From Paludibacter sp. (GTDB lineage Bacteria; Bacteroidota; Bacteroidia; Bacteroidales; Paludibacteraceae): a stretch of DNA of 42,873 nucleotides. Positions within the stretch are counted from its first letter, which is position 1; the number at the start of each line of letters is the position of its first letter. Positions 1 through 42,873 of the stretch are shown here, one piece after another. The translations under genes were made by a program, and so were the position numbers. Location of the stretch: assembly GCA_009781075.1 (NCBI GenBank), contig WQYU01000006.1, forward strand, positions 1 to 42,873. Direction: 5' to 3'. A model generated the notes under the pieces. The model worked only from the letters and a program-made list of their open reading frames with translations. It was not told the origin of the DNA and did not search any database.

Positions 1-470
1 CACCCCGCTTAAACGCCTGTCTGAAAAGGGTGGAAGAAAAAGAGAGAAAGGGGCGAAAAAGGAGGCGCAAAGCGCACAAAATCAAATAGATAGGGCAAAA
101 ATACCGATTGTTGATAACTTTTTTGGGAAAATGAAAGATTTAACAAAGTTTAACTAAAAACGGGAGAAAAACAGCCAAAAAACAGGCAAATTGAACTCAA
201 AATTCTGGATTGCTTCGGGCTAATGCCCTCGCAATGACGGCAAAAAACAAGCCCAAAAACCTGATTTAGATGCAATTAACCTAAGTAACCGCAACAAAAA
301 ATGTTCGCCGAAGGCGTAAAATCAAAGCCCGCCGCCGCAGGCGGCGACAAATTAGAAGCGGCAAAAAAACGCTGCCGAAGGCAGCGAAAAACATTTTGGA
401 ACAGAGGCGGCAGCGAAGTAAGAGTGGCAGCGTGATGAGCGGAACTGCGGAGAACGGAACGCCGGAACAC
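1..470. repeat. Non-coding hairpin-rich, purine-rich segment
   Basis: I see no credible gene here. The + strand is strongly purine-biased and holds several short perfect hairpins with three- or four-base loops: CGCC-gaa-GGCG (306-316), CGCCGCC-gca-GGCGGCG (330-346) and CGCTGCC-gaa-GGCAGCG (370-386). At 209-235 lies a nested hairpin (ATTGC / GGGC-taat-GCCC / GCAAT). It resembles the dispersed repeat with a core like CATTGCGAG...GAAGCAAT that is found in many bacterial genomes. The segment is downstream of the Rhs cassette and is probably an intergenic repeat patch. Open frames here are built from the repeats and are not believable proteins. Confidence 0.5.
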
Positions 471-501
471 AAAAACCCCGCAAAAACTTAATTCTGCGGG
501 G
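471..501 (-). terminator. Rho-independent terminator of the Rhs cassette
   Basis: A 7-bp GC stem (CCCCGCA at 476-482 pairing with TGCGGGG at 495-501) is followed, on the minus strand, by five T. This is a standard intrinsic terminator placed about 70 bp after the last gene of the minus-strand operon. A second hairpin (CGCAGGATT-aca-AATCCTGCG, 521-541) lies between it and the gene but has no T tract on this strand. Confidence 0.7.
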
Positions 502-520
502 ATTCCGGCTTTTCTACATA

Positions 521-541
521 CGCAGGATTACAAATCCTGCG
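521..541. repeat. Perfect 9-bp hairpin
   Basis: CGCAGGATT and AATCCTGCG are separated by a 3-base loop, 33 bp from the stop of the putative immunity gene. It could protect the 3' end of the mRNA or be one copy of an interspersed repeat. The window alone does not decide. Confidence 0.5.
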
Positions 542-573
542 AGACGGGTTTTTGACCAGACATTATTTTATCA

Positions 574-1191
574 TTATCTTTGGAACATTGTACATTTAAA
601 ATCAAATTCGTTTACTGTATTATAACTAATCACATCAATAATAAATACTGATATTGGAAAATAATCCAATTTTGGAATATTTCCGTCTGACGGATTTGGA
701 GAATTATCGTCTAATTCCACGAACAGCAAACTGTCATCCTTCAAAAATATGGAACTTGTTGAATTTACAATAGATGCAGATTCAAACTCTTTATCAATAT
801 AGTTCAGCGATAAAACGTAATAACTCCAATACAAATAATTAGTCGCACCGATTGCTCTGCCAATTATCAGAATATAATTATCTGAATTTGTTTGAAAAAA
901 ATATATTGTATTATCATTTGAATACGATAATGCTTCTTGTATCTTTTTTTCGTATAATGGACGCTTTGTTATGTCTGTTATTTTTTTAACAGCAGATTTT
1001 TTATCTATTTGCTCAAAAACGATAGAATTGGTTTGAATTCCTAACGAATCAACTATATCTTTAAAACAAAATTGTAAAGAGTCAATGCCCTGTTCTGCTG
1101 CTTGCTTAGCGGTATCTTTTTTACCTATATTACACAGACAGGCAAAAAAACAAGAAAATACCATCACCACAACTATTTTGACATATACCAT
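574..1191 (-). CDS. Putative exported immunity protein of the Rhs toxin
   Basis: This 205-aa protein has no family I recognise. Its N-terminus is a hydrophobic export signal (residues about 1-20, VVVMVFSCFFACLC) with weak lipobox-like cysteines, so it is probably periplasmic or a lipoprotein. The remainder is acidic and alternates short hydrophobic stretches with Asn/Asp/Ser-rich loops. The gene starts 19 bp inside the 3' end of the Rhs toxin gene, which implies translational coupling, and it ends just before a terminator. A small unrelated gene directly after an Rhs toxin tip is the classic position of the cognate immunity gene. The toxin tip looks like a peptidoglycan hydrolase, so an exported inhibitor would sit in the right compartment. 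Immunity function is inferred from position only. Confidence 0.6.
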   Translation of the reverse strand: MVYVKIVVVMVFSCFFACLCNIGKKDTAKQAAEQGIDSLQFCFKDIVDSLGIQTNSIVFEQIDKKSAVKKITDITKRPLYEKKIQEALSYSNDNTIYFFQTNSDNYILIIGRAIGATNYLYWSYYVLSLNYIDKEFESASIVNSTSSIFLKDDSLLFVELDDNSPNPSDGNIPKLDYFPISVFIIDVISYNTVNEFDFKCTMFQR

Positions 1192-4100
1192 AATTTTCCT
1201 TGATTATAAAATTTGGAAAATGTAGTTTTCCCGATTGCATTAGTAGTTTGGAACATATATTTATCATTAACTTTATGACTTTCCAAGTTCCAAAGATTAT
1301 GAGAAGGGTCTGTAAATAATGTCCCTTGCGTATAGCGCGGAGTATTTTTATAATCTGTCCCATCCCAAAAATATGCACCATTAGTTACATCAATATCAGT
1401 AATTCTACCAACAGCTATTGCTCTATGAATATTCGCTCGTTTTGTATTGGCTGCATTTCCTGTTTCATTTTGATAGGAATATTTATATGTGCTATTTTTA
1501 CCTCCACTTGTTTTCCACACACCATAAACACCATACGGAGATTTTGCAGATAATTGGTCAAATATTGAATTTCCCTGATTGGCTGCTCGATTTTCCAAAA
1601 CATTAAATATTCCCAATGATTCTTCAAAACCTCCTGCACTTTCTGCATACATAGTTTCTGCCAAAAACATAAATTGAGATTGTGTCATATTCATATTTAA
1701 GGCTGAATTTTCAAGTACTCCCAATGCAAAATCATAAATGTCCCTATCTGTATCAAAATAATCTTGCATTGTATTTGTCAAATCAGAAGTACTTGCAATC
1801 ACTTGGTCTTTGCCATCCTCGATATGTGTGATTGCGCCGGTTTCAATATCTACATAATCGGTTAGCACCATCCCAGTCGGATCCACATATCGCAGCGGGT
1901 TTCCTCCAAATGCACAATACGGCGACATACGATAATACCTCTCCGCCATCGGGTCAGGTGTTGTAAATCTTCCCAAAACATCATCGTAATGCCTTGCCGA
2001 GAAGTCATACCAATTCAGTCCGCTCACCAAATCTAATTCTTTGCTCCCAAAAAGGTACGGCTGCTGTTCCTGCCCGAAACCCCTGTCTTGATATGGCATT
2101 CCGTAAAGATAAAATTGGGTGGATTGGATTGCAACGCCGCTTTGGTTCTGTACCACACGGTTGTTGCCCAAATGGTCCTTTACATAAAAATAATACTTCC
2201 CGTCATCTATTTTAATATAACCGTTATCTACAAGAATTTTGCTAAGTTTGCCGTTCTCGTATATCTTATTGCCAACATAATCGGTTGTACTTGTTTCACT
2301 TACACCGGTATTAGTTCCGGCCACAAATTCTTCCCACTGATGCGTAACGTGCAGTTTTGTGCCGGTAGAAGTGTAGAAATACTCATTTGTACCGGCAAGT
2401 TCAGGTGTGGATATCTGTACTTTTATCGGCAACGAAAGTGCATTATATTTCACATTATCAATACCTTTGTTCATATCTTTTGTCATTGCACCGTTGGCAT
2501 TGTAAAAATATTCGGTATCTTCATTTGCCAAATCCTTAAAATCGGCAAAGCCAATAGTCATATTATCGCTTGCATTCTCGGTAACTTTAAGTAGTTGATT
2601 GCCGTTATATGTTAATGTAAGGTCGTCAATCGGCTCAAAAATTTTATTGTTCATTACCCCCATACGCTTCAGTGAAGTAATATTGCCGTGTTTGTCGTAA
2701 GAATATGACGTACTGTAGTTTACACCAAAAACCTGCGAATTGTCCGTCGCTTTTGTCAGGCGCTCCAGCCCGTCGTAGGTAAAATTGTATTCCCTGCTTT
2801 TCAATGCGCCTTCGGCACTTTCGGGCTGCTGCCATTGCTGAGTACTTATATTGCCGCCAAAAGTATATGACAATGTTTCCGTAAATACAGGATTTGTAAT
2901 GCCCGTAACCCACGAACGAACATTGTAAGTGTAGTCGGTTTTACGCACTCCTCCTTTATTATTAAGGGTTTTGAGCCGCCCAAGGTCATCATACATATTA
3001 TCTGCAAGTATGGTCTGAGCTGTTGCGTTGTTAAGCTGGTGGTATGTTTTTAACAGACGCCCTGCGTGGTCGTAAGTGTAAGTATAAACCTCTGCTATCT
3101 CTGTGGGAGCATAAGTTTCCTGTGTGTGTGTAAGTTTGCGCTTGACGGGCTGTCCTGTAAAATTATATGATATATATTCCTTTTCCATTCCGCCGAGATG
3201 GTTATTGGATTTACTTTGCACGATCTGACCCCGCTGGTCGTAATACATTACCGTTGCAAGATAGCCGCAACCGCCCATACCTGTAACATCAGGATTTACA
3301 ACGGGCATTTTGTCAAGTAATTTATTGATGTCCTTATTAATAATAATATCATTATTGCCATTCTCATCTGAGGAGCTAAAATCAGGGGTAATTCCTGAAA
3401 GTTCAACCTCACGCTCAGCAGGGTCAATTTCCAATGACTGCGGGTCGCCAACATTAATAATATCTAAATTATCTTCTATTGTCTGTTCTATGAACGTCTT
3501 ATTATAAGCGGTAATGGTACCTGTCAGCAGCCCCTTATGACAATATGCCTCTTGACCTGCCGGTTCATACGCCGCTCCATAGTCTGTTCCTGCATCTTCG
3601 TAGCCATATTTAAGTACACTTATACCGTTTGTTCCCAAAAATGTATAATCATCATAATAATTTACCGTAAGTACTGCTAAATTTTGCATAACAATATTAT
3701 CACCGGCTTGCAAACCATCAATAACATATCCGAAAAGCAGATTATCGGCGTTTGTACGCCTTGCCGTGATAACACTTATGCTATAGGGATTCAATGTGTA
3801 GTCCAGCGCTTTGCTGATAAAAAACGAAAGGCAGTTGCGTCCAAGCTTATCGGGTATGGTCATCAGCCATTTATTCTGGCTTGTCGCACGCATTTCCCCG
3901 TCCTGTGTGAAAATCAGGCGGTCGGATTTATCATAAATATAATAAATCGGCTCGCAGCCCGGTATGCTCTTGTAAATACAACGGTTGCGATAGTCGTACT
4001 TATACATATAAGCATACTTTCTCAGTAAAGGATCCTTTGTTGTCTTTTTGCCGGAAGTAAAACCGTCGGCAGCCATTGGCGGCAACACAAAACGCAAATT

Positions 4101-4787
4101 ACCGAAATCATCATAAACGTAATATGTATTTATCTGTTCGCTGCCATCAATTTGACGGGTCAATATCACCCGCCCGAGTTTATCCTTAAACTCAAAAGCA
4201 ACATTGCCGTCTTCGTCTGTTACTTTGGTAACATAAAGTTGATTTGCCTGATAATTGCCGCTGCGTAAAATATCATTACCCAAAACGTAATAATATCCAC
4301 AATCGGAAGCAGAATTTGGCAGATACTCGGTTTTAACGGGCTTTCCGCCTGTTCCGTTAACGTTTGGATTCCATGCGAATCCTGCGCCATATTGGGCAAT
4401 AACTCTATTCAAAGGCGATGCCTCGTAAACTGTCTGTGCATAGGGCTTGGCGTCATCCTGATAAATCGTTTTGGACAATGTCGAAAAAGCGTTAAAATTT
4501 ACAAAATCGCCTGTATTAGAGTTGCCTTTCAGCGGCAAATATGCTTTCTCCTCCCGTCCCAAAGCATCGTAGGTCAGGTAATTTACAAGGTCTTTGTTAT
4601 CGGGCGTAATGCCGCGGGCAACGGTCTGAACCGGCCTGCCAAGCCCGTCAAAATACTGAATACTTACTATCGAATCCTCACCTGCAACACCTGTCATTGT
4701 GGTGGTCTTAATGTAATTCCTGTCGGGGGACTGAGCACGTAAACAAAGTACGCTAAAAAATGTTAATACTAAAATTATTTCTCTCAT
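1173..4787 (-). CDS. DUF6443/Rhs-core polymorphic toxin with SleB-like hydrolase tip
   Basis: This 1204-aa protein starts with a Sec signal peptide ending near residue 19 (LRAQ|SPDR). A DUF6443-type N-terminal domain follows at about 20-150 (YFDGLGRPVQTV, YDALGRE). Then come many YD/Rhs repeats (YDHAGRLLKTY, YDGLERLTKA) and the Rhs-associated core ending in RFTTPDPMAERYY and YVDPTGM at about residue 973. The last 231 residues form a separate tip. Its segment FLAETMYAESAGG...GIFNVLENRAAN resembles the SleB/CwlJ-type hydrolase_2 fold (IYGEARGE...AAVILNR), with E1049 as the likely catalytic acid, and a later YFWDG motif fits the same family. In known Rhs proteins the repeats form a cage around the toxin. 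The coding sequence for the tip looks more AT-rich than the shell, as expected for an exchanged cassette. Export may rely on the T9SS-tagged neighbour. Confidence 0.85.
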   Translation of the reverse strand: MREIILVLTFFSVLCLRAQSPDRNYIKTTTMTGVAGEDSIVSIQYFDGLGRPVQTVARGITPDNKDLVNYLTYDALGREEKAYLPLKGNSNTGDFVNFNAFSTLSKTIYQDDAKPYAQTVYEASPLNRVIAQYGAGFAWNPNVNGTGGKPVKTEYLPNSASDCGYYYVLGNDILRSGNYQANQLYVTKVTDEDGNVAFEFKDKLGRVILTRQIDGSEQINTYYVYDDFGNLRFVLPPMAADGFTSGKKTTKDPLLRKYAYMYKYDYRNRCIYKSIPGCEPIYYIYDKSDRLIFTQDGEMRATSQNKWLMTIPDKLGRNCLSFFISKALDYTLNPYSISVITARRTNADNLLFGYVIDGLQAGDNIVMQNLAVLTVNYYDDYTFLGTNGISVLKYGYEDAGTDYGAAYEPAGQEAYCHKGLLTGTITAYNKTFIEQTIEDNLDIINVGDPQSLEIDPAEREVELSGITPDFSSSDENGNNDIIINKDINKLLDKMPVVNPDVTGMGGCGYLATVMYYDQRGQIVQSKSNNHLGGMEKEYISYNFTGQPVKRKLTHTQETYAPTEIAEVYTYTYDHAGRLLKTYHQLNNATAQTILADNMYDDLGRLKTLNNKGGVRKTDYTYNVRSWVTGITNPVFTETLSYTFGGNISTQQWQQPESAEGALKSREYNFTYDGLERLTKATDNSQVFGVNYSTSYSYDKHGNITSLKRMGVMNNKIFEPIDDLTLTYNGNQLLKVTENASDNMTIGFADFKDLANEDTEYFYNANGAMTKDMNKGIDNVKYNALSLPIKVQISTPELAGTNEYFYTSTGTKLHVTHQWEEFVAGTNTGVSETSTTDYVGNKIYENGKLSKILVDNGYIKIDDGKYYFYVKDHLGNNRVVQNQSGVAIQSTQFYLYGMPYQDRGFGQEQQPYLFGSKELDLVSGLNWYDFSARHYDDVLGRFTTPDPMAERYYRMSPYCAFGGNPLRYVDPTGMVLTDYVDIETGAITHIEDGKDQVIASTSDLTNTMQDYFDTDRDIYDFALGVLENSALNMNMTQSQFMFLAETMYAESAGGFEESLGIFNVLENRAANQGNSIFDQLSAKSPYGVYGVWKTSGGKNSTYKYSYQNETGNAANTKRANIHRAIAVGRITDIDVTNGAYFWDGTDYKNTPRYTQGTLFTDPSHNLWNLESHKVNDKYMFQTTNAIGKTTFSKFYNQGKLWYMSK

Positions 4788-4857
4788 ATCTTTTCTACTA
4801 CTTAGGTTTATTATTATCTTGTTTATAAATTAGGTTAGAATCAGGTTCTTTTGTGTC

Positions 4858-6027
4858 TTATCGTTTCATAACTACACTGCCGTGAACCAAATATCCGTCC
4901 AACCAAAAGTCGAGTACATAATTATCGGGCATCAAGCCGCTCAAATTAAAAGTAAAACTGCTGATGCCTTCCGGGTACGCACCCATATTCCGGTCAATAA
5001 AGGTCAAGCCCATCTTATCGCGTATCTGCACGTGTACGTCATTGCAAAAGTGAGGCAAATAAAGTTCAAACTGCAAATTCGTAATAACAGGATTCGGGAA
5101 AATATTATAATACATCCCTGCCCAAATATCATCCTGATCCCCCCCTGAAGATTGAGAATGTTCATTTTCTTCTGCCAGCATCAGTGCAAGTTCGTTGGCA
5201 TTGGCAGTATCGGGGACTTGCGAATACTGCTGCGGAGGCGGGTACAAAAAAGCCGTCTCATAGCGGTTTGTCTCTGTTGTATCAATATAAATGACAGTAC
5301 GCAATGTCTCAAAAACAGGATAACGATAGCCGCGGGCATACCATTTATACCTTTCAAAATAAGTATTTACCGTTGCGCTGTCGCCCTCTGTTGTTAGCAG
5401 CGGCTCGGCTTTTTGCTGCACCGCTTTGGTACGCAAAACCTGACGCAGAGTATCGCCCGTGGGCAAAATAATCATTCCGTATGCATCGCCTGCAAGCGAC
5501 ACCGAGCCGCTCTCGGCAAAAGGAACGCTGCGGGTGTAAAAACCTTCTGTGATGTATTGATGGGACAGCGAATCGCTGAAAGTCATCGGCAGTTTGCCTG
5601 TCAGCAGCGGCTTGCGGTAATGCAAGTCTGTGGCGGCATTTTGATAGCCCAGTGTTACCAAAACGCTGTCGGTAAACACATAATAATACAGCGTACGGTG
5701 TTCCCTGCCGATAAATACTGCATCTGATGGCTGCAGCAGCGAGGCAAAAACAGTGTCTTTGCCCATCAGATAAAACCCGCCGGAAAGTGAATCTTCAACG
5801 TAAATCGGCTCTTCATATTCAAGCGTATATTCAGGATTTATCGGCTGCAACTGCCCAAAGTCCCAAACAACATCGGCGCCTGCCCTGCCAGGGTCTTTAT
5901 ATTCTACCTGCTGCTTTACAATAACATCGCCTGAGCGCGGCAGGTTAAGTTCGCGCGTTATATGCGGCGGAGCAGCAATTGCATTAACTGCGATAAATAA
6001 TGATAAGATTAATAGGTATGCTTTCAT
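4858..6027 (-). CDS. T9SS type A sorting-domain protein in Rhs cassette
   Basis: This 389-aa protein has a cleavable signal peptide (MKAYLLILSLFIAVNAIAA) and a beta-rich body without a recognised enzyme motif. Its C-terminal domain of about 80 residues begins with YYNIFPNPVITNLQFEL and ends with YVLDFWLDGYLVHGSVVMKR. The FPNP start, the beta pattern and the short basic terminus are the signature of a type IX secretion sorting domain, so the protein should cross the outer membrane and be anchored or released. It is the middle gene of the cassette, 20 bp after the large upstream gene and 70 bp before the Rhs toxin. Since the Rhs protein ends in a toxin rather than a sorting domain, this protein could be a carrier or surface anchor for it. 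That role is inferred. Confidence 0.75.
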   Translation of the reverse strand: MKAYLLILSLFIAVNAIAAPPHITRELNLPRSGDVIVKQQVEYKDPGRAGADVVWDFGQLQPINPEYTLEYEEPIYVEDSLSGGFYLMGKDTVFASLLQPSDAVFIGREHRTLYYYVFTDSVLVTLGYQNAATDLHYRKPLLTGKLPMTFSDSLSHQYITEGFYTRSVPFAESGSVSLAGDAYGMIILPTGDTLRQVLRTKAVQQKAEPLLTTEGDSATVNTYFERYKWYARGYRYPVFETLRTVIYIDTTETNRYETAFLYPPPQQYSQVPDTANANELALMLAEENEHSQSSGGDQDDIWAGMYYNIFPNPVITNLQFELYLPHFCNDVHVQIRDKMGLTFIDRNMGAYPEGISSFTFNLSGLMPDNYVLDFWLDGYLVHGSVVMKR

Positions 6028-6047
6028 AAAAAAATTATTGATTTTTA

Positions 6048-9000
6048 TTAATTACTAGTGTTTGAACAACTTATATTTATATCAAAATTTGCAAAAAAAC
6101 TAATGCCTCCACACTTGTTATTGCTTGAACTTTTTGCAGATATATTACCGGAAGTGTCAATTTTAAGGTACATAAGGACAGGACTTGTTGAACCTCCGTA
6201 AGGCACTTCGAGCAAGTCTGCCCAAGCAGTGGCCGTAACAACTTCTGCAGGCAGCCAATTACCATCCAGTACTCCAACTATTTTATCACCAGTCCACAAT
6301 TGACCGGAATCGAAATATAAACTCATATCTATCCTTATTACAGTTGGAGATGGTGCTGTATAATTGCCAATTGTGCTGCTATAATTATTCGGATCTCTTA
6401 TAATACCTGTAACATACTTGCATTCTCCATACTGCTCTGCAGCATTCTGTCCGTTGGCGTTAATATCATTTAGCGCTTGTGCATCAGCATCCGACTGGCT
6501 ATCAAATGAATAATACCTGTTAGCTGGTACGGTATAATAGTAAAGAGCATTAAGACACCCTTCGGGACAATTTGTTTTTACAAAACATTTACTTTGTTCT
6601 TTATTATAAAATTTACCATCACTATACTCAAATTCGGATACCTTTTGATGCTCGTTATCATAAATATATCGTAATCGTCCGAAGGCGTCGTAATCGTAAA
6701 ATGTTGTAATACCTTGCGGATTAATCATAGTTGCCATTCCTGCCAATGGTCTATATGTGTAAGTAGTAACGAGGGAATTTTGAAGATTTGTGCGTAATAA
6801 ATTTCCGATATTCTCAACATCAGGATTTGATTGTGCTGCCAAAGATTCCACTTGAGTATCTGTATAACCCAATGCCGTTTTAACCTGCTCATAAGTAGCA
6901 TTATTGATCTCAGCAATGGGGTATTGATTTTTGTAACCCCAAAGATAGGTGGTTATGTCTGTTTCGTTGTTACTGATGGTAACAGGATTAAGTTTAGAGT
7001 TGTCGTACTCAAAACTTCGAACTATCCATGGGTTGCTATTACCGGTTTGCAACCATTCCTTTTCTACAGCAAATTTATTGTCATATTGTTGATAATCATT
7101 TATTTGCTTTTGTACAAAGATTGGATCCGTATTCGGACTTGTTTTATATTGACTTATTTCTACCGGATAGTTTAGCATATTTTTTTCACTCATTTGCGAA
7201 TAAATTGAATTGGACGTCATATCGAAAGGATACAAATATTTCGTTTTTACCGTATCCGAACGACTATCAACCATATTCGATTCTTTTATCAAATCATAGT
7301 TATTATAACGGAAATCCGTTCTTTTGACAGTATCGTTATCTTCGTATTTCATTATTTCGATGCTATAGGTTGGAAGGCAGTTTTTTAAATATATTTTTTT
7401 GGTAGCTCCTCCTCCGATACACGACTGAAAAGATACAATACAATCATTGTCATCTTCCTGTATTGCATCATCATCGTCCTGTGGGGATGATAAAACAGGC
7501 ATTGTTCTAACATCTTTATAAGCAAACCGGTCTTCTTTTACTGCTATTCCGTCTTTGTCGTAAAAAATCCGATTTAGTAAATGCCCTCTTAAATAAGCAC
7601 GGCTCGTTACTGCGCTAATGTTTGCTACTATGATATCTTCTGGATTCAAAGAGTTGCTGTAATTTGGAACAGATTTAATTTTAATTTCTTTAGAGTCTTT
7701 ATTCCATTGGTAACTGGAAAATTTATGAATTATATACGAACCATCTGAATGTACTTCGGCAACCTCTTCATAACCTATATGCGGTTCCCCTATATTGTAA
7801 TTTTTTTGCCATACATTGTTGTCCCAATCATATGTATTGCCGTAAGCATTACAAGAGTAAAACGGATAGTGTAATAAAGTTCCACTGCTTTTTGCTGTAT
7901 TCAAATTTATGTTTTTGTCGTAATTCATTACATATTTATATTGAATGTCCGATAATGGATTATTCGTATTCTCATTTTCAAAATTGCTTATTCTACTAAT
8001 GCGGCACCCTACTGTTTTTTCATCATTTCCTAAAGTTACCATGTTTGTTTCGGGCATTATATGGCTTGATGGGAAAACCTGAGTTTCCACACGTTTTCTG
8101 TATTCATTATATTCGTATTCGAATGTAGTACATCCGCCTGTAGGATATGTTATTTTCAATAACTGCCCTGCATATACATTCACTGTGTAGGCATAATCGT
8201 CCTTGTTCCAATATTCATAAAAGGGTATACTACCATTTTTCGTTTCAGGTGGAACATCTTGTACCGGATTATAATCAAATATATATGGTTGTAACCCTTG
8301 TTGTTGAAAAGTTTTTAAAAATCTCCTTCTGCCCTTATTGCCCATATTGTCCATATTTGTGTAACTCAATTCAAATTTTTTTGTCTCACCAAGTTGGTTA
8401 ATGATTATTGTGTCCAATTGAAACGTGTTTCCATTAAATCTGTAATTAGTGTTTTGAGTCAAGAAACTTTTGAGCGTATTTTCTATTGATTTTTTGAATA
8501 AAATTGTTAGTCCTGTATCGTCAATAGTTATTGATTTGGGGATTACCATTTTATTAACTATTGCCATTTCATCATGGAGATAATTCTTCCATGCTAAAAA
8601 AGTTGATTGATAATAAGGATAAGTACTGCGTAAAGATAATAAAGCATTATCTGAAGTTATAGAATCTGGATCATTAGGTTCATTATTTTCATAATTAATG
8701 TTCATTATCCGTCCGTTTGGCGCTGTAACTTTACTCAGGTACCAGGCCATAACAGTTTGATTAGTACCTTCCTGCAGAGTGCCATAATATAAATCAATTG
8801 GAAAAGAAATTTCCATATTGGAAAGCTTTCCGCCAAATTCCCATATATATCCATCTGGCGAGGTAATAATTATTTTAGATGAAACAGGATCCTGCGCTCC
8901 AGTTCTTTGAGCCAATAAACTATCCAAATTTACTTTATATCCTGCTTGATTTGTTTTAATACTCCCATCATTGGCAATCATAAAAGTACCCTGATGTGAA

Positions 9001-9536
9001 CCGAATTTGAATTCAAATAAATCAGGTTCATAATCGTGCAATTTACCATTATCAATTAAAGGTAATTGAAAACTGGGTATTGAAGCGTTTGACTCAATAG
9101 GAGGGTATTCCATATTGTATACTGCATCTTTATCATAAATTATATGAGGAGGGTCTTTTATTGCTCTCCAAAAACCTTTTGCAATAATATTTTGATCATT
9201 TTGATTACCTCTGTTATCATCCGGCGCTCCATAAACTTCGCGTGTAATTACACCTCCATATTCCAAACGCCAATCTAAGCCCACTAAACCTGCCCGCACA
9301 TTCGGTCTGAATCCTCCTGATGTATAAGCAAGGGAGATAGAAAAAGGAAAATCTTTATCAGGAATTTCGAAAATCGGTATGGATATATTAATTTTCCCTT
9401 CGTACAAGTTCACCGGAATATCACCATACCGAATAAAATCTGTTACTTGCGGCGTTGCTCTTCCAAACTGCTCTTGCCCAAAAGTCGCCGCGCTGCAAAG
9501 AAATAATGCTAATATTAATACACATTGTTTTCTCAT
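6048..9536 (-). CDS. Exported Rhs/Tc-B-like protein with DUF5977 segment
   Basis: This 1162-aa protein is first in the cassette. It has a signal peptide (cleavage near ATFG|QEQ). The N-terminal part (IPVNLYEGKINISIPI, FSISLAYTSGGFRP, VGLDWRLEYGGVITREV) matches the start of SpvB/TcB-like and Rhs shell proteins. The middle contains degenerate YD-type repeats (SFEYDNSKLNPV, YDYDAFGRLRYIYD). At about 970-1040 lies a DUF5977-like stretch (YTVPANRYYSFDSQSDADAQALNDINANGQ). The last 120 residues are a beta-rich domain I cannot place. It lacks the Rhs-associated core and any toxin tip. It could be a companion shell, an adhesin or a receptor-binding component. A good promoter lies directly upstream, so it leads the operon. 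Confidence 0.75.
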   Translation of the reverse strand: MRKQCVLILALFLCSAATFGQEQFGRATPQVTDFIRYGDIPVNLYEGKINISIPIFEIPDKDFPFSISLAYTSGGFRPNVRAGLVGLDWRLEYGGVITREVYGAPDDNRGNQNDQNIIAKGFWRAIKDPPHIIYDKDAVYNMEYPPIESNASIPSFQLPLIDNGKLHDYEPDLFEFKFGSHQGTFMIANDGSIKTNQAGYKVNLDSLLAQRTGAQDPVSSKIIITSPDGYIWEFGGKLSNMEISFPIDLYYGTLQEGTNQTVMAWYLSKVTAPNGRIMNINYENNEPNDPDSITSDNALLSLRSTYPYYQSTFLAWKNYLHDEMAIVNKMVIPKSITIDDTGLTILFKKSIENTLKSFLTQNTNYRFNGNTFQLDTIIINQLGETKKFELSYTNMDNMGNKGRRRFLKTFQQQGLQPYIFDYNPVQDVPPETKNGSIPFYEYWNKDDYAYTVNVYAGQLLKITYPTGGCTTFEYEYNEYRKRVETQVFPSSHIMPETNMVTLGNDEKTVGCRISRISNFENENTNNPLSDIQYKYVMNYDKNINLNTAKSSGTLLHYPFYSCNAYGNTYDWDNNVWQKNYNIGEPHIGYEEVAEVHSDGSYIIHKFSSYQWNKDSKEIKIKSVPNYSNSLNPEDIIVANISAVTSRAYLRGHLLNRIFYDKDGIAVKEDRFAYKDVRTMPVLSSPQDDDDAIQEDDNDCIVSFQSCIGGGATKKIYLKNCLPTYSIEIMKYEDNDTVKRTDFRYNNYDLIKESNMVDSRSDTVKTKYLYPFDMTSNSIYSQMSEKNMLNYPVEISQYKTSPNTDPIFVQKQINDYQQYDNKFAVEKEWLQTGNSNPWIVRSFEYDNSKLNPVTISNNETDITTYLWGYKNQYPIAEINNATYEQVKTALGYTDTQVESLAAQSNPDVENIGNLLRTNLQNSLVTTYTYRPLAGMATMINPQGITTFYDYDAFGRLRYIYDNEHQKVSEFEYSDGKFYNKEQSKCFVKTNCPEGCLNALYYYTVPANRYYSFDSQSDADAQALNDINANGQNAAEQYGECKYVTGIIRDPNNYSSTIGNYTAPSPTVIRIDMSLYFDSGQLWTGDKIVGVLDGNWLPAEVVTATAWADLLEVPYGGSTSPVLMYLKIDTSGNISAKSSSNNKCGGISFFANFDINISCSNTSN

Positions 9537-9586
9537 AAATACTTTTTTTATAATTTTATTAATTTTACTATTATTTAAAAATCGTG

Positions 9587-9616
9587 CAAAATTACAATGT
9601 TTTTATAATTTTGCAA
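9587..9616 (-). promoter_or_regulatory. Promoter of the Rhs cassette
   Basis: On the minus strand a TTG (plus 9614-9616) is followed after 19 bp by TAATTTTG (plus 9587-9594). This matches the Bacteroidota -33/-7 consensus with ideal spacing, about 50 bp before the first cassette gene. No comparable element is seen between the downstream genes, which supports one four-gene transcript. Confidence 0.65.
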
Positions 9617-9814
9617 ATATTTATAAAATTTTTTATAAAAAAATAGAAAAGAATAGTTGGTTTATAATTACAGGGTAAAATGAGCAAATGATGTACAATA
9701 CTCAAAAACGTCATTTTTCTATATTATATAAAATCTGTAATATCAATAAAATAAATGTTAGGTAACCTGAATTTTGGCTGTTTTGCCATTTCGATAGAAA
9801 AATTTTTGCAGAAG

Positions 9815-9847
9815 TTGTCAGTTATACAAAAAATTTCAGTAATTTTG
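9815..9847 (+). promoter_or_regulatory. Promoter of CoA-transferase gene
   Basis: TTG (9815-9817) and TAATTTTG (9840-9847) are spaced by 22 bp, with the start codon 31 bp downstream. The interval from 9537 to 9878 otherwise contains only AT-rich sequence and the opposing cassette promoter. Confidence 0.5.
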
Positions 9848-9878
9848 TCACAAATTTTACCTGAAAAAATAATACTTT

Positions 9879-10538
9879 ATGGATAAGGAACAGATAAGAG
9901 AAGTGATTGCTCGCCGTGCAGCCAAAGAACTCAAAGACGGCGATGTGGTTAATTTGGGCATCGGCTTGCCAACATTAATTCCTAATTATTTACCTGACAA
10001 TGTGAAAGTTATATTGCAATCGGAAAACGGATTGCTTGGAATGGGCGCACGTCCCGAAGTTGATTGTCAAGACCCTGAACTAACCGATGCCGGCGGCGGA
10101 TTTGTTACTATGCAAACAGGTGCCAGCAGTTTCGACAGCGCTATGTCGTTTGGAATTATTCGCGGCGGACACGTTGATATTACCTTTTTGGGCGCATTGC
10201 AGGTTGCAGAAAACGGTGATTTGGCAAACTGGATTATCCCCGGCAAAAAAACAACAGGAATGGGTGGCGCAATGGATTTACTCGCCGGAGCGCGAAAAAT
10301 CGTTTTAGCGATGGAACATACCGCCAAAGGTGCGCCCAAAATATTGAAACGTTGCACATTGCCGCTTACCGCAGCAGGGCGTGTAAGTTTGATTATTACT
10401 GAAATGGGAGTAATGGAAATTACAGAAAAGGGACTGATTTTAAAGGAAATAAATCCTGAATTTACACCGGAACAAGTGCAGGAAGCCACCGAAGCAACTT
10501 TAATCATTGCCGATAATTTGAAATCAATGATTGGATAA
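9879..10538 (+). CDS. 3-oxoacid CoA-transferase subunit B
   Basis: This 219-aa protein is a full-length beta subunit of a family I CoA transferase (scoB/atoA type). It moves CoA between acyl-CoA and a carboxylate such as acetate, succinate or acetoacetate. Visible signatures are NLGIGLPTLIPNYL at 25-38, the active-site SENGLLGMG with E49 as the CoA-thioester-forming glutamate, and GGGFVTMQTGASSFDSAMSFG further on. The enzyme needs an alpha subunit, whose gene normally lies directly upstream. Here the upstream neighbour is the opposed Rhs cassette and downstream is an opposed membrane-protein gene, so subunit A must be encoded elsewhere or be lost. The substrate cannot be told from sequence, so no symbol is assigned. 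Confidence 0.88.
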   Translation: MDKEQIREVIARRAAKELKDGDVVNLGIGLPTLIPNYLPDNVKVILQSENGLLGMGARPEVDCQDPELTDAGGGFVTMQTGASSFDSAMSFGIIRGGHVDITFLGALQVAENGDLANWIIPGKKTTGMGGAMDLLAGARKIVLAMEHTAKGAPKILKRCTLPLTAAGRVSLIITEMGVMEITEKGLILKEINPEFTPEQVQEATEATLIIADNLKSMIG

Positions 10539-10738
10539 ATGTCTATTTTCTTAAATATCAAAGAGATGATTTGGAAATAATCCCAAATTCGCAAAATAAA
10601 ATTAAAAATAAATCTCGGAAAAAATATCTAAAATCGTTATAACTATTTGAAAATAAATTTGTTATAAAAAATATTAATATTTCACCTCTTATTGGTATTT
10701 TTTTATACAAAAATCTGTCAGATTTTTGGCATCATTTT

Positions 10739-11545
10739 TTATTTTGCGATTTTAAATCGCAATCCAAGTAAAATATTATGTCCGAAACGGCGAACAATAT
10801 TATCGCGAACAGTAGAATATTCGTAATTGAAATTATAACATAAATAAAGTGTATTTAACAATTTACCTTTAATATAAATAGGAAATTCACAACTCAGATA
10901 GTTACTAATTCGATTTAGTTTGCCAATCGGTACAATTGTAAAATAATTTCCAGGATAGTAAAATGGAGAAATTTGATAATGAGGATAAAACGCCCCCGCA
11001 ATTAATGGAAACGAAAGATTGTCAGAAATTCTGAACTTGTTAAATTTATATTGGGCAAATACTGCCATACCAAGTGACAAATCCATCTCAAAGAAAACTT
11101 TTGTCAAATCTTCAAAAAGATTTCCGTTATTCAAATCAATAAAAATTTCGTATTCGGGCTTCAATTCCAAATTTCCTCCTGCAAACAATTTAAAATTCTG
11201 ACTATCAATCAATTTTTGCATCAGTTGATATTCCAAATCAAAACCTAAACAATGTTCAATACTGTTCAAGGCAAGAATATTGGCCGCCGAAGATTTTACA
11301 AACAAAGGCAAATAATGAATATTGAATTTTGCGTCAGAGAGCAAATTTACGCTGTGCAGCATTTGCCATTCGAGGTTTATGCTGTAATTGGCGCCGCTTA
11401 ATTCATAAGGCAGAACCATTTCGTTGTAACGCTGTGCGTAACCAAAACCTAATGAACTGATAAAAACTCCATTGTTTTCTTCGTTTTGAGAAAAAATAAA
11501 ATTGGTAAATAGTAAAAAAGTAATAAATAAATTATTTTTTAGCAT
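10739..11545 (-). CDS. Putative outer-membrane beta-barrel protein
   Basis: This 268-aa protein has a signal peptide (MLKNNLFITFLLFTNFIFSQ). The body is a series of short amphipathic, aromatic-rich strands (GFGYAQRYNEMVLPYEL, LYLCYNFNYEYS) and ends in HNILLGLRFKIAK, as outer-membrane barrels do. I recognise no closer family. A TAnnTTTG element on the minus strand (plus 11584-11591) gives it a plausible own promoter. It lies last in a run of four exported-protein genes, 63 bp after the S41 peptidase gene. Confidence 0.55.
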   Translation of the reverse strand: MLKNNLFITFLLFTNFIFSQNEENNGVFISSLGFGYAQRYNEMVLPYELSGANYSINLEWQMLHSVNLLSDAKFNIHYLPLFVKSSAANILALNSIEHCLGFDLEYQLMQKLIDSQNFKLFAGGNLELKPEYEIFIDLNNGNLFEDLTKVFFEMDLSLGMAVFAQYKFNKFRISDNLSFPLIAGAFYPHYQISPFYYPGNYFTIVPIGKLNRISNYLSCEFPIYIKGKLLNTLYLCYNFNYEYSTVRDNIVRRFGHNILLGLRFKIAK

Positions 11546-11608
11546 ATTTCTTTAACTTGAAGGTTAATAAAAAGAATAAAATCCAAATATATTCAAATAT
11601 TTTATTTT

Positions 11609-12595
11609 TCATTTACTCAATAAGTAATTATACGCGGTTTCCGAAACTATGTATGGATTTTCCTGCATTTGCTCTTTTGTAGCTTCAATTTTGATGTGCG
11701 GCTCTACGCCTGCTTCAAGCGAATTCATTTTAATATCGTAAGAAGGAGCATATGGATAGTATAAAATCCATCCGTCGGGTAAATACGTACCGGGGCGCCC
11801 GGAGCCGCCACCGCCGGTTGTTGTGCCAATTACAGTTACATTGGGCAAATATTTCATTATTCCAACACAAAAATTTCCCGCACTGTAAGTACTATTGCCG
11901 CATAAAACCACAATGGGAATACTTTTATCCACAAATCCCCAGCCGTCGGCAGTAATGGCTATCAAATCGGAAAAATCGTTATGACCTGCACCTATTTTGT
12001 GTTTTTCGTACAATAATGTTCGGGTTCCCTCAAAAAAGCATGCGGTTAAATTAATACAATTATTAATCATTCCACCTCTATTTGCTCGTAAATCTAAAAT
12101 TATTCCTTTGGAATATGAAAATGTATTTAACAGTGTAACAAATTTATAGTAATCAAATCTACTTACAAAAGTAGGAGCATGAATGTAAATTATGTTATTT
12201 GTAAATTGTATGATAGCTATTGGTAATTCGGAGTTTTCATAATATATATGAGGTGGTTGGGAATAATATTCATTAGGGAAGGATAATGAAAAACTGTCAA
12301 CGGTAGAAATCGGTCGATTGTAATATATTATACTGTCTTTTATTTTAAGAAACAGATGTCCATCCTTAAATAAATTTACTATTTCCTGAAAATTCTTTAT
12401 ATATTCGTTTTCTGTAATATTCCGCGTTTTTGGATAATAAACACTGTAAACAGAATCCCAATTCACATTTTTTTCATCAAAATATACATAATCTTTGTCC
12501 ATAGTTTTCCAAAAAGCAACAAACAAATCATCTTCCTGTTCTATCGGCGAACAGCAAACTAAAAATATCGTTAGCAAAAGGAAGAAATATTTCAT
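11609..12595 (-). CDS. S41 family (tail-specific protease-like) peptidase lipoprotein
   Basis: This 328-aa protein has a lipoprotein signal (FLLLTIFLVCCSP). S41/C-terminal-processing protease motifs are present: DGHLFLKI at 78-85, DLRANRGG at 168-175, and GNSTYSAGNF with the probable nucleophile S238. The glycine-rich GTTTGGGGSGRPG follows, then the conserved DGWILYYPYAP and GVEPHIKIEAT. No PDZ domain is evident, as in many short Bacteroidota S41 lipoproteins. It probably acts in the periplasm on unknown protein substrates. Only 18 nt separate its start codon from a strong upstream hairpin (12614-12643), so expression probably depends on read-through from the preceding gene. Confidence 0.8.
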   Translation of the reverse strand: MKYFFLLLTIFLVCCSPIEQEDDLFVAFWKTMDKDYVYFDEKNVNWDSVYSVYYPKTRNITENEYIKNFQEIVNLFKDGHLFLKIKDSIIYYNRPISTVDSFSLSFPNEYYSQPPHIYYENSELPIAIIQFTNNIIYIHAPTFVSRFDYYKFVTLLNTFSYSKGIILDLRANRGGMINNCINLTACFFEGTRTLLYEKHKIGAGHNDFSDLIAITADGWGFVDKSIPIVVLCGNSTYSAGNFCVGIMKYLPNVTVIGTTTGGGGSGRPGTYLPDGWILYYPYAPSYDIKMNSLEAGVEPHIKIEATKEQMQENPYIVSETAYNYLLSK

Positions 12596-12613
12596 GTTGA
12601 TAAAATTAAAAAA

Positions 12614-12643
12614 GCAGGTTAAGCACCTTACTGCTTAACCTGC
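12614..12643 (-). terminator. Strong intergenic hairpin, terminator or attenuator
   Basis: GCAGGTTAAGCA (12614-12625) and TGCTTAACCTGC (12632-12643) form a perfect 12-bp stem with a 6-base loop. On the minus strand it is followed by a run of T. It begins 6 bp past one stop codon and ends 18 bp before the next start codon, so it can separate or attenuate two genes of one transcript. Confidence 0.75.
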
Positions 12644-12649
12644 AAATAA

Positions 12650-13489
12650 CTATTTTTCAGTAATTCTTTCGTGTGCAATAATGCTATGCAAAGATGCTTC
12701 CGAAGCAGCATAAATTTTAGATACTTCGTCTGCAACTTCTACAATATCAATATCACCTCGCAACACACTTACCTTAACGACAGCAAAATCAGGAATTTTG
12801 TCGAACATCGCTTCTTTTATAACAGTTTCACCGTTATCATCCACAATATCAACTCTACGAATATAGGCGTATTGGTCATCTTCGCCAAACATACTACCGT
12901 CCCATTCCACAACTATTGCTACACCATTTATATTCTTTGCGTCAGCATTCCATTTAATTCTATAATCAAATGAATAATCGGCAGAATAAGAATCAGGCTG
13001 CGGTTTTGGATAAGTTATCTCAATAATTTCAGGGATGTACAACCGTATCTCCATATCCCAGATTTTAAATTTAACGGTATGATTGAAAAATTCGTTCATA
13101 AAAGTTGATCTAACAGGATTGAAACTCAAAGATTCTATAAAATTCTTATTAGCCGACATTTCATTGATGCTGTCAATTAATATGTCGTTTACAAAAATTT
13201 CCACGTCGGTTTTTACACCTTTTTTTACAGCAAAATTACTTACTGAAAAATCGCGTGCAGATAAAGGATGTTCACGCTTGGTAAATAACGAAATGTTGTT
13301 ATCAACATTATTTTCGAAATACTTTGCATAAACAGTTTTTCCTTTATAAAGTGATTCTTGTATCTCGGTTTCCAAACTTGTTGATTTTTGTAACTTTATT
13401 GTACCATCTTGATTGCCTGTTTCATCGCTTTTGTTGCACGAAATTGCAATTATTACCACTGTTGTTAACAAAAATTTAATTTTACGCAT
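12650..13489 (-). CDS. Hypothetical lipoprotein
   Basis: This 279-aa protein starts with a lipoprotein signal (FLLTTVVIIAISC|NKSDE, C18). No family is recognised. The mature part begins with an acidic Ser/Asp/Gly linker, then mixed alpha/beta sequence, and a later segment (YSFDYRIKWNADAKNINGVAIVVEWDG) suggests a beta-sandwich. It has few cysteines and no catalytic signature. It sits between a secreted hypothetical gene (47 bp upstream) and the S41 peptidase and probably shares their transcript. Confidence 0.6.
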   Translation of the reverse strand: MRKIKFLLTTVVIIAISCNKSDETGNQDGTIKLQKSTSLETEIQESLYKGKTVYAKYFENNVDNNISLFTKREHPLSARDFSVSNFAVKKGVKTDVEIFVNDILIDSINEMSANKNFIESLSFNPVRSTFMNEFFNHTVKFKIWDMEIRLYIPEIIEITYPKPQPDSYSADYSFDYRIKWNADAKNINGVAIVVEWDGSMFGEDDQYAYIRRVDIVDDNGETVIKEAMFDKIPDFAVVKVSVLRGDIDIVEVADEVSKIYAASEASLHSIIAHERITEK

Positions 13490-13536
13490 AATTAATCTTT
13501 TTAAAATTTAATTTATTAATTTATTAATTAAAACTA

Positions 13537-14145
13537 TCATAACACTGCACCATGAGAACAATTATAATAGTATTGAAACATACTATTACCATGTGGATTA
13601 GGCAAAGTAGTTCCATTTCCCTGATTAGGACAGACATTTTCCTGCGGATACATAGGAAATGAATTGGGTGGCAATCCATTTCTATCCGTACTTTTGTACG
13701 AATTTGTCCATTTATAATATACATATAGTCCAAGCCAACTATCGTAAACACAATTACTTTTGTTGTCAACAGTTACAGTTAAAGTATAAGGAGAGGTTGA
13801 TGGTAAATAAATATTAGAAATTGTATTACCGCTTACGAAGCTTCTGTTTTGACCCTGGGATATTTCTGTTGAACCGGAATATGTACATGCAGCACTTGTT
13901 TCTGTTTTAACAGATACTGTTATTGTATAACCCTTATTAACCACTTCGTCCCATGAATACAATGCGTAAAATCCTGTATACTGAGTTCCATATATAGCAA
14001 TGCCACTGAAACCAAGAACAAAGTCATTGCGTAATTCATATCCTGTACACGGTTGTGGAACAGGTATACTGGGTGGTTTCCCAGCATAAATATTTTGCCA
14101 TACAGTTAACATTAAAATTATTGTTATTATTACTATCTTCTTCAT
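13537..14145 (-). CDS. Hypothetical secreted protein
   Basis: This 202-aa protein has a signal peptide (IVIITIILMLTVWQNIYAG). The mature part is Ser/Thr/Tyr/Asn-rich and probably beta-structured, with cysteines in PCTGY, ACTYS, NCVYD, NVCPN and YNCSH that could form disulfides. No known domain is recognised and no T9SS C-terminal domain is present. It is the first convincing gene of the minus-strand run of exported proteins. The divergent control region at 14391-14509 lies about 250 bp upstream. Confidence 0.5.
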   Translation of the reverse strand: MKKIVIITIILMLTVWQNIYAGKPPSIPVPQPCTGYELRNDFVLGFSGIAIYGTQYTGFYALYSWDEVVNKGYTITVSVKTETSAACTYSGSTEISQGQNRSFVSGNTISNIYLPSTSPYTLTVTVDNKSNCVYDSWLGLYVYYKWTNSYKSTDRNGLPPNSFPMYPQENVCPNQGNGTTLPNPHGNSMFQYYYNCSHGAVL

Positions 14146-14390
14146 ATTAAACTAATTATTAAAAAATTTATAAAAATTGTTTTTTTCACGCAACTGCCTA
14201 CCATTTTGATAAACAGACACGCCTTTACTCTTTTCGCCTTGCGAATTTTCAAGGAATAAAATTTTGTTGTACCTTTGCGGTGCCTTTTTGTAAATTAAGT
14301 TAATACCGAACTTGCTTATTATGGTTGCTCTTTTTTTGCAAAGAGGTTTTCTGTTTGTGTAAAGTGGCAAGCATTACAAAAACAAAACTT

Positions 14391-14442
14391 TGTGAAAAAT
14401 TCACATCGCAAAAGTACAACATAAATTTTATACTTATATCAA
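14391..14442 (-). promoter_or_regulatory. Minus-strand promoter with overlapping inverted-repeat operator
   Basis: A TACTTTTG element (plus 14409-14416) and an upstream TTG (plus 14440-14442, spacing 23) form a candidate minus-strand promoter. The predicted start point lies inside TGTGAA-aaa-TTCACA (14391-14405), a perfect inverted repeat. Another half-like copy, TGTGAATTTTA, occurs at 14450-14460, just upstream of the oppositely oriented regulator promoter. This fits an operator for the neighbouring XRE protein. Confidence 0.4.
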
Positions 14443-14479
14443 TTTTTTATGTGAATTTTATGCGGATTATTGGTAAAAA

Positions 14480-14509
14480 TTTGTATCCCCATTTTTTTTA
14501 GTATTTTTG
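14480..14509 (+). promoter_or_regulatory. Promoter of XRE regulator gene
   Basis: TTTG (14480-14483) and TATTTTTG (14502-14509) are separated by 18 bp. The start codon is 20 bp after the -7 element, so the mRNA leader would be only about a dozen bases. Confidence 0.55.
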
Positions 14510-14528
14510 CAGTCAAAGAAATATTTTT

Positions 14529-14894
14529 ATGAAAAAACACAAACTTATAGAAGCGCGAAAATCGCAAAATAAGACGCAAAAAGATATGGCTGATTTGTTG
14601 AGTATGAGTCAGTCGCAATATCAGCGCAGAGAAAGTGGTGAAATACATATTTTCGAGGATCAATGGTTTCGTATTGCCAAATTTTTGGAAAAAGATGTCG
14701 AAGATATTCATGAAGAAGATACTGATTGCACTATAAATCAATATTTTGACAATGTTGCTGGTAATTATATTGGCAGCAATAACAATTATTGTAACGTCCC
14801 TGAATTTTTGCTTGAAAATCAATACGAATATATTAAATTTCTGAAACAGAAAATTGCTGATTTGGAAGAGAAATTAAATCAAAAGAAAATTTAG
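14529..14894 (+). CDS. XRE-family helix-turn-helix regulator
   Basis: This 121-aa protein has an N-terminal helix-turn-helix at about residues 5-60 (IEARKSQNKTQKDMADLLSM, SQSQYQRRESGE). The C-terminus (residues about 92-119, LENQYEYIKFLKQKIADLEEKLNQ) is a coiled coil that should mediate dimerisation. The middle (NYIGSNNNYCNV) is a linker. Many Bacteroidota genomes encode this kind of small regulator. It is divergent from the exported-protein run and is separated from it by inverted repeats, so it may control itself and that run. The ligand or signal is unknown. Confidence 0.75.
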   Translation: MKKHKLIEARKSQNKTQKDMADLLSMSQSQYQRRESGEIHIFEDQWFRIAKFLEKDVEDIHEEDTDCTINQYFDNVAGNYIGSNNNYCNVPEFLLENQYEYIKFLKQKIADLEEKLNQKKI

Positions 14895-14907
14895 TATACT
14901 ATACTAA
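14891..14907. repeat. Perfect palindrome at the regulator stop codon
   Basis: TTAGTATA-c-TATACTAA spans the stop codon of the XRE gene. The central loop is too tight and the flank lacks a T run for a good terminator. It may be a protein-binding site. Confidence 0.4.
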
Positions 14908-15021
14908 TAAAAAACCCGTTGGTGGCATTAAATTATTTTATAGAAACACACATAAAAAGCTGTGTATCAATTAAATAAGTATTGTATTTGTAGTGTTATA
15001 AACCAAACACTTACAAAAAAG

Positions 15022-15258
15022 ATGCACAACTTGACTGCAAATTTCAGAGAAATGTTGGATATATGCAACAAATTCGGTAAAAATTTTACCAACGAAAAAT
15101 GAAATATTTCTCGCAGAGGCGTAGTTCCTAAATTCTCGGACTTGGAGGTCGTGGCTTTGAATTTGACGGCAGAAGCACTGAGTATTGACAGCAAAAACCT
15201 GTTATTCAATAAGTTAAATAGCGATTACAAGGATGATTTTAAAAACAGTCTTTTGTAA
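15022..15258 (+). pseudogene. IS982-family transposase N-terminal remnant
   Basis: The frame reads MHNLTANFREMLDICNKFGK, then an in-frame stop at 15100-15102, then SRRGVVPKFSDLEVVALN, LTAEALSID and NLLFNKLNSDYKDDF before ending at 15256-15258. This is the conserved N-terminus of IS982-type transposases, which are normally about 290 aa. Only about 78 codons remain and the catalytic domain is missing. It is a dead fragment between the regulator gene and parE. I find nothing else coding in 14895-15482. Confidence 0.7.
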
Positions 15259-15392
15259 CTTCAACTAAGAAATGTAACTATTTATTTAATTTATAATCAA
15301 AAACTTATAATGATTATGATGATTTTTTGAAATGGGAAATAACTTTATCTCAAATATTTATAACAGCATACTTCTTATGATACTATCAGAAA

Positions 15393-15429
15393 TTTTTGTA
15401 AAAGTTTGAAATTTAAACTTTTACAAAAA
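15393..15429. repeat. Long inverted repeat upstream of parE
   Basis: TTTTTGTAAAAGTTT (15393-15407) and AAACTTTTACAAAAA (15415-15429) are perfect 15-bp arms around a 7-base centre. The repeat ends 28 bp before the parE -7 element. It could be a bidirectional terminator, an operator, or a leftover end of the adjacent IS fragment. Confidence 0.6.
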
Positions 15430-15456
15430 ATCTATTAATTTTAAGAAATAAAGTAC

Positions 15457-15464
15457 TATTTTTG
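15457..15464 (+). promoter_or_regulatory. Promoter -7 element of parE
   Basis: TATTTTTG fits TAnnTTTG and lies 18 bp before the parE start codon. No clear TTG is seen at the expected -33 position. Confidence 0.45.
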
Positions 15465-15482
15465 CAAAATTTTTTTCAATAA

Positions 15483-17375
15483 ATGACAGAAGATATTCAA
15501 GGAAATATTATTTTAAATAGTTCGGATTATCAAGACGATAATATTATAAAAATAGCGCCGTTAGAACACGTTCGGATGCGTCCTGGTATGTATATCGGCA
15601 AGTTAGGGGACGGCAGTCACCCTGACGACGGTATATATGTTCTGCTCAAAGAAGTGATTGACAATGCAATAGACGAATTTAGAATGGGCGCAGGAAAAAT
15701 TATTGAAATCACCTTGCAAAATGAACAAATCTGTGTACGAGACTATGGGCGCGGTATTCCGTTGGGAAAAATGATTGATGCAGTTTCAGAAATGAATACC
15801 GGCGGAAAATTCGACACCAAAGCATTTAAAAAATCTGTCGGGATGAACGGAGTTGGAACTAAGGCAGTTAATGCACTTGCGCAAACATTTGTAGTACAAA
15901 GTTTTAGAGACGCAAAAATGAGAAAGGCAGAGTTTGAATGTGGGAAGTTGATTTTCGACAGCGATATAACTAATGACCTGAAATCACTATCAGGTACTTT
16001 GGTTGAATTTACACCCGACAATACGCTTTTTGAAAATTATCATTACAGAGAAGAAATCATTTTGACTATGCTTCGCAATTATGCCTATCTTAATACGGGC
16101 TTAACGCTGATTTTTAACGGAGAAAAAATCTTCTCAAAAAATGGATTACTCGATTTGCTAAACGAAAACTTAACTTCCGAGCCGCTTTATCCTATTATTC
16201 ATCTAAAAGGCGAAGATATTGAAATTGCTTTTTGCCATTCCGACCAGTATGGCGAAGAATATTACAGTTTTGTAAATGGACAGCATACAACGCAGGGAGG
16301 AACGCACCAGTCGGCTTTCCGCGAAGCAGTAGCGCGGACTATCAAAGAATTTTATAATAAAAATATGGAATATTCCGACATTCGCAACGGAATAACTGCT
16401 GCTATTGCAATTAATGTTGAAGAACCGATTTTTGAAAGTCAAACAAAAACCAAACTCGGTTCGCGCGATATTTCAAAAGATGGGATTACGGTGAATAAAT
16501 TTATTTCCGATTTTTTAAAAAAAGAATTGGATAATTTTCTTCATCGCACTTCCGAAACGGCAAATATTCTTCAGCAAAAAATTCAGGATTCAGAAAAAGA
16601 GCGGAAAGCCATTGCAGGAGTTACCAAGCAGGCACGCGAGCGGGCAAAAAAAGCAAATTTACATAATAAAAAACTTCGCGACTGCCGTTTTCATTACAAT
16701 GACAGCCCTTCAAAAGACGACAAGCGCAACGAAATGATAGAAAATTCCTGTATTTTTATCACCGAAGGCGATTCTGCGAGCGGCTCAATTACTAAAAGCC
16801 GTGATGTGAATACACAGGCGGTGTTTTCGCTACGTGGTAAGCCGCTCAATACTTTTGGTTTGACAAAAAGAGTCGTGTACGAAAATGAAGAATTTAACCT
16901 TCTGCAGTCGGCTCTCAATATTGAAGACGGAATAGAAAATTTGCGTTATAATAAAGTTATTGTTGCCACCGATGCCGATGTTGACGGTATGCATATTCGG
17001 CTGTTGCTGATAAGTTTTTTCCTGCAATTTTTCCCGGAATTAATTAAGAAAGGACATGTTTATATACTTCAAACGCCTCTTTTTCGCGTGCGCAATAAAA
17101 AAGAAACCTGTTATTGTTACAGCGAAGACGAACGCATTAAGGCATTAAAAAAATTGGGAAATGGTTCAGAAATTACGCGATTTAAAGGACTTGGAGAAAT
17201 TTCACCCGATGAATTCAAACATTTTATAGGTAAAAATATTCGACTTGACCAAGTTACTTTGCGCAAAGAAGATGCCGTTGGCGACCTGCTCACATTTTAT
17301 ATGGGCAAAAACACTTCCGAACGACAGGAATTTATTATCGAAAATCTTGTTGTAGAAGAAGATGTACCAATTTGA
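15483..17375 (+). CDS. parE: DNA topoisomerase IV subunit B (ParE)
   Basis: This 630-aa protein is the ATPase subunit of a type IIA topoisomerase; with ParC it decatenates replicated chromosomes. GHKL ATPase motifs are EVIDNAIDE (57-65), DYGRGIP (87-93) and [11 protein letters not shown] (121-131), and the transducer has QTKTKLGS (320-327). The TOPRIM domain has EGDSAS at 428-433 and DADVDG at 497-502, which carry the metal ligands. The length and the Bacteroidota-type segment [12 protein letters not shown] favour ParE over GyrB, which is usually longer. No parC lies next to it in this window. It has its own promoter and is followed by tRNA-Lys. Confidence 0.9.
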
Positions 17376-17497
17376 AATAGTACATTTTAATTAAATAATA
17401 AATAAAAAATATTTTTAATTCTCAATTAAATCTTACGCTGGATTATGGATTTTGTCGAGTATAATCTTACTTGTAAAATTTTATTTTAAAAATATTT

Positions 17498-17527
17498 TTG
17501 CAGTTTTATAAAAAATCATTACCTTTG
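17498..17527 (+). promoter_or_regulatory. Promoter of tRNA-Lys
   Basis: TTG (17498-17500) and TACCTTTG (17520-17527) have the ideal 19-bp spacing and end 23 bp before the tRNA. This is one of the clearest Bacteroidota promoters in the window. Confidence 0.75.
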
Positions 17528-17550
17528 CACCCACTTTTTTGAAAAGCATT

Positions 17551-17623
17551 GATTCATTAGCTCAGCAGGTAGAGCACATCCCTTTTAAGGATGGGGTCCT
17601 GGGTTCGAGCCCCAGATGGATCA
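17551..17623 (+). tRNA. tRNA-Lys (anticodon TTT)
   Basis: The 73-nt cloverleaf is complete. The acceptor arm is GATTCAT/ATGGATC with one G-T pair, the D arm GCTC/GAGC, the anticodon stem CATCC/GGATG with loop CTTTTAA, and the T arm CTGGG/CCCAG with TTCGAGC. The anticodon TTT is at 17584-17586. The discriminator is A and CCA is not encoded. Confidence 0.97.
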
Positions 17624-17647
17624 CGTAGAAATACATAGAAAATGTGA

Positions 17648-19702
<2,055 letters not shown>

Positions 19703-19807
19703 TAATTTTTGTTCATATAAAGGGGTAGAGTAAAATCATCATATTAATTTTTCATTAAATTTCCACGAAATAATATTCTCAAAAGTACGTAATTGAAAAA
19801 TTTCATG

Positions 19808-19815
19808 TATATTTG
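19808..19815 (+). promoter_or_regulatory. Promoter -7 element of aminotransferase gene
   Basis: TATATTTG lies 29 bp before the start codon and fits TAnnTTTG. A -33 box at the expected distance is not obvious. Confidence 0.4.
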
Positions 19816-19844
19816 CAGCGAAAAAATCTTAAATTTATACTTTA

Positions 19845-21038
19845 ATGGCTCAAGTATCTCGTAGAATATCAGAACTTTCCACATCGGAAACGCTTGCAAT
19901 GTCGGCAAAAAGTGCAGAATTGCAAGCAAAGGGAATTGACGTTATTAATCTTAGCGTTGGAGAACCCGATTTTTTCACTCCTGACCATATCAAACTCGCT
20001 GCAAAACAGGCAATTGACGAAAATTATTCGTTTTATTCGCCCGTTCCTGGATTTCTGGAACTGCGGCAGGCTATTTGCAAAAAACTCAAAAACGAAAATC
20101 AACTTGATTTTTCGCCTGCACAGATTGTTGTGTCCAACGGAGCGAAACAAGCCATTTGCAATGTCCTTTTGTCGATTGTAGGGCATAACGACGAAGTAAT
20201 TATACCTGCGCCTTTTTGGGTTTCATATCCGGAAATGGTAAAACTTGCCGATGCTACCCCAGTTTTTGTGTCGGCAAATATTGAAAATGAATTTAAAATT
20301 ACACCGACACAACTTGAAGAGGCAATTACTCCTAAAACTCGTGCAATAATTCTCTGTTCGCCATCGAATCCAACAGGTAGCGTTTATTCACAACAAGAAT
20401 TAACTGCATTGGTTCAAGTGCTTGAACGCCATCCGAATATTATCATTCTTTCGGATGAAATTTATGAACATATTAATTATTCAGGCAAACATCAGAGTAT
20501 TGCGCAGTTTGAAAATATTCGTGAGCGGACAGTTGTAATCAACGGAGTTTCAAAATGTTACGCAATGACCGGCTGGCGAATCGGCTGGATTGCTGCTCCA
20601 AAATGGATAGTCGATGCATGTAACAAATTGCAGGGGCAATTTACTTCCGGAGCATGTAGCGTTTCACAAAAAGCCGCTCAAGTGGCTTACGAAAGCGACC
20701 AAACTTGTGTTATTGAGATGCAGAAAGCATTCCAACGCCGCAGAGATTTAGTTGTTGGCTTGGCAAGCAAAATTGACGGATTGAAAGTCAATTATCCACA
20801 GGGCGCATTTTATATTTTCCCCGAATGTAAAGAGTTCTTTGGTAAATCGTTTGGCGACAAAAAAATTCAGAACGCCTCTGACCTTGCAATGTATCTGCTT
20901 GAAAATGCTCACGTTGCCTGTGTAGCGGGAGATGCATTTGGTGCGCCTGAATGCATCCGAATGTCGTATGCAACGTCAGACGACAAACTCATTACCGCCT
21001 TTGAAAGAATAAAAATAGCAGTGGAAAAACTTCAATAG
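19845..21038 (+). CDS. Pyridoxal-phosphate aspartate aminotransferase (class I)
   Basis: This 397-aa enzyme belongs to the fold-type I aminotransferase subgroup (AspB/AATase I-gamma), which transfers the amino group of aspartate to 2-oxoglutarate. Visible motifs are NLSVGEPDFFTP (35-46), SNGAKQAICN, CSPSNPTGSVY (substrate and cofactor binding), SDEIYE with D204 contacting the pyridine nitrogen, and NGVSKCYAMTGWRIGW with the Schiff-base lysine K237. The carboxylate-binding arginine is in CIRMSYATS near the C-terminus. It is a stand-alone gene between ligA and an IS remnant. Some relatives also accept prephenate or aromatic substrates, so exact specificity is open. Confidence 0.9.
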   Translation: MAQVSRRISELSTSETLAMSAKSAELQAKGIDVINLSVGEPDFFTPDHIKLAAKQAIDENYSFYSPVPGFLELRQAICKKLKNENQLDFSPAQIVVSNGAKQAICNVLLSIVGHNDEVIIPAPFWVSYPEMVKLADATPVFVSANIENEFKITPTQLEEAITPKTRAIILCSPSNPTGSVYSQQELTALVQVLERHPNIIILSDEIYEHINYSGKHQSIAQFENIRERTVVINGVSKCYAMTGWRIGWIAAPKWIVDACNKLQGQFTSGACSVSQKAAQVAYESDQTCVIEMQKAFQRRRDLVVGLASKIDGLKVNYPQGAFYIFPECKEFFGKSFGDKKIQNASDLAMYLLENAHVACVAGDAFGAPECIRMSYATSDDKLITAFERIKIAVEKLQ

Positions 21039-21067
21039 TTTCAATTTTTGGTATTGCTTTACAAAGG

Positions 21068-21146
21068 ATGCTGTTATAATAATTTAATTTTCAATTAGTT
21101 ATAATCTATTTTTGTTTATAGTTCATTATTCTTTTGCTAACAGCAT
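21068..21146. repeat. 9-bp inverted repeat after the aminotransferase gene
   Basis: ATGCTGTTA (21068-21076) and TAACAGCAT (21138-21146) are separated by 61 AT-rich bases. It may be a weak 3' structure or an old mobile-element end. Apart from the IS1-like remnant, 21039-21552 shows no gene. Confidence 0.25.
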
Positions 21147-21256
21147 ATTTGTATATATGTTTGCTTGCAAAGGTAATACTTTTTCTTGAACTATAAAACA
21201 CTATAATAAACTATAGCAAAAAATATTATATTCGGTACTTTAAAAAGTATGCTATT

Positions 21257-21470
21257 CTACACATATCCAAAATTAATGTAAAAGGAAGCTAATTCAAATG
21301 TTTTAAAATGATTGAACATTTTTTTAGAGAAACAGCAAGCTTTTCTGAAAGCCCATTTGATACGGTGCCCTAATCCTTTTCAATACCAATAGTATTTTCT
21401 CTTCCTACAATGTTATTGTCGGCACAAAAAGCATCTTTATTCTGATTTTGCTTCCATGTTACTATGAAAT
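21257..21470 (-). pseudogene. Degenerate IS1-like transposase C-terminus
   Basis: Reading the minus strand, one frame gives TWKQNQNKDAFCADNN and IVGRENTIGIEK. After a frameshift near 21371 the next frame gives GHRIKWAFRKACCFSKKM and FNHFKTFELASFYINFGYV, then a stop at 21257. The pattern of a glycine-rich turn, an IE motif, then a basic RK..CFSK segment resembles the C-terminus of IS1-family transposases. It is broken and lacks the N-terminus. The assignment is tentative. Confidence 0.45.
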
Positions 21471-21552
21471 AATTTTTTATGCAATTTTTTTCTTATAACA
21501 TTTTGATAATCAATACTATTTGTAAAATAATTAATTTATTGTTATAAAAAAA

Positions 21553-21584
21553 TTTTGCAATATAAAAATAATGTTGTACTTTTG
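21553..21584 (+). promoter_or_regulatory. Promoter of tRNA-Asp
   Basis: TTTTG (21553-21557) and TACTTTTG (21577-21584) are spaced 19 bp apart and end 20 bp before the tRNA. Confidence 0.7.
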
Positions 21585-21604
21585 CAGTCGCGAATCTTTT
21601 TAAA

Positions 21605-21678
21605 GGTGTGGTAGTTCAGCTGGTTAGAATACGTGCCTGTCACGCACGGGGTCGCGGGTTCGAGTCCCGTCCATACCG
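21605..21678 (+). tRNA. tRNA-Asp (anticodon GTC)
   Basis: The 74-nt cloverleaf has acceptor GGTGTGG/CCATACC, D arm GTTC/GAAT-type, anticodon stem CGTGC/GCACG with loop CTGTCAC, and T arm GCGGG/CCCGT with TTCGAGT. The anticodon GTC is at 21639-21641 and the discriminator is G. The following bases read CA rather than a full CCA. Phage-like coding sequence starts about 60 bp downstream. Confidence 0.97.
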
Positions 21679-21739
21679 CAAAAGACTATTTATTGACATT
21701 GTTTTACGCTGTTTTGCACATATTTTTTATACCAAAAAT

Positions 21740-22003
21740 TTGGTTGGTATAAAAAGTGGTATTACAGAGTTGCAAACTGCAAATTCAAACTTGCAAAAAG
21801 ATTTAACCAACTTAAAAAAAGCGGTTGACAATAATTCTGTTTCTCAAGGTGAGTATGCCAAATCGGCAGCCGCTACAAAAGTAGCGATTCAGCAGAATAA
21901 CGAAACAATTCGCTTGTATCAAAAAGAAATACGTAATGTAGACATAAAAAAGCAGCATTTTATCACCGCTTCTGTTTCCATGTTTCCATTCGTTTGCAAG
22001 TGA
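21740..22003 (+). pseudogene. Probable phage tape-measure-like fragment
   Basis: From about 21743 the frame reads VGIKSGITELQTANSNLQKDL, then NLKKAVDNNSVSQGEYAK and ATKVAIQQNNETIRLYQKEIRNV. It is a heptad-rich coiled coil of the kind found near the N-terminus of Bacteroidota phage tail tape-measure proteins. It has no start codon of its own; the in-frame ATG lies inside tRNA-Asp. The tail of the frame after about 21950 is unrelated. I read it as a leftover of a prophage that used the tRNA as its attachment site. Confidence 0.4.
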
Positions 22004-22084
22004 GTGGAATTTAGTTTTATGTTTTTAACATAAAATATTATACGTTAAAAACGCTCTACCATTAGCCCCATTGTTGCAAACGAA
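21989..22084. repeat. Inverted repeat pair enclosing a hairpin
   Basis: TTCGTTTGCAA (21989-21999) and TTGCAAACGAA (22074-22084) are perfect 11-bp inverted arms. Between them lies a 9-bp hairpin TTTTATGTT-ttt-AACATAAAA (22015-22035). This is a compact symmetric unit of 96 bp directly after the phage-like fragment. It could be a small non-autonomous element or a phage end. Confidence 0.4.
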
Positions 22085-22143
22085 GGGCAGCAAGTAAGTT
22101 ATAACAGCAAAAAACATAATTTATATCAATATTGAAAATCTAA

Positions 22144-23100
22144 TCAGACTGTACGTTCTATTCCAAATTTTTCGTTAGAATGAACAGTCCCTTCAGGTTC
22201 GACATGGATGCGAATATCATACACATTCTCAATACGTTGGCGGATATTTTGTTCAACATTATTAGAAATTTCGTGTGCCTGATTGAGCGAACAGTTTCCC
22301 TCCGCTTCAATATCCAAACTTATCAGATACATTCCACCTGTTGTACGGATGCGTACCCGATGAGGATTTTTTGCGCCATCTGTTGCGTCAACTGCCTCAA
22401 AAACCGTGTCATAAATTGCAGTATCTTTAACACTGTCCATCAGTTCGGTATTGGAATCCAGAAAAATGGTAATAGCCGTTTTTAGGATAAAAAAACTAAT
22501 AATTACACCCGTAATCGAGTCAAGAATTGGAGCCTTTAAAATAAAAGTAAAAAACAACCCCACAAGCACACTGCACGAAATCAGTATGTCATTTCGCATA
22601 TTTTTTGCATTTGCAATTAGCATTTGACTTTCAATTCGCTTGCCTGCACGAAATTGGTACAGCGACAGCACAAGTTTGCCTCCGATAGAAAAAATCGTAA
22701 CCCAAATAGCCATCATGTCAGGCACTGTGCGCTCTGCACCCCAAAAAGTTGCTTTCACCGAAGTAATAAGCATTTGAACACCGGCATAAAAAATCACAAA
22801 CGAAAGGATTTTAGAGGCAATTGCTTCTGCTTTTTCATAGCCATAAACATATTTCCTGTCGGGAGGACGGTTTACAATCCGAGATGTAAAAATCATCACA
22901 ATCGACACAACAATATCTGTAGCCGAATCAATACCATCGCTGATAACAGCCAAACTGCCTGTAATAAAGCCGATTACAAGTTTGAGCAGCGATAAAATCG
23001 TGTTGCCAATGGTACTAACCCACGAGGCACGCAGCATTATTTTATTTTTATTATCCAAAATTTTTAAATTATTAAACTTTTTTAATTTTTCTTCGCACAA
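22144..23100 (-). CDS. Cation diffusion facilitator family transporter
   Basis: This 318-aa inner-membrane protein exports divalent metals by proton antiport. It has about six membrane helices in residues 25-215 and a cytoplasmic C-terminal domain (HRVRIRTTGGMYLISLDIEAEG, YDIRIHVEPEG). The TM2 site reads SDGIDSATD with D58xxxD62, and TM5 reads ANAKNMRND with N167xxxD171. Zinc exporters normally have HxxxD at both, so this protein lacks both histidines and is more likely a Mn/Fe-type member. The start used overlaps the upstream exosortase gene by 29 bp; M22 (MLRASWV) is an alternative start. Confidence 0.88.
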   Translation of the reverse strand: MCEEKLKKFNNLKILDNKNKIMLRASWVSTIGNTILSLLKLVIGFITGSLAVISDGIDSATDIVVSIVMIFTSRIVNRPPDRKYVYGYEKAEAIASKILSFVIFYAGVQMLITSVKATFWGAERTVPDMMAIWVTIFSIGGKLVLSLYQFRAGKRIESQMLIANAKNMRNDILISCSVLVGLFFTFILKAPILDSITGVIISFFILKTAITIFLDSNTELMDSVKDTAIYDTVFEAVDATDGAKNPHRVRIRTTGGMYLISLDIEAEGNCSLNQAHEISNNVEQNIRQRIENVYDIRIHVEPEGTVHSNEKFGIERTV

Positions 23101-23671
23101 ATTTTTCTTCCCAAAGCACCCATAGAGAGAAAATTACAAAATAGAAAAGCAGTTTTAATAATATTTCATGGACAAAATAAAACCATTCCGGGTGAAATTT
23201 TGTAATTATTGCTATTGTGCTGATTCTAAATATGTTAAATAAATAAATCACCACAAGTCCGGCAGGAATATACCAAAGTTTTTGCTGCCATGCTCCACGA
23301 TAAAACACTATTATACAGATAAATATATACGATTGCTTTATTGCAGTGCAGCCCCAAATAACATTGATGCCACGCTGCACATCGGGAAACCAAATATTGT
23401 ATCCAAATCTCAATGTCGAGCCAAAGCCTAAAATATTTATTATCTTATTGCAAACCAGCGCAATATGCCGAACCATAAATCTAAATGGTAGAGAAATATC
23501 AAGTCCCAAAAAAGTAACATGGACATCGGACTCCTCTCCTACAACAAGTAACTTCCACACAAAGTGCGCAATCATCAGAATTATAATAAAATAAAATATT
23601 CCGGAATATTGTTTATACTTTCCGAAAATGCTTTTTTCGCTCCCGTTTTCTGTATGTTTAATTTCTTCCAT
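23072..23671 (-). CDS. Exosortase/archaeosortase family transpeptidase
   Basis: This 199-aa multi-pass membrane protein has the exosortase catalytic triad in order: C108 in VIWGCTAIKQ, R149 in LFNIFRIST, and H168 in YFVHEILLKLLFY. Enzymes of this family cut and re-attach proteins carrying a C-terminal tripartite (PEP-CTERM-like) signal at the inner-membrane surface. It is short, like the stand-alone XrtF/XrtN-type enzymes of Bacteroidota, and lacks the extra EpsI domain. It overlaps the metal-transporter gene by 29 bp and is probably cotranscribed with it. No protein in this window shows an obvious target signal, so the substrate is unknown. Confidence 0.82.
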   Translation of the reverse strand: MEEIKHTENGSEKSIFGKYKQYSGIFYFIIILMIAHFVWKLLVVGEESDVHVTFLGLDISLPFRFMVRHIALVCNKIINILGFGSTLRFGYNIWFPDVQRGINVIWGCTAIKQSYIFICIIVFYRGAWQQKLWYIPAGLVVIYLFNIFRISTIAIITKFHPEWFYFVHEILLKLLFYFVIFSLWVLWEEKFVRRKIKKV

Positions 23672-23739
23672 TTTATATAAATATTTATTTACTGATAAAA
23701 TTTTTCAAATTATAATTAATAAAATTATTGATAAAAAAA

Positions 23740-24762
23740 TCACATCTCAACACGTGCAAAAGGCACTTCTGTAATTTCACAAAAATCATTTTTTAAATAT
23801 TTAAAATATCCTGCTGTGGCTATCATTGCGGCGTTGTCGGTTGTATATTCAAAAGGCGGAATGAAAACGTTCCATTTTAATTTTTCGCCATAATCGACAA
23901 AAGTTTGCCTCAGAGCCGAATTTGCAGAAACACCGCCTGCAAGCGCTATCTCTTTGATATTTAAGTCATTTGCTGCTGAAATGAGTTTTTTCATTAAAAT
24001 ATCTACAACAGTAGCCTGCAACGAAGCACAAAGGTCGTTGATATTTTCGGTAATAAAATTCTCATTTTTTGCCATTTTATCTCTCAAAAAATACAAAAAA
24101 GACGTTTTTAATCCACTGAAACTGTAGTTATAATCCTTAATATTTGGTTTGCTAAATACAAATTTTGTCGGATTGCCCGTTTTGGCAAGTTTATCAACGT
24201 GCGGACCTCCCGGATAGGGCAAGCCCATAACTTTTGCACATTTATCGAACGCTTCGCCTGCTGCGTCATCAATTGTCTGTCCAATAATTTTCATTTTAAA
24301 AAAATCATCAACACAAATAATTTGGGAATTTCCGCCGGAAACCAACAGACATAAAAACGGAAATTTCGGCTTTTGCCTGTCCTGCTTATCATCGTTGATA
24401 AAATGCGCTAAAACGTGTCCCTGCAAATGATTTACATCAATAATAGGAATATTGAGCGATTGTGCCAGCCCTTTTGCAAAACTTGTTCCGACAAGCAACG
24501 ACCCCAACAGACCCGGTCCCCGCGTGAAAGCCACAGCCGAAAGTTCAGATTTATCAACCTTTGCGCGTTTCAATGCTTCAGATACGACAGGAACAATATT
24601 TTGCTGATGAGCCCGCGAAGCCAACTCAGGCACCACGCCGCCATAAGCAGCATGAATTTGCTGATTTGCAATAACATTCGACAGCAACATTCCATCGCGT
24701 ACTATTGCCGCCGAAGTATCATCGCACGAAGATTCTATTCCCAAAATTACTGCTGATTTCAT
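23740..24762 (-). CDS. tsaD: tRNA N6-adenosine threonylcarbamoyltransferase TsaD
   Basis: This 340-aa protein transfers the threonylcarbamoyl group to A37 of tRNAs reading ANN codons, together with TsaB, TsaC and TsaE. The ASKHA fold starts with ILGIESSCDDTSAAIV. The metal-binding histidines are in HLQGHVLAH, and LLVSGGNSQI, PYPGGPHVDK and ALAGGVSANSALR are further conserved loops. I chose the ATG at 24762 (MKSAVILGIESS) because a 13-residue in-frame extension upstream has no family similarity and would overlap the amylase gene. The start is 4 bp from the amylase stop, so the two are probably cotranscribed. Confidence 0.95.
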   Translation of the reverse strand: MKSAVILGIESSCDDTSAAIVRDGMLLSNVIANQQIHAAYGGVVPELASRAHQQNIVPVVSEALKRAKVDKSELSAVAFTRGPGLLGSLLVGTSFAKGLAQSLNIPIIDVNHLQGHVLAHFINDDKQDRQKPKFPFLCLLVSGGNSQIICVDDFFKMKIIGQTIDDAAGEAFDKCAKVMGLPYPGGPHVDKLAKTGNPTKFVFSKPNIKDYNYSFSGLKTSFLYFLRDKMAKNENFITENINDLCASLQATVVDILMKKLISAANDLNIKEIALAGGVSANSALRQTFVDYGEKLKWNVFIPPFEYTTDNAAMIATAGYFKYLKNDFCEITEVPFARVEM

Positions 24763-24766
24763 TTTT

Positions 24767-26128
24767 CTATCGCACCCAAACCTTGTATTCCCATGGTCCA
24801 AGTTTTATTGGAAATGTAATTTTTGATTTTTTCCCCGTAAAATATTCGGTAAATTCTTCTTTTGGAAAAACATCGTTAGAATAAACGTCATGTTTTTTAC
24901 CGCTAAGATTCAATGCAACAACAATCTCTTTACCTTCTTTGAAACGCGAAAAAACGAGAATATTATTTGCTGCACCAACTCGATTATACATTTTTACCTC
25001 ACCACCTTGTGTCCCTGCTTTGAGTGCAGGATGAGTATGTTTGAGTTCATTGAGTTTTTTATAAAAAGCGAAAGTACTGTTTTTTGTCCAGGACGGAACC
25101 ATATCTTTTTCAAAAAACTGCAGACGTTTTTTCATTCCGATTTCCTGCCCGGTGTAAATCAGTGGCATGCCCGGCAGGGTATAAGTCAAAACAGCAAATG
25201 CTTGCGCACCACCTTTATAACGCTCATATTCTGTTCCATTCCAAGAGTTTTCGTCGTGATTGGTGATAAAATTCATTTTGTAAGCATCGGCAGGCAAAGT
25301 AGAATCATTTTTTAACAAATAATTGCGTATTGTTTGAACGCTACTATCGTTTTGAGCGATTGTATTCATTATATGTAACAAATTCCACGCATAGTCGGCA
25401 TCAAAGGCATTGTTCAGCAATTCGGGTTTTTCGGCTTCTGCAAGCATAAAAACAGGTTTAATATTGTCTAAAACTATGCGAGCGCTATCCCAAAACATTG
25501 TTGGGACTTCGGCTGCAACATCACAACGAAAGCCGTCAATATCAAAATCGCTTACCCAAAATTTCATCGCTTCGGTCATCGCAGCACGCATTGCGCCATT
25601 GTCGTAATTGAGTTTGTAAGTATCTGTCCAATCGTATGGACATGTCGGATTGCCAACAGAATCAAGAACATACCAATCTTTATGGTCGGAGAGCCATACA
25701 TTGTCGCAGCCGGTATGATTGGCAACCCAGTCGAGAATTACCTTAAAGCCCATTTGATGAGCCTTTGCAATAAGCGATTTAAAATCTTCGGCAGTTCCGA
25801 ATTCTGAGTTAATCCCTTTGTAATCTTTTACAGCATAATAACTTCCGAGTGTTCCTTTGCGATTAAGTTCGGAAATAGGATAAACAGGCATAAACCACAA
25901 AATATCAATTCCTAAATCTTTCAACTGCGGCAAATAATTTTCAAATGCTTTAAAAGTGCCTTCTTTTGTATATTGGCGCACATTTACTTCGTAAATAACA
26001 GCCGTGCGCGTCCAATCCTGATGTACAACAGGTTTCGGTTCAAATGTATTTTTGGCAGTTTTTTGGCACGAAGCACAAAATAATGTAGCCAAAAAAATTG
26101 TTATCAAATAAAAAATAGATTTATTCAT
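24767..26128 (-). CDS. GH13 alpha-amylase family lipoprotein
   Basis: This 453-aa glycoside hydrolase has a lipoprotein signal (TLFCAS|C, C21) and so is envelope-anchored. GH13 regions are present: VILDWVANHTG (region I), DGFRCDVA with nucleophile D203 (II), FMLAEAEK with acid/base E231 (III), and FITNHDEN with D292 (IV). A short C-terminal beta domain follows. It should cleave alpha-1,4 glucans or maltodextrins, as SusG-type enzymes do. There is no susC/susD pair next to it, so it is not part of a visible polysaccharide locus. I start at MNKSIFYLIT because the 15-residue extension precedes a normal signal peptide and runs into the promoter. Confidence 0.9.
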   Translation of the reverse strand: MNKSIFYLITIFLATLFCASCQKTAKNTFEPKPVVHQDWTRTAVIYEVNVRQYTKEGTFKAFENYLPQLKDLGIDILWFMPVYPISELNRKGTLGSYYAVKDYKGINSEFGTAEDFKSLIAKAHQMGFKVILDWVANHTGCDNVWLSDHKDWYVLDSVGNPTCPYDWTDTYKLNYDNGAMRAAMTEAMKFWVSDFDIDGFRCDVAAEVPTMFWDSARIVLDNIKPVFMLAEAEKPELLNNAFDADYAWNLLHIMNTIAQNDSSVQTIRNYLLKNDSTLPADAYKMNFITNHDENSWNGTEYERYKGGAQAFAVLTYTLPGMPLIYTGQEIGMKKRLQFFEKDMVPSWTKNSTFAFYKKLNELKHTHPALKAGTQGGEVKMYNRVGAANNILVFSRFKEGKEIVVALNLSGKKHDVYSNDVFPKEEFTEYFTGKKSKITFPIKLGPWEYKVWVR

Positions 26129-26170
26129 TTTAAAATATTTTAAAGATGTTAAAGAATAAAAAACTTGAGG

Positions 26171-26202
26171 CAAAGTTACAAAAAATTATTATTATTTTAC
26201 AA
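26171..26202 (-). promoter_or_regulatory. Promoter of the amylase-tsaD transcript
   Basis: On the minus strand TTG (plus 26200-26202) and TAACTTTG (plus 26171-26178) are spaced 21 bp apart. The element overlaps the extended amylase frame and supports the start at 26128. Confidence 0.55.
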
Positions 26203-26220
26203 ATGCAAATATACATAACT

Positions 26221-26925
26221 TTATTTATAAATCAAAAATATAGCAGGGCGTTTGTTTAGGTCTGGAATAGGCGAATTTTTCCATTCAGCAATTTTTTTAG
26301 TAGAAATAAACTGAGTTGGTGCGGTGAGGTCGGCGGCAATACAAAGCCGAATATTCGGGTTAAGATTTTGCAGTAAATCACTGATTAACTTTGAGTTGCG
26401 ATATGGCGTTTCTATAAAAATCTGAGTTTGATTTTCCAAGAAAACACGATTTTCGAGTTTTTTGACAGTACGCAATCTGTCGGGTTCTTTTACGGGCAAA
26501 TAACCGGTAAAAGCAAAATTCTGTCCGTTAAAACCTGATGCCATCAACGCCAATACGATGGATGAAGCCCCAACAAGCGGAATTATTTTGTAATCAAAAC
26601 GTTGTACAATATTTACAAGTTCTGCTCCCGGGTCGGCAATGGCAGGGCAGCCAGCCTCCGACATAAATCCAATATCTTCTCCATTTTGAAGAACTTTTTT
26701 AATCTCTTGTAAATCAGTTTGTTTTGTATGTTTATTCAGTTCAAAAAAAACTAATTTGTCAATATCAATCTCAGGCGCAGCACGCTTTATAAAACGCCGT
26801 GCAGTACGGATATTTTCCACAATAAAAATATGTAATTCGTTGATTATAAATAAATTATAATTTGGAAAAATATAACTGAAATCAACATCTGCGATTGGTG
26901 CAGGAATAAGATACAGAGTTTTCAT
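26221..26925 (-). CDS. RsmI-like SAM-dependent tetrapyrrole-type methyltransferase
   Basis: This 234-aa protein belongs to the tetrapyrrole-methylase fold related to RsmI, which 2'-O-methylates C1402 of 16S rRNA. The N-terminus is LYLIPAPIAD and the typical GFMSEAGCPAIADPGAELV loop lies at about 85-103. PLVGASSIVLALMASGFNG and IFIETPYRNSKLISDLL are conserved SAM-binding and dimer regions. The spacer between the N-terminal strand and the GFMSEAG loop differs from canonical RsmI, as in the Bacteroidota paralogue. Target specificity is therefore uncertain. It lies 8 bp after the DUF4301 gene and is probably cotranscribed. Confidence 0.8.
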   Translation of the reverse strand: MKTLYLIPAPIADVDFSYIFPNYNLFIINELHIFIVENIRTARRFIKRAAPEIDIDKLVFFELNKHTKQTDLQEIKKVLQNGEDIGFMSEAGCPAIADPGAELVNIVQRFDYKIIPLVGASSIVLALMASGFNGQNFAFTGYLPVKEPDRLRTVKKLENRVFLENQTQIFIETPYRNSKLISDLLQNLNPNIRLCIAADLTAPTQFISTKKIAEWKNSPIPDLNKRPAIFLIYK

Positions 26926-26933
26926 TTTATTTT

Positions 26934-28451
26934 TTATAAATGTTGCGGTCGCAACAAATCATTCACGGTTTTTACGGGATTGAAAGTTTCGATTGGAACT
27001 TCAACAAAAACCGTGTTCCAGTCGCTCATTGCGCCGTTCCAAAGTCCCGGTAATTCTAATGCTTTCAACTCTTTACCTCCTTTTGATTTTACGGAAATAA
27101 ATCCTGTATTTTTATCAACGAAACGTTTCAGGTCAAATTTTTCGCCTTTGTAGTTTTTGGTTGCACAAACCAAATCTACGGGGTTAAAATATGTTGAATG
27201 GTGCATCATATACACGTTTTTTTCATTATTAGTATCAATTTGCGAACTTTCGAGAATTTGCGGCGAAGCCGTTCCGTCTGTGTTATAAGCAATAAATGGA
27301 CCGCCACCGGGCTCTCCCTCATTTCTTACCATTCCACAAACTCGAATCGGACGATTCAGTTTTTTTTCAAAATATGCAATTTTTGCATCCTTGTCCATTT
27401 TTTCAAAATTTGGAGAAAAAATACACAAGTCTTTTTCTAAAAAACGTTGAATTTCATCAATTTTATTATCCGTAAAGTTTTTATTATCAATTAATTGTAA
27501 ATACGAAAAACATTTATTTTGAATTTCGAGCAATTTCCCCCCAATAATTTTTTTGAATTTTACAGTCGGTTGTTTCAAGCGGTCGGGAACGACATTGTCA
27601 ATATTTTTAATAAAAATTACGTCAGCATCAATTTCATTAAGATTTTCAATTAATGCGCCATGTCCGCCCGGGCGGAAAACGAGATTACCTTTTTCGTAAA
27701 ATGGTTGATTGTGCATATCAACGGCAATAGTGTCGGTCGATGCCTTTTGTGTGGAAAAATTCACTAAAAATCGTGAGTCATAAATTTGCTCAAAGTATGG
27801 CAAATTTTCTCTTAAATGCTTGTTAAACAATGGAATATGTTCGTTGGAAACTGTAAAATGAATATTAATTTTTTTCAATTTGTTTGCTGCATACAAAGCG
27901 CCCTCAACCAAATGTTCCTGAGCGGCAGTGCGTTTGCCATCAACATAAGTGTGAAATTTTAATAATCCCTTAGGCAGCGAACCATAATTCATTCCATCTG
28001 CAAGTAACAGGTTCTCAACTATTTGCTTAAATTGACCGCCGGCAAGCAACGTGGAAATATTTTTTTCTGAGTTTTTATTGCAGACAGAATTTAACTCGTC
28101 GTAAAATGCGAATTTTTCAATTTTTTCAAAAAATTCTTTTTGCGAATCTTTTATCGGATTACCCGTTTCGCTTTCAAGCAAATCGAAAAGGTCTTTGAAC
28201 ATTCTGCTTGCAGCCCCCGAAGCAGGAACAAATTTAACGATTTTGGCATCGGTTTGCAGAAACTCATCCCATTTTTCGAGTATCTCAACTTGTTGATTTT
28301 CAGTAAGTCTTGTTATTCCATCGCCAACAGATGCAGCATTTTTGATTTTAAGGAACGGAAAACCATTAATAAAAGCGAGCAACTGCTCGATAATTTGCTC
28401 TTCTGAAATATTTCGTTTTTGAAGACCTTCAAAATTTGTATTGGTGACCAT
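26934..28451 (-). CDS. DUF4301 family protein
   Basis: This 505-aa cytoplasmic protein matches the Bacteroidota family DUF4301, of unknown biochemical function. Its IVKFVPASGAASRMFKDL motif (about 71-88) resembles a nucleotide-sugar pyrophosphorylase-type nucleotide-binding loop, and VFRPGGHGALIENLNEIDADVIFIKNIDNVVPD reads like the matching substrate site. DLVCATKNYKGEKFDL and LPGLWNGAMSDWNTVFVEVP are further conserved segments. A nucleotidyltransferase role is a reasonable guess only. It begins the two-gene transcript with the methyltransferase, and a TAnnTTTG element lies directly upstream. Confidence 0.85.
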   Translation of the reverse strand: MVTNTNFEGLQKRNISEEQIIEQLLAFINGFPFLKIKNAASVGDGITRLTENQQVEILEKWDEFLQTDAKIVKFVPASGAASRMFKDLFDLLESETGNPIKDSQKEFFEKIEKFAFYDELNSVCNKNSEKNISTLLAGGQFKQIVENLLLADGMNYGSLPKGLLKFHTYVDGKRTAAQEHLVEGALYAANKLKKINIHFTVSNEHIPLFNKHLRENLPYFEQIYDSRFLVNFSTQKASTDTIAVDMHNQPFYEKGNLVFRPGGHGALIENLNEIDADVIFIKNIDNVVPDRLKQPTVKFKKIIGGKLLEIQNKCFSYLQLIDNKNFTDNKIDEIQRFLEKDLCIFSPNFEKMDKDAKIAYFEKKLNRPIRVCGMVRNEGEPGGGPFIAYNTDGTASPQILESSQIDTNNEKNVYMMHHSTYFNPVDLVCATKNYKGEKFDLKRFVDKNTGFISVKSKGGKELKALELPGLWNGAMSDWNTVFVEVPIETFNPVKTVNDLLRPQHL

Positions 28452-28473
28452 TTTTAACTTTGATTATATACTG

Positions 28474-28481
28474 CAAAAATA
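28474..28481 (-). promoter_or_regulatory. Promoter -7 element of DUF4301 gene
   Basis: TATTTTTG on the minus strand lies 22 bp before the start codon. The -33 box is not clear. The remaining intergenic DNA to 28740 is pyrimidine-rich on the + strand, with no gene seen. Confidence 0.45.
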
Positions 28482-28740
28482 AGAATTATTTTCTTAAAAA
28501 CCTGAATTTAGGATAAGATATTTTATAATGTAATTCAATTTGTTTAGTTCTTAATTAAAACTTTATTTTATATCTCACTTTGTTATTGAAATGTTAATTT
28601 CTATTGCTTTTGTTACTTGATTTTTTTCCTTGGGTTGCTTGGTTATTATTATCATGTTTATTTCAGTGTATTTCTTCTGTTTCTTAGGTTGTTTTATTGA
28701 TTTAATCAGGTTTTAGAATAAATTTTTTCATAGGAAAGAA

Positions 28741-29880
28741 TTATAAATTTTCCTCAATAAGTTTTTCAATATTTTTTAAATCTGTAATTCTACAAACGAT
28801 ATCTCCTTTTTTGTTAATCAAAAAAAGTGTTGGTATAGTTTGAACGTTGTAAATATTTGCATAATTATTATTTGCGCCGTCAGTTGAGCGGACGCAAATC
28901 CATGGCAGGTTTTCAGTAGAGCGTTCCCAGAGCAAACGGTTGTCATCAAGTGAAATCTGGTAAATTTTGAATTCTCGTGCGCTGAATTTGTTATATAAAT
29001 CACGCAAAAGGAAAGTATAATCTGTTCGATTAGGCATATCCACTGTTGAAAAATCAAGCAACACAGTTTTTCCTTTAGCAATGCCCGACAATTTTTTTTC
29101 ATTGCCCTTTTGGTCGGGTAATGTAATATCAATAAACCCAACGCCTTGTTCACGTTGTATTTGTTGCCATTCTTCCTGAGATTTTTGCATTCGATTGCGA
29201 TTAATTGCATCAATAGCATTGACATACAATGATTTACTTCGCTCATATTCCGGCATAAAAACATGAAACGCGGTTGCAACTGCGTTGTAATAAACTTGGT
29301 CTTTGGTATCGTAAAGTGAAAAAAGATTAATACCATTAATTTGCTGATATAGCGCAAAATATGCCGACAAAGAACGTGCATTTTTCAAAATTAAGAATTG
29401 GGCAGAATCTTTATGTACGGCAATTTGATTTTCAAGGCGTTGTCTCATAATGGGAATCATTTTGTGGGGTGCATTCGGCAAACTGTCTGCTAAAATCTGG
29501 ATTGCATTCAACGATTGGCGTAATCTCTGAATTTCAATATTTTGTGGCGAATTTTCTACAACATAATTCATCGCAAAACCAAAATATTGTGAATTAATTG
29601 TTATTTTTTCAGTAGAATCAACTCCAAAAATGATATATTTGCCGTCTAAAAGAAGGCGATAAAAATCAGGAAATTCAGGTCGTTTAAATGAAAAGTGATA
29701 TTTACCGTCTTTTTTAATTTTTACAGAATCAATTAAAATATTGTTATTCAAACCATTATATTCCAAATAAAGTTTTTTGCCGTCAGCGTTTGCAATCGTT
29801 CCTTCAACAGTAAATTTTTCGGAATTTCTGCATGAAAACAATAACATTGCTGAAAAAAAGAATAAAGAAAATATTTTCAT
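28741..29880 (-). CDS. DUF4369 and TlpA-like thioredoxin-fold lipoprotein lacking CxxC
   Basis: This 379-aa lipoprotein (AMLLFS|C signal) has an N-terminal DUF4369 domain (FTVEGTIANADGKKLYLEYNG), a helical middle, and a C-terminal thioredoxin-like domain of TlpA/AhpC type. The domain is recognised by VGFIDITLPDQKGNEKKLSGI, KTVLLDFSTVD and the cis-proline QTIPTLFLINKKG. Where the family normally has WCxxC, this protein reads STVDMPNRTDY, so both redox cysteines are missing. It is therefore probably not a disulfide oxidoreductase and may bind or scaffold a partner. I use the internal Met (MKIFSLFFF) because it opens a normal signal peptide and clears the pdxB stop by 16 bp. Confidence 0.82.
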   Translation of the reverse strand: MKIFSLFFFSAMLLFSCRNSEKFTVEGTIANADGKKLYLEYNGLNNNILIDSVKIKKDGKYHFSFKRPEFPDFYRLLLDGKYIIFGVDSTEKITINSQYFGFAMNYVVENSPQNIEIQRLRQSLNAIQILADSLPNAPHKMIPIMRQRLENQIAVHKDSAQFLILKNARSLSAYFALYQQINGINLFSLYDTKDQVYYNAVATAFHVFMPEYERSKSLYVNAIDAINRNRMQKSQEEWQQIQREQGVGFIDITLPDQKGNEKKLSGIAKGKTVLLDFSTVDMPNRTDYTFLLRDLYNKFSAREFKIYQISLDDNRLLWERSTENLPWICVRSTDGANNNYANIYNVQTIPTLFLINKKGDIVCRITDLKNIEKLIEENL

Positions 29881-29896
29881 TTTAAAATTGATTATT

Positions 29897-30988
29897 TTAT
29901 TCGTTCCAAACATCGCCCAACTGTTTTATTAGTTCGGGATTATCTATATATTCAAAATATGCTTTCGGTTCGCGACGTAGAGGAATTTTATTTCTCTGTA
30001 ATTCAAATGAACGTGGTGCATATTTCAAATTCCTTGTCAAATGTTCAATATCAAATGACTTCAAATAAAAATATTGAGTACTCATATTTATCATTCGTGG
30101 CAATGTCGTTGGTTCCGGCAAATCGGTAACTTCCCACGAATCTTTATACAAATGATAGTGTTTGCTCAAAGCACGAACGCATTGCTGGGTCGCATTTGCT
30201 TTTCCTTCGAACGAATAGCCGGCAATATGAGGTGTTGCCAAAGTTGCTGTTGCAATCAACGAATGTGCGATATCTGGCTCGTCTTCCCAGCAGTCAATTA
30301 CAAAATGACCTACCTTGCGAACTTTTGCATACATTGTAAATTCTTTTGAATCAATTATTTCGCCTCGTGCAGCATTGATAATTATCGGTTTATTGTGCAA
30401 ATTGTCAAAAAAATCTTTTCCTGCCAAATGATAAGTTTTATCTTCCCCTGACATTATCAACGGAGTGTGAAATGTAATAATATTTGCCTGTTTGCAAATC
30501 TGTTCCAGCGAAACAAATCCTTCTGACCCTTCGGCACGCGCACGCGGCGGGTCGTTCAATAAGACATTGAAACCCATATGTTTTGCAAGTTTTGCTACAC
30601 GTGAACCAATTGCACCCACTCCTACAATCCCTATTGTTTTCTCCTGTGGAATGAAGTGGTTGCGTCTAATGAAAAAACTTAATGCGGAGGCAATGTATTG
30701 TGTAACTGCAAGCGCATTGCAGGCAGGTGCATATACCCATTTAATCCCATTTTCTTCGCAATATTGAGTGTCAATATGGTCGAAACCAGATGTTGTAGAG
30801 GCAATGAAACGCACCTGAGTATTTTTGAGCAGGTGTTCATCGCACTTTGTACGCGAGCGAATAACAATAGCGTCAACATTTAGAAGATTAACATTTGTAA
30901 TTTCATTATATGGCAGATAATCAACAACTTCTGCGCGGTCGATAGAACCACGTATGTATGGAATATTCGAATCTATAACTATGTGCAT
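29897..30988 (-). CDS. pdxB: 4-phosphoerythronate dehydrogenase PdxB
   Basis: This 363-aa D-isomer-specific 2-hydroxyacid dehydrogenase catalyses the second step of DXP-independent pyridoxal phosphate synthesis, oxidising 4-phosphoerythronate. The NAD-binding Rossmann motif is GIVGVGAIGSRVAK (120-133). The catalytic Arg/Glu/His regions are seen in NAARGEIID, DCWEDEPDI and ATLATPHIAGYSFEGKANAT, where the PdxB-type H-x-A-G-Y-S is characteristic. The C-terminal extension (about 290-363) is the PdxB dimerisation domain. It lies just upstream of the thioredoxin-like lipoprotein gene, with a 16-bp gap. Confidence 0.93.
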   Translation of the reverse strand: MHIVIDSNIPYIRGSIDRAEVVDYLPYNEITNVNLLNVDAIVIRSRTKCDEHLLKNTQVRFIASTTSGFDHIDTQYCEENGIKWVYAPACNALAVTQYIASALSFFIRRNHFIPQEKTIGIVGVGAIGSRVAKLAKHMGFNVLLNDPPRARAEGSEGFVSLEQICKQANIITFHTPLIMSGEDKTYHLAGKDFFDNLHNKPIIINAARGEIIDSKEFTMYAKVRKVGHFVIDCWEDEPDIAHSLIATATLATPHIAGYSFEGKANATQQCVRALSKHYHLYKDSWEVTDLPEPTTLPRMINMSTQYFYLKSFDIEHLTRNLKYAPRSFELQRNKIPLRREPKAYFEYIDNPELIKQLGDVWNE

Positions 30989-31072
30989 AATACTTTACCT
31001 TTACTTTTAACAAAAATTTTTATATATCAATGGATGTATTAAGTTTTTATTAAATAATTATAATAAAAAATT

Positions 31073-32737
31073 TTAAATCCCTTTTTCCAAGAGCAAGGTT
31101 TGGGTTGGTTTGTCACATACTTCCGAAGGTCCGAAATACTGAATTGGACCTGGATAAATGTAATTAGAATTTTCGTCAGCCCAACTATCCCTATATTTTT
31201 CAAAATATTTAAATGGCTTACCATCGAGTAGAACCAATGCTTTTTTAATTACCGGTTTCATATCAGCGTGTCGGCGTTCTAAGTTCATCATCATGGTAAA
31301 AGGTATTCCTCCGGCAATCCATTCTTTTGCAGGAGCGGTCAAATTCCCAACAAAGGACATATATCCGGTTTTATTTTCCATAATAAGCAATGCGGCAGTA
31401 TAACCAAGTGAATAACAATAATTTGCATCAAAGTTTGAAGGGATTGCACACCTTCCTTCGTAACCGAAAAAATGATTAATTGATGCGAAATTCCCTTTAT
31501 ATTGTCCTTCTGCTTTGAGTTGCGCCAGCCGCTTTGCAACCATTTCGATCAGCAGTTTTTCGGTCTCAATAAGCGAAACCTGCACGTTTCCATGTGGGTC
31601 GCGGTCGAGCGTAAGTTGATGGGCGATACCTTTGGGCAATGTGCGATAAACCTGACAACTATCGGCAGAGAGCATCCCTTTTACATATTGACGCTTTTCG
31701 TCATCAGTGTGCAAGTAGTTAAAGTCTTCATTATTAGCAAGTAAATCATTAAGTTCGCTAATAAGTTTTTTCATTGCAGGAATAAATTCAATTAACCCCT
31801 CCGGAATAAGAACTGTTCCGAAATTCAAACCGAAATTTGCACGATTAACAATAATTTTAACAATATATTCAACAATATCATTTAGTGTAAGATTTTTTGC
31901 TTGTACTTCTTCGGAAATAATACAAATATTGGGCTGACTTTGCAGCGCACATTCAAGAGTAATATGTGATGCACTGCGTCCCATCAAGCGAATAAAATGC
32001 CAATATTTTTTTGCAGACGAAGCATCGCGCTGAATATTTCCTATCAATTCAGCATAAACTTTACATGCCGTATCAAATCCGAATGATGTCTCAATCATTT
32101 CATTTTTCAGGTCTCCGTCAATGGTTTTGGGGCAACCGATAACCTGAATGTCGTAATTTTTTTTCAAATAATATTCAGCCAGAATGCAGGCATTGGTGTT
32201 GGAATCGTCTCCGCCGATAATTACTATTGCATTAATATTAAGTTGTTTACAAATTTCCGTGCCTTTGTCGAATTGCCAGTCCTCTTCCAATTTTGTACGC
32301 CCTGAACCAATAATATCAAAACCGCCGGTGTTGCGATAATCAGCCACCACTTCTTTTGTCAATTCAATATATTTATGTTCCACAAGTCCGCTCGGACCAC
32401 CCAAAAATCCGTAAAGTTTGTTTTCCGAATTAATTTTTTTCAGAGCATCGAATAATCCCGCTATAACATTATGCCCGCCGGGTGCTTGCCCACCGGAAAG
32501 TATAACTCCTACATTTTTTAGAAGATACGATTTTTGCTTACCAGTTTCGAATGTTAAAAGGGGCATCCCATAAGTGTTTGGAAAAAGTTTGTTGATTTCT
32601 ATGTGATTGTCAACGGATTGCGTAACTATGCCTTCTTTCAAAACCACATTCCCTGCGAGCGATGCCGGTAATAACGGCTGATATTTAGCCCGTGCTATTT
32701 GCAACGGACTTTTTGTCATAGGTATCATTTTTGTCAA
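31073..32737 (-). CDS. Diphosphate-fructose-6-phosphate 1-phosphotransferase (PPi-PFK)
   Basis: This 554-aa protein is a long-form PPi-dependent phosphofructokinase of glycolysis and gluconeogenesis. It shows [16 protein letters not shown] (80-95) and [11 protein letters not shown] at about 173-183; the aspartate pair in GGDD is the PPi-type signature replacing the GGDGS of ATP enzymes. CPKTIDGDL carries the transition-state lysine, and [15 protein letters not shown] and [22 protein letters not shown] follow. The reversible PPi enzyme is common in anaerobic Bacteroidota. It is monocistronic with a good promoter; 84 bp separate it from pdxB, which appears to be transcribed separately. Confidence 0.93.
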
Positions 32738-32781
32738 TATTTTTGATTTTAAAAATTTAATCTTTTTTATACTATAAATTG

Positions 32782-32810
32782 CAAAATTATTAAAAATAAT
32801 ATAATATCAA
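32782..32810 (-). promoter_or_regulatory. Promoter of PPi-PFK gene
   Basis: On the minus strand TTG (plus 32808-32810) and TAATTTTG (plus 32782-32789) are spaced 18 bp apart, 45 bp before the start codon. Confidence 0.6.
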
Positions 32811-32984
32811 AATAAATCTATTATTATTTAAAATAATTTATTGTTTTTTTGCAAATAATAATAAATTTTTATTGCAGATTCTTACTAATTCTTCATTCAA
32901 AAAAGAACTACTGTTAATTTGATCATACTCTATCACTATCATACAGGGATTAATTCGCTAAAAATTTAATTTTTCAAAAAAAAA

Positions 32985-33084
32985 TGTACTTTTCTCCTAT
33001 AAATTTCAACTTTCAAAAACAAATTGAAATTTTAAATCATTGATATTAAGCATTATCCGCTTTGTAGTAATAGGAAAAAGTACA
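32985..33084. repeat. 100-bp MITE-like element with terminal inverted repeats
   Basis: TGTACTTTTCTCCTA at the left and TAGGAAAAAGTACA at the right are inverted copies differing by one inserted base. They enclose about 70 bp of AT-rich sequence with no coding capacity. This is the only clear structure in the gene-free stretch 32811-33271. Flanks are A-rich, so a target duplication cannot be judged. Confidence 0.4.
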
Positions 33085-33184
33085 AAATAATAACAGACAA
33101 CTAGCTATGATTGCTAAAAAAACATGTTATTTCCGCCTTATTTATGCGATTTTCCTCTGCGAGTTTGACTTCTGATTATTTGAC

Positions 33185-33194
33185 TACAAATGTA
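33185..33194. promoter_or_regulatory. Possible BlaI/MecI-type operator (weak)
   Basis: TACAAATGTA fits the TACA-n2-TGTA core bound by BlaI/MecI-type repressors and also contains, on the minus strand, TACATTTG (a TAnnTTTG element). No regulated gene follows, so this may be chance or a relic. Confidence 0.2.
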
Positions 33195-33271
33195 AGTAAA
33201 TAAATAGTGTCAGAAAAAAATATCATTTAAAACAATTTTTATCCGTCTGTGTGTAATTAAAAAATTTTATT

Positions 33272-33279
33272 TATATTTG
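33272..33279 (+). promoter_or_regulatory. Promoter -7 element of pyrE
   Basis: TATATTTG lies 32 bp before the pyrE ATG. No clear -33 box is seen. Confidence 0.45.
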
Positions 33280-33311
33280 CAAAGTTTTTTTAATTTTAAG
33301 TTGTGCATAAA

Positions 33312-33944
33312 ATGAACTCTGTAGAACAAACTACTGCAACATACCTTCTGGATATACAAGCGGTAAGATTGCAGATAGAAAACCCTTTTAGATGGGTCTC
33401 AGGCTGGCTCTCACCAATTTATTGTGATAATAGGAAAACCCTTTCGTTTGTGCAGGTTCGCTCGTTTATTAGTGCAGAATTTGTGCGTCTGATAACGGAG
33501 CAATTTGCTGATGTTGAGGTAATTGCAGCTGTTGCCACAGGTGCTATCGCACAAGGCGCATTAGTTGCTAATTTGCTTAATTTGCCATTTGTGTATGTTC
33601 GTCCCGCAAAAAAGGAGCACGGACTTGAAAATTTGATAGAAGGCGATTTGCATACGAAACAAAAAGTAGTTGTAATCGAAGACCTGATTTCCACAGGAGA
33701 AAGTAGTTTGAAAGTAGTTGAAGCGTTGCAAAACGCCGGCGCACAGGTACTTGGAATGCTGGCTATTTTTACTTACAATTTTTCGCAGGCAACCGAAAAA
33801 TTTCTGCAGGCAAAAATTAAACTTACAACCCTTTGCAATTATGATGTAATTATCGAACAAGCAGTTAAAATGAATTATATTTCACAAAATCAAATAGAAA
33901 TTTTGAAAAAATGGCGTGAAAATCCTCAAATATGGGGGAAATAA
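33312..33944 (+). CDS. pyrE: Orotate phosphoribosyltransferase PyrE
   Basis: This 210-aa enzyme converts orotate and PRPP to OMP in pyrimidine synthesis. WVSGWLSPIYCDNRKTLSF is the typical N-terminal substrate region, AAVATGAIAQGALVANLL the following loop, RPAKKEHG the catalytic lysine loop, and VVVIEDLISTGESSLKVVEAL the PRPP-binding motif. I prefer the ATG at 33312 over a GTG three codons upstream because no similarity is expected in the extension. A small SRPBCC-type gene follows 78 bp downstream on the same strand. Confidence 0.94.
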   Translation: MNSVEQTTATYLLDIQAVRLQIENPFRWVSGWLSPIYCDNRKTLSFVQVRSFISAEFVRLITEQFADVEVIAAVATGAIAQGALVANLLNLPFVYVRPAKKEHGLENLIEGDLHTKQKVVVIEDLISTGESSLKVVEALQNAGAQVLGMLAIFTYNFSQATEKFLQAKIKLTTLCNYDVIIEQAVKMNYISQNQIEILKKWRENPQIWGK

Positions 33945-34022
33945 TATTTATTTTCCTACTAATTTGTTGGTTTATATTAGTTTACAATTTACATAAAATA
34001 TTTTTTATTAAAAATAAAAAAA

Positions 34023-34439
34023 ATGACAACATACCAAAGTGCTCAAAAGGCAGTGAGTAAAAACTCTACAGAAGTTTTTTTGCAGTTAAGTAATCTCAAT
34101 AATATTAAAAATTTTCAGGGAAAAATAGCCGAATCTGTGTCGATAAAAAATTTGACGGTTTCGGATAACGAAATCTCTTTTGAAGCAGATATGGCTGGAA
34201 AAATTTCTATGAAAATTATTGAACTACAGCCGCAAAAATTTGTTCGTTATCGCATTGAGTCAATTCTAAAAGATGCTGATTTACAAATAGATATAAATAG
34301 TCCATTACCAAATCAATCAAATATTTCGTTAATGCTAACAGCCGACATACCGATGACTATTAAAATGATGATTGGCAATAAATTAAATCACGGAATAGAC
34401 AAAATTGCAGAGGCAATAGCAGAATCAATTAGTAACTAA
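34023..34439 (+). CDS. SRPBCC (START-like) family protein
   Basis: This 138-aa cytoplasmic protein has the layout of a small SRPBCC/polyketide-cyclase-like fold: an initial strand with VSKNSTEVFLQLSNLNNIKNF, a series of amphipathic strands (ISFEADMAGKISMKIIELQPQKFVRYRIES), and a long C-terminal helix (KLNHGIDKIAEAIAESI). Such proteins bind small hydrophobic ligands, but the ligand is unknown here. It directly follows pyrE and is probably cotranscribed. Confidence 0.65.
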   Translation: MTTYQSAQKAVSKNSTEVFLQLSNLNNIKNFQGKIAESVSIKNLTVSDNEISFEADMAGKISMKIIELQPQKFVRYRIESILKDADLQIDINSPLPNQSNISLMLTADIPMTIKMMIGNKLNHGIDKIAEAIAESISN

Positions 34440-34580
34440 TTATTTTATACTGCTTATACGAAATAAGCAAGTAAAGCTATTACTTATAATAGTAATATGC
34501 TCAATTATAAATACATTAAAAAAATCAACTTGCATATTCCTTAGAAGTAGTTTATTTTATTAAATATAAATAAAGAAATT

Positions 34581-35849
34581 ATGGAAATTTCGTCGAAATA
34601 CTCTCCCGCAGAAATTGAGCAAAAATGGTATCAATATTGGCTTGATAACGGTTTTTTTCATTCTCAACCCGATGACCGGAAGCCATATACGGTGGTCATT
34701 CCACCGCCGAATGTAACTGGTGTTTTGCACATGGGGCATATGCTAAACAATACGATTCAAGACATCCTTGTCCGTCGCGCTCGAATGATGGGGAAAAATG
34801 CCTGCTGGGTTCCTGGAACCGACCATGCTTCCATTGCCACAGAGGCAAAAGTGGTGGCAAAACTCGCCTCGGAAGGGATACAGAAGGTCAACCTTACGCG
34901 CGGAGAATTTCTCAAACACGCTTGGGACTGGACACACAAACACGGCGGAATTATCCTCGAACAACTCAAAAAACTTGGCTGCTCGTGCGATTGGGAAAGA
35001 ACCTGCTTTACAATGGACGAAAAACGCAGCAAAAGCGTTATCAAAGTTTTTTGCGATTTATATGAAAAAGGATTGATTTATAGGGGAGTACGAATGGTTA
35101 ATTGGGATCCGCAAGCCCAAACGGCACTTTCCGACGAAGAGGTTAATTATAAAGAACAAAACGGAAAATTGTATTATTTGAGATATAAAATAGCAGATGA
35201 AAATAATTATGCTGTTGTTGCCACCACCCGCCCCGAGACCATAATGGGCGATACAGCGATGTGCATCAACCCGAATAATCCGAAAACGGCGTGGCTCAAA
35301 GGCAAAACAGTGATTGTACCGCTTATCAACCGCAAAATTCCTGTCATTGAGGATGATTATGTAGATATGGAATTTGGTACGGGCTGCCTAAAAGTTACTC
35401 CTGCACACGACGTAAATGACTATGTTCTGGGCGAAAAATACAATTTGCCGAGTATTGATGTTTTTAATGATAATGGCACTTTGAACGAAAACGGTGCAAT
35501 GTACGCAGGAATGGACAGGTTTGAGTGCCGCAAAAAGATTGAAAAGGATTTGGAAAATGCAGAACTTTTGGAAAAAACAGAGTCATACACCAACAAAGTC
35601 GGATTTTCGGAGCGTACCGATGTGCCTATAGAGCCAAAACTTTCTATGCAGTGGTTTTTGAAAATGGACAAGTTGGCAAAACCCGCATTAGATGCCGTTG
35701 AAAATGACACTATTAAATTTTATCCTGCCAAATTTAAAAATACATATCGCCATTGGATGGAGAATATCAAGGATTGGTGTATTTCCCGCCAACTTTGGTG
35801 GGGACATCAAATTCCTGTATGGTATGTTGTTGAAAAAAGCAATAATTAA
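34581..35849 (+). pseudogene. valS: Valyl-tRNA synthetase, truncated after 422 codons
   Basis: The 422 residues match the N-terminal half of ValRS, which is normally about 870-880 aa. Present are the start ([20 protein letters not shown]), the HIGH-type signature [17 protein letters not shown] (H50-H53), the class Ia catalytic segments ([15 protein letters not shown]), the CP1 editing domain ([30 protein letters not shown]) and the return to the catalytic core ([15 protein letters not shown]). The frame then reads VVEKSNN and stops. The KMSKS loop, anticodon-binding domain and C-terminal coiled coil are missing from all frames before the convergent lptC gene 33 bp away. It cannot charge tRNA alone. 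Either the gene is broken and another copy exists, or the assembly is joined wrongly here. Confidence 0.9.
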
Positions 35850-35882
35850 AATATTGATTAATAATTATTTAAAACCATATTT

Positions 35883-36452
35883 TTATTCATCAACCGGAAT
35901 ATTGGCGTGGGTGTTGATTATTGTGTATTTTGTCATTTGCTGGTTGGAATAAAAGCCGTTTTTTCCAACAACTTTTGTACCATCGGTTTGAGTAATAGTG
36001 ATTAAACTGTCGGAATAAATTTTTTCGGCTCGCTGATCCCAAAACATTTGCTCGGTTTGATACAACATTCCTTCAATATTTGTAGCGCGTACCTGACCAT
36101 TAAGTTCCCATAATTGTCTGTTTTCAAAGAATTTAGCATTATTTGCATGAATATTTGCATCTACTTTTAAATCTTGGTCAAATCGTTCAAAATGAATACC
36201 TTGCGGAAAATTCCAATATGGTTCTTGTCTGTCGAAATCATAAATATCCCAAACAGGTGCACTGATACGATAGCGTGTAATTCCTGAATCGGAAACAATA
36301 GTCATTACACTGTCGGCGTGCATTCGTGGGGTAATTGAGCGGTCTTCTATTGCGCCAATAAATTCCTTTTTCTCTTTTCTGCAACTTGTAAGACACGCTA
36401 AAACAATTATTATCAAGAAGATATACTCCTTAGCCCGGAGATTTTTTTTCAT
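35883..36452 (-). CDS. lptC: LPS export periplasmic protein LptC
   Basis: This 189-aa protein has a lipoprotein-like signal (IIIVLACLTSC|RKEK) and the LptC beta-jellyroll pattern: ITRYRISAPVWDIYDFDRQEPYWNFPQGIHFERFD, then DANIHANNAKFFENRQLWELNGQVRATNIEG, then LYQTEQMFWDQRAEKIYSDSLITITQTDGTKVVGKNGFYSNQQM. It passes lipopolysaccharide from LptBFG to LptA. It follows an outer-membrane protein gene by 8 bp, an arrangement familiar in Bacteroidota. Its 3' end faces the truncated valS, so whatever normally follows lptC is absent. Confidence 0.85.
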   Translation of the reverse strand: MKKNLRAKEYIFLIIIVLACLTSCRKEKKEFIGAIEDRSITPRMHADSVMTIVSDSGITRYRISAPVWDIYDFDRQEPYWNFPQGIHFERFDQDLKVDANIHANNAKFFENRQLWELNGQVRATNIEGMLYQTEQMFWDQRAEKIYSDSLITITQTDGTKVVGKNGFYSNQQMTKYTIINTHANIPVDE

Positions 36453-36460
36453 ATAAAAAA

Positions 36461-37711
36461 TTAAAGTTTTCGCTTAAAAAACCAAAATTCGTTAATCGTT
36501 GCGCTAATGGTAAGTTTAAAATAATTTTCCGACATAACATTGCTGTTTCCGATTTTTCCATACTCCAGCGAGGCATTAAGAAATGAGTTAGACCTTGGCA
36601 TTGGGATCCCTAAACCAACTGATACTCCGATATTTAGCGGCATTCTAATTCCATTGACATCATAATAAGAGTTACTCAAAGACACTCCTGCGCGGTAGTG
36701 CAAGTGGTCGGAATAGCGGTAACTATTAGGATTCGGCACATATTCTGCGCCGGCTGAAAACTTCCAACGATTAGTCAGCGAGTCGGTCTTTCCGAAGAAT
36801 TTTGCGTTCGCCCATTGCTGAAAACTGAAATCAATACCTGCCGAAAGTCGCTTATTAAAAGTATAATATGCGCCAATTCCAAAAGATTGGGGCAAATCAA
36901 AACTATTGTTTTTTGCAAGTGTATCAACTATTTGTGAAGTATTGATTGTGTTAGCATTCATACCTTGCACCTTTAATTTATTTTCATAAAAAATACCAAC
37001 AGTAATATCGTGTTTTTTATTTATAGTGCTGAAATATTGAAATCCGTATCGAAAACGAAGTGAACTTATAGAAATATTATTTTCTTGTCCGGTAGAATTG
37101 TAATTCGATGGTTCATAAGTAGTTGAACGCTGATTATTAATTTTTCCAAACATATAATAAGTGTTTAATCCCACCGAAAAATGATTTAAAAATTTTCCTG
37201 CGATTCCAAAATAAATTTGTGAAACGGTTCCGGCACCTGTGTAAGTATCTTTTGCCCAAATGGTGTCCGCAGGATTTTGCGGGTCGATTTGCTCTTTGTG
37301 TATGTTGCTAAACGAATATCCGGAAAAAGAGTATGGCAGCACTCCGGCACTAATACCCAAAAACTTCATCACAGGAAATTGTAGCGTAATATATTCAAGA
37401 TTTCCATTTAGTTTTCCAACACTGCCGTTCTCATCCGAAAAATGTGAGTACATTGCACTCAAACCAATGTCAAACATAAATGAAAGGGTATCAACAGCGC
37501 TGTACGAGGCAGGATTGACAGTGTTTATTTCTTTTGAACTGCGAAATCCGATAGAAGTTCCGCCCAATGCTTGCCTCGAATTATTGGAATTGTCGCTTAT
37601 GCTTCCTAATCCAAATCGCGTGTATGGAGAGTTCGTGTTATTTTGCGAAAAAATTAGTGGACTAAAAAATAGCGAAATACATACAGAAAGTAAAATTATG
37701 CTTTTATACAT
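36461..37711 (-). CDS. Outer-membrane beta-barrel protein (FadL-like)
   Basis: This 416-aa protein has a signal peptide (MYKSIILLSVCISLFFSPLIFSQ) and begins the mature part with NNTNSPYTRFGLGSISDNS. The region ALGGTSIGFRSSKEINTVNPASYSAVD resembles the NPA segment of FadL/OmpP1-type barrels. The rest is a series of amphipathic strands, and the last one ends FKLTISATINEFWFFKRKL. It is cotranscribed with lptC. The start at 37711 is preferred since a promoter element overlaps the 8-codon upstream extension. Confidence 0.75.
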   Translation of the reverse strand: MYKSIILLSVCISLFFSPLIFSQNNTNSPYTRFGLGSISDNSNNSRQALGGTSIGFRSSKEINTVNPASYSAVDTLSFMFDIGLSAMYSHFSDENGSVGKLNGNLEYITLQFPVMKFLGISAGVLPYSFSGYSFSNIHKEQIDPQNPADTIWAKDTYTGAGTVSQIYFGIAGKFLNHFSVGLNTYYMFGKINNQRSTTYEPSNYNSTGQENNISISSLRFRYGFQYFSTINKKHDITVGIFYENKLKVQGMNANTINTSQIVDTLAKNNSFDLPQSFGIGAYYTFNKRLSAGIDFSFQQWANAKFFGKTDSLTNRWKFSAGAEYVPNPNSYRYSDHLHYRAGVSLSNSYYDVNGIRMPLNIGVSVGLGIPMPRSNSFLNASLEYGKIGNSNVMSENYFKLTISATINEFWFFKRKL

Positions 37712-37732
37712 TATTTTATATATTTTTTTTTG

Positions 37733-37740
37733 CAAAAATA
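37733..37740 (-). promoter_or_regulatory. Promoter -7 element of the OMP-lptC operon
   Basis: TATTTTTG on the minus strand lies 21 bp before the selected start codon. It overlaps the alternative start at 37735, which it therefore disfavours. Confidence 0.5.
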
Positions 37741-37813
37741 CTACTTTTTTTTATCTCAATGGTGTTTTTGAATTATTTTTATGTTTTTTATGAAAAAAAA
37801 TAAACATATTTCT

Positions 37814-37821
37814 TATTTTTG
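37814..37821 (+). promoter_or_regulatory. Promoter -7 element of DUF2851 gene
   Basis: TATTTTTG lies 36 bp before the start at 37858 and overlaps a possible upstream start codon at 37819. The -33 box is not evident. Confidence 0.4.
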
Positions 37822-37857
37822 TACTGTAATTTTTTTATTTGTTTTTTTGAAAAAGAT

Positions 37858-39138
37858 ATGAATGTGCCTGAGATATTACTACATTATGTTTGGCAAAATA
37901 AACTATTCTATGTCAATAATTTAACTACAATTGACGGCTCAAATGTTGAGGTGATAAATGTAGGAGTTCCAAATACCGATGCCGGACCTGATTTTTTTAA
38001 TGCGAAAATCATAATTGATGATACTCTTTGGGCTGGAAATGTTGAAATTCATTCTCACGCCTCCGACTGGAAAAAGCATAATCATTCAACTGACAAGGCT
38101 TACGACAATGTAATATTACACGTTGTGGCGGATGCAGATTTGGAAATTTTTCGCACAAATGGCACAAAAATTCCTCAAATGGTGCTAAAATTTCCTGATG
38201 AAATTTTGCAAAATTATACGCAACTTTTATCTGAAAAAAATATTATTTTGTGTGAAAAAAAAATAAAACAGGTACCTGAAATTATTATTAATTCTTGGAA
38301 AACCGCGCTCTTAGTCGAGCGTTTGCAACAAAAAACAACTGCAATTTTTGACATTCTTTTTCAAAATAAAAATAATTGGGATGATGCTTTTTATGCAATT
38401 TTAGCGCGTAATTTTGGCTTTGGAACAAACAGCGAGCCGTTTGAACTTTTGGCTAAATCGTTGCCGCAAAATATTTTGGCAAAACACAAAAACGATATTA
38501 TGCAAATTGAGGCGATGCTTTTTGGACAGGCAAATCTTTTACCCGACAAAAGCGCTGAAAATTACGTGATTGAATTGAAAAAAGAATATAAATTTTTATC
38601 ACAAAAATATAATTTAAAACCTATTGACAGTTCGCTGTGGAAACTTTTGAGGCTGCGTCCGGATAATTTTCCGCATGTTAGAATCGCTCAATTTGCAGCC
38701 TTGATAACGCAGTCGAGCCGACTTTTTTCTAAAATTGTGGAAATTTCCGACATTAATATTCTGCGTAAAATGTTTGTTTGTAAGCCCTCAAAATTTTGGG
38801 AAACCCATTACAGATTTGAGAATGAAAGTCCGATGAAATATAAACAACTTAGCAGGCAAAGTGTTGATATTCTGTTGATTAATACGGTTGTGTCGATGCT
38901 TTTTGCATACGCACAAAAACGAAAAAACTCTAAAATGGAAGATGTTGCCATTTCAATTTTAGAGCAATTGCCTCCCGAAAAAAACGCTATAGTAGAGCAT
39001 TGGCGTGTACTCGGTATTGAAACCGCAAACGCAGCAGATACTCAGTCGCTTCTACAGTTGAGAAAGCATTATTGCGACAAAAGAAAATGCCTCCATTGCC
39101 GAATCGGACACAAAATTGTTGCAAAATACACTCTTTAA
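37858..39138 (+). CDS. DUF2851 family protein
   Basis: This 426-aa cytoplasmic protein belongs to the Bacteroidota DUF2851 family, whose function is not known. The conserved N-terminus EILLHYVWQNKLF leads to NVGVPNTDAGPDFFNAKIIID, TLWAGNVEIHSHASDWKKH and KAYDNVILHVVADAD. The first two thirds look like a nuclease-type beta fold with conserved Asp, Glu and His residues (AGPDF, VEIH, ASDW), so an enzyme is conceivable. A C-terminal helical part ends with four cysteines (HYCDKRKCLHCRIGH) that could bind zinc. I prefer the ATG at 37858 (MNVPEILLHY) over 37819. Confidence 0.82.
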   Translation: MNVPEILLHYVWQNKLFYVNNLTTIDGSNVEVINVGVPNTDAGPDFFNAKIIIDDTLWAGNVEIHSHASDWKKHNHSTDKAYDNVILHVVADADLEIFRTNGTKIPQMVLKFPDEILQNYTQLLSEKNIILCEKKIKQVPEIIINSWKTALLVERLQQKTTAIFDILFQNKNNWDDAFYAILARNFGFGTNSEPFELLAKSLPQNILAKHKNDIMQIEAMLFGQANLLPDKSAENYVIELKKEYKFLSQKYNLKPIDSSLWKLLRLRPDNFPHVRIAQFAALITQSSRLFSKIVEISDINILRKMFVCKPSKFWETHYRFENESPMKYKQLSRQSVDILLINTVVSMLFAYAQKRKNSKMEDVAISILEQLPPEKNAIVEHWRVLGIETANAADTQSLLQLRKHYCDKRKCLHCRIGHKIVAKYTL

Positions 39139-39219
39139 ATAACACAATTTGCATATTTTAAATAAACCTGATTGGTAGAGACTTTTTGATGATTTTATGG
39201 CAGAATAGTATATTTTTAC

Positions 39220-39227
39220 TACTTTTG
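39220..39227 (+). promoter_or_regulatory. Possible promoter of the receptor gene
   Basis: TACTTTTG fits TAnnTTTG but lies 143 bp before the start codon and lacks a well-spaced -33 box. The 39139-39370 gap contains nothing else recognisable. Confidence 0.3.
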
Positions 39228-39370
39228 CACAATTTTTTATGGAATAGATTGAGTCTAAAAATATTAAACCTCTTTTTTCGTTTTCTGTCAAAACAAAATG
39301 CTGTAATTTTCAGTAAGTTTTATAGAATGTGTTAATTATTAATTAATTATAATTAAAAAATAAATTATAT

Positions 39371-42157
39371 ATGAATCGAAAACTTTTTTCCCTTAGTGGG
39401 CTAATTTTCTTATCCGCAAGCGTTTTTTCACAATATAATATTTCATCTTCGGTATTCGACCAGACCAATGGCGGCGCTATGGAAGGTGTTGGCGTGCGTT
39501 TAATGGCTGCAAAAGATTCTGCATATATCAATGGCGCTCAAACTAACGCAAACGGTGCTTTTGTCATTTCCAAAATTCCAAACGGTCAATATATTCTTCA
39601 AGTAAGTTTTATAGGATACGTTTCTCAATTTGTCAATATAACTGTTGCGGAGAAAAATGTTACGCTCAAGGCATTTCATTTATCCGAAGATGAACAAATG
39701 CTAAAAGAGGTTGTTATACGCGGAACGGCGGCTCAGATGACTGTCAAGGGAGACACGCTTGAATACAATGCGGCGGCTTTTAAAACTAATGAAAATGCTG
39801 TTGTGGAAGACCTTCTGAAAAAACTGCCGGGAGTAGAAATTACCTCTGACGGAAAAATTACAGTCAATGGTGAAGAAATTACCAATATTCGCGTTGATGG
39901 GAAAAAATTCTTTGAAGGAGATATTGAAATGGCGACAAAAAATATTCCTGCAGATGCCATTGATAAAATTCAAGTACTTGACCAAAGGTCGGAGATGGCA
40001 CAATTGACAGGCTTTGAAGACAACGACACTGAACGGATAATAAATTTAACCTTTAAGAAAAACAGAAAAAGAGGTCAGTTTGGGAATATTACCGCAGGAG
40101 CAGGCGCCGATGTCAATGATGGAGAAATGCGTTATGATATAAACGGCTTTCTAAATATAATACAGGGCGATTATCAGCAAACTTTTACCGCAGGAGGAAA
40201 TAATGTTAATACTTCACGCAGTTCACGCGGGCGCGGCGGCTTTAATATGAACACAGGTATTACAGAAAATCAAAATCTCGGCTATAATTTAAGCGGAGTT
40301 GTAAATCCGAAATTGGATATTGGGGGTGATGTTTCGGGAAGCCATACACGCAATACGCAGGATAATAATACAAACCGCACTACTTATTTGGACTCAACAA
40401 CTTATTTTAATAATTCGAAAAATTTGAATATTAATGATATGTGGCGTACTAATGTGCGTTTGGAAGCCGATTGGAAGCCCGATTCGGCTAATACTTTCAT
40501 TTTCCGCCCCGATTTTAATTACAGTAAAACCACAACCGATAATAAAAACGATTTTTATTATTTGACCGATAATGATACTACTTCGCAAGGGCGAACAACA
40601 AACAATGGTTTTAGCACGTCATACGGTGTAAATATGACTACAACTTTCAATCATAAATTTGACAAAAGAGGAAGGACTTTTACCGCCCGTGCAGCCTTAG
40701 GTATTAGGGAAACCGACCGCGAAAATTTGAACAGGCAAACGAATTTAATTTTACCTGATAATAATATTGACCAAAAAACCTTTAATACATCAAGCCAACA
40801 GAATTTTGATATACGATTGTCGTGGGTTGAACCGCTGTGGTCGGTAAATAATATGCTCGAAATTGTTGCTGACATTGAAGGAAATTTCAACCAGTCGGAA
40901 AAGACACAATATAGATTAGACAGTTTAAACAATACTTACTCAATTCTTGATACGGTTTACAGTAACAATTTTCGTACAAATTTCTTTTCTCAAGGATATG
41001 AATTGAATTATCGGTACACTCAAAAACTTTATAATTTGACGGTTGGGGTAAAGGTTGAGCCGTCTCAAACTTACAGTTTCGGCACGCGTGAATTTACAAA
41101 TTCTGTTGTTAATTTTGCGCCGAATTTACGTTTCCAATATAATTTTGAAAAAAGAAAATTTATACGTTTAAATTATCGTGGACGGACACAGCAGCCGTCA
41201 ATCGACCAGATGCAACCGGTAAAAAACAATTCTGACCTGATGAGTGAAACGGTAGGAAATCCTAAACTCAATCCTGAATTTTCGCATAATTTGAGAATGA
41301 TGTACAGTTCGTTTAATCAAAATACATTTTCTTCATTTACAACCATGCTCTTTGCCAATTTGACACAAAACGCACTGCTTAATAATACAATTTATGACAC
41401 AACGGGTAAACGATATTCTCAAACAATTAACGAAGGAAAGGTTTTGCCGTTTATGGGAGGTGCAAATGTGAATTTTAATACCCCGCTTGTGAAAAAACTT
41501 TTACAATTTAATACTAATACTAATGCTAATTTTAACAAACAATACGGATACAATAAAAGAGGCGTCATTGCTGATTCTATTGATACCGATAATATCCCAA
41601 ACCCTGATGTGGCGGATTTAAGTAAAAGTCAGCGTTTTGGAGTTGGCGAGCGACTTTCGCTAACTTTTACTAACGATTTTTTGGAAGTTGGGGCTACAGG
41701 CGGACTGCAATATTCAAATTCAAAGAGTAATATGAACGCTAATCGTAATACAGAAACCTATGATTGGACAGCAGGCGGAAATGTTGTTGTTCATCTGCCA
41801 TGGAGAATTACGATTTCTTCCGATATTAATTACACAACCCGCAACGGTTACAGCACTGATTTTGACCAAAAAGAAGTCCTTTGGAATGCCTCAATTGACA
41901 AAGAACTTTTCAAAGGAGCGGCTGTATTATCGCTAAAAGCATTTGATATTTTACAGCAACGACTAAATATCCGACAGACAATAGGCGACAATTACATTCA
42001 AAACACAAGTTACAACACTTTGCAATCGTATGTAATGCTCAGTTTTTCGTATAAATTCAATCGTTTTGCAGGGATGTCGTCATCGGAGGCAAGCCAATAT
42101 TCGCAGCCGCCGCAACAACAGCAACGCCATCAGTTGTATCGTCCCCAAATACGTTGA
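39371..42157 (+). CDS. Outer-membrane beta-barrel receptor (OMP_b-brl_3, TonB-receptor-like)
   Basis: This 928-aa protein has a signal peptide (SLSGLIFLSASVFSQ). A carboxypeptidase-regulatory-like domain at about 22-105 (GAMEGVGVRLMAAKDS, GYVSQFVNITVAEK) and a plug-like domain at about 110-220 (LLKKLPGVEITSDGKITVNGEEITNIRVDGKKFFEGD) follow. The remainder is a large barrel with a final strand like YVMLSFSYKFNRF near 895. In this family the Asn- and Thr-rich loops vary and the substrate is unknown. No susD-like partner lies next to it. The protein ends in a Gln/Pro-rich tail (SQPPQQQQRHQLYRPQIR) whose stop codon coincides with the left end of an IS3-family element, so its C-terminus may have been changed by the insertion. 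Confidence 0.85.
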   Translation: MNRKLFSLSGLIFLSASVFSQYNISSSVFDQTNGGAMEGVGVRLMAAKDSAYINGAQTNANGAFVISKIPNGQYILQVSFIGYVSQFVNITVAEKNVTLKAFHLSEDEQMLKEVVIRGTAAQMTVKGDTLEYNAAAFKTNENAVVEDLLKKLPGVEITSDGKITVNGEEITNIRVDGKKFFEGDIEMATKNIPADAIDKIQVLDQRSEMAQLTGFEDNDTERIINLTFKKNRKRGQFGNITAGAGADVNDGEMRYDINGFLNIIQGDYQQTFTAGGNNVNTSRSSRGRGGFNMNTGITENQNLGYNLSGVVNPKLDIGGDVSGSHTRNTQDNNTNRTTYLDSTTYFNNSKNLNINDMWRTNVRLEADWKPDSANTFIFRPDFNYSKTTTDNKNDFYYLTDNDTTSQGRTTNNGFSTSYGVNMTTTFNHKFDKRGRTFTARAALGIRETDRENLNRQTNLILPDNNIDQKTFNTSSQQNFDIRLSWVEPLWSVNNMLEIVADIEGNFNQSEKTQYRLDSLNNTYSILDTVYSNNFRTNFFSQGYELNYRYTQKLYNLTVGVKVEPSQTYSFGTREFTNSVVNFAPNLRFQYNFEKRKFIRLNYRGRTQQPSIDQMQPVKNNSDLMSETVGNPKLNPEFSHNLRMMYSSFNQNTFSSFTTMLFANLTQNALLNNTIYDTTGKRYSQTINEGKVLPFMGGANVNFNTPLVKKLLQFNTNTNANFNKQYGYNKRGVIADSIDTDNIPNPDVADLSKSQRFGVGERLSLTFTNDFLEVGATGGLQYSNSKSNMNANRNTETYDWTAGGNVVVHLPWRITISSDINYTTRNGYSTDFDQKEVLWNASIDKELFKGAAVLSLKAFDILQQRLNIRQTIGDNYIQNTSYNTLQSYVMLSFSYKFNRFAGMSSSEASQYSQPPQQQQRHQLYRPQIR

Positions 42158-42185
42158 CTCTAATTTCGACAAAAAATTAAACATT

Positions 42186-42569
42186 ATGGAGTTAGAAAAG
42201 AAAGAATCCTGCCGAAAAAAGGACGGCAAAAATTGCACATTTGAGTTCAAAACTTTCGTCATTGAGGAAATCAACAATGGACAAATTTCGCTTAATTTTG
42301 CATCGAAAAAGTACAATATTTCGAGAAGTACCCTCGATTATCGGCGAAGCAAATTAAGTAATTACGATTCAAAACAGACATTTATGAGCAAAGAACAAGA
42401 GCTTAAAAAATTGCGAGAACGGATAGAAGAATTAGAGTTTGTCAAAGACTTTCAACAGGATTTAATTGCTAATTTTGAGAAAGTTACGGGGCAAGAGTTA
42501 TCAAAAAAATACTTGCCCGAACAGTTGGTTCAGGAGATACAAAGAAAGAAAAAACGACTTTCAAAGTAA
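42186..42569 (+). CDS. IS3-family transposase OrfA
   Basis: This 127-aa protein has a helix-turn-helix region (FKTFVIEEINNGQISLNFASKKYNISRSTLDYRRSKL) and a leucine-zipper-like coiled coil (SKEQELKKLRERIEELEFVKDFQQDLIANFEKV). It ends with a basic tail. A run of six A at 42549-42554 lies where IS3 elements shift by -1 into orfB. A longer in-frame extension runs upstream into the receptor gene; I start at MELEKKE. With the downstream transposase cut short, the element should be inactive. Confidence 0.75.
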   Translation: MELEKKESCRKKDGKNCTFEFKTFVIEEINNGQISLNFASKKYNISRSTLDYRRSKLSNYDSKQTFMSKEQELKKLRERIEELEFVKDFQQDLIANFEKVTGQELSKKYLPEQLVQEIQRKKKRLSK

Positions 42570-42745
42570 AGTATCTCTATCAGGTGTTCGGGCTAAGTAA
42601 ACAGGGTTATTACGGGCGCATTAAGCGCGAAAACAGGAGAATTGAGAGAAATGAAACGCTATTGGCAATGGTAAGAGAAGTTCGCAAAACGCATCCCCGA
42701 GCAGGAACACGTAAACTGATGGTTTATCTCGGCGAAGCATTATAG
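42551..42745 (+). pseudogene. IS3-family transposase OrfB, N-terminal fragment
   Basis: In the -1 frame relative to orfA, the sequence reads TTFKVKYLYQVFGLSKQGYY, then RIKRENRRIERNETLLAMV, REVRKTHPRAGTRKLMVYL and a stop after GEAL. This is the start of OrfB (B-loop region) before the rve/DDE integrase domain, which is missing. Expected length is about 270-300 aa and only about 64 codons remain. Confidence 0.7.
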
Positions 42746-42781
42746 CCACTACAAAGATACCCGACCTTTACGCTGTTTATT

Positions 42782-42871
42782 TTATGTTAAGTTAATATTC
42801 AATAGATTGGCTGTTTTTTCGTATTCTTTTTTGTGATATGCCATTCGCGCTTTCATTTTTACCGGATCATA
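42782..42871 (-). CDS. C-terminal end of an unidentified gene running off the window
   Basis: From the right edge, the minus strand encodes YDPVKMKARMAYHKKEYEK and TANLLNINLT and then a stop at 42782-42784. The Lys/Glu/Tyr-rich sequence reads like a real protein tail, but 29 residues are too few for a family call. Confidence 0.3.
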   Translation of the reverse strand, partial: YDPVKMKARMAYHKKEYEKTANLLNINLT

Positions 42872-42873
42872 TA

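What the first reader, a model, noticed from the sequence alone, without database searches (positions are those of the whole stretch)
574..9536. Candidate four-gene T9SS-linked Rhs toxin cassette
Four minus-strand genes share one promoter and one terminator: a large exported Rhs/Tc-B-like protein without a toxin (6048-9536), a protein with a T9SS sorting domain (4858-6027), a DUF6443/Rhs protein with a toxin tip (1173-4787), and a small exported protein overlapping its 3' end (574-1191). The toxin itself has a Sec signal but no T9SS tag, while its neighbour has the tag. This suggests an export arrangement in which the sorting-domain protein carries or anchors the Rhs cage. Rhs toxins and T9SS cargo are each established; the joint system is my inference, and I do not know whether it has been characterised.
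Basis: partly seen in the sequence, partly recalled or inferred. Interest (0 to 1): 0.78.

Follow-up and report, generated by a model that had tools for sequence, protein, structure and literature searches.

The report
Split Rhs toxin with T9SS-tagged partner
[quoted passage not shown] the set recurs across many relatives, which makes it a testable case of a tagged partner helping untagged toxin proteins out of the cell.

Summary
Four minus-strand genes (A 6048-9536, B 4858-6027, C 1173-4787, D 574-1191) lie between one Bacteroidota-type promoter match and one hairpin terminator. B has the type IX secretion (T9SS) sorting domain; A and C do not. Among relatives, 50 of 53 B proteins match that domain; 0 of 42 A and 0 of 33 C proteins do. 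A, B and C recur together in 48 complete and 15 truncated loci of Bacteroidales, in several orders. New here: A and C are two halves of one Rhs protein. Natural A-C fusions exist (L200, L195, L199), and A's model resembles TcB with an SpvB-like N-terminal domain. C ends in an exchangeable toxin tip whose family also sits beside T6SS genes and is probably SleB-like (cell-wall lytic). D is its likely immunity protein: the pair recurs in L141. B is not universal: A-C pairs occur without it, including in a family without SprA, while elsewhere unrelated sorting-domain proteins sit in the same place. B's physical role (carrier or anchor) is unproven. Rhs genes beside T9SS sorting-domain genes were noted before in Apibacter, so this is a new variant of a known kind.

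The parts
9587..9617 (-). Bacteroidota-type promoter match TTTG-N19-TAATTTTG, about 50 nt before gene A
   Evidence: pattern match only
6048..9536 (-). Gene A, 1162 aa, Sec signal: N-terminal half of a split Rhs shell (TcB-like), no sorting domain, no toxin
   Evidence: model ma00e106b40a5 matches TcB chains and SpvB N-domain; A-C fusions in L200, L195, L199
8289..9410 (-). A residues 43-416: SpvB-like N-terminal domain
   Evidence: VIA Z 12.8 to 6p0x SpvB N-terminal domain, 237 residues, rmsd 4.8
6417..6611 (-). A residues 976-1040: DUF5977, appended after the conserved end of A; accessory, matched in 2 of 42 A proteins (the window's included)
   Evidence: PF19404 3e-19
4858..6027 (-). Gene B, 389 aa, Sec signal: dedicated T9SS cargo protein
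4861..5136 (-). B residues 298-389: type A T9SS C-terminal sorting domain
   Evidence: PF18962 in 50 of 53 members, TIGR04183 in 44 of 53; fold match to PorU, mirolase and NucA sorting domains
1173..4787 (-). Gene C, 1204 aa, Sec signal: C-terminal half of the Rhs shell plus toxin tip
4350..4706 (-). DUF6443 domain of C
   Evidence: PF20041 4.5e-38 to 5e-40
1869..2108 (-). Rhs-associated core of C
   Evidence: TIGR03696 1.1e-11
1176..1868 (-). Polymorphic toxin tip of C (residues 974-1204), probably SleB-like lytic transglycosylase; conserved Y-A-E at Glu1049
   Evidence: conservation break; homologues in L141, L142, L143, L184-L188, several beside VgrG/PAAR-like genes; weak SleB match
574..1191 (-). 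Gene D, 205 aa, exported, probably lipoprotein: immunity to the tip
   Evidence: overlaps the 3' end of C; homologous tip-partner pair in L141
476..501 (-). Hairpin terminator after D
   Evidence: pattern match only

Best explanation
The four genes encode one antibacterial polymorphic toxin. A and C are exported by Sec and together form one Rhs cocoon, split between two proteins near the place where TcB and TcC are split; C's last ~230 residues are the exchangeable toxin, most likely a SleB-like enzyme that cuts peptidoglycan in a neighbour's periplasm; D, an exported protein, neutralises it in the producer. [quoted passage not shown] Shown by sequence or structure comparison: the gene set, the sorting-domain pattern, A-C as halves of one protein, the polymorphic tip and its co-inherited partner. 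Inferred: cocoon assembly, tip chemistry, and B's physical contact with the cocoon.
For: Triad in 48 complete and 15 truncated loci; cassette-type B proteins fall in one group split 100/100 from stand-alone relatives. Sorting domain: B 50/53, A 0/42, C 0/33. Fusions: L200 has a B homologue, 9 nt, then one 2116-aa chain with the A profile at 7-987 and the C profile at 1028-1890; L195 and L199 also have fusions. A's model aligns over residues 31-976 to TcB chains, 560-620 residues, Z 11-13.7, and to the SpvB N-domain. Other Bacteroidales have unrelated sorting-domain proteins of 500-740 aa beside or between A and C (L146, L150, L167, L170, L172, L173), and probable ones beside ~3000-aa single-chain Rhs genes (L189, L190, L193). 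Tips vary (M91, M23, Ntox10), and orphan C fragments lie downstream. Tip homologues follow VgrG or PAAR-like genes and the partner genes read are exported. A SleB-like T6SS effector with periplasmic immunity is published (PMC11148199).
Against: No interaction data. About 19 of ~33 A-C loci in the order-wide sample have no recognised sorting-domain gene beside them, and a family without a SprA hit keeps A-C, so A-C can exist without B. A folded Rhs cocoon may be too large for the T9SS pore. SprA is near-universal in this order (233 of 247), so co-occurrence is weak evidence. A's model is moderate (pLDDT 71), C was not folded, and the SleB match is below significance (E 0.12).
Confidence: 0.5

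Rival explanations
1. B is only a surface anchor or receptor. A and C leave the cell by another route (lysis, vesicles, unknown exporter) and B, already on the surface, binds the finished cocoon.
For: A-C exists without B and in a family without a SprA hit, so another exit must exist there; many T9SS cargoes end up attached to the surface (established knowledge).
Against: None that is decisive: tight retention of B with A-C in one clade and unrelated sorting-domain proteins in the same place elsewhere fit an anchor as well as a carrier.
Confidence: 0.2
2. B is an independent T9SS-secreted protein (for example an adhesin for the target) that is co-expressed with the toxin but never touches it.
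For: The N-terminal two thirds of B got no clear fold match; gene neighbourhood alone does not show contact.
Against: Strong retention over distant families, also next to A-C fusions (L200, L195).
Confidence: 0.2
3. A and C are two separate Rhs shells, not two halves of one.
For: Each is about as long as many single Rhs cores, and each has its own signal peptide.
Against: Natural A-C fusions with the junction at the end of A and the start of DUF6443; A stops after the first YD repeats and has no Rhs core; in RhsA 7q97, A's end maps to 730-774 and C's to 1175-1369.
Confidence: 0.1
4. The toxin stays in the periplasm and is freed only by cell lysis; the T9SS link is incidental.
For: Y. entomophaga Tc toxin is released by lysis of specialised cells (PMC10847048, abstract).
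Against: Does not explain the repeated sorting-domain neighbour.
Confidence: 0.1

Closest known systems
Apibacter Rhs proteins beside T9SS type A sorting-domain genes (PMC8125069, 2021)
   Same: Rhs toxins with SpvB/TcdB-type N-termini, no PAAR, encoded next to T9SS sorting-domain genes; T9SS role proposed, untested.
   Different: Described there without the two-gene split and without the dedicated B family, and in Apibacter, not in Bacteroidales.
TANFOR polymorphic toxins (Jana et al. 2020, PMC7073777)
   Same: Bacteroidetes polymorphic toxins with Sec signals and immunity genes, whose neighbourhoods are enriched in T9SS sorting-domain proteins; proposed T9SS substrates.
   Different: TANFOR N-terminal domain instead of Rhs halves; the enriched neighbours carry SprB repeats and a sorting domain.
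TcB-TcC cocoon of Tc toxins
   Same: Two-protein Rhs shell: SpvB-like N-domain on the first, Rhs core and variable toxin on the second.
   Different: No TcA beside it; A has little room for the TcB propeller (from lengths); Sec signals on both halves; an immunity gene; a T9SS-tagged partner.
T6SS Rhs effectors (RhsA, Tse5)
   Same: Rhs shell, exchangeable tip, immunity gene, orphan tips.
   Different: Single chain, loaded from the cytoplasm by T6SS; no PAAR or VgrG in this locus; no VipB hit in this genome.
T6EC3, SleB-like T6SS effector (PMC11148199)
   Same: This tip's family also lies beside VgrG/PAAR-like genes with exported partners and keeps a conserved Glu.
   Different: Here it is the tip of an Rhs protein; direct homology to T6EC3 not tested.

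Membership tests
Rhs polymorphic toxin | RHS/YD repeats and Rhs-associated core | tested here: met
   PF05593 and TIGR03696 in C
Rhs polymorphic toxin | Variable C-terminal tip after a conserved core | tested here: met
   tips M91, M23, Ntox10
Rhs polymorphic toxin | Downstream immunity gene that travels with the tip | tested here: met
   tip and D homologues adjacent in L141; one such case
Rhs polymorphic toxin | Toxicity and neutralisation | not testable with these tools
   needs an expression assay
T9SS cargo (gene B) | Sec signal plus C-terminal sorting domain | tested here: met
   the window's own copy is below the profile cut-off
T9SS cargo (gene B) | T9SS machinery in the genome | tested here: met
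   own genome: SprA 2617 bits, GldM 370 bits, 42 sorting-domain matches
T9SS cargo (genes A and C) | C-terminal sorting domain | tested here: not met
   0 of 42 A, 0 of 33 C
Tc toxin (TcA/TcB/TcC) | TcB-like and TcC-like halves | tested here: met
   fold of A, YenC2 matches of C, A-C fusions
Tc toxin (TcA/TcB/TcC) | TcA translocator | tested here: inconclusive
   no hit in own genome, but controls were silent too
T6SS Rhs effector | PAAR/VgrG linkage and T6SS | tested here: not met
   no PAAR or VgrG domain in A-D; no VipB hit in own genome while the control rang
TANFOR toxin | TANFOR N-terminal domain | tested here: inconclusive
   no TANFOR hit in A or C in Pfam/NCBIfam; presence of a TANFOR model in these libraries not checked
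SleB-like hydrolase (tip) | SleB fold and catalytic Glu | tested here: inconclusive
   profile match E 0.12 to 4f55 in the right region; Glu in Y-[AG]-E kept in all 8 aligned members that cover it; no Pfam hit

The most novel reading that the evidence does not exclude
A T9SS-tagged protein carries untagged toxin proteins across the outer membrane in trans. The shell is split in two so that each half can pass the pore and the cocoon closes outside, and different families of sorting-domain proteins have taken up this carrier role repeatedly.
Probability: 0.25. Interest if true: 0.85.

Novelty: new variant of a known kind. Interest (0 to 1): 0.6.

Why it matters
How large Rhs toxins without T6SS links leave Bacteroidota cells is open, and in the papers read here a role of T9SS in bacterial competition is proposed but untested. 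This set gives a compact, conserved test: a defined tagged partner, an untagged toxin in two halves, and an immunity gene, also found in cultured Dysgonomonas. The fused and split forms in one genome also offer natural variants for studying how two-part Rhs/Tc cocoons arise.

Tried and rejected
Co-occurrence with T9SS inside the family or order was meant as a test but says little: SprA is in 144 of 150 and 233 of 247 genomes. The sigma-70 scan was uninformative. The first B alignment was too diverse for the genome scan; a smaller one worked. Stand-alone B relatives in the family search were separated from cassette B by a tree. Structure searches with B told only about its sorting domain. The tip alone had no Pfam or PDB hit, a 4-sequence profile gave only chance matches, and 9 sequences gave SleB at E 0.12, beside unrelated matches of the same strength. 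No SleB-family gene was found in 41 relatives, so no profile-profile comparison was made. An alignment of C with tip homologues misplaced them, so A was folded instead of C. No TcA hit, but uninformative. Searches for DUF6443, and for type A sorting domain with Rhs, found no paper.

Full report
What is there. One Bacteroidota-type promoter match lies before A and one hairpin terminator after D, with short gaps or overlaps between genes, so one transcript is likely but not shown.

A conserved set. A search with B in 150 family genomes gave 50 with hits; the flanks split these into B beside A and C, and B alone. A scan of genome contigs with a B alignment gave 68 loci, and profiles for A, B and C show the three together almost everywhere the contig is long enough. 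Duplicates removed, there are 48 complete triads (36 B-A-C, 8 A-B-C, 3 B-C-A, 1 A-C-B) and 15 truncated ones. A tree separates 57 cassette-type B proteins (55 seen beside A or C) from 23 stand-alone ones at 100/100 support. Of the two exceptions one lies at a contig end and the other is a second copy in its genome.

Where the export tag is. 50 of 53 cassette B proteins match Por_Secre_tail and 44 match TIGR04183. None of 42 A or 33 C does. The window's B is too diverged for the profile, but its model (pLDDT 93) ends in a sandwich that best matches the sorting domains of PorU, mirolase and NucA; several other Ig-like domains score nearly as high, so the family evidence carries the claim. The rest of B got no clear match and was barely tested by that search.

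A and C are halves of one protein. A ends just after the first YD repeats in most relatives. Its model (pLDDT 71, residues 650-970 mostly above 90) matches TcB chains over residues 31-976 and the SpvB N-domain at 43-416. Sequence profiles place A's end in the middle, and C's end at the end, of RhsA 7q97 and teneurin-like chains; C also hits YenC2. Decisively, L200 encodes a B homologue followed after 9 nt by a 2116-aa chain with A at 7-987 and C at 1028-1890; L195 has a B-like gene and a 2025-aa fusion; L199 has a 2358-aa fusion. The genome of L200 also holds a split B-A-C set (L168).

The tip and D. C loses conservation sharply at residue ~973, other tips include Peptidase_M91, Peptidase_M23 and Ntox10, and orphan C fragments lie downstream in many loci. 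In L141, a tip homologue (46% identical over 102 residues) overlaps a lipoprotein-like gene related to D (25%, E 2e-12). Tip homologues sit after VgrG genes in Pseudomonas and Treponema, after a gene that reads like a PAAR protein in Paraburkholderia, and on Legionella plasmids; the partner genes read all begin with an export signal. The family keeps a Y-[AG]-E motif and an NGAYFWDG-like motif. A profile gives SleB at E 0.12-0.2, not significant alone, but a SleB-like T6SS effector with periplasmic immunity and an essential Glu has been published (PMC11148199). Across the sets, 23 of 38 genes directly after C start with a hydrophobic export-like stretch by a crude rule, so some other tips may act in the cytoplasm.

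T9SS link tested more widely. All 20 genomes tested from the B-locus scan have SprA, and 8 of 8 have GldM and sorting-domain proteins, including Bacteroides nordii and B. salyersiae. Inside the order, SprA is in 233 of 247 genomes and DUF6443 in 51. Three DUF6443 genomes lack a SprA hit: G274, G281, G380. In the loci read from them A-C is present and no sorting-domain neighbour was seen. Among about 33 A-C loci of the order-wide sample, roughly 14 have a sorting-domain gene in the run: B or a B-like gene in seven, unrelated proteins, mostly 500-740 aa, in the rest (L146, L150, L151, L167, L170, L172, L173). Single-chain Rhs genes of ~3000 aa are also directly preceded by weakly matching sorting-domain genes (L189, L190, L193). 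So the Rhs part is broader than B, and a tagged neighbour has probably been acquired more than once. This count was made by hand and is not corrected for shared ancestry.

Mechanism. Best reading: Sec exports A, B, C and D; A and C build the cocoon around the tip; B takes the cocoon to, or keeps it on, the surface through T9SS; the tip cuts peptidoglycan of a neighbour; D protects the producer. The B-cocoon contact is the main untested step, and pore size is the main objection.

Known work. TANFOR toxins beside T9SS cargo genes (PMC7073777) and Apibacter Rhs genes beside T9SS type A sorting-domain genes (PMC8125069) are the closest precedents; both propose a T9SS role, untested. What is added here is the two-gene split, the fusions that support it, the dedicated B family, its spread, and the tip-immunity pair. 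The paper library holds only open-licence papers and no preprints, so work outside it could have described more.

Noticed in passing
window 1173-1868; L143, L184, L185, L186, L187, L188: The toxin tip belongs to an unannotated effector family on plasmids of Legionella, Paraburkholderia, Pseudomonas, Eleftheria and Treponema, several directly after VgrG or PAAR-like genes, with exported partners.
   Followed up: partly
window 1173-4787 (profile A4): The best solved-structure hit of C's profile is mosquito salivary gland surface protein 1 (8fjp, E 6e-28), better than TcC or T6SS Rhs proteins.
   Followed up: no
L149, L150, L170, L176, L182, L183: Genes with a repeated C-terminal motif (LPDVPS..E...NG..VGEM.A.LLQKVEELTLYIIEQ) recur near or directly upstream of A in other Bacteroidales, a possible further component.
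   Followed up: no
L152 2003-3031, L176 4406-5170, L145 5412-7792: Lipoprotein-like genes take the place between or just upstream of A and C in some families.
   Followed up: no
L142 1042-2310 and 2985-3611: A tip homologue is fused to a different N-terminal region starting MDYY.P, and a second gene beside it shares that start; possibly another delivery class.
   Followed up: no
window 6417-6611: DUF5977 is appended after the conserved end of A in the window and in only one more of 42 A proteins.
   Followed up: partly
L122: A record named Burkholderiales MAG carries the A-B-C set; likely a binning error.
   Followed up: no
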